Shown in pieces: positions 1 through 64,000 of a stretch of DNA of 64,000 nucleotides. Under the pieces are notes generated by a model. That model saw only the letters and a list, made by a program, of their open reading frames with translations, was not told the DNA's origin and made no database searches. Within the stretch, counting starts at the first letter, position 1. Every line of letters starts with the position of its first letter. This DNA comes from Actinomycetes bacterium (GTDB taxonomy: Bacteria > Actinomycetota > Thermoleophilia > BMS3ABIN01): contig JAJYOG010000003.1 in the NCBI GenBank assembly GCA_021785935.1, positions 104,850-168,849 on the forward strand. Direction: 5' to 3'. The translations under genes and the position numbers were made by a program.

Positions 1-1467
1 TCCCTTTACCTGGATACCCATCCGCCGCTGCTCACCAGCTATATATCGCTCCTGATCCGCGTGATCGGCAGCGCTTCCGAAGAGGGATTGCACCTTGGCT
101 TCATTGTCTTTCCGGCTCTGGCGGCCGTTTCCATGTTCTTCCTCGCCCGGAGATTTACGGGCAGCCCGCTGCTGGCGGCTCTGCTTCTGGTTGTGACACC
201 GGGATTTATGGTGATGTCGCAGAGCGTTATGACTGACATACCGGCGCTGTCGCTCTGGCTGGCCGCGATCGCCGCCTACGTTTTTGGAGTCGACCGCGAA
301 AACAACCGCCTGCTGATACTTGCCGGACTTTGCCTAAGCCTGGCTGTATTGACTACATATCAGTCATTTAGTCTATTACCGCTCTTGCTTGTCTACGCGC
401 TGCTCCAGGGACGTCTGCGAATTAAATATATGTTGCCGCTGGCAGCCGGGCTGGCTGCATTCGCCGCAATTATTATTTACTACCGGACGGCTACCGGTCA
501 CCCTCCCAAACTTTCCTACAGCATCGGCCTGAACCTGGCCCCGGCTTTTCTCGCCAATAAGGTTATCGCTACGATCTCTGCCATCGGCGGCGCCATAGTC
601 TTTCCTTTCATTCTGGCGGCGGGAATGCTGAAGGGAAGAAAGGAATATCTGGCTTTCGCCGCCCTGATCGCGGCCCTCTTGCTCTTCTTCCTGCTTAAGA
701 TTTCTTCAGGAGAGTACACCTGGGCTTCTGCCGTCCTGCAGGCTATTTTCTGCGGTGCGGGGCTTCTTGCTATCTACCGTTTTGCCATCAGCGCCTCGGA
801 TGCGGCCGTTGGCCATTTTCGATCGCAAGGCGACCGTGACAATATCTTTCTGATTTTGTGGATCGCCGGCGTGCTCCTGTATGTTGTCGCGCTCCTGCCC
901 TATGCGTCTACACGCTATCTCATTCCCCTGTTTCCACCGGTGATACTGATGTTCGTGAGGTATGCGGAGACGATTCTCGGGGATGGAAAAACCGGGAAAT
1001 ATTTTGCCCTCCTCGCGATAGTATTAACTGCGGCCGCCGGCTTCGCGGTCTCGATTGCAGACTACCGGCTAGCCGGCGTCTATCGAAGCTTTGCTTCTGG
1101 CTATTCGCGACAGCTGCGGTCTGGTGATCAAAGGATCTGGTTTGCGGGGGAGTTCGGCCTGCGTTATTACCTCGAGGAAAACAGCGGCCGGTATCTCACC
1201 AAGGACGACAACTCACCGGCTCCTGGCGACCATGTCGTCCTCAGCCACGGTCTGATCGCTTATTTCATCTCCGATGAGCTCAGGAACCGTATGCAGCTCG
1301 AGCAGAGGATCGATTACCCCGGCGCTTGGCCGTTCCGGGTTGAAGACCCTGGCAGCCAAGCGGGTTTCTACGACCAATTCCACGGAAACCTGCCCTATTC
1401 GCTGTCGTCGGGACCGGTTGAATCGATTGATGTGTATACGGTTAGAGCGGCGCCAGATCGTTCATAA
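1..1467 (+). CDS. Glycosyltransferase family 39-like integral membrane protein (5'-truncated by window edge)
   Basis: Frame 1 is open from base 1 (SLYLDTHPPLLTSYISLLIRVIGS...), with a DTHPPL motif typical of GT39/ArnT-like proteins and many hydrophobic helices. Confidence 0.75.
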   Translation, partial: SLYLDTHPPLLTSYISLLIRVIGSASEEGLHLGFIVFPALAAVSMFFLARRFTGSPLLAALLLVVTPGFMVMSQSVMTDIPALSLWLAAIAAYVFGVDRENNRLLILAGLCLSLAVLTTYQSFSLLPLLLVYALLQGRLRIKYMLPLAAGLAAFAAIIIYYRTATGHPPKLSYSIGLNLAPAFLANKVIATISAIGGAIVFPFILAAGMLKGRKEYLAFAALIAALLLFFLLKISSGEYTWASAVLQAIFCGAGLLAIYRFAISASDAAVGHFRSQGDRDNIFLILWIAGVLLYVVALLPYASTRYLIPLFPPVILMFVRYAETILGDGKTGKYFALLAIVLTAAAGFAVSIADYRLAGVYRSFASGYSRQLRSGDQRIWFAGEFGLRYYLEENSGRYLTKDDNSPAPGDHVVLSHGLIAYFISDELRNRMQLEQRIDYPGAWPFRVEDPGSQAGFYDQFHGNLPYSLSSGPVESIDVYTVRAAPDRS

Positions 1468-1578
1468 ACTCCGTGAGTAAGCTCTACGGCCACTCACAAT
1501 ATTATTGTAATTTATTGTAATAACACCTTACTTCTGATTTAATTCGCCGGACTCTTTTTTCTAACTATTGGGGGGAAA

Positions 1579-2145
1579 TTGTCAGCGCATTCTTATTTCC
1601 GGAAACTTATCGTCCCGGCATTGATTTCAGTATTGATTCTTTTAGCGGGAGCTTCTCTTGCTGGCTGTGGCTCGTCTGACAGCACATCCTCTGTAACATC
1701 CACTGCTGCCGCTCTTCAGGAATTCACATCACAGGCCGGCCGGTTCTCAGCGATGGTTCCATCTGTTCCCAAAGAGGAAGCTGATCCTTCAGATCCCTCA
1801 ACACATACATTCATTGTTGACGGGGGTCCCCATGTATTCGTGATTCAATACACCGATTTTAATCCATCCGGCAAAGATCCCCAGGTTATCCTTGACGCCG
1901 CCCGCGACGGCGCAAAATCAAAAGGTACCTTGGTGCAGGAAACCAAGATAACACTTGATGGTAATCCGGGTCGTGAACTAATGCTTGATACAAAAGACAA
2001 ATACGGCAACCCGATGAAAATGAAGTTAAGGATTTACCTGGTTAACACTCGGCTATATGTGGTGTCGATAACTTCGGACGCGAGCGTATCCACTAGCAGC
2101 GGGTACGAGGATTCAATGCAATCCTTCAAACTGCTTAAAACCTGA
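1579..2145 (+). CDS. Putative lipoprotein, unknown function
   Basis: N-terminal signal with lipobox LAGC (ASLAGCGSS). GGGGG-rich RBS upstream. Confidence 0.7.
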   Translation: MSAHSYFRKLIVPALISVLILLAGASLAGCGSSDSTSSVTSTAAALQEFTSQAGRFSAMVPSVPKEEADPSDPSTHTFIVDGGPHVFVIQYTDFNPSGKDPQVILDAARDGAKSKGTLVQETKITLDGNPGRELMLDTKDKYGNPMKMKLRIYLVNTRLYVVSITSDASVSTSSGYEDSMQSFKLLKT

Positions 2146-2198
2146 GAGGCATCAGCCCCAGGAGGGCGGGAACATCAGATCCCTCCATTGGCCTTTGA

Positions 2199-2627
2199 TC
2201 ACCCCTGCATCTCTGACAGCAACACCACGGCATTCTTGCCGCCGGCCCGTTCATGAATCAATCGATCTGCGGTCACCAAGGTAGCGGATAGTTTTTTTGA
2301 GAGCGCCAAGAAGGCCGCGTCGTAAACCGTCAGGTCGTGCTCGCCGGCAATCCGCGCCATTTCCTGGGACAGAGACTCATCCAGAGGATAAACCGCAAGA
2401 CCCAAAGACCACAGATTGCGCATCGTTTCGTCCATTTGCGCTGTTGTCATTCCGGAGCCGAAACGTAGGAAGTTGCCGAATTCGTAGATCAGAAGATCGG
2501 GGATGATTACATCCAGTTCGCCCTGGAGATAGGCCTCGCGCAGCAATAATGCCGGTTCGAGATCCGGTTCATTCTCGTGGTAAAACCATTTGATGATAAC
2601 CGAGGTATCGAGGACGGCGGTATTCAC
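2199..2627 (-). CDS. PIN-domain toxin (VapC-like)
   Basis: VLDTSVIIKWFYHENE... DLTVYDAAFLALSKKLSATLVTADRLI fits the PIN acidic-residue pattern. Overlaps the upstream antitoxin ORF. Confidence 0.85.
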   Translation of the reverse strand: MNTAVLDTSVIIKWFYHENEPDLEPALLLREAYLQGELDVIIPDLLIYEFGNFLRFGSGMTTAQMDETMRNLWSLGLAVYPLDESLSQEMARIAGEHDLTVYDAAFLALSKKLSATLVTADRLIHERAGGKNAVVLLSEMQG

Positions 2628-2896
2628 TCGTGGCGGGAATCCCTCATTTCCCGCACCGCTTTCGCCGCGTCCTGGCCACCCCGTACTTTTCGGGCCAGCC
2701 GGTCCATTGATTCAACCGCTTCACGAACCCTGGGGTCGTCAATGGGGCGCCTCTCAGAACGGTCGGCGATATATCTGCGGGTAGCCTCGCGGATCAACTC
2801 GCTGCGAGACCTATGCTCCTCTGCAGCAGCCTCGTCTATCTCCACCAGAAGCTCTTCCGGCAAAGAAAACAGGATCTTTTTCGACCGGCTTTTCAT
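2624..2896 (-). CDS. Ribbon-helix-helix antitoxin (VapB/CopG-like)
   Basis: KILFSLPEELLVEIDEAAAEEHRSRSELIREATRRYI is an RHH signature. 4-nt overlap with the PIN ORF. Confidence 0.85.
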   Translation of the reverse strand: MKSRSKKILFSLPEELLVEIDEAAAEEHRSRSELIREATRRYIADRSERRPIDDPRVREAVESMDRLARKVRGGQDAAKAVREMRDSRHE

Positions 2897-2945
2897 GGAT
2901 ATACATCATATATCTAGTGATATACTATATCAATCTGTTCGGGAC

Positions 2946-4328
2946 CTAGCCCATCTTCGGAATCTTCGCCATCGACTCCTTGATCTTCTCTTCCGGATAG
3001 GCGTAATCGGTGAGTTTGCCGCTCAGGTAAGCATCATAAGCGCTCATGTCAAAGTGGCCGTGACCGCTAAGGTTGAAGAGGATGACCTTCTCCTCGCCCG
3101 ACTCTCGGCACTCCAGCGCCTTGTCAATTGCCGCCTTGATGGCGTGGCTCGACTCCGGCGCCGGGATGATCGCTTCAGCGCGCGCGAACTGGATAGCCGC
3201 ATCAAAAATCTCGGTCTGGCCGTAGGCAACGGCTGACATGTGCCCGGCGTCGACGAGGGCGCTGATCAGCGGCGCCATGGCGTGATACCGGAGGCCGCCG
3301 GCGTGAATCCCCGGCGGGATGAAATCGTGCCCGAGCGTATGCATCATAAACAGCGGCGTCGAGGCAAGCGCGTCGCCGAAATCGTATGTGTACTGGCCTT
3401 TGGTGACTGTCGGGCATGAGCTGGGTTCGGCAGCCAGGAACTCCACGCTCTTTTTGCCCTCCAGGCGATCTTTCATAAAGGGGAAGGCCAGTCCGGCGTA
3501 ATTGCTGCCACCGCCGATGCAGCCGATGACGATATCCGGGTAGACGCCCGCCATTTCCATCTGCTGCTTGCATTCCTCACCCACCACTGTCTGGTGCATG
3601 AGTACGTGGTTAAGCACGCTTCCCAGGGAATAATTGCAATCATCATGGGTGGCCGCGTCCTCGGAGGCCTCACTGATGGCGATGCCCAAGCTCCCGAGTG
3701 AATCGGGGTCGCCTTCGAGGATGGCGCGGCCGGAGTTGGTGCGGTCGGTCGGGCTGGCGAACACCTCGGCGCCCCAGACCTGCATCATGCTGCGCCGGTA
3801 AGGCTTCTGGTCGTAGCTGATCTTGACCATATAGACGGTACACTCCATGCCGAACATCTGTGTCGCCAGTGCCATAGAGCAGCCCCACTGGCCGGCGCCG
3901 GTTTCGGTGGCGATGCGCTTGATGCCGGCTTCCTTGTTGTAGTAAGCCTGAGGCACCGAAGTGTTGGGCTTGTGCGAGCCGGCGGGGCTCACGCCCTCGT
4001 ACTTGAAGTAGATCTTCGCCGGCGTATCGAGCGCCTTCTCCAGGCGCATGGCACGGATTAGCGGCGTCGGCCTCCACAGTTTGTAGATTTCCCGCACCTC
4101 GTCCGGAATGTCAATGTAACGCTCGGTACTGACTTCTTGCATGATTAGTGACATTGGGAAGAGCGGCGTTAAGGCTTCCGGACCTACCGGCTCGCCAGTT
4201 GCCGGGTTCAGCGGCGGCCTCAGACTTCCCTCGGGCATATCCGGCGCGATGTTGTACCACTGCTTGGGAAGATTTTCTTCCGACAACAAGAATTTAACAG
4301 TCATTGGACCCTCCAGCCCCGGTGACAA
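2946..4328 (-). CDS. trpB2: TrpB-like PLP-dependent enzyme (TrpB2 type tryptophan synthase beta)
   Basis: [52 protein letters not shown]. Length and N-terminal region fit TrpB2. Confidence 0.9.
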
Positions 4329-4437
4329 TAAAGACAGTGGAAGAAATGTAGCTTTTTACAGCGGGATTGGCAAGTGCTGACAGGTGTTTCCCAGCGGAGG
4401 AACATGAAAACCTGTCACGTCGAGAGGTCTCGAAGCG

Positions 4438-4857
4438 CTAGTACATGCTCGAGGTTTCGGTGTTTTCCTGGTGGGTCAGATTCTTGAGAAAAGGAAGATA
4501 CTTGAAAACGTAGGTCTTGGCATCCTTGCCGCAGGTTACCTGGTAGGTATGTTCCGCGCCCGGGTTAACCTTAAATGCCACAAACGTAAGATTCTTGGCC
4601 TCGCAACGATCGGCAGCGATATTCTCCGCCTGGATGTCGCTATGGGAGTCCAGGTATTCCTGCCGCGCCAGGTCAGCGGATTCCTTGGCGGTTTCGCTGG
4701 TTGCCTGGTTGGCATAAAAAACCGAGGAACCGTCGATGACGCCGATGCCCACGATCGCTATCACGATCACCAGAAAAACTACCGTGTTCATCATGCTGCC
4801 GGCTTCGCCGGCAAGAAATTTCTTTACGATTCCCATAGGTATATTATTCTTCGCCAA
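4438..4857 (-). CDS. Hypothetical protein with single N-terminal TM (TadE/pilin-like appearance)
   Basis: FLAGEAGSMMNTVVFLVIVIAIVGIGVIDGSSVFYANQAT hydrophobic segment. Confidence 0.5.
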   Translation of the reverse strand: MAKNNIPMGIVKKFLAGEAGSMMNTVVFLVIVIAIVGIGVIDGSSVFYANQATSETAKESADLARQEYLDSHSDIQAENIAADRCEAKNLTFVAFKVNPGAEHTYQVTCGKDAKTYVFKYLPFLKNLTHQENTETSSMY

Positions 4858-4863
4858 AATTAC

Positions 4864-6918
4864 TTATGAGCCTTCAAACCGCCGCTTTCTGGTAACAATG
4901 ATGACATAAGCGGCGCCGCCGATAATGGCCGCAAGGGCGACGATGATTACTATCCAGCCGCGAGAGGTAATCAGGTGCACGCCGGCGCTGTCCTCAACCA
5001 GAGTGTGGCCTCGTGACGTCACGCCTGCATGAATCTTTGACCAACCATCCGAGTGGAAGGGTACGCCGATCTCGACTCTGCCAGTTTCCAGGCGCAGGTG
5101 CTGATCGGAGCCGTTCGGGAATTCCACGCCGTCCCCGGCCAAAGAAAGATCGACATTAAAGGCATAAGGATTGTTATTGACCAGTGTCACCGTGGCCTCG
5201 CCGTCAGAATTTCGCTGCAGCAACGGTGTGCTGACATCGACTCCCAACTTATCGAACTGGCTGGAGGTAAAACCGTCGATCGCATTGAGGTAGGCCAACC
5301 CCTGATTGGCGGTTTCCGGCCGCGCTCCCGCTCCGATGAAATAGGAACTCTCGGCGGTGTACATCTCCTTGGCCAAACCTACCATTTCCGGTATTTCACT
5401 ATCCACGGCCAGGCGGTAATCCTCAAATCGTTCGTGAACGGCATCAAGCTTCTGATAATAGGTCTGCGTCAGATAATCCTCTGCCGGATCGAGATACCGA
5501 AGCAGAGTCACCGGCTGGGTGTTGGGACGATACTTCTGCCTGACTTCGTTGAGTGTGAGCGTGTTCAGCCATGGTTCCTGGTCGATCGTGGCGTACACAA
5601 GCTGCCGCTGGTCGGCACTGAGCGCGGGGTTTGAAGCAAAGGAAGCGGCGATAACCGGTTGTGAGCCGCCGGCAGTATAGGCATTGGCGAGGGAAGCCAT
5701 GAATCCCGCCGGATTGGGGGCATCGGAGAAGAGCGCCGCCGAAACGTCATCGTTCGCAAAGAAGGCGGTGATACGCTCACCACTTAGATCCCTCACACGG
5801 TAACTGGGCGCTCCGGCAGGAAGCCGTCCCTGAATGAAGGTGCGAGCAGCCCCTGAAAGTACAGTGTACTCGCCACCGGTAGCCGCCAGATACCGCAGTG
5901 AATCCGTGGTCACGTCCAAACCGGGCGCGTATGCTCCCTCCGGCACGGCGGGAAGCGAAAGGGCGTTAGTAAGAATGTCATGGCCTATACGGTACTGGCC
6001 GTTGCCGTCATCCCAGCCCTGTTTGGCCAGAAGTGGCAGACTGGCGAAAGAATACGGAGTGGAGATGAACTGGGTGTTGCTGCTCTTGGCCATAAATTGC
6101 AACCCGGCCAGGCAGCCTGAAGCAGCCTCGGCTTCGGCCGAATCCGCCGGATAGCTTTTTGAGCCCTCGCCGCTGACAAGTTCGAATCCGCCTGCTAGAT
6201 CCTCCAGCTGGTCAAACAATGAAGCCTCGACTGCGTAAGTGGTTTTTATCCTCGGAAATTTTTGCGTGAAATCCGGATGTTGAAGAATTGTATCGGGGGT
6301 GCGTGGGTTGCCACGACAGCGGTCGACCAGGGCGGTGCTGATGAACCGTCCGGTCTCGTCACGCTGCGGCGAGGACCCTACCGTCCATAGAAGTGCCAGA
6401 TCCAGGGGTCCGTGCGCGGCCGGATCGACAACCGCAAGCCAGCCGGTCCCGGTAACCGTTTCCTCGTTGCCGCTGACCAGACTTACCTTGTATGGGTAAC
6501 CACCGGGGCCAACCTTGAGATCAGAGAGACTGGCGCCGTCCGACGAGGTTCCCTGTCCCGACAGGTTGTAATCCTTGTGCAGACGCGTTTCCGACATCGG
6601 CGCCGCGGCATACGGGTTTGGCGCTGTGTACGATGCGGCGGGATAGACTCTGACGACAAGGTCGCCGCTTAAGTTACGGCCCCCGGAATCGAGAATCATA
6701 TTGAAAACAACGCTGTCGCCGGTATGATAGACGAGCTTATCCGTGGAAACGGTGATAACGCCGGAAGCGGCATCGGCGCTACTGCCGGTCCACAAAACAT
6801 TCATCAATGTCAACGCAAAGAGAATGGCTGCCGCGGACAGATAGATGAACGCGGCTATCGGCATGTGCCGGGCCGATGCGTGCCGGGCTGATTGCGAGGA
6901 CCTGACGCTTGAACTCAT
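4864..6918 (-). CDS. Large secreted/membrane-anchored hypothetical protein
   Basis: ORF runs to 7080, but internal Met at 6918 (MSSSVRSSQ...) followed by a TM segment is the likelier start. C-terminal TM (WIVIIVALAAIIGGAAYVIIVTRKRR). Confidence 0.6.
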   Translation of the reverse strand: MSSSVRSSQSARHASARHMPIAAFIYLSAAAILFALTLMNVLWTGSSADAASGVITVSTDKLVYHTGDSVVFNMILDSGGRNLSGDLVVRVYPAASYTAPNPYAAAPMSETRLHKDYNLSGQGTSSDGASLSDLKVGPGGYPYKVSLVSGNEETVTGTGWLAVVDPAAHGPLDLALLWTVGSSPQRDETGRFISTALVDRCRGNPRTPDTILQHPDFTQKFPRIKTTYAVEASLFDQLEDLAGGFELVSGEGSKSYPADSAEAEAASGCLAGLQFMAKSSNTQFISTPYSFASLPLLAKQGWDDGNGQYRIGHDILTNALSLPAVPEGAYAPGLDVTTDSLRYLAATGGEYTVLSGAARTFIQGRLPAGAPSYRVRDLSGERITAFFANDDVSAALFSDAPNPAGFMASLANAYTAGGSQPVIAASFASNPALSADQRQLVYATIDQEPWLNTLTLNEVRQKYRPNTQPVTLLRYLDPAEDYLTQTYYQKLDAVHERFEDYRLAVDSEIPEMVGLAKEMYTAESSYFIGAGARPETANQGLAYLNAIDGFTSSQFDKLGVDVSTPLLQRNSDGEATVTLVNNNPYAFNVDLSLAGDGVEFPNGSDQHLRLETGRVEIGVPFHSDGWSKIHAGVTSRGHTLVEDSAGVHLITSRGWIVIIVALAAIIGGAAYVIIVTRKRRFEGS

Positions 6919-7059
6919 TAAACGGTTCCTGACCTTGAACTTCGCTTTAGTGGGCTGCGGCGCTGTATGATACCATAGCGCCTGATCGCACGGGGCGCCA
7001 GACGGGCATGCAGACAGCAGTATGCAGACCGGCAGCCCGCCCAGACTACTTTCTACTAT

Positions 7060-7908
7060 ATGACTGGCAAATCCTTGCACAAAAAACAGCCGACCGCCGA
7101 TTCACTGGATGAAATTCAGGAAGCACTGGCGCCATTAATGGCAGACATGGCCCACACGGGCATCTTCCTTGACCTGGACGGCACCCTGGCGCCAATCATG
7201 CCACGGCCCAACGATGTCGCTGTGCCTCCGGACATCATCCGGCTCATCCGCAAGCTGTCGCACACCTATCTGGCTGTGACCATTGTCAGCGGCAGGCCGG
7301 CTACCGGAGCCAAGCGCATAGTCGGCAATTCCGAACTCGCCTATATCGGCAACCACGGTTTTGAAACGATGCTGCCGGGAAGGGCCGTTGTCGTCTGTGA
7401 AGAGGCTCAGCCCTATATCGCCAAGATCCGTGAGCTCGTAGAGTACTGCCGCAAAGTGGAAGAGATGTCTGAGATGGGAATCTGGCTGGAAGATAAAACC
7501 GCCACCATGTCTTTCCATTTTCGCAACGCCCCCGATCCGCGCCAGTCCATGGAGTTTATGCACGAAAGAATTTTCCCTGAGGTTGAGAGGCTTGGCCTGG
7601 CGGTCAGTGAAGGCAGAAAGGTGATTGAGGTAAGACCGCCTGTGCCGGTAAACAAAGGCATCGCCGTTGGCCAGTTGCTCGACAGGCTTTCGTGTGTCAA
7701 GGCGATCTATGTCGGTGATGATACCACTGATATCGATGCGCTCAAGGAGCTGCGAAAGCGCGGCCGCCGCAAGAATCAGACGATGCTGGGCGTCGGTGTC
7801 ATTTCGGATGAAATGCCGAATGAGCTGCCAAAATTTGCCGATCTGCTGGTCGAACGTACCAGCGGTGTGGAACAGTTATTGCAGCTGCTGGCAGGAGAGG
7901 CGCCATAG
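7060..7908 (+). CDS. otsB: Trehalose-phosphatase (HAD superfamily)
   Basis: IFLDLDGTLAPI, VSGRP, YIGNHGFE, YVGDDTTDIDAL motifs. Confidence 0.9.
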   Translation: MTGKSLHKKQPTADSLDEIQEALAPLMADMAHTGIFLDLDGTLAPIMPRPNDVAVPPDIIRLIRKLSHTYLAVTIVSGRPATGAKRIVGNSELAYIGNHGFETMLPGRAVVVCEEAQPYIAKIRELVEYCRKVEEMSEMGIWLEDKTATMSFHFRNAPDPRQSMEFMHERIFPEVERLGLAVSEGRKVIEVRPPVPVNKGIAVGQLLDRLSCVKAIYVGDDTTDIDALKELRKRGRRKNQTMLGVGVISDEMPNELPKFADLLVERTSGVEQLLQLLAGEAP

Positions 7909-8145
7909 ATGAATGCCGAGCAGCAAGCCTGGACCGGCAAGTATAATTACCGGGAAGCTACAGCTGTGGACAGCTGCGATCTCTGCGCTTATGCCATCCG
8001 CATCGACACCGACCACGACCTGCGCGTTGAAGCCCTCTCCTGTGATGCCTGCGGTGATGATACCGGAGCCCCATTCAATGTTGACTTCGGTTTTATCTGT
8101 GATCTTTTTCTGCCGGAGCTGCTCGAAGAGGAACCGGAGAAATAA
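7909..8145 (+). CDS. Small cysteine-rich protein, unknown function
   Basis: Starts directly after the otsB stop. CDLC and CDAC pairs (CDLCAYAIRIDTDHDLRVEALSCDACGDDTG). Confidence 0.55.
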   Translation: MNAEQQAWTGKYNYREATAVDSCDLCAYAIRIDTDHDLRVEALSCDACGDDTGAPFNVDFGFICDLFLPELLEEEPEK

Positions 8146-8869
8146 CCCGCGCAGCTGCTTCCGCGAAGCGCTTGAACCTCACCGGCGTGTAATATTCGTA
8201 GGCAAGCCTGCCCTGATGCGGCCGCACGGTGTAGTCGCGGCCGGACGGTACCCGCCGGTATGGCTCCCCCTTCATGTGTACCATCATCGGCCCCCCCTTT
8301 AACCCCGTTAGCAGCCACAGGATCAGACGCTGACTGCGAAAGGCGATGACAAGCTTGCGTTTCATCAGGCGGTCGGTGAGCTTCATGGACGTCTGTTCCA
8401 CGAAGCCCTGTTCTGCTGATTCCGCTCCCGGTAAGAATTCTCCCACCTTCAAGAACCCCGCATTTGCACGGTGATACAGCGGAAATTCATAGAGCGCCGG
8501 CGGCGGAGTCTGGGATTCACGCACAGATGGGAACTGACGCATATTTCTGGCTTGACCGCCCAATCGCCCGATCGCAGCCGCGGCAGCCAGCTGGACGGCG
8601 TCGTGGTCGGGATGTCCCCCTTCAAAGGCCGGGACGAAGAGGGAGGCGGGTTTCATCCTCTTGAAAAGTTTCTCTAACCGCAGGGTAATATCATCCAGGA
8701 AGTCAAGCAGATGACCGTCGGGAAGCCGGAAGAACAGGAGGTTGCCGGGCTTGACCCCGATTAATTCCATTGCCCGGCGCGATTCAGCCTCACGTCTGTC
8801 GCCACGAAGGCCGCCGCGAGTAAGCCAGACAACCATGATCGGCGCCCCGGCCGAAACCAACCGCCGCAT
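8093..8869 (-). CDS. PIG-L/LmbE-family deacetylase (real start probably upstream of 8869)
   Basis: GHPDHDAVQLAAA motif. Reading in frame upstream of the listed Met gives ...LFAHHDDEFFIAVTM, the PIG-L catalytic HxDD-type motif. Confidence 0.8.
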   Translation of the reverse strand: MRRLVSAGAPIMVVWLTRGGLRGDRREAESRRAMELIGVKPGNLLFFRLPDGHLLDFLDDITLRLEKLFKRMKPASLFVPAFEGGHPDHDAVQLAAAAAIGRLGGQARNMRQFPSVRESQTPPPALYEFPLYHRANAGFLKVGEFLPGAESAEQGFVEQTSMKLTDRLMKRKLVIAFRSQRLILWLLTGLKGGPMMVHMKGEPYRRVPSGRDYTVRPHQGRLAYEYYTPVRFKRFAEAAARVISPVPLRAAPAEKDHR

Positions 8870-8891
8870 GGTTACGGCAATGAAGAACTCG

Positions 8892-11501
8892 TCATCGTGA
8901 TGGGCAAACAGGAAGAGAGCCGGTGTCGGCGGGGTTCCTGACAGAACGCTCCCTTTCTATCGTGGCGAAGGTCTCGAAAAGCGAGCCCGCGGGCGAAGCG
9001 CTGGTCTCGATGGTGCCGGTGGAGCGGCTGTCAGTATCGAGCCGCCACCAGTTGACCAGGTCGGCATAAACCGCGAACTGGACAGCGAAGATCCGCTCCC
9101 ACGAGCGTGTGGCTGCCAGTGTCCTGGCGGCGTGAGCCATGGCCCGGCGCAGGCCTGAATCATCGAGCAGGGTTTCAATCCGCTCATTAAACTCACTGAT
9201 ACTGCGTTTGCGCGCGGTTAATCCGGTCTCGCCAGGCTCGATGTTCTCGATGGCGCCACCCTCAGAGCAGATTACTGCCGGCAATCCCGATGACTGTGCT
9301 TCAAGGATTACCTGGCCGGAGGTGTCCACCGAGCTGGGGAAGACGAAGATGTCAGCGGAGGCAAATGCCGCTGCCAGATCCTTTCGCTGCAGCCAGCCGG
9401 TGAAGGTGGCGCTATCCCCGAGCAGATCTTCGAGTTCGCTGCGCAGCGGACCGTCGCCGACCATGGCCAGATGCACGTCATCGCGCTTAGCCGCCAGCTC
9501 CCGATAACATTCAGCGAGGAACACCAGGTCTTTCTCGGCGGATAAACGCCCCACGAAAAGCAGAATCTTTTTTTCGCTGCCGCCGCCGTTGCCCTTAACA
9601 CCCCTTCCGCTTAAACGGCGCCGCCACTCTTCACTCCGGAATTCCGGCGAAAAACGGTCAGAGTCGATTCCCTGATGAAGAACAGCCATCTTGCGCTGAT
9701 CGAGTCCGTGGCTGGCGAGATCCCGGCTGCTGTAGGCGGATGGCACAAAGGTCAGATCGCAACGCTGGTGGAACCAGCGCGTGTAGGTCCAGGCTGCTTC
9801 CTCGTTGAGCTTGTCATCAGTAAGACGTCCGACGCAGCGGGGCACATCCGTATGGAAGCTGGAAACAAACGGCACCTGCAGGATGCGCGAGGCGATGAAA
9901 GCCGCAATCCCCAGCGGCCCCGGAGTTGCGGCATGAATGATGTCGAACTCCTGCTCCTCGCAGTAGCGGACAACGTCGAGCACCGGCGGCACACTCATAT
10001 CAAGGTCGCCGAAGTCAGGCAGATTGAGCGAGGTGACCGCGGGGAAGCGAACAATACGGCCGCAGTTAAGCTTTTCTTTACGGGATGGACCACCCTCGCC
10101 GCAGGCAATAATTTCCAGCGGCATCTTTTCGGCGTCGCTGTATTCAACCAGGCGCCCCAGAATGCTGGTGACTCCATTGACCTGGTCGAGAGTATCCGTA
10201 AACAACGCCACCCGTGGCCATGGCCCCTCGGCCGCCGGCACATCCGGCAACATCTGCGAACTCAGCCGCCGTAGGAAATGCCGCTGACGGCTGTGATAGT
10301 TGGATGCCAGGGAATATGGCAACAGCAGGATCTGCAGGGCGACCAACCGCCCGATCGCGTCCAGATTTTCGATGAAATTGAAGATGGTGATCTCCGAGAG
10401 GTCCGAAAGCGTTGTCCGCATGCCCGAAGTCCAGGCAGCGTTGACCAGGGAGAAGAGCTGGTTGTGAAATTCCTGGCCGCCGGATGCTCCGGCATGGCCG
10501 TTTCTGATCAGCGGCAGGATCGCCTTGCGCAACTCGCGGTCCGCCATAATTTTTTTAAAGGCGCCGCCAGCCGAATCGCTTCCTACCGCCAGCGAAACCA
10601 GGCCCATCCATTTGCGGCCGGCACGAGCCTGTCCCAGCAGACCGGCGCTCTTGCCACCCTCGTTCTGCTCGACGCCGTGGGCCAGAAGTCCCAGCATCGT
10701 GTGAGCCAGCTTGAAGGTGCTGCCATGGGTGCCTTCGAACCGGCTGCGCCCCGACCTGACTTCATTCAGAAAACCGGCGATGCTGCCGGTATCTTCGGTA
10801 ATTGTACAGGCGCAAGCGACATCGAAACCGCCATGATCGTCAGAGCCGGCGGTGAACGTGATGTGGCCGTCGTGCATGGGTTCGAGGCTATGGCGTTCAC
10901 TTAGCTCTTTGAGCTTCTCCGGCGTGCATTGCTGAGTGAGCCGGAGCGCCAGCAGGTTCTCCCGCGTCAACGTGGAGCCGTTGTGAACTTCCCAAATCGG
11001 GAAGAGAAGCATCAGGCGCTCGATGTGGGCGGGAGTAAGTTCCCCGCCGACGCCGGTGAGCGGATGCGCCAGCACGTAGAGAATTTCATGCCGCTTCATA
11101 TATGACACCAGCTCATAGAGGTTTTTCCTTAAGGACTGTATCTCCGAATGCTGCTGCTCGGTGATGCCCAGAGCCAGCACGTGCAGCTTTACATCACCTT
11201 CAGGGAAATAGGTCGTTACCTCTTCGCTGATAAAGAAATCATCGTGGTGGGTTAGTCGCAGGCAGCCCTCGATGGTGTTGTGATCGGTGATGGTGACGTA
11301 GGTCATCCCCCGTTCCTTGGCGTCCCGGTAGAGGGTGTCGGGATCGGTGTTACTCTCCCCAACCCCCGCCTGACGCAGGATCCAGTGGTCTGATTCCATG
11401 GAATAACGGGAATGACAATGGAGGTCGACGCGGCATTCCCCGGGACGCTTTGGCGTGGAAGTCCTGAAGAGAGGTCTGCTCACGGGCGTTTCCCGCGGCA
11501 A
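8892..11501 (-). CDS. PHP-domain / GT4 glycosyltransferase fusion
   Basis: N-terminal VDLHCHSRYS...TITDHNTIEG (PHP metal-binding motifs). C-terminal VALFTDTLDQVNGVTS...ILLFVGRLSAEKDL...VFPSSVDTSGQVILEAQSSGLP (GT4). Confidence 0.85.
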   Translation of the reverse strand: MPRETPVSRPLFRTSTPKRPGECRVDLHCHSRYSMESDHWILRQAGVGESNTDPDTLYRDAKERGMTYVTITDHNTIEGCLRLTHHDDFFISEEVTTYFPEGDVKLHVLALGITEQQHSEIQSLRKNLYELVSYMKRHEILYVLAHPLTGVGGELTPAHIERLMLLFPIWEVHNGSTLTRENLLALRLTQQCTPEKLKELSERHSLEPMHDGHITFTAGSDDHGGFDVACACTITEDTGSIAGFLNEVRSGRSRFEGTHGSTFKLAHTMLGLLAHGVEQNEGGKSAGLLGQARAGRKWMGLVSLAVGSDSAGGAFKKIMADRELRKAILPLIRNGHAGASGGQEFHNQLFSLVNAAWTSGMRTTLSDLSEITIFNFIENLDAIGRLVALQILLLPYSLASNYHSRQRHFLRRLSSQMLPDVPAAEGPWPRVALFTDTLDQVNGVTSILGRLVEYSDAEKMPLEIIACGEGGPSRKEKLNCGRIVRFPAVTSLNLPDFGDLDMSVPPVLDVVRYCEEQEFDIIHAATPGPLGIAAFIASRILQVPFVSSFHTDVPRCVGRLTDDKLNEEAAWTYTRWFHQRCDLTFVPSAYSSRDLASHGLDQRKMAVLHQGIDSDRFSPEFRSEEWRRRLSGRGVKGNGGGSEKKILLFVGRLSAEKDLVFLAECYRELAAKRDDVHLAMVGDGPLRSELEDLLGDSATFTGWLQRKDLAAAFASADIFVFPSSVDTSGQVILEAQSSGLPAVICSEGGAIENIEPGETGLTARKRSISEFNERIETLLDDSGLRRAMAHAARTLAATRSWERIFAVQFAVYADLVNWWRLDTDSRSTGTIETSASPAGSLFETFATIERERSVRNPADTGSLPVCPSR

Positions 11502-11691
11502 TTTGATAGCGTAGCTTTGTCTGTATTAGTCATTTGTAGTCGTAGTGATGGCCCGGAGCAGCAGCTAGCCCTATGCCCGGCGCCGTCACTGTTATATATC
11601 CTACGGTGATTCGATTGTAAGGGCAAGGTAAAATGCTTAAGATTCTCGAAAATCGATTTCAACAGCCAAACCATTGGAAACGGGGTAAAGC

Positions 11692-11898
11692 ATGTGTAAC
11701 GAAGATCTGATCGATTCATTGAAGCTCGTTATTGCCGGACTGATCAGGCACACCGATGAGCTGCGGATCAAATACAATCAGGTGGAGGAAGAGCACAAGG
11801 AAGGCAATCTCGACGGCGGTTCGCTGGCCTCGCTCAACAGTGTTGTCCATCAGTTGGAGGCCGATTCCGCCGCCTTCGAGAAGATCCTGGGGGAATAG
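11692..11898 (+). CDS. Small hypothetical protein preceding selA
   Basis: 68 aa ORF that ends 3 nt before the selA start. Confidence 0.5.
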   Translation: MCNEDLIDSLKLVIAGLIRHTDELRIKYNQVEEEHKEGNLDGGSLASLNSVVHQLEADSAAFEKILGE

Positions 11899-11900
11899 AT

Positions 11901-13346
11901 TTGGGTAGTGGAAAAAAGAGCGCGCTGAGCCAGGAACAGACGGAGGCCCTGCGGGCGTTGCCTTCGGTAGAAGAGCTGATGGAATTTCCGGCGCTGAGCG
12001 CAGCTATCGAGCAATACGGGCGTGAGCTGACTGTGGATAGCGCCCGTAACGTGCTGGAGCGGTTGCGCGCGAGCATAATCGCGGGGAAGGAGGGTGGCAA
12101 TATTGCCGGGCTGGCGGAAGCAGTCGCCAGGGAGGCAGCGCGGATCTTCGAGCCGAGCCTGAAATCCCTGATCAATGCATCCGGTGTGGTCGTGCACACC
12201 AACCTCGGCCGCTCGGTGCTGGCCGATGAGGCGATCGAGGCGGTCGTCAGGGTGGCCAGCTCCTATTCCAACCTCGAATACAATCTCGATGAGGGAAAGC
12301 GGGGATCGCGCCACGATCACATTACCCGCCTTGTCATGGCGCTGACCGGCGCCGAAGACGCACTCGTCGTCAATAACAATGCGGCGGCAGTGCTGCTGGC
12401 GCTTACGGTCTTCGGCGGCGGGCGCGATGTCATTGTCTCGCGCGGCGAGCTGATCGAGATCGGCGGCTCATTCCGGATTCCCGACATCATGGCCTCGAGT
12501 TCGGCGCGGCTGGTCGAGGTCGGCACGACCAACAAGACAAAACTTTCAGATTATCAACGCGCCATAGGGCCGGCGACGGCAATGCTCCTGCATGTACACA
12601 CCAGTAATTACAAGGTTGTCGGCTTTACCGCCGAGGTGGATGTCACCGAGATGACGGAGCTGGGCCATGCACATGGACTGGTTGTCGTGGATGACCTGGG
12701 CAGCGGCGTCCTTGCCGAGTTGCCGGCGCTCGTTGACGAGCCGTCTGTGCATGACAGCCTCGCCGCCGGCGCCGACGTCGTTACTTTTAGCGGCGACAAA
12801 CTGCTGGGCGGACCCCAGGCGGGCATCATCGTTGGCAAAAGCGAATATATCGAGAAGATGAAGGCGCATCCGATGGCGCGGGCGATGCGCGTCGACAAGA
12901 TGACCCTGGCGGCGCTGCAGGCGACGCTGGCGATGTATCTGAAGCCGGAGGAGGCGCTGGCGAAAATTCCAACCCTGAGGATGCTGAGCGAGACCGATGA
13001 ATCGCTGAAGGCGCGGGCGGAAGAGCTGGCTGCGGGGCTGAAGACGGCACTCGGTGCTGGTGCGGTAGACGAATCGGGCGCCGCCGCAATCGGCGTCGAA
13101 CGAGCCGCATCCAAAGTGGGCGGCGGCGCCCTCCCTTTACTGGAACTCGACTCCTGGGTCTGCACTGTCAGTCCATCCGGCATCACCGTCGACGAACTCG
13201 CCGCCCGCTTGCGAGAAACGGATCCTCCGGTCATCGGCCGTATCCACAAAGAGTTGCTGCTTCTGGATGTGCGGACGATTTTGCCCGGCCAGACCGATGC
13301 GGTCGCCAGAGCGTTCCAGCAGGCTTTTGAAATTCCACAGCCCTGA
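11901..13346 (+). CDS. selA: L-seryl-tRNA(Sec) selenium transferase
   Basis: INASGVVVHTNLGRSVLADEA, FSGDKLLGGPQAGIIVGK (PLP-Lys region). Apparent TTG start. Confidence 0.95.
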   Translation: MGSGKKSALSQEQTEALRALPSVEELMEFPALSAAIEQYGRELTVDSARNVLERLRASIIAGKEGGNIAGLAEAVAREAARIFEPSLKSLINASGVVVHTNLGRSVLADEAIEAVVRVASSYSNLEYNLDEGKRGSRHDHITRLVMALTGAEDALVVNNNAAAVLLALTVFGGGRDVIVSRGELIEIGGSFRIPDIMASSSARLVEVGTTNKTKLSDYQRAIGPATAMLLHVHTSNYKVVGFTAEVDVTEMTELGHAHGLVVVDDLGSGVLAELPALVDEPSVHDSLAAGADVVTFSGDKLLGGPQAGIIVGKSEYIEKMKAHPMARAMRVDKMTLAALQATLAMYLKPEEALAKIPTLRMLSETDESLKARAEELAAGLKTALGAGAVDESGAAAIGVERAASKVGGGALPLLELDSWVCTVSPSGITVDELAARLRETDPPVIGRIHKELLLLDVRTILPGQTDAVARAFQQAFEIPQP

Positions 13347-13406
13347 TTTAGTGAATCAGGATGCGACCATTTCCCCACGGAACCGTGCAATCCTGGAAGC
13401 CCTGAG

Positions 13407-15347
13407 ATGAATCCTAAGGAGATGAATCCTCCGCGCCACCTCGTCCTGGGCACCGCCGGCCATATCGATCACGGCAAGACTGCCCTAATCAAGGCACTCA
13501 CCGGTACCGATACCGACCGCCTCGCGGAGGAGAAGGAGCGCGGCATCTCTATCGAGCTGGGATACGCCGAACTCGAACTTCCATCCGGTACGACAATGAG
13601 CGTCGTCGATGTTCCCGGACACGAACGCTTCGTGCGCAACATGGTCGCGGGAGCATCCGGGATCGATATCTTTTTGCTGGTGGTCGCGGCCGACGACGGC
13701 GTCATGCCCCAGACGCGCGAGCATATGGCCATCATCGAGATGCTGAGCATCCCCCAGGGTATTGTCGCTATTACCAAGACCGACCTCGTCGACGAGGAGA
13801 TGACCGAGCTGGTACAAGCAGACATCGAGGATTTTCTGGCCGGCACGCCTTACAAGGATTCCCCTATCGTCGCCGTCAGTTCCAAGACCGGTTCAGGCCT
13901 GCCGCTGCTTCTGGGTCTTCTGGAGGAAGCAGCCGGCCGCGCCCATGAGGCGCATGCGGCCGGTGACATTGCCCGTCTCCCGGTTGACCGCGTGTTCACT
14001 TTGAAGGGCATTGGCACCGTCGTCACCGGCACTCTCTGGTCGGGACGCATCTGCGCCGAGGACGCACTGCGCCTGATGCCGGACGACCTCCCCTGCCGAG
14101 CCCGCACCGTGCAGGTGCACGACCGTTCGGTGGAATGCGCCGATGCGGGGTTGCGCGTCGCCATTAATCTCGCCGGCATCGACAAGGATCAACTCGAACG
14201 CGGCCAGATGGTGGTCAAGGGCGAAGGGCTGACAACTACTTACATGATTGACACTCGCCTGACACTACTCTCATCGTCGCCCAAAACTTTAAAGTACGGC
14301 GCCCAGGTACGTTTCCATTACGGCACCGCCGACGCCACCGCCAAGCTAATGTTCGCAGACCGCGACCGGCTGGCGCCGGGCGAGAGCTGTTATGCCCAGG
14401 TGCGGTTGAAGACGAAGATCGTGCCGACCAAGAGTGACCGTTTTATCATCCGCTCGCTGAGCCCCGTGACCACGATCGGCGGCGGCGTGGTCGTCGATCC
14501 CCATCCCCATAAGCATGGCAAGGGGGAAGAACAGGTGCGGCGGCTGGAAGTAATTGAAAACGGAACGCCGGCTGAGATCGTGGCGCTTTTGTTAAGCGAG
14601 GCCAGTCCCGGCGGGATTGCCCGCGATGAGATTGCGGCACGGGGACTGCTCAGCGCCGGAGAAGCAGACAAGGCCCTTGCCGACGAGGCTGTCGCCGTGC
14701 CGCGCACCGGCGGCGGTGGGGAAGTATTCTTCTCCCTCCAGGCCGCCAACGATTTTGACCTGCGGCTGCAGGCGATTCTGGAAGCGCGCCAGAAGGCCAA
14801 TCCCGCCGATCCTTCCCTTAGCGCCGAGGAGATCGCCCAGAATTTGGGTATGGCCGCGGCCGGCGCTTCCTTCCAGGCATTGCTGGCTGGAGCTGCCGCG
14901 AAAGCGATAGTTGCGGTCAAGGATCACCGCTATGCCCTGGCTTCAGCTGAGGCCCGGCTATCCGAAAAACAGAAACAGATGATGGAGAATATCGCCGCCC
15001 GGCTCGAGGAGGGCGGGATGACGCCTCCGGCTCTCGGCGAAATCGCCGCAACCGTCGGCGCCCGCACCGGCGACCAGGACTTCAGGCTTGTGCTCAAACT
15101 GCTGGCCGAGGACGAACGCGCGGTCAGGATTAAACCCGACATATATTACGCCACCCAGCCGGTGACAATCGCGCGCGAGGCGGTGCTGGCCCGCTGTCAG
15201 GACACCGGCCAGATCACCCTGGCCGAATTCCGCGACATGCTCGGCATCAGCCGCAAGTACGCCCAGGCGCTCCTGGAATATTTCGACCGCGTGGGGCTGA
15301 CGAGACGAGAAGGTGATTACCGGGTACTGCGGAAAAAAGCCGTCTGA
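13407..15347 (+). CDS. selB: Selenocysteine-specific translation elongation factor
   Basis: [63 protein letters not shown]-terminal winged-helix region. Confidence 0.95.
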
Positions 15348-15411
15348 CTTTACAAGTCACCTAATTTAATATAATTTGAGTGACATTAATCACCTAATTT
15401 AGGATAATTAA

Positions 15412-16539
15412 GTGTATTTCAAGCGAACTATCCAGGAACAGGTGGAAAAAACGCTTTCCGGTAAGAAGGTCGTGATCCTGTACGGCGCCAGGCAGGTTGG
15501 CAAGACTACCCTGGTGAAAAAGATCATCGAAGAAAGCTCCAGCAAATCCCTCTATCTAAACTGCGATGAGCCGGATGTCCGAGAACTGCTGACGCAAAAA
15601 ACATCGACTGAGCTTAAACGCCTAATCGGCGATAATAAGCTGGTCATCATAGACGAAGCCCAGAGAGTCCTGAATATCGGGCTAACCCTGAAACTCCTGA
15701 GCGACAACTTCCCTGACATCAAGGTTCTTGCTACCGGCTCTTCCAGATTTGAACTCTCCAATCAAGTTAAGGAACCTCTGACAGGCAGAAAATTTGAGTT
15801 TCAACTTTATCCATTGTCCGTGGCTGAGTTGTTACAAGCTCACTCAGAAATGGAAATAGCCAGGCTCGTTGAAGATATGCTCAGGTTTGGCTTGTATCCC
15901 GAAGTTGTGAATACCCCGATTACCGAGGCCGCCGGCTTAATTGATGAAATCGCGGGGAGCTATCTGTATAAGGACATCCTTGATTATCAGGCCTTGAAGA
16001 AACCAGAGCTTCTGGAGAAACTACTGACCGCCTTGGCCTTGCAAGTTGGCCAGGAAGTTTCTTATTCAGAATTATCCAACCTCCTCGGTTTTGACAAAAT
16101 GACAGTGGAGAGGTACCTGGGCCTCCTGGAAAAGGCCTTTATTATTTTCCCGTTGCGGCCTTTCAGCAGGAACCTCCGCAAGGAGATCGGTAAGAAGCGA
16201 AAGATATATTTCTACGATCTGGGAATTCGAAACAGCATCATCAAGAACTTCAACCCGCTGGATGTAAGGAACGATACCGGCGCCTTGTGGGAGAACTTTC
16301 TAATAGCGGAGAGAGTGAAAACCAATTCAGCCGGGAAGAAAAGAGTCAATCAGTATTTCTGGCGCACATATGACAAAAAGGAAATTGATTTGGTAGAGGA
16401 AAGCGGCGGCCAGCTGTCCGGTTACGAGTTCAAATGGGGAAAGGGCAAGCTTAAACCACTGAAAGATTTTCTTAATGCATATCCGGGGAGCAGTGTCCAA
16501 CTGATCAACCGGGAGAACTTCATGGATTTCGTCAAATGA
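15412..16539 (+). CDS. AAA ATPase with DUF4143 (archaeal-ATPase-like)
   Basis: Walker A VVILYGARQVGKTTLVKK, LVIIDEAQR, ATGSSRFEL, PLTGRKFEFQLYPLSVAELL. GTG start. Confidence 0.9.
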   Translation: MYFKRTIQEQVEKTLSGKKVVILYGARQVGKTTLVKKIIEESSSKSLYLNCDEPDVRELLTQKTSTELKRLIGDNKLVIIDEAQRVLNIGLTLKLLSDNFPDIKVLATGSSRFELSNQVKEPLTGRKFEFQLYPLSVAELLQAHSEMEIARLVEDMLRFGLYPEVVNTPITEAAGLIDEIAGSYLYKDILDYQALKKPELLEKLLTALALQVGQEVSYSELSNLLGFDKMTVERYLGLLEKAFIIFPLRPFSRNLRKEIGKKRKIYFYDLGIRNSIIKNFNPLDVRNDTGALWENFLIAERVKTNSAGKKRVNQYFWRTYDKKEIDLVEESGGQLSGYEFKWGKGKLKPLKDFLNAYPGSSVQLINRENFMDFVK

Positions 16540-16594
16540 CCTGTTTGTGATTTATTACTAGCGGCAGCAATGCGTTAAACTTTTGATCTCACAC

Positions 16595-16690
16595 GGGAGG
16601 GCAGGGGTCTGGTGGCCCAGCTGGTCTTCAAAACCGGTAGGCGGCGGTAACCCCGTCGTTGGTAGGTTCGATTCCTACGCCTTCCCGCCA
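16595..16690 (+). tRNA. selC: tRNA-Sec (anticodon TCA at 16628-16630)
   Basis: 8-bp acceptor stem GGGAGGGC/GCCTTCCC, long variable arm, T-loop GGTTCGATTCC, encoded CCA. Downstream of selAB. Confidence 0.95.
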
Positions 16691-16703
16691 CTCTCCCGGA
16701 ATT

Positions 16704-16922
16704 CTATGCTGCTTCCGTGCGAACACTCGAGGGCAGTCTGTTTAGAATTAGTTCCTTGAGCTGAACCTTCTTGCCTGCATTGTCGATGTCGATCCCTACC
16801 AGATTACCGTCGTCGTCATAATCAAGAACAACACCTTCGGAAATCTCCTTGCTCTCGACACTTGTCTTCTCTGAAAGGTCGATGTAAAGGGAGTCGGTGT
16901 CTGGATAATAATTAAGTTTCAT
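16704..16922 (-). CDS. DUF2283 family protein
   Basis: YYPDTDSLYIDLSEK...EGVVLDYDDDGNLVGIDIDNA. Confidence 0.8.
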   Translation of the reverse strand: MKLNYYPDTDSLYIDLSEKTSVESKEISEGVVLDYDDDGNLVGIDIDNAGKKVQLKELILNRLPSSVRTEAA

Positions 16923-17110
16923 AATTTATACCCCCTGTCGGGAAAAGCATTGTGAATGGTCATTTTGTCTTCAAGTGTTACAACCCTGAGAACGCGGCCA
17001 TCGAGTTCATCAATAATGCCCCAGAATCGAAACCGGTTATGTTCCTGGGGTTCAGAATCCTTTCTTAGAACTTCTATTTCAAAATATTCGGTGAATTGGA
17101 ATTCGCTCAT
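16919..17110 (-). CDS. DUF4258-like protein
   Basis: Small ORF overlapping the DUF2283 start by 4 nt. RFWGIIDELDGRVLRVVTLEDKMTIHNAFPDRGY. Confidence 0.6.
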   Translation of the reverse strand: MSEFQFTEYFEIEVLRKDSEPQEHNRFRFWGIIDELDGRVLRVVTLEDKMTIHNAFPDRGYKL

Positions 17111-17347
17111 TTTCTCATTTGAAATTATATCATGGAGCGGAGTTGCCCGGCCATCATTTGCATCCTGAGTTGGTACATAATAGATTGGTAGTACTTAGGG
17201 GGGCGAAAACGCTAACATTTTGCTAACAAAATAGCGGGGATTAAGCGTGACCAGAAGGTATTATATGGGAGACTGACCGCGCGGAAATCTGATTAGAAAG
17301 CACTAAACGGGACTAGCAGGTAACAGAAGGCAAGACCCGGACCAAAC

Positions 17348-17410
17348 TTCAATACCGGTAAGCGGCGGTAACCCGTCGTTGGTAGGTTCGATTCCTACGC
17401 CTTCCCGCCA
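17348..17410 (+). repeat. Truncated duplicate of the tRNA-Sec 3' half
   Basis: cttcaataccggtaagcggcggtaacccgtcgttggtaggttcgattcctacgccttcccgcca. 17372-17410 is identical to 16652-16690 (39 nt). No 5' half present. Confidence 0.9.
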
Positions 17411-17422
17411 ACTATATCTGGC

Positions 17423-17647
17423 TTACGCCGCGAATCTTGGAATCTCCACTTCCGCGCCACTCTTGACTGCTTCTTCGGCGCGAGCCAGCACTGGCTCGGC
17501 GATATCCTCTGAAAGATAGTACTCACCGCAGTTCTCGCAGTTCTCTGCTGGAACGTCCTTGAGAATAATGGTGCTATTGTCGCGATGTAAAGTGACAGTC
17601 GCTTCACCCGGATGAGTTTTACCTTGTTCGCAGATGACGCATTTCAC
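17423..17647 (-). CDS. YgiT-type zinc-finger protein (MqsA-like N-terminal domain)
   Basis: MKCVICEQGKTHPGEATVTLHRDNSTIILKDVPAENCENCGEYYLSEDIA. Confidence 0.85.
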   Translation of the reverse strand: MKCVICEQGKTHPGEATVTLHRDNSTIILKDVPAENCENCGEYYLSEDIAEPVLARAEEAVKSGAEVEIPRFAA

Positions 17648-17767
17648 GATTTCCTCCTACCTTAAAATCATCAGTCCATAGACTCGGATCTGGCCGATTC
17701 ACGCTCACCGAGATAAGATTAGCAGGTCTTTGTGCAAACGGAGACCTACTTCTTAAATTAATACATA

Positions 17768-18169
17768 ATGACATTGTTATCAAAAATAGCGTTCGCTTTT
17801 GTGGCTATCGTCGGCATTCTTTTAATGCTGATATTTGTTAGTGCATTTGTTAGCCTTTTCAGCGATCCCGCCCAGAGGGAAGAGCAGTTCTTTGAGGCTA
17901 CAAAACAAGGCAAATGTGATGACATCGACAAGTACTTCAACATAAACACAGACAATACCAGTGAAGAGAAGCAGGCTGAGTGTCGGCAAAATGCTGGCAA
18001 GATTGACAGTTGGCAAATTGGTTAAACAAAAAAAGGGGGAGTACCGGGTCTGCTGGAATGGGCTAATGTTAGCATGGAGGTAACTCTAACTGATGGCAAG
18101 GTAGGCAAGGAAAATAAGACGCTCATCAAAATCCTGTTCATGGAATGGAAGCTGACATCGGTACGCTAA
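17768..18169 (+). pseudogene. Small membrane-anchored protein split by an in-frame TAA
   Basis: ORF 17768-18025 ends ...DSWQIG-TAA. The same frame continues open as TKKGGVPGLLEWANVSMEVTLTDGKVGKENKTLIKILFMEWKLTSVR to TAA at 18167-18169. Confidence 0.45.
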
Positions 18170-18189
18170 CGTAACATCTTGTACGTTGT

Positions 18190-19122
18190 CTATGGGACTG
18201 GTGGCGCCACAATTTCTATGCCGGAGTCAGGCCCGATGTTGCCCGACCCCTGTGTATCGATTGGCTGTCTCGATTCTTTGATTTCGATCTGCATCAATTC
18301 AAGCAAGCCTGGACTATTCGCGACCGGCGAACTTTCGTCAACAAGGATTTTCCAATTTCCATCCAGTTTAATAAGCTTCAGGTAGAGCTCACCGGATTTG
18401 CTAACAACTCCATCCATCGAAGCTGTGACTTTCAATTTCACGTTCGCCTCGCCGGTGTCGCTTATGCTCGAACTAATGATATTGAGGTCACTGATTTCAT
18501 ATCCGTAATCAGAATTGACCCGATCACAGAAATTCGTATAGTTAAAATTATTACGTGTTTCCCCACGATATTGGACACCATCGTGCTTGCCCGGCGTATT
18601 ATCAACTGCTGGATCATCGAAGAATCTTGATGCTACCGTGGCCGTGTCCTTCGGATCCCTCACGGTAATTTCAAAGGAGGGCGGGAGCGGGTTGCCAGAG
18701 AGCGTATCGAGCACGTCCTCGTGTCCCTTGAGACTCTCGCGCAGGCGCCCCATCGCCTCTTCCTTGCTGACGTAATTCGTCGATTCTATCTCCGGCATCC
18801 CGCGTATCTCGGTATCCAGTCTCTGGATATCAGCGGCGCTGGCCGTGCTCCTGATGAAAACTTCAATTTCACGTGATCTTTCGAACAGCAGGAATTGCAT
18901 TGCCAGATCACATTCGCCGCTGCCCAAGCTCTTGTAGAACATCTCGACAACGCCTACAGGGTTGTCAGGATAACCGGCTTCTATTGCCCCTTCAGCCTTA
19001 TTCGCGGTACCGTTGCACGAGACAAGGAAAGATGCGGCCAATAGCACCGATACCGCCACCAGAATGTTGGAGATGTCGCGAGTCGGCACGCTATGAAAAA
19101 TGTTCATAATTGTTTGCCGCAT
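18190..19122 (-). CDS. Lipoprotein with FtsX extracellular-domain-like insert inside a DUF4878/NTF2-like frame
   Basis: Signal/lipobox LVSC. EIEVFIRSTASAADIQRLDTEIRGMPEIESTNYVSKEEAMGRLRESLKG...NPLPPSFEITVRDP resembles the FtsX ECD. Ends with LYLKLIKLDGNWKILVDE. Confidence 0.65.
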   Translation of the reverse strand: MRQTIMNIFHSVPTRDISNILVAVSVLLAASFLVSCNGTANKAEGAIEAGYPDNPVGVVEMFYKSLGSGECDLAMQFLLFERSREIEVFIRSTASAADIQRLDTEIRGMPEIESTNYVSKEEAMGRLRESLKGHEDVLDTLSGNPLPPSFEITVRDPKDTATVASRFFDDPAVDNTPGKHDGVQYRGETRNNFNYTNFCDRVNSDYGYEISDLNIISSSISDTGEANVKLKVTASMDGVVSKSGELYLKLIKLDGNWKILVDESSPVANSPGLLELMQIEIKESRQPIDTQGSGNIGPDSGIEIVAPPVP

Positions 19123-19372
19123 CCAGGTGTCACGAACCTTTATATATTTAGTGGGTCTTCTCGGTTAAGTCCCTATACTGCTGTAAATTATAACGCCGTC
19201 AGATAGAAACGGCATCGCACTTTGCGGAAAAGCCTTGAACTATATGCGGGAATCTCCAATCCTTTAACCATAAAAGCGTCTATTGTGTTTTTGTAATTCC
19301 CCCGCTAACCTTAAAGTTCCTGCATTGGTCGGTGCAGAACTTACTCCCAGCCAACCCAGGGATGACCATCGG

Positions 19373-20494
19373 ATGCCCTCCACGCGGCAAACAACTTCAT
19401 ATCTCAAAGGCCTGGCTATTATCATGGTCATGCTGAAGCACTATAGCGGCGGTTATGCACCTGGTCTGGCCCAGATGATCAGGGAATACGCGGATTTCTT
19501 CGTCTTGCTGTTTTTCATTCTCAGCGGCTACGGCCTTTATTACACCATGCAACGCCTGGAAGAACGAGCTGAAGGGAAACCACTTAATGCCGGACAGATG
19601 GGATCATTTTTCTGGCAGCGGGCGCTGCGCATCTATCCTCTTTTCTGGCTATCACTCATAAGCGCTACATTGATTCTGGTCGTGGGATGGGAAGACTTAC
19701 GCGAACTCTCATTTCGTACCGTGGGCATTTACCTTGCGTTCCCGTTAATCAGGCATCCGGGGTATACATGGTTTATACCGGCCCTGATCCAGTGTTACCT
19801 GGCGGCGCCAATACTGTATTACCTCTTCCGAAAAATGAACATACAGCGGTACGTGGCTTTTGTTCTGGGCCTGGGCGCGGCTTTCATGATTGTATCCGTT
19901 TTTCATCAGCGGGTTACCGATTTGATTAATCAAACCGGGTTCATCGATCCGGAAACAATTTTTTACCGGAATATGTTCCTGATCAACATTTTGCTTTTCG
20001 CGGGGGGGGGGTTGGCCATCCCTGGTTTAATCCGTTATCTAAAACCATATGTCAACATTTACGTTGTGCTGGCTTGCTTTGCGGCCTTTTTAATAACCAT
20101 GTATCTTGCCAGAGGCTTACTGTTTTCAGTCAAAGGCCTGTCTTCACAACAACTATTTTTCCCGCTGTTCTTAATCAGCGCCCTGACTTTTTGTGCCTCT
20201 GCCATCGCGGCCAACCGCAAGTTGCCGTTAGGCAAAGTCATAGCCTATCTTGGCGCCTATTCGCTTGTTCTTTATCTTTTCCATTGGCAATATTTTACTT
20301 TGCTGGATGATATTGGCTTGCTAAGTGACACTCCTGATGCCTCGGTCTGGCTGAATGCCGTGGCGGTAATCGCATTTTTCCCGGTGTTCCTGGGTTTGTG
20401 CATCGCGTTGCAGAAATCAGCCACCTGGTTGAGAAAGTTGTTGACCAGGGCCGAGGTCAAAGAACCGCCGGCTTTGTCTTACCAGCCGGAATAG
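19373..20494 (+). CDS. Acyltransferase family 3 (OafA-like) membrane protein
   Basis: MPSTRQTTSYLKGLAIIMVMLKHYSGGY...FFVLLFFILSGYGLYYTM...WQRALRIYPLFW. Internal Met preferred over the 19283 start. Confidence 0.85.
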   Translation: MPSTRQTTSYLKGLAIIMVMLKHYSGGYAPGLAQMIREYADFFVLLFFILSGYGLYYTMQRLEERAEGKPLNAGQMGSFFWQRALRIYPLFWLSLISATLILVVGWEDLRELSFRTVGIYLAFPLIRHPGYTWFIPALIQCYLAAPILYYLFRKMNIQRYVAFVLGLGAAFMIVSVFHQRVTDLINQTGFIDPETIFYRNMFLINILLFAGGGLAIPGLIRYLKPYVNIYVVLACFAAFLITMYLARGLLFSVKGLSSQQLFFPLFLISALTFCASAIAANRKLPLGKVIAYLGAYSLVLYLFHWQYFTLLDDIGLLSDTPDASVWLNAVAVIAFFPVFLGLCIALQKSATWLRKLLTRAEVKEPPALSYQPE

Positions 20495-20541
20495 GCTGAA
20501 AAGATACCCGGCTGTGAAAATCCGGCTCGGCAAGGAGCGAC

Positions 20542-20745
20542 ATGAAACAGCTATTCATCGACCATCCATGGATAATCGTGCTGCTCGTAGCCTGGGCCAT
20601 CCCCTGGAAGGGCTACGCACTCTGAAAATCCGCCAGGAGAGATGAAAAGGTCTGGTTTGTCTCGCTGCTCGTGGTCAATACGCTGGCTATCCTTGAGATC
20701 GCCTATATATTTTACTTCAGCAGGATGGAAAAACCACGTAAGTAA
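20542..20745 (+). pseudogene. DUF5652-like small membrane protein with in-frame TGA at codon 28
   Basis: MKQLFIDHPWIIVLLVAWAIPWKGYAL-TGA-KSARRDEKVWFVSLLVVNTLAILEIAYIFYFSRMEKPRK. RBS aaggag upstream. Not in the ORF track because of the TGA. Confidence 0.6.
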
Positions 20746-20933
20746 ACGAGAAGACTAGTTGATGGAAGCGACCAAAGACTAGAAACCAAAAAAACGCCGG
20801 CGAACGTCATGGCCTCACAGCGTGTTCCATTGAAAGTCCAGCCCTCCTTCGATATTGTGAGATAGTTCTTATCCTTCAACGGCACACGATCGCCAGCCCC
20901 CTTTATAAATAACGAATACCTGCGAGGATTGCC

Positions 20934-21889
20934 ATGCCCGCGGTAAGCATCACCGGAAAGCAGACCCTTGGGGATCTTGTAAAGAACGGATGCCTGAGGC
21001 CCGCCGCTGCCGCACTCGTAAAACCTCTGTGGAGATGGGTTCCAAGAAGTGCGTATCTTGGCAAATCGCCCATGCATCTGGGGCTGGCTATCACCAGAAA
21101 ATGCAATGCTAAACTTGTGTTTTCTGTCCATATCAATTTGCGCGTGCAGAAGACAAGGTACATATGTCGGACGCAATCTTCGATCTGGCGCTGAAGAGGA
21201 TCAGGGAGGCTCAAATCGAGCAAGTCATGCTTTCGCCGAATCTTGGCGAACCGCTCCTGGCGCCACAGTTCCTTGAAAAATTAAAAAAATTGCGCGCTGC
21301 CGGCGTCAGCAAGATCGAAGTGACAACCAATGCTCTTTTCTTACACAAGATCGGCGTGCGCGCAATGCTTGACGCCGGTCCCGATAAAATAAATATTTCG
21401 TTCGCGGGGTTCAATCAATCCCAAAAGGGAAATAAGTTTATGGCTTCGAGGAGATCTTCCCCGGGAATCCCTGCTTGCGCTCCGGAAATGGAGGAAGTTG
21501 CTCAGCTTGCGAATGATATTGAGATGATGACAGAAGTAGACGATTGGCTTCATCTGATTACTGAGGAGATATTGCCGGAAGGCTACACATTACAGAAAGA
21601 ATCAACCAGGATAAATAAGCGTCCCTGTGTCCTGTTGTGGGATCTCACTGTTCATCCCGATGGCGATATCCACCTGTGTGCCTGTCGTAATATAAATGGC
21701 GATCCGGACCTGCGCATAGGAAATATCAAGGAAATGACGCTGCTCGAAGCACATGCAAAGATTGAGGAAGTGCTGGTTCGATGGGAATCGGGAAATATTC
21801 CATTGATGTGTAAATCCTGTTCCATGTATGGCGACCCCGCAATCGGGCTCATCGGCCGTTGGCGCGAAATACGGCTTCAGGGTAATTGA
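20934..21889 (+). pseudogene. Radical SAM protein, frameshifted
   Basis: Frame A gives GLAITRKCNAK. Frame B gives CVFCPYQFARAEDKVHMSDAIFDLALKRIREAQIEQVMLSPNLGEP. Joining them at 21114-21115 restores CNAKCVFC (CX3CX2C). Middle (KGNKFMASRRSSPG...) also looks degraded. Confidence 0.7.
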
Positions 21890-21971
21890 TCTTAACGAGC
21901 CGGGGCGCCTTACGAAATACGGTGCTTCGAGTTTGTCCTATAACGCTCCGTTTTCCTCTCTTCCCCTACCG

Positions 21972-23372
21972 TCAATGCCTGAAGCTATGCCCCGACTTCC
22001 TGGGCTTGTGCTCCGGGTGCGCCTTGAACCATTCCATATGCCGCTGGAAGTCGCTTAACAGCATGTCGGCGAGGTCACGATTGAATCCTTCCTTGACCAC
22101 GATGCGCAGGGCAGCAACATGATCGCAGTTTTTGGGGAAGGTATATGCCGGGACCTGCCAGCCCCGGTCGCGCAGTCGTTCCGACATATCAAAGACCGTG
22201 TAGTTGGTAGACTTTTTTGCCGCCTCAGTCATCCTGAAGGCGAAGACGGGAATATCGCTTCCATCCGTCATCAGTTCCAGCTGCTCGTATTGCGCCAGTT
22301 TGCCGGAAAGATATAGCGCCACATTCTGGCTGGCCTGATGGATGCGCCGGTATCCTTCCTTCCCCAGCCTGAGGAAGTTATAGTACTGGGCCACGACCTG
22401 GCTGCCGGGACGCGAGAAATTAAGGGAAAACGTAGGCATCTGGCCACCTAGATAGTTCACCTTGAATACCAGTTCTTCCGGCAGGGCTTCCTTGGTGCGC
22501 CAGATTATCCAGCCGACCCCGGGGTAAACCAGGCCGTATTTGTGGCCGGACGCATTTATGGACTGGACCCTGGGCACCCGGAAGTCCCACTCCAGCTCCG
22601 GCTGCAGGAACGGCGCGATAAAACCGCCGCTGGCGCCATCGACGTGGATCGGGATATCCAGCCCCTTCTCTTCCTGCAGGCGGTCGAGCGCCGCGCCGAT
22701 CTCCTGAACCGGTTCGTAACTGCCGTCAAAAGTGCTGCCCATAATGGCCAGCACCGCGATCGTGTTCTCGTCGCAGAGGCCGGCCGCCTCTTCCGCGCCG
22801 AGGTGATAGCGGCCCTCCTCCATGGGCACGAAACGGGGTTCGACGTCCCAGTAGACACAGAACTTTTCCCAGCAGACTTGCACATTGATGCCCATGACCA
22901 TGTTGGGCCTGCCGGCCGCTTTGCCCTCGGCCTCGCGCCGCTGGCGCCACCTTTTCAGCAGCGCCATGCCGCCCAGCATCGCCGCCTCGCTGGAACCTAT
23001 CGTGGAAGTTCCTACCGCTTCCTCATCATCGGGAGAGTTCCAGAGGCGGGCGATCATGTTGACGCAACGTCCCTCGATCTCGGCCGTCTGCGGATATTCA
23101 TCCTTGTCCGCCAGGTTCTTGGCGAGAGTCTCCGCCATCAGCCGGTCAGCCTCAGGCTCCATCCAGGTGCCGACAAACGTGGCCAGATTCAGGCGGGCGT
23201 TGCCATCGAGCATCAGCTCATCATGTACAAGGTAATAGGCCGTCTCCGGAAGCATCTCGCTTTCCGGCATCTCATATTTGGGGACATTCATCTCCATGGC
23301 CGCGCGGGCGAAAGACGGAGTCAGGGTCTCGCTGATATCACCCATTGTCTTGATAATTTTCTTCTTATGCAT
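21972..23372 (-). CDS. gadB: Glutamate decarboxylase
   Basis: VGTSTIGSSEAAMLGGMALLKRWR, HVDGASGGFIAPF, SGHKYGLVYPGVGW. Internal Met at 23372 (MHKKKIIKTM) preferred. Confidence 0.92.
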   Translation of the reverse strand: MHKKKIIKTMGDISETLTPSFARAAMEMNVPKYEMPESEMLPETAYYLVHDELMLDGNARLNLATFVGTWMEPEADRLMAETLAKNLADKDEYPQTAEIEGRCVNMIARLWNSPDDEEAVGTSTIGSSEAAMLGGMALLKRWRQRREAEGKAAGRPNMVMGINVQVCWEKFCVYWDVEPRFVPMEEGRYHLGAEEAAGLCDENTIAVLAIMGSTFDGSYEPVQEIGAALDRLQEEKGLDIPIHVDGASGGFIAPFLQPELEWDFRVPRVQSINASGHKYGLVYPGVGWIIWRTKEALPEELVFKVNYLGGQMPTFSLNFSRPGSQVVAQYYNFLRLGKEGYRRIHQASQNVALYLSGKLAQYEQLELMTDGSDIPVFAFRMTEAAKKSTNYTVFDMSERLRDRGWQVPAYTFPKNCDHVAALRIVVKEGFNRDLADMLLSDFQRHMEWFKAHPEHKPRKSGHSFRH

Positions 23373-23462
23373 GGAAGTCTCCCGGTAGCGTTTGCCTGTC
23401 TTTACTTCCCATGTGGAGAAGTTCAAAAACCCGGACGGCGATACGGCCCGAAGATAAGGGGA

Positions 23463-24524
23463 TTAAGCAGTGGGGGTGGTGGAGGTGTTGTCTTCCTGAG
23501 GCAGCCCGGCGAGAAAATCATTCAGGCTGTTTCGTAAATCATTTATGGGGTTCCTGATCAAAATAAAATCGAGAAAATTGGCCGTGCGCTGAATTTTATT
23601 ATAGTTCATTGCGGCTTCCGTTTCGGCGGAGCCAACCCTGAAGGAAGCATCATTCATCAGCGTATTGTCATGGTTCGGCACGACGCTGATCTCATTATCC
23701 AGCTCGGCGACTGCTTTTTGCTCCCCGGTGATTATGCTTTCCAGGCCGCTTTTGTCCGCATCGCTTGCCGCATTTGACCGCAGGCCTATAAAGCCATTCG
23801 CTGCCTGGACATGCACCTGCCGTTTGGCCTGAAGCTGTACGATCAGGTCTGCATCGTACAACCTTGTCCCACTCGCGGAAACCGGCACGGTTTTGAGACC
23901 TTCCAGCTCCGCATTCCTGACAGTCCGAAGCCCTTCGGCAAATGACAGCTGAGTTTCAGTTTGCTTCAGCAGATCTGCTGCCTGCACCCAGTATTGCTTC
24001 AGGGTCTCGGCCTGAGTCGCGCAATCAGCGCACTCAGCAGGAGCCGGCGCCGGCTCGCGCGCCGCATCCGCTTTTATTGTCTCTTCCAGGGAAACCACCT
24101 TAGCCGAAAGTTTTTGCAGCTCTTCATCGGATAACCCTGAATTGCTTGCCGTTTCCCCGGTTATAGATTGGAAGAGTGTATCTGCATAGTTCAGATCCTG
24201 CTGCAGCTGATAGGCACTCTGGATGAGATCGTGGTCAAAGTTTTTTGGGCTTCGCTGGGACCGCAGCCGGCAACAGTCCCAACGCAAAGAATTAGGCTGC
24301 AAGCTGCCAGAAAGAAAAGCAGATAGTGATAAATATGCCTGGGCAAGAATTTCATGGAGCGATTGTATCATGGGAAATGCAGCTATATACATCCCGAAGA
24401 TCTGGCGGTAAAATTGGCTTCCTACCATCGCGGGCCGGGGGACCAAAATGGACTTTATGAGATACGTTGAAGTCGTATCGATTATACTTCTGACCTTGCT
24501 GGTCTTTTCCCTGATACCCTTCAT
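23463..24524 (-). CDS. Hypothetical helical/coiled-coil protein (start uncertain)
   Basis: Long ORF rich in helical, charged sequence (LSDEELQKLSAKVVSLEETIKADAA). N-terminal part uncertain. Confidence 0.45.
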   Translation of the reverse strand: MKGIREKTSKVRSIIDTTSTYLIKSILVPRPAMVGSQFYRQIFGMYIAAFPMIQSLHEILAQAYLSLSAFLSGSLQPNSLRWDCCRLRSQRSPKNFDHDLIQSAYQLQQDLNYADTLFQSITGETASNSGLSDEELQKLSAKVVSLEETIKADAAREPAPAPAECADCATQAETLKQYWVQAADLLKQTETQLSFAEGLRTVRNAELEGLKTVPVSASGTRLYDADLIVQLQAKRQVHVQAANGFIGLRSNAASDADKSGLESIITGEQKAVAELDNEISVVPNHDNTLMNDASFRVGSAETEAAMNYNKIQRTANFLDFILIRNPINDLRNSLNDFLAGLPQEDNTSTTPTA

Positions 24525-24651
24525 GTGCGCGATTGTTGCGCAAAGAAGAAACAGGAATACGGTTTGCTGGTTCTTGCTGGGATTTCTGGGAGCATTTACC
24601 GTTGTTGCCCTCCTCGTTTTATTTGCTATTCAGATGATTGCTGCTCAATAG
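24448..24651 (+). CDS. Small two-TM hypothetical protein
   Basis: VVSIILLTLLVFSLIPFMCAIVAQRRNRNTVCWFLLGFLGAFTVVALLVLFAI. Overlaps the disputed 5' end of the opposite ORF. Confidence 0.45.
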   Translation: MDFMRYVEVVSIILLTLLVFSLIPFMCAIVAQRRNRNTVCWFLLGFLGAFTVVALLVLFAIQMIAAQ

Positions 24652-24679
24652 GATTCGTTCCTGTATTTGCTCCCGGTTT

Positions 24680-25441
24680 TTACTCCAGATGACTGATAAC
24701 GAACGCGAGCAGAAACCCCGTTACCGTGATCAGCCCCGCGAAGTCATGGTCTTCGTGAAAGGCCACCGGGATCATGGTGTCCACCAGCATCGCCAGGATG
24801 GCCCCGGCGGCTACCGCCAATGAAATCGCATTGACATCCGGTGAGAAGTGACTGAAGAGAGCGTAGCCGGCAAGGGCCGCCACACCCGCGGCCAGGCCGA
24901 TGACGATCCAGACCGAAAAAATATAGCGAAGCGGCCGGCCCGCCGCTTTCATGCCGGCCGAGCTGGCAAGTCCTTCCGGGATATTGGATATAAAGATGGC
25001 GGCAACCGTAACGACGCTGACAGCGCCGCCGGCAATCATACTGACGCCGATGGCGACCGACTCGGGAATGCCGTCGATTAAGGCTCCGATGGCGATAGCC
25101 ATACCGCTGCCACTGATCTCGGCCTCAGATGGCTGCTTGACCATATTCATGCCATGATGTTTTCGGTGCTTGGCGCCGTAATGGTCGGGTGTCCAGCTCG
25201 CCCCGGTGAACAGCAGCGCCCCTCCCAGAAACCCGATGGAGGTCGAATCAAAACCACCCAGCTCGAAGGCGTTCGTGATCAGGTCGATGGACAGCGCCGA
25301 GATCAGAACACCGGCGCCAAACGCCATGATGCCGGCTATCACCCGCTTCGACAGTTTCATGTAAACGCCGGCCAGTGAGCCCAGCACCAGAGCCGAGCCC
25401 GCCAGCAGCCCCCATAAACCCGCTTCCAGCCACAATGGCAT
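24680..25441 (-). CDS. ZIP family metal transporter
   Basis: GSALVLGSLAGVYMKLSKRVIAGIMAFGAGVLISALSIDL, GALIDGIPESVAIGVS, FISNIPEGLASSAG. Confidence 0.9.
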   Translation of the reverse strand: MPLWLEAGLWGLLAGSALVLGSLAGVYMKLSKRVIAGIMAFGAGVLISALSIDLITNAFELGGFDSTSIGFLGGALLFTGASWTPDHYGAKHRKHHGMNMVKQPSEAEISGSGMAIAIGALIDGIPESVAIGVSMIAGGAVSVVTVAAIFISNIPEGLASSAGMKAAGRPLRYIFSVWIVIGLAAGVAALAGYALFSHFSPDVNAISLAVAAGAILAMLVDTMIPVAFHEDHDFAGLITVTGFLLAFVISHLE

Positions 25442-25504
25442 ACCTGCCTCCTCGCTGCGGTCCCTTGTTTATCGCCAGGCGGCGGCGCGATGCGTCGTAC
25501 CGCT

Positions 25505-27202
25505 TCAGTCCTTTGAACCGGCCGCCGCGACGGCGTCATCGATCGTATAAAAAATCATGTCTGCTCCCAGGCGCTCGATGATGCCGTCCCTCTCAAGCAT
25601 CTTGTGCACCGGCCCCCGCACTTCCGCCATCGCCACCCTGGCGCCCTCGGCCCGAAGCTCTTTGATTAGCTGACTGAGCATGATCGTCGCTGTAATGTCA
25701 GTGTGGGGAATCATCTCCATGTCGAGGACTACCATGGGCGGTTCGCGGTGCTCGCGGACCGCCGCCAGGATATGCTCGCGGATATATTCGGCGTTGCCAA
25801 AAAACATGACCCCTTCGATGCGGCAAACCAATGCCCCCGGAGCCTGCACCGTCTCGGGGTGATGATCCTGGTTCATCCAGTCGGTCGTCCCGGGCCTCTT
25901 GCCCAGAATCGCAACGCGCGGCCGGCTCGCCTCACGGATCAGTAGCGCGATCGAGATGCCGATCGCCAGAAGCAATCCCGGCAGAATATCGAATAATAAA
26001 ACCCCCATGAGCGCCGCCAGTGATACAATCGGGCCTTCCACGCGCAGCGACGCATACCGGCGCAGCGTCTCCACATCCAGCATGTGCCTGACAGCATGAA
26101 TGACAATGGCCCCAAGTGCCGCTTCCGGCAGATTATGGAAGACCGGCGTCAGAAACAGAAGCGTCGCGACAACGGTCAGGGAAGCAAACAGGTTGGAAAG
26201 CTCCGTTTTGGCGCCGGCGCCGTCGTTGGCGGCGCTGCCCGACAGGCCGCCACCGACGACAATGCCGCCAAACAGGCCGGAGCCAATGTTGGCGATGCCG
26301 ACGGCTTTTAGCTCCTGGTTGGGATTGATGTCATAGCTGTACTTGGCAGCGAGGGTGCGCGCGGTCCCGAGGCTCTCGGCAAACGCTACGAGGGCGATGC
26401 CGCCCGCGGCGGGTAACATCGAGACGATATCAGCGAAGGCCACATCAGGGATGTTGAATCCGGGCAGGCCGCCTGGCACCGTACCCACGATTGCCACTCC
26501 TTCATTGGTCAGGCTCAGTCCAGTAACCGCACCGATCCCGAGCACCAGGACCGCGAGCGCTCCCGGGATGCGGGGCACAAATCTGGTGAAGACAATCAGG
26601 ATAACTAGAAAGGACGCACCCAGAGCCAGCGTCGTCATATTGGTCTGCCCAAGAGATCCGATAAGGCCGCGCACCATGGGGAAGAAATGGCCAGACACCT
26701 TCGGTACGCCCAGCAGCTTCGGCAGCTGCCGGACAATGATCAGCAGCGCCAGGCCGAAGATAAAGCCGGTGATCACCGGTCTGGCCATGAAATCGGAGAC
26801 AAAGCCGAAGCCGATGATGCCCCCGATCAGAAACATCAGACCGGCCACGATTACAAGCGCCGCCACCATGGCGGCATAGCGCCCGGGGTCGGCGATCCCC
26901 AGGGAAACCACGGCAGCCGAGGTCATCACCGCCGTTGATGAAGTCGCTGAAACGGATACATGCCGGCTGGAACCGAACAGCGCATACAATACCAGGCCGG
27001 CGGCGGCGGCGTACAGGCCTGCCTGCGGCGGTACACCGACTATTCCGGCGTAAGCCATTCCCTCGGGTATCAGCAATCCCGCGAGGACCACACCTGCGAT
27101 CGCGTCGCCCACCAACCATGAAGTATTATACCCGGGCAGCCACCCGGCTGCGGGAAGAAGTGACGCGAGCCGGCTGCTGCGCCTATACCCGGCTTCCGAC
27201 AT
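25505..27202 (-). CDS. SulP family anion permease with STAS domain
   Basis: DAIAGVVLAGLLIPEGMAYAGIVGVPPQAGLYAA. C-terminal STAS region (VVLDMEMIPHTDITATIMLSQLIKEL). Confidence 0.92.
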   Translation of the reverse strand: MSEAGYRRSSRLASLLPAAGWLPGYNTSWLVGDAIAGVVLAGLLIPEGMAYAGIVGVPPQAGLYAAAAGLVLYALFGSSRHVSVSATSSTAVMTSAAVVSLGIADPGRYAAMVAALVIVAGLMFLIGGIIGFGFVSDFMARPVITGFIFGLALLIIVRQLPKLLGVPKVSGHFFPMVRGLIGSLGQTNMTTLALGASFLVILIVFTRFVPRIPGALAVLVLGIGAVTGLSLTNEGVAIVGTVPGGLPGFNIPDVAFADIVSMLPAAGGIALVAFAESLGTARTLAAKYSYDINPNQELKAVGIANIGSGLFGGIVVGGGLSGSAANDGAGAKTELSNLFASLTVVATLLFLTPVFHNLPEAALGAIVIHAVRHMLDVETLRRYASLRVEGPIVSLAALMGVLLFDILPGLLLAIGISIALLIREASRPRVAILGKRPGTTDWMNQDHHPETVQAPGALVCRIEGVMFFGNAEYIREHILAAVREHREPPMVVLDMEMIPHTDITATIMLSQLIKELRAEGARVAMAEVRGPVHKMLERDGIIERLGADMIFYTIDDAVAAAGSKD

Positions 27203-27240
27203 CCGGCACTCCTTTTAACGCAATTTTGCCCAGCTGTTTT

Positions 27241-27276
27241 CCGCGGCCAGGCCGCAATTATGCGGCCTGGCCGCGG
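27241..27276. repeat. Perfect 15-bp inverted repeat with 6-nt loop
   Basis: CCGCGGCCAGGCCGC-aattat-GCGGCCTGGCCGCGG. Confidence 0.9.
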
Positions 27277-27395
27277 TTATGCCGCGAAGCCGGGATTTCC
27301 CGATATCATTCGCGGCAAAGGCATCTAATACCTGTTATCCACACATGGGAATCACCCGGTCAGCAAACGTATAACCAGTACGGGGCCGGGAAGAA

Positions 27396-28085
27396 TCAGC
27401 CGGTCAGCAATCGCTGTACCAGGTAAGGGGTCAGATAGCCTTCGATCAATCCGGCGGCAAGAAAGAGGAAAATCAGAATTGGCGCGGCCTCGAGCCAGCG
27501 CCCGTAGGCAATAGCGATACGGTTGGCGATCCTGGCGCCATACCGTCTTCCGATCACGATGATCGCTGACCGGACAGTCAGAGCAGTTGTTAACAGGATG
27601 GCAGGCGTTTCCAGAAACAGGTGGGGCATAGCCAGAAAAAAACTGATATTGCCGTTCGCGGCGGAATTAAGGCCGGCGGCGAATCCCGACATCATGCCTA
27701 TTTCCAGTTCTTTATAGACGGCCAGAAGCGCGGTGAGCGGGATGAGAGAAAACACGCAAAGGAAAGAAACAATGCCGGCGTTATGAAAAATAATTGATGC
27801 CGCCGACTGCTCGCGCCAGGAATCGTAAAAAGAGGCGTAGAGGCTGCCAATAACAAGCTTTAACCTCTCTCCTACGTGGGGATTGGCGCCTTCTGTGCGA
27901 GACCATTGGATCAGTTCGGCTGCGCTTTCACGATTGTTGACGCCGGAAGTTTCGGCTTCGTGCCTCGCCAGAATGTATCCGGCAAGATTGGCAGCCACAA
28001 AAAGAGCCCCCAAAACCAGGAGAAGTTTTGTTTCCCTTCGTACCGGTTCAATTAAGAATCGACGTATATACCCACCGGCAGACAC
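27396..28085 (-). CDS. Stage II sporulation protein M-like (SpoIIM family) membrane protein
   Basis: IIFHNAGIVSFLCVFSLIPLTALLAVYKELEIGMMSGFAAGL...PHLFLETPAILLTTAL is typical of the family. Confidence 0.8.
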   Translation of the reverse strand: MSAGGYIRRFLIEPVRRETKLLLVLGALFVAANLAGYILARHEAETSGVNNRESAAELIQWSRTEGANPHVGERLKLVIGSLYASFYDSWREQSAASIIFHNAGIVSFLCVFSLIPLTALLAVYKELEIGMMSGFAAGLNSAANGNISFFLAMPHLFLETPAILLTTALTVRSAIIVIGRRYGARIANRIAIAYGRWLEAAPILIFLFLAAGLIEGYLTPYLVQRLLTG

Positions 28086-28226
28086 TTTACCACTTAAATT
28101 CGCGATGTCTTAATCCTTTAAACAAAAAAACGAGTCTATGAGGATTGCCCGGAATCAGCGGAAATAAAACGTACTCGCCATGCGGAAGGTTTTTACGAAG
28201 CTAGCCCGGATTCACCGGCGTAGCAG

Positions 28227-29690
28227 CTACCCCGGACTCACCGGTGTGCCGGGGCCGGTGTCAGAGGTACTGGTGGAAATGCGCACGGTCGTCCCACTCT
28301 GCATATCCTTGATGAAGACATCGGACTTCTTGTTGGTATCTCCTTCAACCAGGTTGGGCGCGCCGGAGTCGAAGGCAACGAAGCGCCCATCGGCGGAGAT
28401 TGAGGCGAACTCGCTCTTCCCCTGGCCAATAATGCCGGCGGAACTGGTGGATACCGGGCTAAGGGCGCCGGTCTGCATGTCCTTGAGGAAGACGTTAGTC
28501 TTGCCCGAAGTGGCGTTAGTGTCACCAGGCACCAGATTGGGCGCATCGGAGCTAAAGGCTACCCAGCGGCCATCAGCGGAGACGGATACCGACGAGTAGC
28601 TGTCCTCCTCACCCTGCGCTCCGGCAGCGCTCACCGAAACCAGTGAAAGCGCTCCACTCTGCATATCCTTAAGAAAGATATCGCGTTTGGCGTTATTGTC
28701 GTCGGGCACAAGATTATCCGCTGCGGAATCAAAGGCGACAAAACGTCCGCTGGCCGAGATAGCTAGCGATCCCAGGCCGCTGGCTTCATTTCCCTGACCC
28801 CCCGCTCCCACCGACACCCTGGTAAGAGCGCCTGTCTGGATGTCCTTAACGTAAACATCTATCTTGCCGTTGGTGTCATCCGGCGCCAGGTCAGTCGCAT
28901 CCGAAAGGAAGGCAACGAAACGGCCGTCGGTGGAGATGGACGGCTGGGCGCAATCCCCATTGCTCTCGGTACCGTCCGCCGCGACTGAGACACGGCTGAC
29001 CGCGCCGCTCTGCATATCCTTAAGGAAGATGTCTGACTTGCCATTGCCATCACCGGTAACGAGATTGGCTGCTGAGGAGCGGAAAGCCACGTAGCGTCCA
29101 TCGCCCGAGATAGCCGGATGATCGCTATCGCGATTGCCTTGCGCTCCGGCGGTGCTGGCTGAAACAATCCTGGTCTCACCGCTATTCAGGTTCTTGATAA
29201 AGACATCGGGGCAGTTCGTGTTGGTGCCGGCGGCGGACAGGCAATCGTTATTGGCATCACCCGCGGCCAAATTGGTGGCGGTCGAATCGAAGGCGACGAA
29301 GCGCCCATCCGCGGAGATCACCGGATTGTCACTGTCCCTGTTGCCATTGGCTCCATCAGAAGCCGTCGATGCGCGAGTGGTGACTCCGGTCTCTTTATCC
29401 TTGACATAGATACTATGGGCGCCGTTAGTGCTGCCAACTACAAGATTGGTGGCATCTGACCTGAAGGCAACCAGGCGGCCGTCGGCTGAGATAGACGGAT
29501 GCGAGCTGGCGGCATCACCCTGAACATCGGGCGGTATGGTCGTGCGGGTCTGTGTCTCCGTAGTAGAAGTGATGGCGCCGCAGCCAGCTGTAAATACTGA
29601 TATCGAAAACACCAGGGTCGCAATCAGCGCACCCAGGACCAGCGTCCCTGCTTTATCCCCGTTGATTTTTTCCACGAATGATCTTCCCCT
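28227..29690 (-). CDS. PD40/TolB-like beta-propeller repeat lipoprotein
   Basis: Repeated SADGRFVAFDSxAxNLVxGDTNxxxDVFxKDMQSG units. Lipobox FTAGCG. ORF extends to 29819; internal Met (MIRGRSF, ~29690) likelier. Confidence 0.8.
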   Translation of the reverse strand, partial: RGRSFVEKINGDKAGTLVLGALIATLVFSISVFTAGCGAITSTTETQTRTTIPPDVQGDAASSHPSISADGRLVAFRSDATNLVVGSTNGAHSIYVKDKETGVTTRASTASDGANGNRDSDNPVISADGRFVAFDSTATNLAAGDANNDCLSAAGTNTNCPDVFIKNLNSGETRIVSASTAGAQGNRDSDHPAISGDGRYVAFRSSAANLVTGDGNGKSDIFLKDMQSGAVSRVSVAADGTESNGDCAQPSISTDGRFVAFLSDATDLAPDDTNGKIDVYVKDIQTGALTRVSVGAGGQGNEASGLGSLAISASGRFVAFDSAADNLVPDDNNAKRDIFLKDMQSGALSLVSVSAAGAQGEEDSYSSVSVSADGRWVAFSSDAPNLVPGDTNATSGKTNVFLKDMQTGALSPVSTSSAGIIGQGKSEFASISADGRFVAFDSGAPNLVEGDTNKKSDVFIKDMQSGTTVRISTSTSDTGPGTPVSPG

Positions 29691-29935
29691 TATCATTTTT
29701 CTTAATCGAAAAATCCGGCGCCGGCGTTCAACCGAAGGTTGGATAATACGGCCCGGAAGCTCCTCCAGATGGCAGCGCGTACAAACACCAGAAGAAAAAG
29801 TACAGCGAAAAGGTGGCATTAGTCAATAATTCTGATATTTTTTACAGTCACCAGCGTTAGAAAATAGCAGGGATGCGGTAATATTGCTGGACGAGGCGCC
29901 GGCGCACCGCTTCCCCCAAAACACGGAGACAGAAA

Positions 29936-30376
29936 ATGCACACAACTTTTTCGAGGGTTTTTAAGCTCATAACCCTGACCACCCCGTTATTGTTTATTGT
30001 GGCGCTTACCGGCTGCAACGTCTCCACCGCCAGCCTCTCCAACATCAAGGTCTGCGACCAGCTCGAAGGTGGCCAGTGCACATCCGACATGGGCACATTC
30101 ACCCCTGACACGCGGGTTTTTTATACCACCGCGAACCTCGATAGCGCCCCTTCGGGCACCAAAGTAGATATTAATTGGAGATATTTAAGCGGCGAGCTTG
30201 GCAACACGGCCCAGGACATAGATTCCGTGACCTTCACCTCTGAGGAAAATTCAAATTTCGTGCAATCATCCCTGGAGCGGTCGACACCAACCTGGCCCAA
30301 GGGCAATTACGAGGTTGTCCTCAAGATCAATACCGATAACGCAGATCCGGTCCACAAGAGTTTTAGCGTTAAATAG
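29936..30376 (+). CDS. Putative lipoprotein
   Basis: LFIVALTGCNVSTASLSNIKVCDQLEGGQC. Lipobox LTGC. Confidence 0.65.
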   Translation: MHTTFSRVFKLITLTTPLLFIVALTGCNVSTASLSNIKVCDQLEGGQCTSDMGTFTPDTRVFYTTANLDSAPSGTKVDINWRYLSGELGNTAQDIDSVTFTSEENSNFVQSSLERSTPTWPKGNYEVVLKINTDNADPVHKSFSVK

Positions 30377-30460
30377 CAGGCCTTCCTGAGGCCGAGAGCT
30401 TCCCAAGCAGCAGGCCAGGTGTTAGACTGGATTAGTTAATCCACTTCGCGGGGGTGCGAA

Positions 30461-30844
30461 ATGTCGGGTGGCGCCAAAAAAGGGCGGCGTCCAGTCGTAT
30501 TCTGGACGATCTGTCCCGAATGTCTGACCTATATCTGGGTCGATGAATCTCAGGTGGCCAGGGAAGAAACGGCTTCCTGTCCTTATTGTGACCGGCCTAT
30601 CTCCCTGCTGGGGGGCGAACAGCTCGCTGACAGCTGCCGCCAGCTTCAGGTCCTCATTGAAGAAATCGAACACCAGATCGCTCTGGTTCCAGCCGCGATC
30701 GATGTGCACCGTTTCCTTTATGAGCAGGTTGAATTCATCGCCAACGCTTTCAACGACCGCCTCGATGAGATCCAGGTAAAAAAGGATACCCAAGAAGCAA
30801 AAGACCTGGAATCACTCGACCTGGAAACGCACTCGACGAGTTAA
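30461..30844 (+). CDS. Zinc-ribbon-like hypothetical protein
   Basis: TICPECLTYIWVDESQVAREETASCPYCDRPI (CPEC...CPYC). Confidence 0.6.
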   Translation: MSGGAKKGRRPVVFWTICPECLTYIWVDESQVAREETASCPYCDRPISLLGGEQLADSCRQLQVLIEEIEHQIALVPAAIDVHRFLYEQVEFIANAFNDRLDEIQVKKDTQEAKDLESLDLETHSTS

Positions 30845-30867
30845 AACCGGCGCTGGGGGTATAAAAT

Positions 30868-33663
30868 GTGGCAATGGACCTCAGCCGAGCCACCCAAGAC
30901 GCCCACGACCTCGCACATCCGCAGGTAATCTCCCTTCTCGGCTCCGATGCCGAATACGGCCTGGACCATGGCGACGCCGATGAACGCCTTCGGCGCCTGG
31001 GCCTCAACCAGCTGCCTTCGGCGCCGCGCACCAGCAGGCTTCAGCTACTCGCCGGCCAGTTCCGCAGTGTGTTTATTATCGTACTCCTGCTCGCCGCCGT
31101 CCTTAACCTGGTCATCTGGCTTTCGGAAAGGGAAACAACCCTTCCTTATGACACCATCGTTATTCTCGCCATCGTCCTGGCCAACGCCGCGATCGGCTTT
31201 ATCCAGGAAAATACCGCCGAAAAAAGCCTGGAGAAACTGAAGGAGCTTAGCAGCCCGCAGGCTACCGTGATCCGCGGCGGTTCCCGGCAGCGTATCAATT
31301 CACTCGGACTTGTCATGGGAGACATCATGGTCCTTGCCGCCGGCGACAGGATTTCAGCGGATGCGCGCTTGATCGCGGTCAACAACCTTGAAGTCGATGA
31401 AAGCACCCTCACCGGGGAAAGCTCTACCGTACTGAAGATGATCGAGCCTCTGGAAGCAGATTTACCGCTGGCCGACCGTACCAACATGATCTATGCCGGT
31501 GCGACCATTACCGCCGGCCGCGGCAGGGCAATCGTTACTGCCACCGGCAAAGATACCGAGATCGGCAAGATCGCCACCCTGATTCAATCCGCTCCCGGCC
31601 GTAAAACACCGCTTAAAGAGAACCTGGACCGTCTGGCGAACCGGCTGGCGTTGATAATTTTAGTCGCCAGTGCCATTGTCTCTGTGGCTGGTTTGCTGGT
31701 TTCTGGAAACACCGACTGGCAAAACATTCTCAACTTGCTGCTTTTCGGCGTAGCGCTGGCGGTGGCCGCGATACCCGAAGGCCTGCCGGCGGTTGTCACG
31801 GGCGCGCTGGCGCTGGGCACCAAGCGAATGGCGAAGCGCAAGGCGGTTATCCGCAAACTGCCCGCAGTGGAGACGTTGGGCAGCACCACGGCGATCTGTT
31901 CCGACAAGACCGGGACACTGACTGTCGGCGAAATGACGGTGCGGGAGATAATCATGCCCGGGGGCGCCGTCACCCTGGGTGGCGCGGGCTACCGGCCCGA
32001 GGGAGAGATCGAAGGTTCCGGTGAGGCACGCAATACGGCCGTGATCCTGGCGATGAGCGCCGTTCTCTGTAACGATGCGGTGATCCATGAAGGCTCCCGA
32101 GGCCGTTGGTCAGCCGTGGGATCCCCTACTGAAGCGGCCCTGATAACCATGGCGCTTAAGCTGGGGCTGGACGTTGCCCACCTCCGCCAGCAGTATGAAC
32201 GGCTGGCCGAAGAACCGTTCTCGTCACAGATGAAGAAGATGGCGGTGGCTGTAAGCTCAGGCGGCGGCGGCGCCGTCCTCCATTGCAAAGGTGCGCCGGA
32301 ACGAATCCTGGATCTCTGCGGCAGCTCATTGAAATCAGGGCGGTTCGAGCCGCTATCCGACCTGGATCGTCAGCAATGGCTTGATGCCGCCGCCGGCATG
32401 GCGGCCAGGTCCCTGAGGCCGCTGGCGATTGCCTCCAGGCAGGTAGACAGGGAGTCATGCTCGGACATGGAGGCGTGTGAGCAGGATCTGGTGCTGCTGG
32501 GCCTTGTCGGTATTTACGATCCACCCCGCCCCGAAGCAGCCGCCGCGATCAGGGAATGCCGGCAGGCCGGCATCCAGGTATTCATGATCACCGGCGACCA
32601 TCTGGCAACCGCGAGTTCGATAGCGAAAGAGCTGGGGATCGAGGGCAAGTCTGTTTCCGGTCCGGAGCTGGACCTCACCACCGGTCCGGAGCTGGAGAAG
32701 ATGGTGGAAAATACACGCATTTACGCGCGGGTCTCCCCGGGTCACAAGGTGCGGATCGTAGCCGCGCTGCAGAGAAGGGGCCATCAGGTGGCCGTCACCG
32801 GCGACGGCATCAACGATGCTCCCGCGCTCAAGCAGGCCGATATCGGCATCGCCATGGGTTACGCCGGTACGGATGTGGCCAGAGAAGCGGCCGATATGGT
32901 TTTGCTGGATGACAACTTCGCGACCATCGTCGCCGCGATCGAAGAGGGCCGGTGTATTTTTACCAACATCAGAAAATTCCTCGGCTTCCTGCTTTCCTGT
33001 AACACCGGCCTGGTCATTACTCTTTTCCTGAGCGTGATCTTTGCACCACAACTAGGGCTTCTTAACAACGGACGCCTGTTACTGCCGCTCTTGGCCGTCC
33101 AGATACTCTGGATCAATCTTGTCACCAACGGCCCACCGGCTTTGGCGCTGGGCGTCGATCCCCGGGAGCCGGATGCCATGCTGGCGCCGCCTCGTCCACG
33201 GGATGAATCCGTAGTCAACAGCCGGGTGTTTAAATTAATATTTGTTGTGGGTCTGGTCTCCGGGATCGGAGGGCTCCTAATCCTGGACGCTTACTTCCCG
33301 GGGGGATTTACAACATTTCGGGGACATGTAGGCATCGATTATGCGCGGACGATGGCTTTCGTGGTGCTGACCCTCTTTCAGTTGATGGACAGCCTCAACT
33401 TCCGCGACCTGCGACGCAGCATCCTGAACAGAAAACTGTTCGGCAACCCCTGGTTGTTGGGTGCGCTGGCGCTCTCCTCACTGCTAATGATCGCGGTCGT
33501 TCACGTGCGGCCGCTGCAGGTTGCCTTTCACACCCAGGCACTCGAGCCAGTCGACTGGCTGATAGCTGTGGCGGCCTCTAGCCTCGTTATCTGGGCGGTG
33601 GAGCTGTTCAAGCTCGTCTTCCGCTTGGGTAACTGGGCCGCCAGCAAAGTGCCGCTGCGCTAG
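30868..33663 (+). CDS. P-type cation-transporting ATPase (Ca2+-ATPase-like)
   Basis: [54 protein letters not shown]. Confidence 0.93.
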
Positions 33664-33686
33664 ATTGGCTGCGGTAGAATAAGCGT

Positions 33687-35939
33687 ATGCTCCGACTCTC
33701 ACCGGAAAAATATTCTCAGATTACGGCGGTCAGCCACCAGGCGCGTCGCAGCGGCGATATCGAACCGGTGCCCGGGCCGGTGGCTGCCAGTGTACGCGAG
33801 GCTCTGGCGCGCACCGGTATCGATCATCTCTACAGCCACCAGGCGCGGACGTTCGAGCTGGCCCGGGCCGGTAAAAATGTGGTGGTAACCACAGCCAGCG
33901 CCTCGGGCAAGTCGCTCTGCTTCAACCTGCCGGTCCTGAACGCGCTGGCTGAGAGCGACAAACACCGGGCACTTTATCTATATCCCACCAAGGCGCTCAC
34001 CCAGGATCAGATTCGCAAGCTGCAGGCATTGAAACTGCCGTTCGTACGTCCCGGTGTTTACGACGGCGACACCCCATCGGATCACCGCCCTCAGATAAAA
34101 CGCCGCAGTAACATCATCCTGACCAATCCGGACATGCTGCATGTGGGCATCATGCCACACCGTGACTCCTGGCAGGATTTCTTCTTCAACCTCAAGTACG
34201 TGGTTATCGACGAGGCTCATATTTACCGTGGCGTCTTCGGCTCGCACATGGCCAACGTCATCAGGCGGCTGAGACGCATTTGCGCAATATACGGCAGCAG
34301 CCCAATATTTCTCTTGACGACAGCGACTATTGCTAACCCCGGCGAGCTGGCAGCATCGCTCGCCGGACTCGATTTCGAGATAGTGGACCGGGACGGATCG
34401 CCGCGCGGCGAACGGCAGATCGTCTTCTGGAATCCCCCATTCATCGACGAAGCCCTCGGCATCCGCAAAAGTGTTTTTACCGAGGCGGCCAATCTTTTCG
34501 CCGATCTGTTGGTCCGCCGCGTGCGCGCCATCGTTTTCACCCGTACCCGCAAGGGCACCGAGCTGGTCTACAATTACACGATCCGGCGGCTGGACGAGAT
34601 CGAACCGTCACTCGTTAAGTCGATTTCACCCTATCGCGGCGGTTATACCCCCGGGCAGCGGCGGGAGATCGAGGAAGGGCTTTTCAGCGGCCGGCTGCTG
34701 GGTGCCGTCTCCACCAATGCCCTTGAGCTTGGCATCGACGTTGGCGGCATCGACGCCGTCATCTCGGCTACCTTCCCGGGCACCGTCGCCAGCCTCCGAC
34801 AACAATGGGGGCGGGCGGGACGCAGCGCTGAGCCCAGCCTGGCGGTCTACATCGCCGGTCAGGACGCCCTTGACCAGTTCTTCATGGCTCATCCCGGCGA
34901 ACTCCTGGAGCGCGATGCCGAGTCGGCCATCCTCGATTTTCAGAACGAACAGATCTTCGCCGGCCATCTGGAGGCCGCGGCTTTTGAAGCGCCGCTGGCG
35001 CCTGGAGACGAGCAGTTCTTTGGCCCGGCTCTGGGGCCGGCCCTGGAAACACTGGAAAAGCGAGAGCGGCTGCGCAAAAGGAATGATTCGTATATTCTGG
35101 CGCGGCCGGAGTTCCCCGCGGCGCGCGTGCACCTGCGTTCGTCCTCGGCCGATTCCTTCACCATTGTCGTCGAGGCAACCGGCGCCGTTCTGGGGCAGGT
35201 CGAGGCCGAGCGCGCTTTTGTCTTTGTCCATCCTGGCGCCATCTATATGCATCTGGGCGAAACCTGGCAGGTAAACAGACTCAACCTTGAGAACCGGGTG
35301 GCGCTGGTCAGATCGACGATCGCCGACTATTACACCCAGCCCAAGAAGGAGACGTCAATCGAGGTCAAGGAACGCCTGATGATGCGCTCCGCCTGCGGCG
35401 TCGAGCTTTCTTTTGGCAAGGTGCTGGCCACTGAGCATGTTATCGCTTTCCAAAAAAAGCAGCTTTCCGACAACCAGGTGTTGGAGATCGTCGAGCTGGA
35501 GCTGCCGGAACAGAGCTTTTATACGGAAGGGCTTTGGTTCGTCCTGCCCGATGCGCTTACAGAAAAGGTGGAGCCGCCCAATTTGCTCGGCGCCCTGCAT
35601 GCGGCCGAACACGGGCTTATCGCCCTCTTGCCGCTTCTGGCCATGTGTGACCGCCAAGACATCGGTGGCCTTTCAACCGCGATGCACTGGCAGCTGGGCG
35701 GACCCAGCATCTTCGTTTACGACGGCCACCCCGGCGGCATCGGAATCACCCGTAAGGGATTCACGGATTTCGAGGAGCTGGTTAAAAATACGATAGATCT
35801 TATCGCAGCCTGCCGCTGCCAGGCAGGCTGCCCCTCTTGCATCCAGTCGCCGAAATGTGGGAACCTGAACGAGCCGCTCAGCAAGGCCGGCGCCCTGGAA
35901 ATTCTAAGAAGCATGAAAAATCAGTCTTCCGGGGAATGA
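33687..35939 (+). CDS. DEAD/DEAH helicase with C-terminal DUF1998 (MrfA/YprA-like)
   Basis: ASGKSLCFNLPVLNAL, VIDEAHIYRGVFGSHMANVIRRL, STNALELGIDVGGIDAVI, C-terminal CRCQAGCPSCIQSPKCGN. Confidence 0.92.
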   Translation: MLRLSPEKYSQITAVSHQARRSGDIEPVPGPVAASVREALARTGIDHLYSHQARTFELARAGKNVVVTTASASGKSLCFNLPVLNALAESDKHRALYLYPTKALTQDQIRKLQALKLPFVRPGVYDGDTPSDHRPQIKRRSNIILTNPDMLHVGIMPHRDSWQDFFFNLKYVVIDEAHIYRGVFGSHMANVIRRLRRICAIYGSSPIFLLTTATIANPGELAASLAGLDFEIVDRDGSPRGERQIVFWNPPFIDEALGIRKSVFTEAANLFADLLVRRVRAIVFTRTRKGTELVYNYTIRRLDEIEPSLVKSISPYRGGYTPGQRREIEEGLFSGRLLGAVSTNALELGIDVGGIDAVISATFPGTVASLRQQWGRAGRSAEPSLAVYIAGQDALDQFFMAHPGELLERDAESAILDFQNEQIFAGHLEAAAFEAPLAPGDEQFFGPALGPALETLEKRERLRKRNDSYILARPEFPAARVHLRSSSADSFTIVVEATGAVLGQVEAERAFVFVHPGAIYMHLGETWQVNRLNLENRVALVRSTIADYYTQPKKETSIEVKERLMMRSACGVELSFGKVLATEHVIAFQKKQLSDNQVLEIVELELPEQSFYTEGLWFVLPDALTEKVEPPNLLGALHAAEHGLIALLPLLAMCDRQDIGGLSTAMHWQLGGPSIFVYDGHPGGIGITRKGFTDFEELVKNTIDLIAACRCQAGCPSCIQSPKCGNLNEPLSKAGALEILRSMKNQSSGE

Positions 35940-35990
35940 TCAGCGTAGAGACCCGCGAATCCCGAAGTGAAAATAACTGAGCAGTTATCC

Positions 35991-36452
35991 ATGAAATATA
36001 TTTCCGTCATCGGTGCTGGAGCAAGTGACCCGGCAACCGGCGCCCAGGCCGAAGAGGCCGGGCGTTTGATCGCGCGGGCCGGCGCCACCCTGATCTGCGG
36101 CGGTATGGGCGGCGTGATGGAAGCTGCCTGCCGAGGAGCCAAAGCTGAGGGCGGAGTCACCATCGGCATTCTCCCCGGGCTCGATCGCGGCAACGGCAAT
36201 CACTTTCTCGATTACTCCATCTGTACCGGGATAGGCCACGCCCGCAATCTGGCGGTCGCCGCCAGCGCCGATGTAGTCATCGCCATTGGCGGCGAATTCG
36301 GCACCCTGTCGGAGATCGGGCTGGCGCTCAAAGTAGGGCGAAGGGTAGTGCTGCTGCACAGCTGGGACGTGAGCAGAGACGGCGTCATCCCCGAAGGGCT
36401 ACTGGTATCCGACTCCGCCGAGAAGGCCCTGCTGCTAGCCCTGGAAGATTAG
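35991..36452 (+). CDS. TIGR00725/LOG-like Rossmann-fold protein
   Basis: ISVIGAGASDPATGAQAEEAGRLIARAGATLICGGMGGVMEAACRGAK...ARNLAVAASADVVIAIGGEFGTLSEI. Confidence 0.85.
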   Translation: MKYISVIGAGASDPATGAQAEEAGRLIARAGATLICGGMGGVMEAACRGAKAEGGVTIGILPGLDRGNGNHFLDYSICTGIGHARNLAVAASADVVIAIGGEFGTLSEIGLALKVGRRVVLLHSWDVSRDGVIPEGLLVSDSAEKALLLALED

Positions 36453-36455
36453 TCG

Positions 36456-36464
36456 TGATATACT
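36456..36464 (+). promoter_or_regulatory. Candidate extended -10 promoter for the 46-aa peptide gene
   Basis: TGATATACT (TGnTATACT) just after the upstream stop codon. Confidence 0.4.
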
Positions 36465-36535
36465 TCGCGATCACAGAAACTTTCTTGGTTTCTCGGGGCT
36501 GGGGGAATTGCGATCAGCAGGAGGGAGGAGTCGGG

Positions 36536-36676
36536 ATGAAGCAGACAAAGGGAGAATTCTACGTAAAACCCGTGCTAACCAAGCACGCGAGCCTGAAAGA
36601 ACTCACGTTCGAATGCCCAACATGGCAGTGCAGTGTTGCGGTACCGGGCTGGGATCCTAGTGGACCTCATTCGTAA
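36536..36676 (+). CDS. 46-aa RiPP-precursor-like peptide
   Basis: MKQTKGEFYVKPVLTKHASLKELTFECPTWQCSVAVPGWDPSGPHS. Strong RBS (aggagggaggag). Leader pattern YxxPxL...LT. Followed by a terminator. Confidence 0.6.
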   Translation: MKQTKGEFYVKPVLTKHASLKELTFECPTWQCSVAVPGWDPSGPHS

Positions 36677-36700
36677 GTAACGCCCACTCTTCAGAATTAT

Positions 36701-36731
36701 AAGAGGATGGCTTCGGCTGTCCTCTTTTTTT
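36701..36731 (+). terminator. Rho-independent terminator
   Basis: AAGAGGATGGC-TTCG-GCTGTCCTCTT plus T-run: 11-bp stem with UUCG loop. Confidence 0.9.
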
Positions 36732-36758
36732 ATTCCCGCTGGCACATCGGTTTGGCAA

Positions 36759-37736
36759 TCAGGGATGATTGATGGCGGCAGCGCCTTCCTCACCGGCAGC
36801 CCGGACTTCGGCCAGAATCCTGTCGCCGCCGGCTTTGTACATACGCTGCGCCAGTCTTAATCCCAGCTCGGCGGCTTCCGCCGGCGGCCCCTGGATCCTG
36901 TCCTTGATGAAATCGGTTCCATCCAGCGATCCCAGGTATGCGTTCATGATCAGGTCACCGTCAAAGACCACGGCATGAGCACCGATCGGCACCTGGCAAC
37001 CACCCTCTAGCTCGCGCATGAGCGCGCGCTCGGCCATGACGGCAGCCGCGGCGTCCTCATCGTTAAAACATCCAAGCAGTTTGCTGACCAGGGGCTCGTC
37101 ATCCCTGGCTTCAATAGCGATTACCCCCTGGCCGACCGCGGGAATCATTTGCTCGGTGGTAAAGAAAAAAGAAGCTTCATCCTCCCGTTCCAGCCGCCGT
37201 ATGCCAGCCGCTGCCAGGATGGTGCCGTCCAGCTCCAGCTCGCCGATCTTCCTGATTCGGGTATCCACGTTGCCGCGGATGTCGACAACCTCAAGGTCGG
37301 GCCTCAAGGCTTTCAGTTGGGAACGGCGCCTGAGGCTGCTGGTGCCAACTTTGGCTCCCTGCGGAATATCGGCAAAGTTGCGAAGGCCTGAGTTGCCCGC
37401 GATAAATGCATCACGCGGATCTTCACGCCTGCCATATGCGGCGATTGCCAGGCCGACCGGGATCTCGGTAGGCAAATCCTTGCAACTGTGAACGCCGATA
37501 TCGATCTCGCCGGAGAGGAGCTCGTTCTCTATTTCCTTGACGAATAATCCCTTGTCGCCAATCTTCGCCAGCGGGGAATCGAGAATCTTGTCACCCGAGG
37601 TGGTGATGGTCTTGATCCTTACCGACACTTCGACGTGCTTTTTCTGAATGACCCAGGCGACGTGCCGCGCCTGGAAGAGGGCCAGCTCGCTCCCCCTGGT
37701 GCCCAAAGTTATTGAGTCAATCTTCGAGGTGTTCAC
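36759..37736 (-). CDS. hemC: Hydroxymethylbilane synthase
   Basis: LGTRGSELALFQARHV, HSCKDLPTEIPVGL, ELEGGCQVPIGAHA. Confidence 0.95.
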   Translation of the reverse strand: MNTSKIDSITLGTRGSELALFQARHVAWVIQKKHVEVSVRIKTITTSGDKILDSPLAKIGDKGLFVKEIENELLSGEIDIGVHSCKDLPTEIPVGLAIAAYGRREDPRDAFIAGNSGLRNFADIPQGAKVGTSSLRRRSQLKALRPDLEVVDIRGNVDTRIRKIGELELDGTILAAAGIRRLEREDEASFFFTTEQMIPAVGQGVIAIEARDDEPLVSKLLGCFNDEDAAAAVMAERALMRELEGGCQVPIGAHAVVFDGDLIMNAYLGSLDGTDFIKDRIQGPPAEAAELGLRLAQRMYKAGGDRILAEVRAAGEEGAAAINHP

Positions 37737-39027
37737 TCTTGAGGCGCTCTTTCTTTTTGGTGCCGTTTAACTTGAATAACCGGCGCATTGATTCGACATA
37801 AAGATAACCGCCCCTTTCATTCGCGGCCCGCTTAAGCTCAATCGTGGGCTGGTGCAACATTTTGTTGACGATGCCGGAGGCGAGAGCCTCGATCCTGTTA
37901 ATATCTTTTTCCGTCAGCTCAGCATCAAACCTGGCAATCGCTTTTTGCAGTTCACCGTCCTTGATCTGCTCGGCCATCTCGCGCAGAGCCGTGATTGTCG
38001 GTACCACATCCAGGCTGGAAAGCCAATGGATGAAGTTACCCACTTCGGCTTCGATAATATCTTCCGCCTTACGGGCTTCTTTTTCCCGCTGGGCGGCGTT
38101 GGTGCCAGCAACGTCGTTGAGGTCGTCGATATCATACAAAAAAGCATTGTACACGTCGTTAACGCCAGGGTCGATATCCCTGGGCACGGCGATGTCGATG
38201 AAGAAAATCGGCCGGTTGTGACGCTTGCGGATCGCCCGCTCGACTTCCCCCTTGCGCAAGACATAATGGGGGGCGCCCGTGGAACTGATGACGATATCCG
38301 CCATCGGCAGATAATCACTGAGGTCCTCGAAATGAACAGCGCGGCCGTTGAACTTCTCCGCCATCTCCTCGGCCCTGGCAAAGGTCCGGTTGATGACAAT
38401 GAAACTGGTGACACCATGACCGGCCAGATGTGTCGCGGTGAGTTCGCCCATCTTGCCCGCGCCCAGCAGCAGGGCCGTACGGCCTTCAAGCTCATCAAAA
38501 ACCTTGCGCGCCATCTCCACAGCTACCGATGAAACCGAAACCGGGTTCTCGCCGATACGGGTTTCGGTGCGGACTCTCTTTCCCACTTCCAGCGCATGCC
38601 GGAAAAGGCGGTTTAGAAGGACGCTCGTGCTTTCACGCTCATGAGCGGAATGAAAAGCGGCCTTGATCTGGCCCATGATCTGGGCTTCACCTACAACCAG
38701 GGAATCGAGGCTGCCCGCGACCCTGTACAGATGCCCGACCGCCGACTCGCCTTCATGGTAATAGGTACAGTCTTCCAGATCGCTCAGATCCACCGTGGTG
38801 ATATGAGCCAGAGCCGCCATGGCCTCCCGGCGGCCGATCTCCGGGCGGGATGCGACAACATAGACTTCGGTGCGGTTGCAGGTTGAAAGGGATACGACTT
38901 CGGAAATGCCGTCATTGTCGAGAAGATGGCTGGAAAGGCTGCCGCATTTTTCCTCATCCAGGGCAACCTTTTCGCGCAGCTCGACGGGGGCTGTCTTGTG
39001 ATTTATGCCAAGTACCGCGAGATGCAT
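37717..39027 (-). CDS. hemA: Glutamyl-tRNA reductase
   Basis: GINHKTAPVELREKVA, LSTCNRTEVYVV, VVGEAQIMGQIK, LGAGKMGELTATHL. Confidence 0.95.
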   Translation of the reverse strand: MHLAVLGINHKTAPVELREKVALDEEKCGSLSSHLLDNDGISEVVSLSTCNRTEVYVVASRPEIGRREAMAALAHITTVDLSDLEDCTYYHEGESAVGHLYRVAGSLDSLVVGEAQIMGQIKAAFHSAHERESTSVLLNRLFRHALEVGKRVRTETRIGENPVSVSSVAVEMARKVFDELEGRTALLLGAGKMGELTATHLAGHGVTSFIVINRTFARAEEMAEKFNGRAVHFEDLSDYLPMADIVISSTGAPHYVLRKGEVERAIRKRHNRPIFFIDIAVPRDIDPGVNDVYNAFLYDIDDLNDVAGTNAAQREKEARKAEDIIEAEVGNFIHWLSSLDVVPTITALREMAEQIKDGELQKAIARFDAELTEKDINRIEALASGIVNKMLHQPTIELKRAANERGGYLYVESMRRLFKLNGTKKKERLKSEHLED

Positions 39028-39635
39028 GTTTCAATCTCCGACCGGGCGGCCGACTCGCCGCTGTCCTTGAGCAGCGGCACCAGGTCAAGCGCCGCCAGTT
39101 CAGTAAGACACTCTTTTTTCTTTACCTCGTCCTGTATTTGGGAGATAACCTCTTCCCTGGCCTCTCCCAGAAGTTCCAGGGCATCAGCCCATTCCTCGGA
39201 GAACTCTTCTTCCAGCTGCCGGCGCAGCCTCTTGGAAAGAGCCGGTAGCCGTCCGCCGGTGGAAACGGTGAGCATCAACTCTCCGCGCCGCACGATGGAC
39301 GGAACATAAAAATTGCATTGGCCAGGCTTGTCGACCACATTTAAAAGCACCTGCCGCTCCTGTGCTTCGGTTTCAACCGCCCGGTTTACCGCTTCATCAT
39401 CGGTGGCTGCTATCACTAAAAAAGCACCATCGAGGTCTCCGGTTTCATAACCGCGCGCGATGTGCTCGAAGCCGCCAACAAACTCCTCAAAACCCGGATC
39501 AAGCTCCGGTGAGATAACCTTGACCAAGGCGCCGCACTCCAGCAGAGCCGCAGCTTTGCGCGACGCGACCCTGCCGCCGCCTATGAGGACGCACGGACGT
39601 CCTTCTATTTTGAGATTAGCCGGATAGAGAGCCAC
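39003..39635 (-). CDS. Precorrin-2 dehydrogenase/sirohydrochlorin ferrochelatase-type protein (Met8/CysG-N-like)
   Basis: YPANLKIEGRPCVLIGGGRVASRKAAALLECGA, VVDKPGQCNFYVPSIVRRGELMLTVSTGGRLPALSKRLR. Confidence 0.92.
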   Translation of the reverse strand: MALYPANLKIEGRPCVLIGGGRVASRKAAALLECGALVKVISPELDPGFEEFVGGFEHIARGYETGDLDGAFLVIAATDDEAVNRAVETEAQERQVLLNVVDKPGQCNFYVPSIVRRGELMLTVSTGGRLPALSKRLRRQLEEEFSEEWADALELLGEAREEVISQIQDEVKKKECLTELAALDLVPLLKDSGESAARSEIETCISRYLA

Positions 39636-39638
39636 ACC

Positions 39639-40706
39639 TTATCCCCCCGGAGCTGCGTAGCTGTGCAGACCAGACAGGAACAGGTTGACTCCCAGGTATG
39701 TAATCAAGACCATGATGAGGCCGATGACGGCGAGAATGGCCGAATGGCGGCCTCGCCAGCCCATCGTCAGCCTCGTGTGCAGATAGCCGCCGTAGAACAG
39801 CCAGGTGATGAGGGACCAGGTCTCCTTCGGATCCCATCCCCACCAGCGGCCCCAGGCCTGGTCGGCCCAAATGGCGCCGGTAATAATGCCGATAGTCAGC
39901 AGCGGAAAACCAAAAGCAATGCCGCGGTAACTTACTTCATCCAGTACATCGAGCGAGGGCAGGCGTTTGGCAAAACCCGGCTTCGATCCGCCCTTACCGG
40001 CAAAGTACCCCAGCACCATGCCGATTAAAAGCCCGACAACGCCGCCGCCGATTATCTTGATGTAATCGCTGGCTGCATAGACATTGCTGGTGAGCCGGGT
40101 CACGGGATCCATGACCTTGGCGGGATTGGCGAGCTTGGAGCCTGCCCATAAGCCCAGGACCAGTCCCAGAGTCGAGAGCAGGAGCACAAAGGTGTACATT
40201 ACATTCTTGTAGTGCTTCTTCAGCAGATATTCCTGGACTATATAGAAGAAGCCGGCGCCGAACGAAAGCGCGAAGAGTCCATAAGAAAGCATGGCGATGG
40301 TGACGTGTACCCAGAGCCAGTAGCTCTGCAGGGCCGGCGCCAGGGGTTCGGGGCCGGTGTAGAAAACGTAGCCGACACTGGTGACCAGGAATGCAGTGGG
40401 TACGACTACCGCGCCTGCTGCCTGCACCGGATAAAACCTCTGGGCGATGAGGAAGAAGAAGACGATGCCCCAGCCAAACAATGACAGGGATTCGTACAGG
40501 TTGGCCATCGGTGCGTGGCCGGAATCAGCCCAGCGCAATCCCAGCGCCACGGTATGGGTCAACAGCGCCAGATAAAGAAGCATAGTCGCCAGACGCACAG
40601 CTTTATCGCTGCGGGAAATCAAAAACCAGATGTAAATCGAACCCGAGACCAGGTACGTAATTACAGTGGCTACGATTAAAATCTGTTCAATTGTGGACAC
40701 GTCCAT
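39639..40706 (-). CDS. Cytochrome c assembly protein, CcsA/CcsB/ResC type
   Basis: Multi-TM, WADQAWGRWWGWDPKETWSLITWLFYGGYLHTRL (WWD signature). Confidence 0.93.
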   Translation of the reverse strand: MDVSTIEQILIVATVITYLVSGSIYIWFLISRSDKAVRLATMLLYLALLTHTVALGLRWADSGHAPMANLYESLSLFGWGIVFFFLIAQRFYPVQAAGAVVVPTAFLVTSVGYVFYTGPEPLAPALQSYWLWVHVTIAMLSYGLFALSFGAGFFYIVQEYLLKKHYKNVMYTFVLLLSTLGLVLGLWAGSKLANPAKVMDPVTRLTSNVYAASDYIKIIGGGVVGLLIGMVLGYFAGKGGSKPGFAKRLPSLDVLDEVSYRGIAFGFPLLTIGIITGAIWADQAWGRWWGWDPKETWSLITWLFYGGYLHTRLTMGWRGRHSAILAVIGLIMVLITYLGVNLFLSGLHSYAAPGG

Positions 40707-42044
40707 CTATCCGGCCTCCTGTTTGCCCAGTGTCAGTCGAAGCTCCGCTTCTATGCGGTCGAACTCGCCCTGGAATGAAACACGGGACCGGTTGCTCCGG
40801 CCCCCTAAAATTAGTTCACCGTTCTCGTCCGCCTTGAACCATATGCGCCGATGCGGGAAATATATGCTGCAGATGCCGATCATCATCAGCCCGAATCCGA
40901 CATAGATCAGAGACTTGCCCGGCGTGTACGTAACCTGAAGAACGCTAACGTAACCGCCGCTCGGCGATTGATAATAACTGCTCTGATGAAAGTTTACCTT
41001 GGTTGAGGTTATCAGCGTCAGCAACCAGTTGGAAGAGGAATAACGAAGCGGGTCGTTGACGGTGATTGTCTTGCGGGCCAGCGAGTCGCCGTTTTGGGTG
41101 AGCTCGAGGTCGCTGGAGTATAACGAAGGCCGGTATCCGGTAATACGGTCGCCATCCTTGACCGGCACTGTCTCCATGTTGAAGCCATGGTTGAGAACCC
41201 GCAGTTCCGTGTTAGGCACCGGCGCCGCTTTGCCGTCCGGTATGTCGAGCCGCTGATCGAAACCAAGCGTAGTTGAAAGGATCGCCCCCAACCCGATTAA
41301 CAGGAAACTCAAATGAAACGCGATCGACGCCAGGCCGCTCCAACGGCCTTTCTCGGCCAGGACCGACCCTGATTCTGCGGTGCGCAGATGATAGTGGTGG
41401 CTTTTGATTATGTCTTTCGCTTGAGCCACGCCCTGCTCACCAGCTCCCTCAAAGGCCGCCGCCGCGGGACATTTCCTGATGAAGATATCCTTAACCTCGA
41501 TCCGGGGCTTAAGTGCGCGCCGAAACGAGGTGGGCAGGCGGTCGATGATGCAGAAACTGATGTTGAATCCCAGCAGGTAGAGAATCGCCAGGAACCAGCG
41601 CGAGTTGTACATGTCGAACAGACCGATGTGGTTGTAGAAGCCATAGAGGGGATTCGAGACCCAGGTTGAGTTGGCCACATTTTCACCCTGGGGAAGTATG
41701 GTGCCGACTATCGCCAGGATCAGAATGACAAACAGCAGCGTCAGCGCCAGCTTCATGGAAAGCAGCATGTGTTTCACGCGTCCGCCGAAAGTGCCGAAGA
41801 TGCAAAGCACGGTCACTATGTCGACGAGCGCCAGCAGCCAGCGCAGATCGGGCGCCGATGAGCTGCGGTAATATGAGATCGACAGGACGATATCGAGGAC
41901 GAGCATCGTCACCGCCGTGATCAGCAGAATGACGAAATCGGAGGCGCTCTTCCCGAAGAAGGACTTGTCTGATCCTGTGTTTTCCGTTATAACCGCCGCT
42001 TTTTCAGAACTCAACTCTGACTCCGTAATGGCCTCCGGGCTCAC
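40707..42044 (-). CDS. resB: Cytochrome c biogenesis protein ResB
   Basis: SMKLALTLLFVILILAIVGTILPQG, SIAFHLSFLLIGLGAIL. Adjacent to the CcsA-like gene. Confidence 0.9.
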   Translation of the reverse strand: MSPEAITESELSSEKAAVITENTGSDKSFFGKSASDFVILLITAVTMLVLDIVLSISYYRSSSAPDLRWLLALVDIVTVLCIFGTFGGRVKHMLLSMKLALTLLFVILILAIVGTILPQGENVANSTWVSNPLYGFYNHIGLFDMYNSRWFLAILYLLGFNISFCIIDRLPTSFRRALKPRIEVKDIFIRKCPAAAAFEGAGEQGVAQAKDIIKSHHYHLRTAESGSVLAEKGRWSGLASIAFHLSFLLIGLGAILSTTLGFDQRLDIPDGKAAPVPNTELRVLNHGFNMETVPVKDGDRITGYRPSLYSSDLELTQNGDSLARKTITVNDPLRYSSSNWLLTLITSTKVNFHQSSYYQSPSGGYVSVLQVTYTPGKSLIYVGFGLMMIGICSIYFPHRRIWFKADENGELILGGRSNRSRVSFQGEFDRIEAELRLTLGKQEAG

Positions 42045-42093
42045 CTGCCCAGGCGCGTCTTAGCCTGTCTTTAGCGTCTTAGCCTGTCTTTAT

Positions 42094-43176
42094 TTAGTGT
42101 GCCGCCGGAGTGGTGACGCCGGTCGTTGTTGTCGAGGCGCCTGCCGGAGTATCAAATCTCCTGGTCGCCTTCTTGAACTTCTCGACATCCGCGTTGCCTG
42201 GTGTTGGCAGCTCGTCAACCAGTTGCCAGATCTGAACGCGATTGTTTTCCCTGTCCGCTACATAGAGCTTGTTGGAGGAACTGACAGTCATGCCCTCCGG
42301 AAAGTTGATCTGGGTGTCTTCGGTGCCGCGCTCGCCAATGATCGACTTCAGGTTGCCATCCAGATCGAACACCAAAATACGATCGGGTATGTCGCTGACA
42401 TACAACAGGCCGTTCGGGCTTATGGCCACGGACCTGGGCAAATGGAACGGGCTGCCAATACCGGCGTCAGCCCAGTTGCCTATTGCCCAACGCGGCTTGC
42501 CATCCGCCGTCAGTGCTTCCAGGCGCCAGTTGTTGGTGTCGACCACGTATACGTTGCCATTGTTGGGATCGACCGCGATACCGTTGGGAAAATCAAACTG
42601 CCCCATGGCATCGCCACGCGTTCCCCAGTGATCGAGATACTTGCCCTGGTTATCGAAGATAAAGACACCATCACGGCTGGTGACGTAGACCTTATTGTTA
42701 TAGAGGGCTACTTCGTTCGGCCGCGCCGCGGCTTGTCCCGGGGGATTGACGACGACGCCTTCCGGAGGCGCAAGGCTATAAAGATATTTACCGTACTTGT
42801 CCAGTACCCGCACCGAATAATCACAAATGTAAAGCTTGTTGTTGACGTCGTCCACCGCTAACCCGTAGGGCGAGTATAGCTGCATGTCCTGACCCTGGTC
42901 ATCCGTGAATTTGTTAATGCGATAAAGCAGGTTGCCGTCACTGTCATAGACGATGACTTCACTGTTGCCGGTGTTGCTGACATAGACGTTATCGTTGCCG
43001 TCCACCGCCACTCCCAAGGGTGTCTTGAGATCGTAGAAGGAAGTCAGCAGCGTAAACGAGGTGCCTGCGATCGGCTTGCCTTTCTGGCTAGCTTTCCGGG
43101 AAAGTGTGAGGCCTGTCACCGCCAAAGCGATTATCAAAACGCCAAGTATGATCAGCTTGCCTTTGTTCTCTTGCAT
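42094..43176 (-). CDS. NHL-repeat beta-propeller protein, membrane anchored
   Basis: Repeated GVAVDGNDNVYVSNTGNSEVIVYDSDG-type NHL units. N-terminal TM. Confidence 0.85.
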   Translation of the reverse strand: MQENKGKLIILGVLIIALAVTGLTLSRKASQKGKPIAGTSFTLLTSFYDLKTPLGVAVDGNDNVYVSNTGNSEVIVYDSDGNLLYRINKFTDDQGQDMQLYSPYGLAVDDVNNKLYICDYSVRVLDKYGKYLYSLAPPEGVVVNPPGQAAARPNEVALYNNKVYVTSRDGVFIFDNQGKYLDHWGTRGDAMGQFDFPNGIAVDPNNGNVYVVDTNNWRLEALTADGKPRWAIGNWADAGIGSPFHLPRSVAISPNGLLYVSDIPDRILVFDLDGNLKSIIGERGTEDTQINFPEGMTVSSSNKLYVADRENNRVQIWQLVDELPTPGNADVEKFKKATRRFDTPAGASTTTTGVTTPAAH

Positions 43177-43257
43177 TTCTTACCTCAATTCAGCTTGAAC
43201 AGATTGCAGGGTCGATTGGAATACACTGGTGGTACTAAAGAAGATTCCTGGCCTGCC

Positions 43258-43929
43258 CTAGGAGGAAAGCCTGTCCAGTGCCTCCTGCAGCGCTGGGTCG
43301 CCGGGGTTGAATTTGTTGGCAGCGTCGTACTGTTCCTTGGCGCCGGCCGTGTCACCTTCCTGCTCGAGTAACTTTCCGAGTAGAAAGTGTGAGTTCCAAA
43401 TCATGTCGTTATCAGCGAGACTCTGTTGTACATAGTCTTTTGCGGCCCCGTTATCCCCCTTCATCATGGCGCTGGTCGCCGCTTCATATAGCGCCGAATA
43501 TTTTTCACTCTTAGGCGTACCCTCCGCCGAGCTGGTGAACATTTGTATTGAATTATCCAGCTGGTCGGCCTCTCGATAGGCGAGTCCAAGCTTATACATA
43601 TAAGTGAAGCTTCCAGGTTCCTGGTCAAGGGCGAAGCGAAGCTGCTCGATAGCGTTATCGACGTCTCCCATATCGAGATAGGCCGCGCCCAGATTGGCCC
43701 TGACCAGTGAATTATCAGGATTCTGATCGACTGTATCCTTCCATCTTTGCAAAGTCCGTTCCTGGGAACTCATCGTCTGATCGAGAGGACGGAAGTGCAG
43801 ATATAGCAGGGCGCCGCCGGTTACCAGCAACGCCAGCGCCATGATACCGATTGCTATATTTAAAATTTTCGATGCCGCGTTGGATCCGCTGTCGGTAGTG
43901 GGTAACTGGATCGCCGCCTGGTCCTTCAT
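43258..43929 (-). CDS. TPR protein, membrane anchored
   Basis: RANLGAAYLDMGDVDNAIEQLRFALDQEPGSFTYMYKLGLAYREADQLDNSIQMF. Confidence 0.85.
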   Translation of the reverse strand: MKDQAAIQLPTTDSGSNAASKILNIAIGIMALALLVTGGALLYLHFRPLDQTMSSQERTLQRWKDTVDQNPDNSLVRANLGAAYLDMGDVDNAIEQLRFALDQEPGSFTYMYKLGLAYREADQLDNSIQMFTSSAEGTPKSEKYSALYEAATSAMMKGDNGAAKDYVQQSLADNDMIWNSHFLLGKLLEQEGDTAGAKEQYDAANKFNPGDPALQEALDRLSS

Positions 43930-43946
43930 GTCCTTAACCTCTTTCG

Positions 43947-44795
43947 TTAATAATTGACATTATTATGGTCTGCGCCATGGCATGAAAGCGTACAGCTACC
44001 CGTGTGGTTGCCGCCATCGACGAAAGTCGGCCCTGAGTTGGCGATCAGTGAAGCGGTCACAAAGCTCGGATTAAATCGAACCAGCTCCGTAGAGGGAACT
44101 CCATGAGGGCTGTAATGACAGGCGATACAGGGAGCCTGATGGGTGATGATATGTGAATTATGCCTGCTGAAATAGGTCGTGTCGTTTATTATCGATGCGG
44201 TGCTGTGACACGACCAGCAGGCCTGGTAAGAATCCGGGTTGGGCGAGTAGGTAACGTAAGCCATGGTTTCGTAGCGGCCTCGCAGAAGCCGGCCGTAGCC
44301 GCTGTCCCCGTGAGGGTTGTGGCACTGACTGCAATTGTACGGCCCCAGCGGCGCAATACCGGCGGTGGTGTTGGGGGTGTAATTATACAAACCGTTGTTA
44401 TTGGCAAGATTGACGAAAATAGGGTGCATGGCGTTGGTGGAAGGATTTAGGTTCATCTGCGTTTCGATATTGAAATTCGATCCTGTCCCGTTATGACAGG
44501 TAAAACATAAAGCCGATTCAGGAGTACCGCGAAGAAGTTTGGCGCCTGGAGCTTCATGAGGACCATGGCATATCAGACATAACCGGGTTGAGTTGGAAAA
44601 ACCGCTGTGCGGGTTTGTGTATACCTGTGCCGCCGCAGACCCGCTGAAAAGCGCTGCGTGAATTGAAAATACTATTATTATCAAACCTGGCGCGAGAAGC
44701 ATTCTGAGCAGACCCGTTCGCAAACGAACCCGCCCAAAAACTTCCCGGCCAATAAAGCTCACTACCATATGTACATCCGTGAACGTGCCGGACAA
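43947..44795 (-). CDS. Multihaem c-type cytochrome (cytochrome c3/doubled-CXXCH type)
   Basis: CLICH, CFTCH, CSQCH, CWSCH, CIACH plus CTLSCH (CX3CH). Signal/TM near N-terminus. Confidence 0.9.
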   Translation of the reverse strand: MSGTFTDVHMVVSFIGREVFGRVRLRTGLLRMLLAPGLIIIVFSIHAALFSGSAAAQVYTNPHSGFSNSTRLCLICHGPHEAPGAKLLRGTPESALCFTCHNGTGSNFNIETQMNLNPSTNAMHPIFVNLANNNGLYNYTPNTTAGIAPLGPYNCSQCHNPHGDSGYGRLLRGRYETMAYVTYSPNPDSYQACWSCHSTASIINDTTYFSRHNSHIITHQAPCIACHYSPHGVPSTELVRFNPSFVTASLIANSGPTFVDGGNHTGSCTLSCHGADHNNVNY

Positions 44796-44947
44796 TCGCC
44801 GACTTCAACTGGGAACGAAAAGTTCTTCCCCCGCATCCTGCTAACCCTTGTCCGAATGACCGGAGTCCGAGATGTTTCCGGTAACCATAGCGGCTCAAAT
44901 AAGTATGAATGAATTTTTCCTGTATATCCAGCACTTCTCAGACATCG

Positions 44948-45520
44948 CTATGGACTAGTCTGACCTTGATCGGTTGAATTGGGAATAGTGCTGGTGGCAC
45001 TGGGAGAGAGGATCAAATTGATCTTCCATCGTCCGTCCTCTTCCACTACCGCCAACGCGTAATTCTTGTGTTCGGTTTTAGGCTCTTCCAGGGCAACGCC
45101 GGTATTTGCGTCCACATAATAACCGCCGTCGTCGAATTCGGCCGAGACCTCCGCGACGGGCAAAGAAAAGGACGTCGTATGTACGCTGATATTCTGATAA
45201 TCCCGTTTCCGGCATTTTCCCTGAGCGAGGTCCTTGCCCACAGCCGCCTTGGTCTCGGTCAGCGCCTTGCCGTTCATCGCCTGGCTGAGCCCAGCGGTGT
45301 CAGCTCCGGTCTGTCCGATAATTCGCAGGTCATCAGTAACATCGGCCACGATCTTTGCCTGGACTTCGGGCGATACCATATGAACCGAAGTATGCGCCTC
45401 ATCTGTCTGCGTCGAATCCGGGAAAGAATTATCTCCACATGAGACCGCTGCCAGCGCCAGTAACATTATAACCATCATAACAGCCAACCTGCGCAATATA
45501 TTTAACACGTTCCCTTTCAT
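44948..45520 (-). CDS. Putative lipoprotein
   Basis: MLLALAAVSCGDNSF lipobox. Terminal DGRWKINLIL. Confidence 0.65.
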   Translation of the reverse strand: MKGNVLNILRRLAVMMVIMLLALAAVSCGDNSFPDSTQTDEAHTSVHMVSPEVQAKIVADVTDDLRIIGQTGADTAGLSQAMNGKALTETKAAVGKDLAQGKCRKRDYQNISVHTTSFSLPVAEVSAEFDDGGYYVDANTGVALEEPKTEHKNYALAVVEEDGRWKINLILSPSATSTIPNSTDQGQTSP

Positions 45521-45588
45521 TTGTTTGGGAGAGGCGCCTTGAAGGGCGCCCCTCCCAATTAATTCTACCTTCTACCAACCGGCCCGGA

Positions 45589-46437
45589 TTAGGGCAGGGT
45601 TGCTCCACTGTGACATATGAGACACAGAGCATCCGGCTCCTCAAAGAGAATTCTCTGATTGGTGCTCGAATGCGGGAAGTCAGACTCACCAGCCTTATTG
45701 GCATGACAGGTCAGACAGTAAGCCTGCGCGGGGTGATTCCGTTCCACGCCCACGTTGTCGCGCTTGTCGTGACACTTAACGCAGAAGCCGTACTCGTCAC
45801 TTGCCGCAGGTGCAGTAGTGCTATGGTTCGGCTGCTTCGAAAGCAGTTTGGAACCGGTGATCACCTGACCGAGTTCGCTATGCGGTGTGTGGCAGGAAGC
45901 GCAATACAGGCCCTGGGTGCCGGTGAACGTAGTCACCGCTTGTCCGCCGTACAGGCCCTCAGTCGGACCGCCGTACTGGCCGGAGGTCATGACCTTCAGA
46001 TCAACGCTGCCACCAGGAATGGTATTCGATGACCGCGCGACGGTGCCACCCATCATTACGCCGAGACTGTGGCCAGGAACTGCGTCCTGCGCCGGTCCAA
46101 GCATGCCTGACGTGAAGCCGTACTTGTAAGCCGCCTTAATCGAACCAGTCGGATCCGTACCGGCCATGTCTGTGGGGGGGTTACCCCATGAAACAGGGAC
46201 GTTACCTGGAGCCGGAGCTCCAAAAAGACCGTGGCAAGTACCGCATACACCCGTAACGGTCGACGCACGCGTCAGCACATAATCACCGCTCGCCTCATGG
46301 ATATCGTGGCAGCTAATACAGAAATCAGTAGTAGGCCCGAAACCCGTGTGAGGACTGGTGGCGAATGCTGAGGCGGAAAAAGCCAGCATGAAAACAACCG
46401 ACAGCACGATGGCAGCCATAATCGCTATTTTTCGCAT
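45589..46437 (-). CDS. Hexahaem c-type cytochrome (cytochrome c3 family)
   Basis: MRKIAIMAAIVLSVVFMLAFSASAFA signal. CISCH, CGTCH, CASCH, CVKCH, CLTCH, CLICH. RBS aggaggtgac. Confidence 0.92.
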   Translation of the reverse strand: MRKIAIMAAIVLSVVFMLAFSASAFATSPHTGFGPTTDFCISCHDIHEASGDYVLTRASTVTGVCGTCHGLFGAPAPGNVPVSWGNPPTDMAGTDPTGSIKAAYKYGFTSGMLGPAQDAVPGHSLGVMMGGTVARSSNTIPGGSVDLKVMTSGQYGGPTEGLYGGQAVTTFTGTQGLYCASCHTPHSELGQVITGSKLLSKQPNHSTTAPAASDEYGFCVKCHDKRDNVGVERNHPAQAYCLTCHANKAGESDFPHSSTNQRILFEEPDALCLICHSGATLP

Positions 46438-46719
46438 ATTGTCACCTCCTTTCGCTTTTTTTTCGCCTGAATTGTGAACTAAGTCACAAAGAAGGCGTAC
46501 AACCACGTTTCCCCGAACTTATGACGCTGGGGGCATCAAAAAATCTGGGTACGCGTAGTAGCCAAATGGAGGTTGCAGCTATAGTGCCCTGCGGGGGCTT
46601 TGATGAATGCTACTTACTGAGGTACTTCATAGTAATCTAACTGTATCAACTGTCCGCTTCCGCACGAGTGTCCACTATTGAGCCCGCATTGACTGCAACG
46701 CATACTACCCTGGGTATAA

Positions 46720-46748
46720 AGGATAAGGCTCAGATGTGTTAATGTCAA
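46720..46748 (-). promoter_or_regulatory. Candidate sigma70-type promoter upstream of the hexahaem cytochrome
   Basis: On the minus strand: TTGACA-17 nt-TATCCT. Confidence 0.55.
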
Positions 46749-46870
46749 TATCAAGAGCTAATCCCGCAACCCTGCATATTAGGTTATTACAATACCGTAA
46801 AAAACCATATCTGAGTATCAGGGAATTCCCCTATAAAAATATGTAACTATCCTTTTGTATAAAGGTCTTT

Positions 46871-47512
46871 TCAGGCTTTGCAGACGTACAGGATGTCGGT
46901 GTACGGGCGCAGGGATTTCATTTCGACCACCTGCGCCATGAAGCCGGCAGCCCTTAGAGTCTCGAGCGCCTCCTCACGGCTCAGAAAGGTGAGCCGCCCA
47001 CGCCGACCATGAGTCAATCCGGCTGAAGTCGTCATATATTCCTGTAAATAGGTGATGGCGAATTTCCACCTGGGTCGCCGCTCCTGGGCTTTCCACAACA
47101 AAACCCCGCCTTTCCTGAGTTTGCGGCGGCATTCCTCAAGAATGCGCAACTGGTCATCACGTGGCAACAGATATAGAACATCGACTATAGTGACAACATC
47201 ACATTCCGGGACCGCGGTACCGCTAATCTCAGCACAAATATAATCGATGTTGTTTCTGCCTTTGACGGATGCGCGCGCCTGCTCGATCTTCCTTGGGGAG
47301 ATATCGACCCCGACCAGTTGCCTGCCGGGTGAGCGCAGGGCCATCAGATTCGTGAAGAGTCCATGGCCACAGCCCAGATCGACAATGACGCCCTCGCCGG
47401 GCACAAACCTCTCGACAAATTCTAGATCGCTAAGAAAAATGCGGCACTTGATAAACAGGCGGTTGGACCAGGAAGCATCGGAGTAAAGTGCCTGGATATC
47501 AGGGATTTTCAA
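46871..47512 (-). CDS. Class I SAM-dependent methyltransferase
   Basis: VIVDLGCGHGLFTNLMAL...VVTIVDVLYLLPRDDQLRILEECRRKLRKGGVLLWK. Likely TTG start overlapping the upstream stop. Confidence 0.85.
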   Translation of the reverse strand: MKIPDIQALYSDASWSNRLFIKCRIFLSDLEFVERFVPGEGVIVDLGCGHGLFTNLMALRSPGRQLVGVDISPRKIEQARASVKGRNNIDYICAEISGTAVPECDVVTIVDVLYLLPRDDQLRILEECRRKLRKGGVLLWKAQERRPRWKFAITYLQEYMTTSAGLTHGRRGRLTFLSREEALETLRAAGFMAQVVEMKSLRPYTDILYVCKA

Positions 47513-49157
47513 CGTAAACCTTTCTGGCGTTCCAGTCGACTTTGAGAGTCTTGTTGACTTCGGGCATGCTGTACAAGAGGGTTTGACCGCGGTCCAGCGG
47601 CAGCCGAAGCCAGATTTCAGGGTCCGACGGCGACAGGTATTCCTCAAAGACAACTACCCGCTCAATCCCCGGAGGCACCTGAGTAGATGGATTTTGATCG
47701 ACCGACGGGTCGAAGTGCCAATGATTGAATTCGGGAAGATAGTACGACGCCGCCTCATAGTCGAACACTGAAAGTATGAGTGTATTCCGCGGAGAAAAGT
47801 TTTGTCTGATCGTGTCAACCTTGGAGCGAAGAATGTCGTCGCGAGCGGCGATCCGGTTTGCGGAAAGCGGCGGGCTCAGAACCAGAAACAGAAGCATATT
47901 GAAAGTGATCATCGGAGCCGCCAGCGCCCACATGACCCTCAGCGGCTGTTTTCCTGTTCTTGCGGCGATCCGGTCGGCCAGGTTCTTGAGCGCCCAGACG
48001 CCAAGCAGAAGCGCCGCGGGCAGAAATGAGAAAACGTATCCGTATTCACCTATGTGAATGAAAATGTAGAAGAGAACGCTCGGCGCCATCCAGACAGCGA
48101 GAAACAGGATCCGTCGATCCCTGAGCATGCCGCGAGTCCCGGGTGAGACAGAAAAAAGGAAAAATACTGGAACCAGCAATCCACCCGCAACCAATGCCAA
48201 AATTGAAAAACGTATCAGTGTATAGGTGTTGACGAAAACAGCTTCGGCGCCTTGCCCAAAAACTGAAAAATATGTCATCAGGTACTCAGTCTGCGTCGAG
48301 GAGGCCTCCTGATAGCGGTCAAAGCCACCAGAGAGCAGAAACGAGGGCACATACCAGGCGGCGACCGCGGCGGCAATCAGGGCAACGGCGCCCGCGAGGC
48401 GCCATCGGCCTTTATTCCAGGAAACGACGGCCAGAAGCGGCAACAGAAACGGCAGCAGGTCCTGGCGAAATCCGGAGGCAATGCCAAGCGTCAGCGCTGC
48501 CGGCAGCACCCAGGCTCTGCTTCCCTGCCAGACGAGATAAGACATGCCGGCAACCAGGGTGCTCAAAAACGCCAGGAGGGTGTAAGGATAAGCAACTTCG
48601 CTCAGTGCCCAGAAACTGAGGCTGGTGGCAAGCAGCAGCGCCGCCGCCAGGCCGGTATCACGGCCGAACATGAGGCGCCCCAGCCAGTAGAGCGCTGCTA
48701 CGGCCGCCGCCGCGAAAAATACGCTTAGCCAGACCATTGTGGTATTGGCATTTCCGAAAGCATGATTTACCAGCCAGATGAGACCCACATAGAAGATATG
48801 CCCGGGCGGCTGAGGTTGCTGCAGGGTAATGTCAAAGTGCTCAATCGCGCGCGTGTACAGAACTGAATCCCACGCATAGAGCATGACCGTGCGGAAGGGG
48901 ATCCTGGAGAGAGCTGTCACCAAAAAAAGTAACGACGTAATCACCCAGTCGGATCGACCCCAATTGGTTACCCTGCCGGTGGCGGAAGCAGATGGGCTGC
49001 CGCCATCCGCCGAATCGACGAAAGTATCCGGGCTGGTGGCGGAGCTTGGGCCTCCGCTCGTTACTGTGTCGGATGGTGGCAAGAGGTACAGGCATCCTTC
49101 CTGGGATGATCCGTGCGGGGAGCGCCCTGCGAGCCATCTTCGTGACAGCTGGCGCAA
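47499..49157 (-). CDS. GT39-like polytopic membrane glycosyltransferase (start uncertain)
   Basis: YAWDSVLYTRAIEHFDITLQQPQPPGHIFYVGLIWLV (DxxxY...PPGH). Multiple TM. 5' end overlaps the dihaem ORF. Confidence 0.8.
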   Translation of the reverse strand: MRQLSRRWLAGRSPHGSSQEGCLYLLPPSDTVTSGGPSSATSPDTFVDSADGGSPSASATGRVTNWGRSDWVITSLLFLVTALSRIPFRTVMLYAWDSVLYTRAIEHFDITLQQPQPPGHIFYVGLIWLVNHAFGNANTTMVWLSVFFAAAAVAALYWLGRLMFGRDTGLAAALLLATSLSFWALSEVAYPYTLLAFLSTLVAGMSYLVWQGSRAWVLPAALTLGIASGFRQDLLPFLLPLLAVVSWNKGRWRLAGAVALIAAAVAAWYVPSFLLSGGFDRYQEASSTQTEYLMTYFSVFGQGAEAVFVNTYTLIRFSILALVAGGLLVPVFFLFSVSPGTRGMLRDRRILFLAVWMAPSVLFYIFIHIGEYGYVFSFLPAALLLGVWALKNLADRIAARTGKQPLRVMWALAAPMITFNMLLFLVLSPPLSANRIAARDDILRSKVDTIRQNFSPRNTLILSVFDYEAASYYLPEFNHWHFDPSVDQNPSTQVPPGIERVVVFEEYLSPSDPEIWLRLPLDRGQTLLYSMPEVNKTLKVDWNARKVYVENP

Positions 49158-49285
49158 CTTTCATAGGCGCCGGTTATGACATGCGGCGCCGGTGGTGGCG
49201 TGGATGCTTTAAAGGCACAGCCAAAGCTGCTTAGGGAAAGAACTATTGCGGCTATGATGACCGCAGCTGATTTCAGAACATCCAC
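49061..49285 (-). CDS. Small dihaem c-type cytochrome lipoprotein
   Basis: IIAAIVLSLSSFGCAFK lipobox. CASCH and CTSCH. Confidence 0.75.
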   Translation of the reverse strand: MDVLKSAAVIIAAIVLSLSSFGCAFKASTPPPAPHVITGAYESCASCHEDGSQGAPRTDHPRKDACTSCHHPTQ

Positions 49286-49358
49286 CGCCCTTTAACCTGA
49301 AAAATATGAATAGCCTGGTTGCACGAGACCTGCGCCGGCGAGCCGCGAAGGGAAAGCC

Positions 49359-49847
49359 CTATTCCGGCTCCGAGAAATACCTCATGCTGACCTTCTTGAA
49401 CTCCCGGCTGCTGAACAGGAGGTCGTAGTTGTCGATTCCGATGCGGCGGGCAAGATCGTCTGCTACATCACGGCATTCGTCGGCGGTGGCCGCGTGGATC
49501 ATGGCAAAAAGATTGAAATCCCAGTTATCGGCCCGCGGTCTCTGGTAACAGTGGCTGACTTCGGATGCTTGTGCCAGAATCCGGCCCACCTCCTCCGCGC
49601 GCTCGTCGGGCACGTCCCAGGCGGTCATCGAGTTGGCCTTGTAGCCGAGGCGCTGATGCCGGATCATCGCCCCGAAGCGGCGGATGGTGCCATCGTCGAG
49701 CCACTCCCTGACCTTGGCGAGCACCTCATCCTCCGACATGCCGACGGAAGCGCCAATGTCAGCAAACGGCGCCGGCGTCAAAGGGATGTCGTCCTGAAGC
49801 AGGCGGACCAGCTCCTTTTCCTTTACCGATAGCATTTTATCCATCAA
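49359..49847 (-). CDS. ahbB: Siroheme decarboxylase subunit (Lrp/AsnC-like), AhbB
   Basis: SVKEKELVRLLQDDIPLTPAPFADIGASVGMSEDEVLAKVREWLDDGTIRRFGAMIRHQRLGYKANSMTAWDVP. Confidence 0.92.
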   Translation of the reverse strand: MMDKMLSVKEKELVRLLQDDIPLTPAPFADIGASVGMSEDEVLAKVREWLDDGTIRRFGAMIRHQRLGYKANSMTAWDVPDERAEEVGRILAQASEVSHCYQRPRADNWDFNLFAMIHAATADECRDVADDLARRIGIDNYDLLFSSREFKKVSMRYFSEPE

Positions 49848-50292
49848 TCACCGGCAGGTCGACCTGAATTTTAAAAAGGCGCAGTGCGGGCAGATTGATA
49901 ATGGGGCCGATCCCGGCCCGCTGTTCCATCTCACCCAGTATTTCCACGATACGCTCACGGTTGGGAGCGATCAGGGTGAACCACATGTTGTAATGGTGAT
50001 TACGCTCATAGTTATGTGTGACATTGATGTAAGAGTTGACTACCTCGACCGCCTGCTCCAGTTTTTCCGGCGGCACATGGACGGCGCAAAGAGTGCTCGC
50101 GTAACCGAGCTTGCGTGAATCGAAGGAGGCACCCATGCGCCTGATCTCGCCGGATTCCTTGATGCCCTTTATCCGCTCGATGACCTCGGCCTCGCCAATG
50201 CCGATCTTGTCGCCAATGTCGGCGTAAGGACGCGCGGTTACCGGAAAACCGGCCTGGATCAGCGTTATTATTTTCTTGTCGAGGTCATCCAT
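49837..50292 (-). CDS. ahbA: Siroheme decarboxylase subunit (Lrp/AsnC-like), AhbA
   Basis: MDDLDKKIITLIQAGFPVTARPYADIGDKIGIGEAEVIERIKGIKESGEIRRMGASFDSRKLGYASTLCAVHVP. Confidence 0.92.
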   Translation of the reverse strand: MDDLDKKIITLIQAGFPVTARPYADIGDKIGIGEAEVIERIKGIKESGEIRRMGASFDSRKLGYASTLCAVHVPPEKLEQAVEVVNSYINVTHNYERNHHYNMWFTLIAPNRERIVEILGEMEQRAGIGPIINLPALRLFKIQVDLPVIDG

Positions 50293-50309
50293 TATTTCCC
50301 GCGTCCCCG

Positions 50310-51464
50310 CTAGGGCTTTTTCCTGGCTTTGGGTTCGTAAACACAATAAGGCTCTTCGCCCAGATAGTCACCCGTAACCTCGTAGGCGCGAGCCCGGCAG
50401 CCACCACAGAAGCGCCGGTATTCACAGTAGCCGCAGCGCCCGTGATAACCATCGAGGTCGCGCATCTGCTTGAAGACGTGCGATTCATTCCAGACTTCGC
50501 CGAAACTCTGTTCCGTAAGGTCACCGCATTTTACATCGAGGAAACCGCAAATCTGAACCTCGCCCTTGTAGGAGATGAAACAGAAGCCCTGGCCTCCGAG
50601 GCAACCCTTGCTCATGGCGTCCATGCCGTGAGTCTCAACCGTTACCTTCTTTCCTTCCGCATGCGCCCTCTGCCTTAAAATTCTGTAGTAATGGGGAGCG
50701 CAGGTCGGCTTGAAGTTGAGCGGGACCGAATCACGCTGGTCGTATACCCAGTTGAGAGTCTCCTCGTACTCTTGAGGGGACAGCGCCTGGCCCGCAAGTT
50801 CATCCCTGGCGCGGCCCGTCGGCACCAGCAGGAAGGGATGAAACGCTACCGCCCCCAGGTCGATGGCCAGCCGCAGGATGTCCGGCAGCTCCGCCAGGTT
50901 GACCTTGGTCACGGTCGTGTTGATCTGAAATTCCAGGCCCGCTTCCCTGGCGCACTCGATGCCGGTCATCACCTCTTCGAAAGCGCCCGGTACGCGGCGG
51001 AAATCATCATGAGTCCCGGCGGTGGATCCATCGACGCTCAGGCTGATGCGATCGATGCCGGACTCCTTGAGCCGGCGGGCGTTTTCCTTGCTGAGGAGGG
51101 TGCCGCAGGGAGACATAACCATTTTCAGGCCCTTGTCGGCGCCGTACCTGGCAATTTCGAAAATATTTTCACGCAGCATCGGGTCGCCGCCGGTGAGGAT
51201 GACGATGGGGCTGCCAACCGCGGCGATCTCATCGATGATCTGGAAACATTTTTCGGTGGAGAGCTCGCCTGGATACGGACCCATATTGGCCGCGGCGCGG
51301 CAATGGCGGCAGGAGAGATTGCAGCGGCGGGTTACTTCCCAGGCGACCAGGCGCGGCGGCTTTGGACTCTCCGGGGACGGACTCTCCGGGGACGGACGTT
51401 TCCTATGTTTCCCAATCCCGCTTTCGTTTCGGTTGTCGGGATTCTTATGTTGATTAGGAAACAT
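50310..51464 (-). CDS. ahbD: Radical SAM haem synthase, AhbD-like
   Basis: PRLVAWEVTRRCNLSCRHCRAAANMGPYPGELST. C-terminal CGYCEYRRFCGGCRARAYEVTGDYLGEEPYC. Confidence 0.9.
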   Translation of the reverse strand: MFPNQHKNPDNRNESGIGKHRKRPSPESPSPESPKPPRLVAWEVTRRCNLSCRHCRAAANMGPYPGELSTEKCFQIIDEIAAVGSPIVILTGGDPMLRENIFEIARYGADKGLKMVMSPCGTLLSKENARRLKESGIDRISLSVDGSTAGTHDDFRRVPGAFEEVMTGIECAREAGLEFQINTTVTKVNLAELPDILRLAIDLGAVAFHPFLLVPTGRARDELAGQALSPQEYEETLNWVYDQRDSVPLNFKPTCAPHYYRILRQRAHAEGKKVTVETHGMDAMSKGCLGGQGFCFISYKGEVQICGFLDVKCGDLTEQSFGEVWNESHVFKQMRDLDGYHGRCGYCEYRRFCGGCRARAYEVTGDYLGEEPYCVYEPKARKKP

Positions 51465-51480
51465 TGGAAACGTACGTCCC
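51394..51480. repeat. REP-like imperfect inverted repeat
   Basis: Left arm ggacgtttcctatgtttcccaatcccg; right arm cgggattcttatgttgattaggaaacattggaaacgtacgtccc. Confidence 0.8.
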
Positions 51481-51491
51481 TCCTCTTCGCC

Positions 51492-52694
51492 TCAGCCAAT
51501 CTCCGCGTCGGTCAGATAGCAGGCGGGATCGGGAGCCCAGGGATCGCCATATACAAGGTCAGCCCGCACACGGAGGGCGCCGCCGCAGGCATCAAAATAT
51601 TTGCAGGAGCGGCAACGGCCGTGGATGACGCTGCGCCGGTCCTTGAGGCCGGCCATCAGCGGATCAGTGGTGTCCATCCAGATCTCGCTGAACGGGCGCT
51701 CGCGCACGTTGCCGAAGCTGTAGTGCATCCAGAACTGGTCCGGATGGACATTTCCCTGGAAATCGATATCGCCGAAGCCGACGCCGGAGCTGTACATGCC
51801 GCCGCCGTTCCATTTAAGCAGCTTCATGACCGCCTCGGCGCGCTCAGGCGACTCTTGCAGCAGTTTCATGTAAAGGTAGATGCCGTCCACGTGGTTGTCG
51901 ACGGTGAGAATGTCTTTTTCCAGCCCCCGGTCGTGCATGTCCTTGGTGCGGGCGAGGATGATATCCAATGCGTCGCGAGTCTCCTCGTGGCTGAGATCGT
52001 CGCTCTCCTTGCCGCGTCCGGAGTAAACCAGGTGATAGAAACAGGCGCGGTCGATGCCTTCCGCCTCGATGAAGTCGAAGATGCGATGGAGGTCCTTGTA
52101 ATTGTGGCGTGTGAGCGTCAGCCTCAGACCGACCCGCTGCTCCACTGCCTTGCAGTTCCGAAATCCTTCCATGGCCTTCTCGAAGGCGCCTTTCTTGCCA
52201 CGGAAGGCATCATTAATATCACCGATGCCGTCGAGGCTGATGCCCACATAGGTGAAGCCCAGGTCCTTGATCTGCCGAGCTACTTCCCGGGTGATGAGAG
52301 TGCCGTTGGTCGAGAGAGTCGGACGGATTCCCAGGCTGACCGCATGCCCTACCAGTTCAAACAGGTCCTGGCGCATCAGCGGCTCGCCGCCGGAAAATAG
52401 TAGCGCCGGAATCTGGAACCCGGCCAGGTCGTCGATCAGCGTCTTGCCCTCTTCGGTCGTCAGCTCTCCCTCGTACTTCTTGGCTTCTGAGTCCGTATAG
52501 CAGTGCACGCATTTGAGATTGCAGGTTCGGCTGGTGTTCCAGGCTACTACCGGCCGCCGTTCGGATGCCGACTTGGGCTCACGGGGGATGTAAGGCATGC
52601 CCTTCATCTCCTGATCTTTCTTGTTGCCGTGACCGTAGCGGAGCGCATCGGCGGGAGTGTCGCGGTCGCAATATAGGCGAGTGATATCAATCAT
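51492..52694 (-). CDS. ahbC: Radical SAM 12,18-didecarboxysiroheme deacetylase, AhbC-like
   Basis: MIDITRLYCD...PVVAWNTSRTCNLKCVHCYTDSEAKKYEGELTTEEG. SPASM-like C-terminal Cys cluster. Confidence 0.9.
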   Translation of the reverse strand: MIDITRLYCDRDTPADALRYGHGNKKDQEMKGMPYIPREPKSASERRPVVAWNTSRTCNLKCVHCYTDSEAKKYEGELTTEEGKTLIDDLAGFQIPALLFSGGEPLMRQDLFELVGHAVSLGIRPTLSTNGTLITREVARQIKDLGFTYVGISLDGIGDINDAFRGKKGAFEKAMEGFRNCKAVEQRVGLRLTLTRHNYKDLHRIFDFIEAEGIDRACFYHLVYSGRGKESDDLSHEETRDALDIILARTKDMHDRGLEKDILTVDNHVDGIYLYMKLLQESPERAEAVMKLLKWNGGGMYSSGVGFGDIDFQGNVHPDQFWMHYSFGNVRERPFSEIWMDTTDPLMAGLKDRRSVIHGRCRSCKYFDACGGALRVRADLVYGDPWAPDPACYLTDAEIG

Positions 52695-52790
52695 TGCTTA
52701 TTCCTCTTTACCCGTTATTTCTGAACAAAAATCCGGCCGTCATGTTCGGCCCGTTCTTCATAAGTCTCCGGCCGTGCCCAGCCGTTTGCT

Positions 52791-54395
52791 TCAAGAGCCT
52801 GCAGCGGCAATCAGCGCGCGGACAAGTCCCGGAATAGTGTATTCCTCTGCGACCAGGTCAACGCGGAGGCCGAGTTCCCGAGCCGTTTCGGCGGTCACCG
52901 GTCCGATGCAGGCGATGGTTACACTGGCGGGGAGTTCCTGGAAATCGAACCCATCGAGGAGCTTTATGAAATTCTTGACCGTGGAAGAACTGGTAAAAGT
53001 AATGATATCAATTTCCCCGCTTAAGAGCATATCCGACATTTCAGCGGCGCCAGCATCATCGAGAAGCGTCTCGTAGGCGGGAACAACTTCAACCTCGGCG
53101 CCAGCCTCGCCCAGCTTCTCGGGAAGAATTTCGCGGGCTTCCAGTGCCCGCGGTATCAGCACGCGGGCATCGCCGGCACCCAGCTTCAGCAATCCATCCA
53201 GCACAGCTTCGGCGCGATATTCGGCGGGTACGAAATCGGGTTTGAGGCCGCGGCGCTCCAGCGCCGCGGCCGTCGCCGGGCCGATGGCGCCCAGCCTGAT
53301 GCCCTTAAGATCGCGCACGTCTCCCTTGAGGTTGAGGCGCGCAAAGAAAGCCTCGACACCGTTGACGCTGGTGAAAACTATCCAGTCATAGGCGGCGGCT
53401 ACTGCGCCCCCCGACGCTTCGCCGCCTGTTCCAGCAGCGGCAATTTCCTCTCCGGCGCCGCCCGCAGCGCCGCGCAGCCTGGCGATGGCCGCGTCCAGCG
53501 CTGAGTAGCCGTCACCCGGTGGCGCCACCTTGATCGTGGGAAATTCCACCGGCACGGCGCCCACGGCGGATACCGCCGCTACCAGATCGCTTGCCTGCGC
53601 CCGTGATCTCGTGACGACAACGCTCTTGCCAAATAGCGGCCTGTCCTCGAACCAGTGCAGTTTCTCCCTGAGCGCTACGACTTCCCCGACAATAGTGATG
53701 GCGGGAGCCTTAAAACCTTTTTCTTTGACCAATGCAACTATATTTGACAATGTACCGGTGAGCGTTTGCTGCCGCGGCGTGGTTCCCCAGCGGATCAGCG
53801 CCACCGGGGTATTGGCGTCGCGCCCGTTAGCCGTCAGCTTCTCGACGATATACGGCAGGTTCTTGACGCCCATGAAGAAAACAATTGTACCGACCGCCAT
53901 GGAGAGTTTCTCCCAGTTGATGGTCGACTCGGTCTTGGTGGGATCCTCGTGGCCGGTGACAAAGGCCACGTCGGTGGTGAGGCCGCGGTGCGTCACCGGG
54001 ATGCCGGCATAGGCGGGCACCGCGTAGCCGGCGGAGATGCCCGGCACCACCTCGAAAGGAACGCCCGCCTCCCGCAGCGCCAGCGCCTCCTCGCCGCCAC
54101 GGCCAAAGATAAAGGAATCGCCGCCCTTAAGCCGGGTGACGACATTGCCCGCCAGCCCCTTGTCTACCAGCAGCTGGTTGATATCATCCTGCTGCATGGT
54201 ATGGTCGCTGCCTTTTTTGCCCACATAGATAAGCTCCGCCTCCGGGGATGCAAAGCCCAGCAACGGCTTGCCGGCGAGATAATCGTAGACGATAACATCG
54301 GCGCGGCGTATGCATTCTACCCCCTTGAGGGTGAACAGGCCCGGATCTCCAGGACCGGCGCCAACCAGAAAAACATTACCCGTTTTGTCATTCAT
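52791..54395 (-). CDS. cobA-hemD: Uroporphyrinogen-III C-methyltransferase / uroporphyrinogen-III synthase fusion
   Basis: [33 protein letters not shown] (SUMT) and a C-terminal HemD-like half ([32 protein letters not shown]). Confidence 0.93.
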
Positions 54396-54527
54396 CTTCA
54401 GTTCCTTCGCTTTGCATGAAACCCAATGCTTACGGCTGGACCACCCGCACGGCTCATGCTGTCAGATTCTATGCCCCCGCGGATTGGAATCCTCCGGAGG
54501 CCGCATCGCCTCAGACTTCGGTTCCCG

Positions 54528-55193
54528 TCATTCACCCTCGGGACAAAGTAACAGTATCTCATCAGGCTTTTCGAAATAGAAGTCAGGTTCCAATTCTTTA
54601 AGGCGCACCGGCGCGAACATCCCCCAGCCAACAGCGGCGGTCATCATGCCGGCGGCCTGTCCCGCCTGAATGTCAAAGGGACTGTCGCCGATGTAAACCG
54701 ACTCATCGGGATGAACATCCAGGCGCCTCATCGCTAGCATTAGCGGCTGCGGGTCCGGCTTATGGTTGGCGGTGTCGTCGGTGGAGATGACGGTTTCAAA
54801 ATAGCGTTCGATCGGGATGCTGCGAAAGGCCATGTCCACCGTCTCCCTGCTCTTCGAGGTGACTACCGCCAGTTTGGCGCCGCGTGCCCTCAGCTCGTCG
54901 AGCAGCTCGTTGATCCCGGGGTAGGAACGGATGTACTCGTCGTGGTGGGCATGATTATGTTCGCGGTAGACATCATATAGCTCCTGTGCCTTGTCTCCGC
55001 CGAGGATTTCCATCTGTTTCATCAGTGGCTGCCCGACGTTGGCCATGAGCACATCGTCTGGTTTCACTTCTCCCAGTACCACGCCCGACGCATAACGGAA
55101 CGAGCGGGCAATCAGTTCAGAGGTGTCGATCAGGGTGCCATCGAGGTCAAAGAGAAATCCCTTGAAGCATTTCCGTACAGGGTTCAACAGCAT
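54528..55193 (-). CDS. HAD-superfamily phosphatase (Gph/PpaX-like)
   Basis: GFLFDLDGTLIDTSELI, VVTSKSRETVD, HKPDPQPLMLAM, YIGDSPFDIQAGQAAGM. Confidence 0.9.
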   Translation of the reverse strand: MLLNPVRKCFKGFLFDLDGTLIDTSELIARSFRYASGVVLGEVKPDDVLMANVGQPLMKQMEILGGDKAQELYDVYREHNHAHHDEYIRSYPGINELLDELRARGAKLAVVTSKSRETVDMAFRSIPIERYFETVISTDDTANHKPDPQPLMLAMRRLDVHPDESVYIGDSPFDIQAGQAAGMMTAAVGWGMFAPVRLKELEPDFYFEKPDEILLLCPEGE

Positions 55194-55195
55194 CC

Positions 55196-56011
55196 TCAGA
55201 CGACCCTGCGGCCATGTTCGAGGAGGCTGTCGAGGCCAAGATCACGAATGAGTTCCATGCCCGCCAGATTGGTGAGGGCAAAATGAATCGGTGTCACAGA
55301 AATCCGCCTTTCGGCCAGCGCGTGGAAATCAGTGCCTTCCTCTTCATGATAGGAAGGATCGTCACCATAGATCTGATAGCGCTTGCGGCCGTTGCCGTCT
55401 CCGCCCTCCTCAACTAGCTGGTCACGGTAGATCCGCTTGCCCAGCCGCGTCACCGCCGCTCCCTTGATGCCGCCGGATTGGAGGTTGGGCGAATTGATGT
55501 TGAGCAGGACCGGTCCGGGAAGCGGGTTATCGAGAATTTTTTCCGCCAGCCGCGCCGTGAACTTGGCAACGGTGTCAAAATGAAAGACGCCCTCATTGCC
55601 CAGCACTTTCCAGCCGCCGGGGCGCTCGATGGAGACAGCGATAGCCGGCGTCCCCAGCATGAGACCCTCGAAAGCAGCCGCAACCGTGCCGGAATAGGTA
55701 ATGTCATCGCCAAGGTTGGGGCCGAGATTGATCCCGGAGACTACAATGTCTGGCACCCAATTGAGAAAACCCAGCGAGGCCAGCCGCACACAATCAACGG
55801 GGGTGCCATCAACTGAATAGCCACTCGAGCCGTCGGGGAATCTGACTTCCTCTACATTGAGGGATTCACCTATGGTGATGCCCCTGCCGATGGCGCTGCG
55901 GTTCTTGTCAGGGGCAATTACCGCCACCTGGCCGCATTGTTCCAGCGCCTGCTTGACCGCGAACAGGCCAGGGGAAGTGATCCCGTCATCATTGGTAACC
56001 AGTATCTTCAA
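55196..56011 (-). CDS. surE: 5'/3'-nucleotidase SurE
   Basis: MKILVTNDDGITSPGLFAVKQAL, APDKNRSAIGRGITI, VVSGINLGPNLGDDITYSGTVAAAFEG. Confidence 0.95.
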   Translation of the reverse strand: MKILVTNDDGITSPGLFAVKQALEQCGQVAVIAPDKNRSAIGRGITIGESLNVEEVRFPDGSSGYSVDGTPVDCVRLASLGFLNWVPDIVVSGINLGPNLGDDITYSGTVAAAFEGLMLGTPAIAVSIERPGGWKVLGNEGVFHFDTVAKFTARLAEKILDNPLPGPVLLNINSPNLQSGGIKGAAVTRLGKRIYRDQLVEEGGDGNGRKRYQIYGDDPSYHEEEGTDFHALAERRISVTPIHFALTNLAGMELIRDLGLDSLLEHGRRVV

Positions 56012-56019
56012 TTTCCCGC

Positions 56020-56322
56020 TCAGCTGTCCTTGCTGCCCGCTGCTGCTTTCTTCCTGGACTTCATGGAGCCTTCGGCTTTACCGCTTTTCCCCTTGCCGTT
56101 TTCCCTTTTTTCCGCCTTGGGTTTGACGGATGGCTTAGGCTGTTTCTTGGCGTAATCGGTGGAATAAAAACCGCTGCCCTTGAAATGAATGGCAACTGGA
56201 TGGAATACTCGCGTGACCCGTTCATTGCACTTTTCGCAACGGCTTACCGGGCGATCGGAGATTTTCTGCATTTTTTCAAATTGGTGCCCGCATTTGAGGC
56301 ACCTGTACTCATAAATAGGCAA
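56020..56322 (-). CDS. FmdB-family zinc-ribbon protein
   Basis: MPIYEYRCLKCGHQFEKMQKISDRPVSRCEKCNERVTRVFHPVAIHFKGSGFYSTDY. Confidence 0.93.
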   Translation of the reverse strand: MPIYEYRCLKCGHQFEKMQKISDRPVSRCEKCNERVTRVFHPVAIHFKGSGFYSTDYAKKQPKPSVKPKAEKRENGKGKSGKAEGSMKSRKKAAAGSKDS

Positions 56323-56497
56323 AAAGGATCAATCCTCCTTCGACGCCAGAATGGCGCAAACCGACTTTATAGTATAGCAAAAGGGAGAATAGGTGGCCCG
56401 CGGTAGCAAAGGGGGCCTTTTTTTAGTAAGATTCTCTCCGTAAATTGACTATTCCGTACCGTTTTACGCTTAGGCGTTAGGGGTACCGTTTATTAAT

Positions 56498-57685
56498 ATG
56501 AAAATAGCCTTGGTATCAGAGTATTATTATCCCCTGCTTGGTGGCATAACCGAGCACGTTCACAATCTTGCGGGCGCCCTCAGTAAAAAGGGCCATGAGG
56601 TTACGGTCGTAACCCACAACCTAAAGCCCCGCAAATATCACCATTTTCCGGATGAGCCGCTCACATTCACCGTCGAGAGATTCGGCAAGGGCATTCCCAT
56701 TTATTCGAACGGCTCTTTTGCCCGCGTAACCCTCGGCCGCGGATTGGGAGAGAACCTGACCCGGTTCTTCGAGCGCGAGAAGTTCGACGTTATCCATGCG
56801 CACTCGCCGCTGACGCCGATACTGCCGCTGGTGGCGGTCCGCCGGTCCAACGCCCCCGTGACGGTAGGAACATTCCACACTTACTTCGACCGCAGCCACG
56901 GCTACGGACTGCTAAAGAAAAAATTTATGGAGAGCATGAACATGATGGACGGCAGGATCGTCGTCTCCGACGCCTGCGTCGAGGCGCTTTCACGATATTT
57001 TGACACCGATTACCGCGTCATCCCCAATGGAGTCGATACCGACTATTTCCATCCCGATACTCCGATGATGCCAGAATTCGACGACGGCAAGCTCAACATC
57101 CTCTTCGTCGGGCGCTTCGATCCCCGCAACGGCCTCAAGACCATGCTGGAAGCTTTTAGGTTGGTCAAGCGGCAATACGACAACTGCCGCCTGATCGTCG
57201 TTGGCGACGGCCCGCTGCGGCCCTACTACCGCACCATCATGGATAAAAAACTTGCCGAGGATATACACTTCGCCGGACTTATCAACGGCGGCCGTCCCAA
57301 TTATTATGCTTCCGCCGACATCTATTGCACCCCTTGCACCAAGGCTTCTTTCGGAGTCGTGCTCCTGGAAGCAATGGCGTCGGCAACGCCAATCGTGGCT
57401 TCGGATATCAACGGCTACCGGCTGGTGATGGATGACAACCGGCAGGGCATCCTGGTGCCGGAAACATCGGCGGCGGGATTTGCGGAAGCGCTCATGCGGT
57501 TGCTGAAAGATCCCGGCCTGCGCCAGCGTATGGGCCAGGAAGGCCGCCGCACGGCGGTCGATGTCTTCTCCTGGGATCTCGTCGCGACCCAGGTAGAGCA
57601 ATATTACCTGGAGCTGATGGGCGGCCAGGGTATCGGTGATTTTGCCGGCCCGGTTCCGGAGAAAATATTCGCCCTGAATGAATAA
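56498..57685 (+). CDS. GT4 family glycosyltransferase
   Basis: MKIALVSEYYYPLLGGITEHVHNLAGALSKKGHEVTVVTH...ILFVGRFDPRNGLKTMLEAFRLVK...GVVLLEAMASATPIVAS. Confidence 0.92.
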   Translation: MKIALVSEYYYPLLGGITEHVHNLAGALSKKGHEVTVVTHNLKPRKYHHFPDEPLTFTVERFGKGIPIYSNGSFARVTLGRGLGENLTRFFEREKFDVIHAHSPLTPILPLVAVRRSNAPVTVGTFHTYFDRSHGYGLLKKKFMESMNMMDGRIVVSDACVEALSRYFDTDYRVIPNGVDTDYFHPDTPMMPEFDDGKLNILFVGRFDPRNGLKTMLEAFRLVKRQYDNCRLIVVGDGPLRPYYRTIMDKKLAEDIHFAGLINGGRPNYYASADIYCTPCTKASFGVVLLEAMASATPIVASDINGYRLVMDDNRQGILVPETSAAGFAEALMRLLKDPGLRQRMGQEGRRTAVDVFSWDLVATQVEQYYLELMGGQGIGDFAGPVPEKIFALNE

Positions 57686-58502
57686 GCGCGGAGCCCTGTT
57701 AGTACTGGGCTCTCTCTCCGGCGGTTCTTTCCTCGCCTTTGCCGCCATCTCCCATTGGCTCTACCACCTGCGCGGCCGCGAGCGGTTGGGTAAAACCCTC
57801 CTGGCCGTGAGCTGCGCCTTTGAAGGTCTCTTTCTCTACTCTTTCCTGGTGCCTAATTTTCCGCTGACCGGCCGGGTCTTTTACCGCGGCCGCACCGATG
57901 GCAACCGCGTCGCCCTCACCTTCGATGATGGTCCACGGGCGCCTTACACCGGGCAGATACTGGACATCCTTAAAAAAGAAGGTGTGACGGCGACATTCTT
58001 CGTTCTCGGCGAGAACGCCCGGCGCCATCCCGAGCTGGTCAAGCGTATCGAGCTTGAAGGCCACCGCGTCGCCAACCACGGTATGGACCACGGCATCATG
58101 ATGTTCGCAGGGGGCGACACGGCGCTGGCGCAGGTCGAATCCGGCGATAGCGCCCTGCGCGACGCGGGTGTGTTAGGCCCGGCGCCGTTATTCCGGGCGC
58201 CGCACGGATGGCTGAGCCCGCTTGCCCACCGCGCCATTTCGCGCCGTGGCTACCGGGTAACTGGCTGGACAAAAGGTGTCTGGGACACGGCTTTACCCGG
58301 TGTGCGGTCAATTGTTTCACGCACTGAGGAGCTGCTGGCGCCGGGCTCAATCCTGCTGCTCCACGATGGCTGGAGCGGGCCCTCCCAGGAGGACCGCTCG
58401 CAGACAGTCGCCGCCCTTTCTGAAATAATCAGGCGAGCGAGATCGCGAGGGTTGGAGTTTGTTCCCGTGGAACAGATGATGGCGGAGGCAGACCTGCTTT
58501 GA
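57678..58502 (+). CDS. Polysaccharide deacetylase (NodB/CE4)
   Basis: VALTFDDGPRAPYTGQILDILKKEGVTATFFVLGENARRHPELVKRI. Confidence 0.92.
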   Translation: MNKRGALLVLGSLSGGSFLAFAAISHWLYHLRGRERLGKTLLAVSCAFEGLFLYSFLVPNFPLTGRVFYRGRTDGNRVALTFDDGPRAPYTGQILDILKKEGVTATFFVLGENARRHPELVKRIELEGHRVANHGMDHGIMMFAGGDTALAQVESGDSALRDAGVLGPAPLFRAPHGWLSPLAHRAISRRGYRVTGWTKGVWDTALPGVRSIVSRTEELLAPGSILLLHDGWSGPSQEDRSQTVAALSEIIRRARSRGLEFVPVEQMMAEADLL

Positions 58503-59608
58503 ACCGGGCAATCACGATTGTAAAAAAATATGGATTCCAGTTATTGACAGTGGCGATCGTGATCTACGTCCTCGCCTTTCACGTGGAGTACGACGAGCTG
58601 CTGAGAACCTTTGCCCGCGTGTCCTGGACTTTCGTGCTGCTGGCGATCATAGCCAATCTGTGCTCGATTATGCTGAAGGTCGCCAGCTGGAAATTTATCT
58701 TCGACTACACCTTCGAGGGAATCAGGGGGCGCTGGCGCGACCTTACCTCCGCCCTGATGATCGGCTTTCTTGTTAACCTGGTGATTCCCGCCCGCGTCGG
58801 TGAACTGGCGCGGGCCTTTGTTATCAGCCGCCGCCAGACACTTCAGGGAGCACCGGTTTCACGCTCCACTGTTTTCGGAACTATCGTCCTGGAGCGGGTC
58901 TTCGATGGAGTAGCGATGGCCATGATCGTGATTTACGGCATCGTTCATATGGATCTGCCGGGCTGGGCGGACAAGGGCGCCATCGTCCTGCTGGCGATCA
59001 GTTTTTTCTTTGCCGCGGTCATGATCGTCCTCGAAATCAAGCGGGAGAAACTGCAGGAGAGTGCCGATCAGGCTCAGGCAACCCTGGAAGAGCATCATCC
59101 CTGGTGGAAGCGGGGCGGCATCAAGTTGTACGGCGTCATCGCCCGCTTCAGTGAAGGCCAGAAAGTTCTTAGAAACCCCGGCCGCGTCGCCGCCATCTGT
59201 TGCACCACCGCCGCATCCTGGCTTTCGCAGCTGATCGCGGTCTACCTTTCGCTCCGCGCCTTTCACCTCGGCCACATCGGCATACTGGGCGCTCTGCTCC
59301 TGCTCATCCTCATAAATATTGCCGGAGCAATGCCGGCAACTCCCGGCAATGTCGGCGTCTTTCAGCTGGCCACGGTCATCCCTCTGACGGTAACTTATGA
59401 CATTCCCAAGACTATGGCCATCGCTTTTTCCATCGGCCTGCAGATCATCGAAGGTTCGATTGGCCTGATCGGAGGCAGCGCCTGCCTGCTTCACGAAGGC
59501 CTGAAGTTCGATCAGGTCAAAACCGGAGCCCGCGAACTCGAGGAAGAGGCGGAAGAAGAGGTGGAGGAAGAGGCGGAAGAGGAGGTGGAAGAAGAAGGCC
59601 CCGGGTGA
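58499..59608 (+). CDS. Lysylphosphatidylglycerol synthase TM-region-like flippase/UPF0104 protein
   Basis: LVNLVIPARVGELARAFVISRR, GTIVLERVFDGVAM, GAMPATPGNVGVFQLATVIPL. Acidic repeat tail. Confidence 0.85.
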   Translation: MNRAITIVKKYGFQLLTVAIVIYVLAFHVEYDELLRTFARVSWTFVLLAIIANLCSIMLKVASWKFIFDYTFEGIRGRWRDLTSALMIGFLVNLVIPARVGELARAFVISRRQTLQGAPVSRSTVFGTIVLERVFDGVAMAMIVIYGIVHMDLPGWADKGAIVLLAISFFFAAVMIVLEIKREKLQESADQAQATLEEHHPWWKRGGIKLYGVIARFSEGQKVLRNPGRVAAICCTTAASWLSQLIAVYLSLRAFHLGHIGILGALLLLILINIAGAMPATPGNVGVFQLATVIPLTVTYDIPKTMAIAFSIGLQIIEGSIGLIGGSACLLHEGLKFDQVKTGARELEEEAEEEVEEEAEEEVEEEGPG

Positions 59609-59792
59609 CCCCGCAGCGCGGCGACGGCCGTTGCTATCAGGGTGTTAATCCCTTAGTATCTTTTAGTTGTACATACCGTCACGTGTTTAGAGACGCTTAT
59701 TAAATGGGAAGTCTCCAAACAAGATCAACCGGTGTATCATCCTCCCCCGGAGGAAGGCATCAGGGACCCTGTATCACAACCCGTCCGGAGTT

Positions 59793-60785
59793 ATGCGCGT
59801 AGGCATCCCCAGATCGCTTCTTTATTACAAATATCTTCCTTTCTGGAAGACGTTCCTGGCCGAGCTGGGCCTGGAAGTCGAGACGTCCCCGCTAACCAAC
59901 AAGAAGATACTTTCCTGGGGAGTCGAAGTCGCGGAAAATGAGCTATGTGTCCCGGTCAAGGCCTTCTACGGCCACTGCATGGCTCTGCGCGGCAGGGTCG
60001 ACGCCCTGTTCGTGCCCCGCGTCGTCAGCGTCGAGGAGCGGGAATATACCTGCCCCAAGTTTCTGGGGCTGCCGGATATGGTGGCTGCCGTTGCCGACCA
60101 GCTGGAGCTGCCGCCGCTGCTTACCCCGAAGCTCAATCAGCGGGAAAAGCCCAGTGAATTTAAATGGCAACTGATCAATTTCGCCCGTGATCAGTTCGGC
60201 TTGAGCCGGTGGGATGCCATCGCGGCCCTGGAGGCTGCCCGGGTAGCACAGAAACGCTACCAGGAGGAACTGGTGAGGGGGCGCAAGCCCCTGGACCTGC
60301 TGCCGGCCAGCCGTCTCAACCGCCCCCGCTGGAAGACACCGAAGTCCGAGCGCAAGCGCATCGGGCTGCTCGGCCATCCATATAATATTTATGACGGCTA
60401 CATCACCCAGAATCTCATCGCCCGCCTGGAGGAGATGGGCGCCGAGCTGGTGGTTCCGGAGATGACCGACCACCATGTGCTGATGGAGGCCGCCACCGAC
60501 GTTCCCAAGCAGCTCTACTGGACATACGAGAAAGAGATAATGGGAGCGGTCAATCACTGGACCCGGCAAAAAATGGTCGACGGCGTCATCTACGTGCTCG
60601 CTTTCGCCTGCGGTCCGGACTCGCTGGTGCAGGTGCTGATCGAGCACCGGGCCCGCACCCACAATGTGCCGCTGATGTCGCTTACCATCGACGAACATAG
60701 CGGCGAGGCGGGACTGGTCACCCGTATCGAAGCTTTCACGGACATGCTCATGAGGAAGAAACGCACGGCGGAGGCAGTGGCTTGA
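59793..60785 (+). CDS. 2-hydroxyacyl-CoA dehydratase-family/acyl-CoA dehydratase activase-related protein (DUF2229-like)
   Basis: MRVGIPRSLLYYKYLPFWKTFLAELGLEVETSPLTNKKILSWGVEVAENELCVPVKAFYGH. Confidence 0.85.
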   Translation: MRVGIPRSLLYYKYLPFWKTFLAELGLEVETSPLTNKKILSWGVEVAENELCVPVKAFYGHCMALRGRVDALFVPRVVSVEEREYTCPKFLGLPDMVAAVADQLELPPLLTPKLNQREKPSEFKWQLINFARDQFGLSRWDAIAALEAARVAQKRYQEELVRGRKPLDLLPASRLNRPRWKTPKSERKRIGLLGHPYNIYDGYITQNLIARLEEMGAELVVPEMTDHHVLMEAATDVPKQLYWTYEKEIMGAVNHWTRQKMVDGVIYVLAFACGPDSLVQVLIEHRARTHNVPLMSLTIDEHSGEAGLVTRIEAFTDMLMRKKRTAEAVA

Positions 60786-61912
60786 AAGTCAGCGTTCCGC
60801 ACATGGGCCACCTTCACTGGATGATGGACGACCTCTTCGAACGGCTGGAGGTTGAGTATGTCAAGCCGCCCCCGTCGACAACCAAAACCCTGACCATCGG
60901 CGCCAAGCACAGCCCCGAATTCGCCTGTCTTCCCCTCAAGATCAACGTGGGCAATTATATCGAAGCCCTGGAGACTGGCGCCGACACACTGGTCATGGCC
61001 GGCGGCCACGGCCCCTGCCGTTTCGGTTACTACGGCATCGTCGAGCAGCGCATCCTGCTGGACCTGGGTTACGAATTCAATTTTTTAATGCTCGAACCTT
61101 TCTCCGACGGCGCTCTGGCCTTTTACAAAACTTTTAAGTCGCTCTCGCCGGGGCTGACCATTCCCAAGCTATACAGGATCCTCAAAATATCGTTCTCCAA
61201 GGGCAGGGCTTTTGATTATCTTTACAAGCGATCGCTACAGGTGCGCGCTTACGAAGTCAACCGCGGCGATACTTCCCGGGCGATTCGCGAAGCCGAGCAG
61301 ATCCTGACGCTTGCCCGCACGCCGGACGAAATTGAAGAGGCCGCCCGCGAGGCCCTGGCTGTAGTCGACGCCGTGGAGCAGGATCCGGACCGCGAAGTGC
61401 TCAAGGTGTGCGTCGTCGGCGAGTTCTTCCTGTTGCTCGAGCCCTTCAGTAATTTCGGGCTGGAGGAGATCCTCGGCCACATGGACGTCTATCTGGAACG
61501 CAGCGTTTGGGTGACAGACTGGATCGCCCCCAAGCGCGACAACAAGGTCTACGGCTTTCCCAAAAAATTTGTGGAAGAAAAGGCGGCTCCGTACCTGAAC
61601 CATAACGTCGGCGGTGAGGGCCGTGAAACCATCGGCGGTATCGTTCTGGCGGCGGAGCGCGGTTTCGACGGCATCATCCAGTTGCTGCCCTTTGGCTGCA
61701 TGCCGGAAAACATTGCGACCAGCATTATCCCCAAGGTCCAGCGGGACCATGACATACCGGTCCTGACGCTGGCGTTCGACGAGCAGACCGGCCGTGCCGG
61801 CATGGTCACTCGCATCGAGGCCTTCCTTGACCTGCTGGAAGCACGTCGTAAAACAGGTAAAACAGGGACGTACGTTTCCTATGTTTCCCAAAAACCTTCG
61901 GCGGCAGTATAA
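60782..61912 (+). CDS. 2-hydroxyacyl-CoA dehydratase-family protein (second subunit-like)
   Basis: HSPEFACLPLKINVGNYIEALETGADTLVMAGGHGPCRFGYYGIVEQRIL. 4-nt overlap with the previous CDS. Confidence 0.82.
   Translation: MKVSVPHMGHLHWMMDDLFERLEVEYVKPPPSTTKTLTIGAKHSPEFACLPLKINVGNYIEALETGADTLVMAGGHGPCRFGYYGIVEQRILLDLGYEFNFLMLEPFSDGALAFYKTFKSLSPGLTIPKLYRILKISFSKGRAFDYLYKRSLQVRAYEVNRGDTSRAIREAEQILTLARTPDEIEEAAREALAVVDAVEQDPDREVLKVCVVGEFFLLLEPFSNFGLEEILGHMDVYLERSVWVTDWIAPKRDNKVYGFPKKFVEEKAAPYLNHNVGGEGRETIGGIVLAAERGFDGIIQLLPFGCMPENIATSIIPKVQRDHDIPVLTLAFDEQTGRAGMVTRIEAFLDLLEARRKTGKTGTYVSYVSQKPSAAV
61865..61889 (+). repeat. Single copy of the REP-like motif
   Basis: gggacgtacgtttcctatgtttccc, shared with the inverted repeat at 51394-51480. 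Confidence 0.8.
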
Positions 61913-61938
61913 ATGAAACTTGACGAGAAGAAAGAGGA

Positions 61939-62958
61939 GTGACATTGGATATCCCGGCAAGGACAGGCTACCTCGGCATCGATGTAGGTTCTGTCAGCAC
62001 AAACCTGGTCATACTGGATGAGCATGCCGACGTTTTGGCGGCGATTTACCGCCGGACCCAGGGCCAGCCGATCAAGGCAGTCCAGGAAGGCCTCCGGGAA
62101 CTCACGGACCTGCTCCTGGATCAGAAGATTGAAGTCCGCGGCGTAGGCACGACGGGCAGCGCCCGCCACCTGTCCGGCATCATCGTCGGCGCCGACGTGG
62201 TCAAGAATGAAATTACCGCCCACGCGGTGGCTGCATCACAGGTAGTCCCCGATGTCAACACAGTGCTTGAAATCGGCGGCCAGGATTCAAAGCTGATCAT
62301 CCTGCGCGACGGCATTGTCACAGACTTCGCAATGAACTCGGTGTGCGCGGCCGGCACCGGCTCCTTCCTCGATCATCAGTCAACCCGGGTCGGCATCCCC
62401 ATCGAGGAGTTCGGCGCCTACGCCGTCCGATCTGAAAGCCCCGCCCATATCGCCGGGCGCTGCTCGGTTTTTGCCGAGTCGGACATGATCCATAAACAGC
62501 AGGTTGGCGTTGCCGTCGAGGACATCATCTACGGACTCTGCCACGCGCTGGTGCGCAATTACTTAAACAACCTCGGCAAAGGCAAGGATCTCGAGGCGCC
62601 GATCGTCTTCCAGGGTGGCGTGGCCGCTAACGCCGGAATGAAACGCGCATTCGAGGACGCCCTCGGGCTCGAGGTAGTAGTGCCGGCACATCATAACGTC
62701 ATGGGCGCCATTGGCAGCGCCATTCTGGCGATGGAGCTGGGGCTGGAAGCAGGAGAGACCAACTTCAAGGGCTTCGATGTCAGCGACCTTCACTATGACA
62801 CCTCAACCTTCGGCTGTAATGGTTGTTCCAACACCTGTGAGGTAGTCCGCATCAAGGTGGGGGGCAAGACCCTGGCCAGGTGGGGAGGACGGTGCGGCAA
62901 ATGGGAAAATGAAGACTCCCCTGGCGCCGGCAAGAAGAGAGTCAGAGCCTCTGCTTGA
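61939..62958 (+). CDS. (R)-2-hydroxyacyl-CoA dehydratase activase-type ATPase (BadF/BadG/HgdC family)
   Basis: YLGIDVGSVSTNLVILDEH, EIGGQDSKLIILRDGIVTDFAMNSVCAAGTGSFLDHQ, FQGGVAANAGMKRAFE. GTG start. Confidence 0.9.
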   Translation: MTLDIPARTGYLGIDVGSVSTNLVILDEHADVLAAIYRRTQGQPIKAVQEGLRELTDLLLDQKIEVRGVGTTGSARHLSGIIVGADVVKNEITAHAVAASQVVPDVNTVLEIGGQDSKLIILRDGIVTDFAMNSVCAAGTGSFLDHQSTRVGIPIEEFGAYAVRSESPAHIAGRCSVFAESDMIHKQQVGVAVEDIIYGLCHALVRNYLNNLGKGKDLEAPIVFQGGVAANAGMKRAFEDALGLEVVVPAHHNVMGAIGSAILAMELGLEAGETNFKGFDVSDLHYDTSTFGCNGCSNTCEVVRIKVGGKTLARWGGRCGKWENEDSPGAGKKRVRASA

Positions 62959-63054
62959 GGAACGTCATGCAGGTTAAAACCTCCGTCCGGCGAATAAAAT
63001 TTCCGGGAACTCAGGAGAATTCCGGATAAATCCGCAAAGGATGTGGGATAGATT

Positions 63055-63375
63055 ATGCCTGAAATGTCTGAAACAGAAATTTCCGCCTACATGGCCAGCA
63101 CCGGCCACCGGCGCTTCGAAGTCACAGCTTATGCGGGAGGATTGAAAATCACCGGCATAGCCTATTATGCCGCCGATACACGTTCCTCATCCAGGCGGGC
63201 TTCCGATTTCATCCATTCACTGACCCAGGAAAGGCTGACGCTGTCTTCCGCGAAGATATTCGAGCGCACAACAAACCAGTTGATAGATGAGCCGGATTTC
63301 ATAGTCATATCTCTGCCGCGGGTCGACGCCATCTTCGCAGATGAAATGGAGGAGACGAATCTGCGGGGAGCTTGA
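63055..63375 (+). CDS. Hypothetical protein
   Basis: 106 aa ORF (MPEMSETEISAYMASTGHRRFEVTAYAGGLKITGIAYYAADTRSSSRRASDFIHS). Confidence 0.55.
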   Translation: MPEMSETEISAYMASTGHRRFEVTAYAGGLKITGIAYYAADTRSSSRRASDFIHSLTQERLTLSSAKIFERTTNQLIDEPDFIVISLPRVDAIFADEMEETNLRGA

Positions 63376-63437
63376 CGCTCCGGCCGTGCCCGCCATTGGG
63401 CGTGACGCTCGGCTGCGCCCGCAGTCAAGCCGGGCAC

Positions 63438-63944
63438 TCAGGCGTTTCGCTGCCAGGACCCGTACGCGGCGGCGGCCATCCAGAAAAATCCCCAGATGCC
63501 ATATCCGGTCAGGGTGAACCTGAGAGCGAGAGCTGTGAGGGTGAACCCGGTCGCGAATCCCCAGATGCCAAAGCTTACCCCCGCTGCTCCGCAGATAGCG
63601 GACCAGACAGCCAGACCACGGCTGTGATGCCGCCCGCTGGCCCAGGAAATCGCCTCACCAATGCCATAACCCAGCCCGAATGCCACGATAATGGCAAAGA
63701 AGCTGATCATGGAAAGCACCAGCCCGAAGATGTAACCGCCGGCCGCGGCTGAGCCCAGCCCGGCAATCACGGTCAGCACCATACGCTCGGGCTTGACGCG
63801 CGGCCGCGCCGACTTTGGCATCCGTCCGCACTTCGCGCATTTAACGCCTACGGGAGTATAGATCATGCAGTCGGGGCAGATCGGATCGCCGCAGTTGCTG
63901 CATGAAACGTTGGTTTCAACGGAAGGGTGATTTACGCATTTCAT
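63438..63944 (-). CDS. B-box-type zinc-binding N-terminus plus membrane domain, unknown function
   Basis: MKCVNHPSVETNVSCSNCGDPICPDCMIYTPVGVKCAKCG followed by TM segments. Confidence 0.8.
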   Translation of the reverse strand: MKCVNHPSVETNVSCSNCGDPICPDCMIYTPVGVKCAKCGRMPKSARPRVKPERMVLTVIAGLGSAAAGGYIFGLVLSMISFFAIIVAFGLGYGIGEAISWASGRHHSRGLAVWSAICGAAGVSFGIWGFATGFTLTALALRFTLTGYGIWGFFWMAAAAYGSWQRNA

Positions 63945-64000
63945 ACTATGATAAGTCTAGCATAGCAGCGGGCGGGCCGAAGGCCCGCCCGCCAAAAAAA

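Follow-up and report, generated by a model that had tools for sequence, protein, structure and literature searches.

A lineage-restricted peptide family with lasso-type leaders is encoded at many loci, often beside exported proteins that share a C-terminal domain

A 46-aa open reading frame set between two conserved genes raises the question of what its product is, and of which proteins might process or use it. The frame lies in a 64,000-nucleotide stretch of an Actinomycetes bacterium genome (the window; contig JAJYOG010000003.1, positions 104,850 to 168,849), taken from an assembly of 1.86 Mb that is 79% complete (G000). A first-pass annotation had described a self-contained gene with an extended -10-like element, a strong ribosome-binding site and an 11-pair UUCG terminator, all of which are present in the sequence, and had seen in its product a RiPP precursor with a lasso-type leader. 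The features are as follows, in window coordinates.

35967..36452, + strand: upstream neighbour, which we take to encode a TIGR00725-like (lysine decarboxylase-like) protein; conserved beside the solo peptide copy
36456..36464, + strand: extended -10-like element TGATATACT, with a TGATA or TGGTA counterpart kept in relatives
36520..36529, + strand: Shine-Dalgarno sequence GGAGGGAGGA, kept as GGAGGGAGGAGTGGGG in same-genus orthologs
36536..36676, + strand: gene for the putative 46-aa precursor peptide, MKQTKGEFYVKPVLTKHASLKELTFECPTWQCSVAVPGWDPSGPHS; a solo family copy between the TIGR00725-like gene and hemC, in a conserved arrangement
36536..36610, + strand: predicted leader, residues 1-25, with Y9, P12, L14 and T24 at lasso positions -17, -14, -12 and -2
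36611..36673, + strand: predicted core ECPTWQCSVAVPGWDPSGPHS, residues 26-46, given the predicted cleavage site
36701..36726, + strand: intrinsic terminator, a UUCG hairpin with an 11-pair stem followed by a T tract
36759..37736, - strand: convergent neighbour, presumably hemC; conserved beside the solo peptide copy

The frame runs from ATG 36536 to a TAA at 36674-36676 and stays open in the 5' direction to a GTG at 36455 (73 aa); the ATG was preferred because the position of the ribosome-binding site and the homologues favour it. The terminator stem scored -17 kcal/mol (z -4.3). Comparison of orthologs revealed a TTGTCAAA element upstream of the TGATA element in relatives. It is absent from the window, where the upstream gene extends over this site at its 3' end and so leaves a weak -35, and a scan for promoter consensus sequences gave no + strand hit anywhere in the window, TGATATACT included. 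Among eleven synteny orthologs, mean pS was 0.63 and mean pN 0.13 over the 30 codons compared, and therefore purifying selection acts on the protein. Conservation only at the level of DNA structure, an outcome that the first-pass annotation had allowed for, is thus not the case; a structured RNA was likewise rejected, with no Rfam match and synonymous sites that vary. Both neighbouring genes are probably outside the peptide system. Since the window copy adjoins hem genes, a heme-regulatory CP motif was also considered, and was discarded because the Pro is Ser or Ala in many genomes. Elsewhere in the window, positions 43947-46506 (- strand) encode putative multiheme cytochrome-like proteins with several CxxCH motifs near ccs/hem genes, and positions 28227-29819 (- strand) a TolB-like repeat protein of 530 aa, whose called ORF includes a long N-terminal extension.

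The frame is not a chance ORF, because the window genome holds four further copies, 41-76% identical to the window peptide, and each of the other 18 genomes in its GTDB family has homologues. The five copies in the window genome were recovered by single-sequence search, and more by profile. The profile search detected the peptide family in 19 of 19 genomes of the GTDB family, at about 3-12 copies each, and in 0 of 380 genomes from elsewhere in the class. Named matches came from uncultured Thermoleophilia, Gaiellales and Actinomycetes MAGs and from bacterium BMS3Abin01; the family is restricted to one lineage of uncultured bacteria, mostly from the deep subsurface. Its consensus is Y.KP.L.KH.NLKDITFECPxWQCSVxVPPPPA. 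The leader residues and the two Cys that the first-pass annotation had singled out proved to be conserved: Y, P, L and T of the leader show little or no variation in 44 members, the Cys32-Ser33 pair within WxCS does not vary across 121 core sequences, and Cys27 is present in 117 of them (97%). A second subfamily (L311-L327, e.g. L312:5879, L314:1951, L324:5124), with a member in the window genome (G000:C9; L036:9796-9939), has the same leader and mostly WxCS, with tails rich in Asp, Gly, His or Ser. FxCSI replaces WxCSV in the core of another solo ortholog group (L117, L132, L146, L159, L162, L168, L169), whose members follow an EF-G-like gene.

If cleavage falls after Thr-Phe, as we infer, the window leader places Tyr at -17, Pro at -14, Leu at -12 and Thr at -2, the same leader positions that have been studied for lasso maturation in Bradymonas, where the kinase, B1 and B2 of the bsf clusters act on such a leader (PMC10368454). 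At -2, Thr here stands against Ile in bsf. The NCBIfam model lasso_leader_L3 (NF033521) gave the window peptide 17.7 bits, below its cut-off of 19, and matched 10 of 44 family members at E<=0.05. With the same predicted cleavage site, the window core begins E1 C2 P3 T4 W5 Q6 C7 S8 V9 and has no Asp or Glu at positions 7-9; across the family, C7 and S8 are invariant and position 9 is V, I or Y. Across 15 GTDB-family genomes, no match to the lasso cyclase model (NF033535) exceeded its cut-off, G008 gave no match at all despite many peptides, and no cyclase gene was found near the B1-B2 loci. The missing acid and the lack of any gene reaching the cyclase cut-off, or of one adjacent, set the system apart from bsf, and on these two grounds a classical lasso peptide was rejected, a conclusion that the first-pass annotation had already drawn from the core acid. 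The peptide system resembles the front half of a lasso pathway and departs from lasso systems in the core acid and the cyclase.

Candidate maturation genes are encoded away from the peptide. A lasso-type B2 peptidase (PF13471) was found in 16 of the 19 genomes of the GTDB family and adjoins a PqqD-type B1 in 15; in the loci read, an HprK-like kinase gene lies upstream of B1, with a gene for a DUF2079 protein or a nucleotidyltransferase downstream. In the one case scanned, B2 scored over the NCBIfam lasso cut-off, and B1 and the kinase were related but below theirs. The kinase carries His, GxxGxGKS and DD at the spacing reported for BsfK (PMC10368454). Leader spacing, a discrete RRE protein (B1), a B2 peptidase, the kinase motifs and, in some loci, a nearby NTP_transf_5 gene are thus shared with the phosphorylated lasso clusters (bsf) of Bradymonas, in which K, B1, B2 and a nucleotidyltransferase are likewise discrete (PMC10368454). 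At the level of sequence, homology, the exact leader spacing, the presence of RRE, B2 and kinase in nearly all relatives and the conserved Cys27 and Cys32-Ser33 strengthened the proposal of a RiPP precursor with a lasso-type leader.

As had been noted, no maturase gene adjoins the window peptide gene, and none of the loci read places B1-B2 next to such a gene. The K-B1-B2 block was not found in the window genome's assembly (79% complete); hemW and the DUF2079 gene, between which the block lies in relatives, are missing along with the kinase, so that an assembly gap is likely. In G018 (92% complete), B1 was present and B2 was not detected. A paralog of the kinase, 35-40% identical, occurs inside some peptide/exported-protein clusters. 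Five clusters (L038, L039, L041, L046, L047) share an arrangement, conserved across genera, of an exported domain protein, a peptide, a ~190-aa lipoprotein-like protein, an HprK-like kinase, a second exported protein and a peptide.

Looking further afield for RRE/PqqD-like and radical SAM genes, as the first-pass annotation had suggested, turned up one such locus in the window genome, with no positional tie to the peptide. This locus (L073:6778-9095; G000:C29 about 80.8-83.1 kb, left of the window) encodes an rSAM/SPASM protein, a PqqD-like protein and an ScmC-like kinase, and adjoins genes for an S26-type peptidase and an exported protein with the C-terminal domain described below. Having these three proteins together recalls the SynChlorMet cassette (NCBIfam TIGR04248-TIGR04251), from which the window-genome proteins differ in that lack of a positional tie and in scores that, where scanned, fell far short of the family cut-offs (40.8 bits for the ScmC-like kinase, cut-off 125; 93.4 for the rSAM protein with ScmE, cut-off 400). 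The peptide could be matured here, by the rSAM/SPASM, PqqD-like, ScmC-like and S26-type proteins (about 79-83 kb), rather than by K-B1-B2: this is the sole RRE locus seen in the window genome, and a domain protein is encoded beside the rSAM locus in L073, L082 and L091. This reading is very unlikely, however, given seven genomes (G003, G004, G005, G009, G013, G016, G018) that have many peptides and whose single PqqD match is the one in the K-B1-B2 locus. Domain proteins adjoin nine of the fetched K/B1/B2 loci as well as the three rSAM-PqqD loci.

The recurrent companion of the peptide is an exported protein. Upstream sequence was available for 119 peptide rows, a few of which repeat one gene; in 81 of them the peptide gene directly follows one for a protein with a shared C-terminal domain of ~110 aa, at a median distance of about 80 nt. 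The remaining 38 are unpaired and include the window ortholog group (TIGR00725-like/peptide/hemC) and the group behind the EF-G-like gene. An N-terminal hydrophobic segment is present in 60 of 61 paired domain proteins, which are otherwise varied (beta-helix, rhodanese, Ig-like, phosphatase-N-like and weakly beta-propeller-like). The domain is nearly confined to the GTDB family and occurs 11-39 times per genome against about 3-12 peptides, so that most domain proteins have no adjacent peptide gene. None is encoded inside the window, and the domain was not matched in the TolB-like repeat protein. AlphaFold2 modelled the domain as a beta sandwich (pLDDT 94.8) that appears Ig-like from strand order and weak matches, with no PDB match at E<0.001. 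Weak matches to the Ig-like surface domains DUF11 and CARDB (Pfam) point to a likely similar fold, whereas scores below their cut-offs and a distinctive W....DY segment with lineage-specific residues distinguish it.

PEP-CTERM/exosortase and LPXTG/sortase are C-terminal sorting-domain systems, and the present family is like them in that many unrelated exported proteins carry one lineage-restricted C-terminal domain. Unlike theirs, the domain here is a predicted Ig-like sandwich with short tails at most and a peptide gene next to it: nearly all paired rows have 0-9 residues after it, with ends such as YTYP or YPGP, and no tail of motif, hydrophobic stretch and basic residues was found on the paired exported proteins.

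This pairing bears on two other readings of the peptide. It could act whole and uncut, as a small adaptor that binds exported proteins ahead of or in the course of their export; the likeness of its leader to lasso leaders would then be coincidental, or the leader would be just an RRE docking motif. The peptide gene does adjoin that of its partner, and processing is itself a prediction from sequence; the exact fit of the leader to lasso positions and the lasso-type B1-B2 pair in nearly every genome of the GTDB family nonetheless make an unmodified adaptor quite unlikely. Alternatively, the processed core could be a free signal, a lineage-specific pheromone (pherotype) for which many identical-core copies raise the dose, with the exported proteins co-regulated and not bound. 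A core that is alike at most copies within a genome and differs between genomes would suit a pheromone, as would a solo window copy with its own ribosome-binding site and terminator. We consider it unlikely in view of the persistent position behind exported proteins with one C-terminal domain and of the loci read, in which the solo copy has no recurrent receptor or transporter as a neighbour.

The similarity of cores within genomes is itself pronounced. The residues between Cys and Trp, at most copies per genome, are PT in the window genome (G000), PN in G001, PA in G002 and G006, PQ in G005, PD in G007, SN in G008 and G017, AN in G013 and G015, and SG in G016 and G018. Identity at x of CPxW was 0.56 within genomes and 0.19 between them (0/300 shuffles). 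Ortholog groups that span genomes were set by leader or upstream-gene (synteny) patterns written by the analyst; between five such groups, x of ECPxWQCS agreed in the same genome in 76 of 88 comparisons, against 0.26 with genomes shuffled (0/2000 reached the observed value). The window group agreed with groups S and E in 14/14 comparisons each, and the effect persisted when each of two genera was taken separately. Within a genome, the predicted cores vary in concert across the copies, as though constrained by a single common partner.

Gene conversion commonly homogenises paralogs, and core sameness might therefore reflect mere recent duplication or conversion, with no functional meaning. Against this, the ortholog groups, defined by synteny or leader, span genomes; codons for the same core amino acid were identical at 0.63 within and 0.62 between genomes, and leader positions showed no within-genome excess except at the residue before T-2. 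Because leaders and synonymous codons have no genome effect, recent gene conversion is unlikely; we rejected it as the cause of core sameness on these controls, and hold duplication or conversion without function to be highly improbable.

Genome-specific columns of the C-terminal domain fall mainly at 20-26, with YADY in most P-x genomes and LSDY in the genus with S/A-x cores. This covariation of domain and core is suggestive and rests on few independent clade contrasts.

We favour, at a probability of about 0.55, an RRE-guided, cleaved and perhaps phosphorylated peptide that serves exported surface proteins; leader binding, cleavage, phosphorylation and contact with the domain are steps that we infer. 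The discrete RRE protein B1 would bind the YxxPxL leader in trans, Ser33, which is invariant, may be phosphorylated by the HprK-like kinase, and a cut after Thr-Phe by the B2 peptidase would release a core of ~21 aa without lasso closure. Once mature, this core would serve exported, surface-destined proteins, most simply by docking on or attachment to their C-terminal Ig-like domain. We propose that a single maturase or partner set acts for every copy in a genome, which would explain why their cores change jointly. The multi-copy family, the trans-acting candidate maturase, the pairing with exported proteins and the genome-wide core change were all invisible to the first-pass annotation. The dispersal of precursor genes around the genome, their pairing with exported proteins and their coordinated cores also distinguish this system from bsf, and in open-licence papers we found no precedent for a peptide/exported-protein pairing or for RiPP precursors that evolve in concert.

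Collectively, these findings tie a large exported-protein family of an uncultured lineage to RiPP-type machinery (RRE, B2 peptidase and HprK-like kinase) and suggest a use for kinase-RRE-peptidase sets that have no cyclase. Peptide-partner co-evolution can be tested directly in this unusual case, in which a short core changes jointly at many unlinked loci and nothing points to gene conversion. A bolder and rather unlikely extension is a lineage-specific surface code, in which columns 20-26 of the C-terminal domain, carried by dozens of exported proteins per genome, would read the RRE-processed, possibly phosphorylated peptide through variable residues set genome-wide and changing in concert; if it were true, surface assembly or cell-cell recognition would need a matching peptide and domain.
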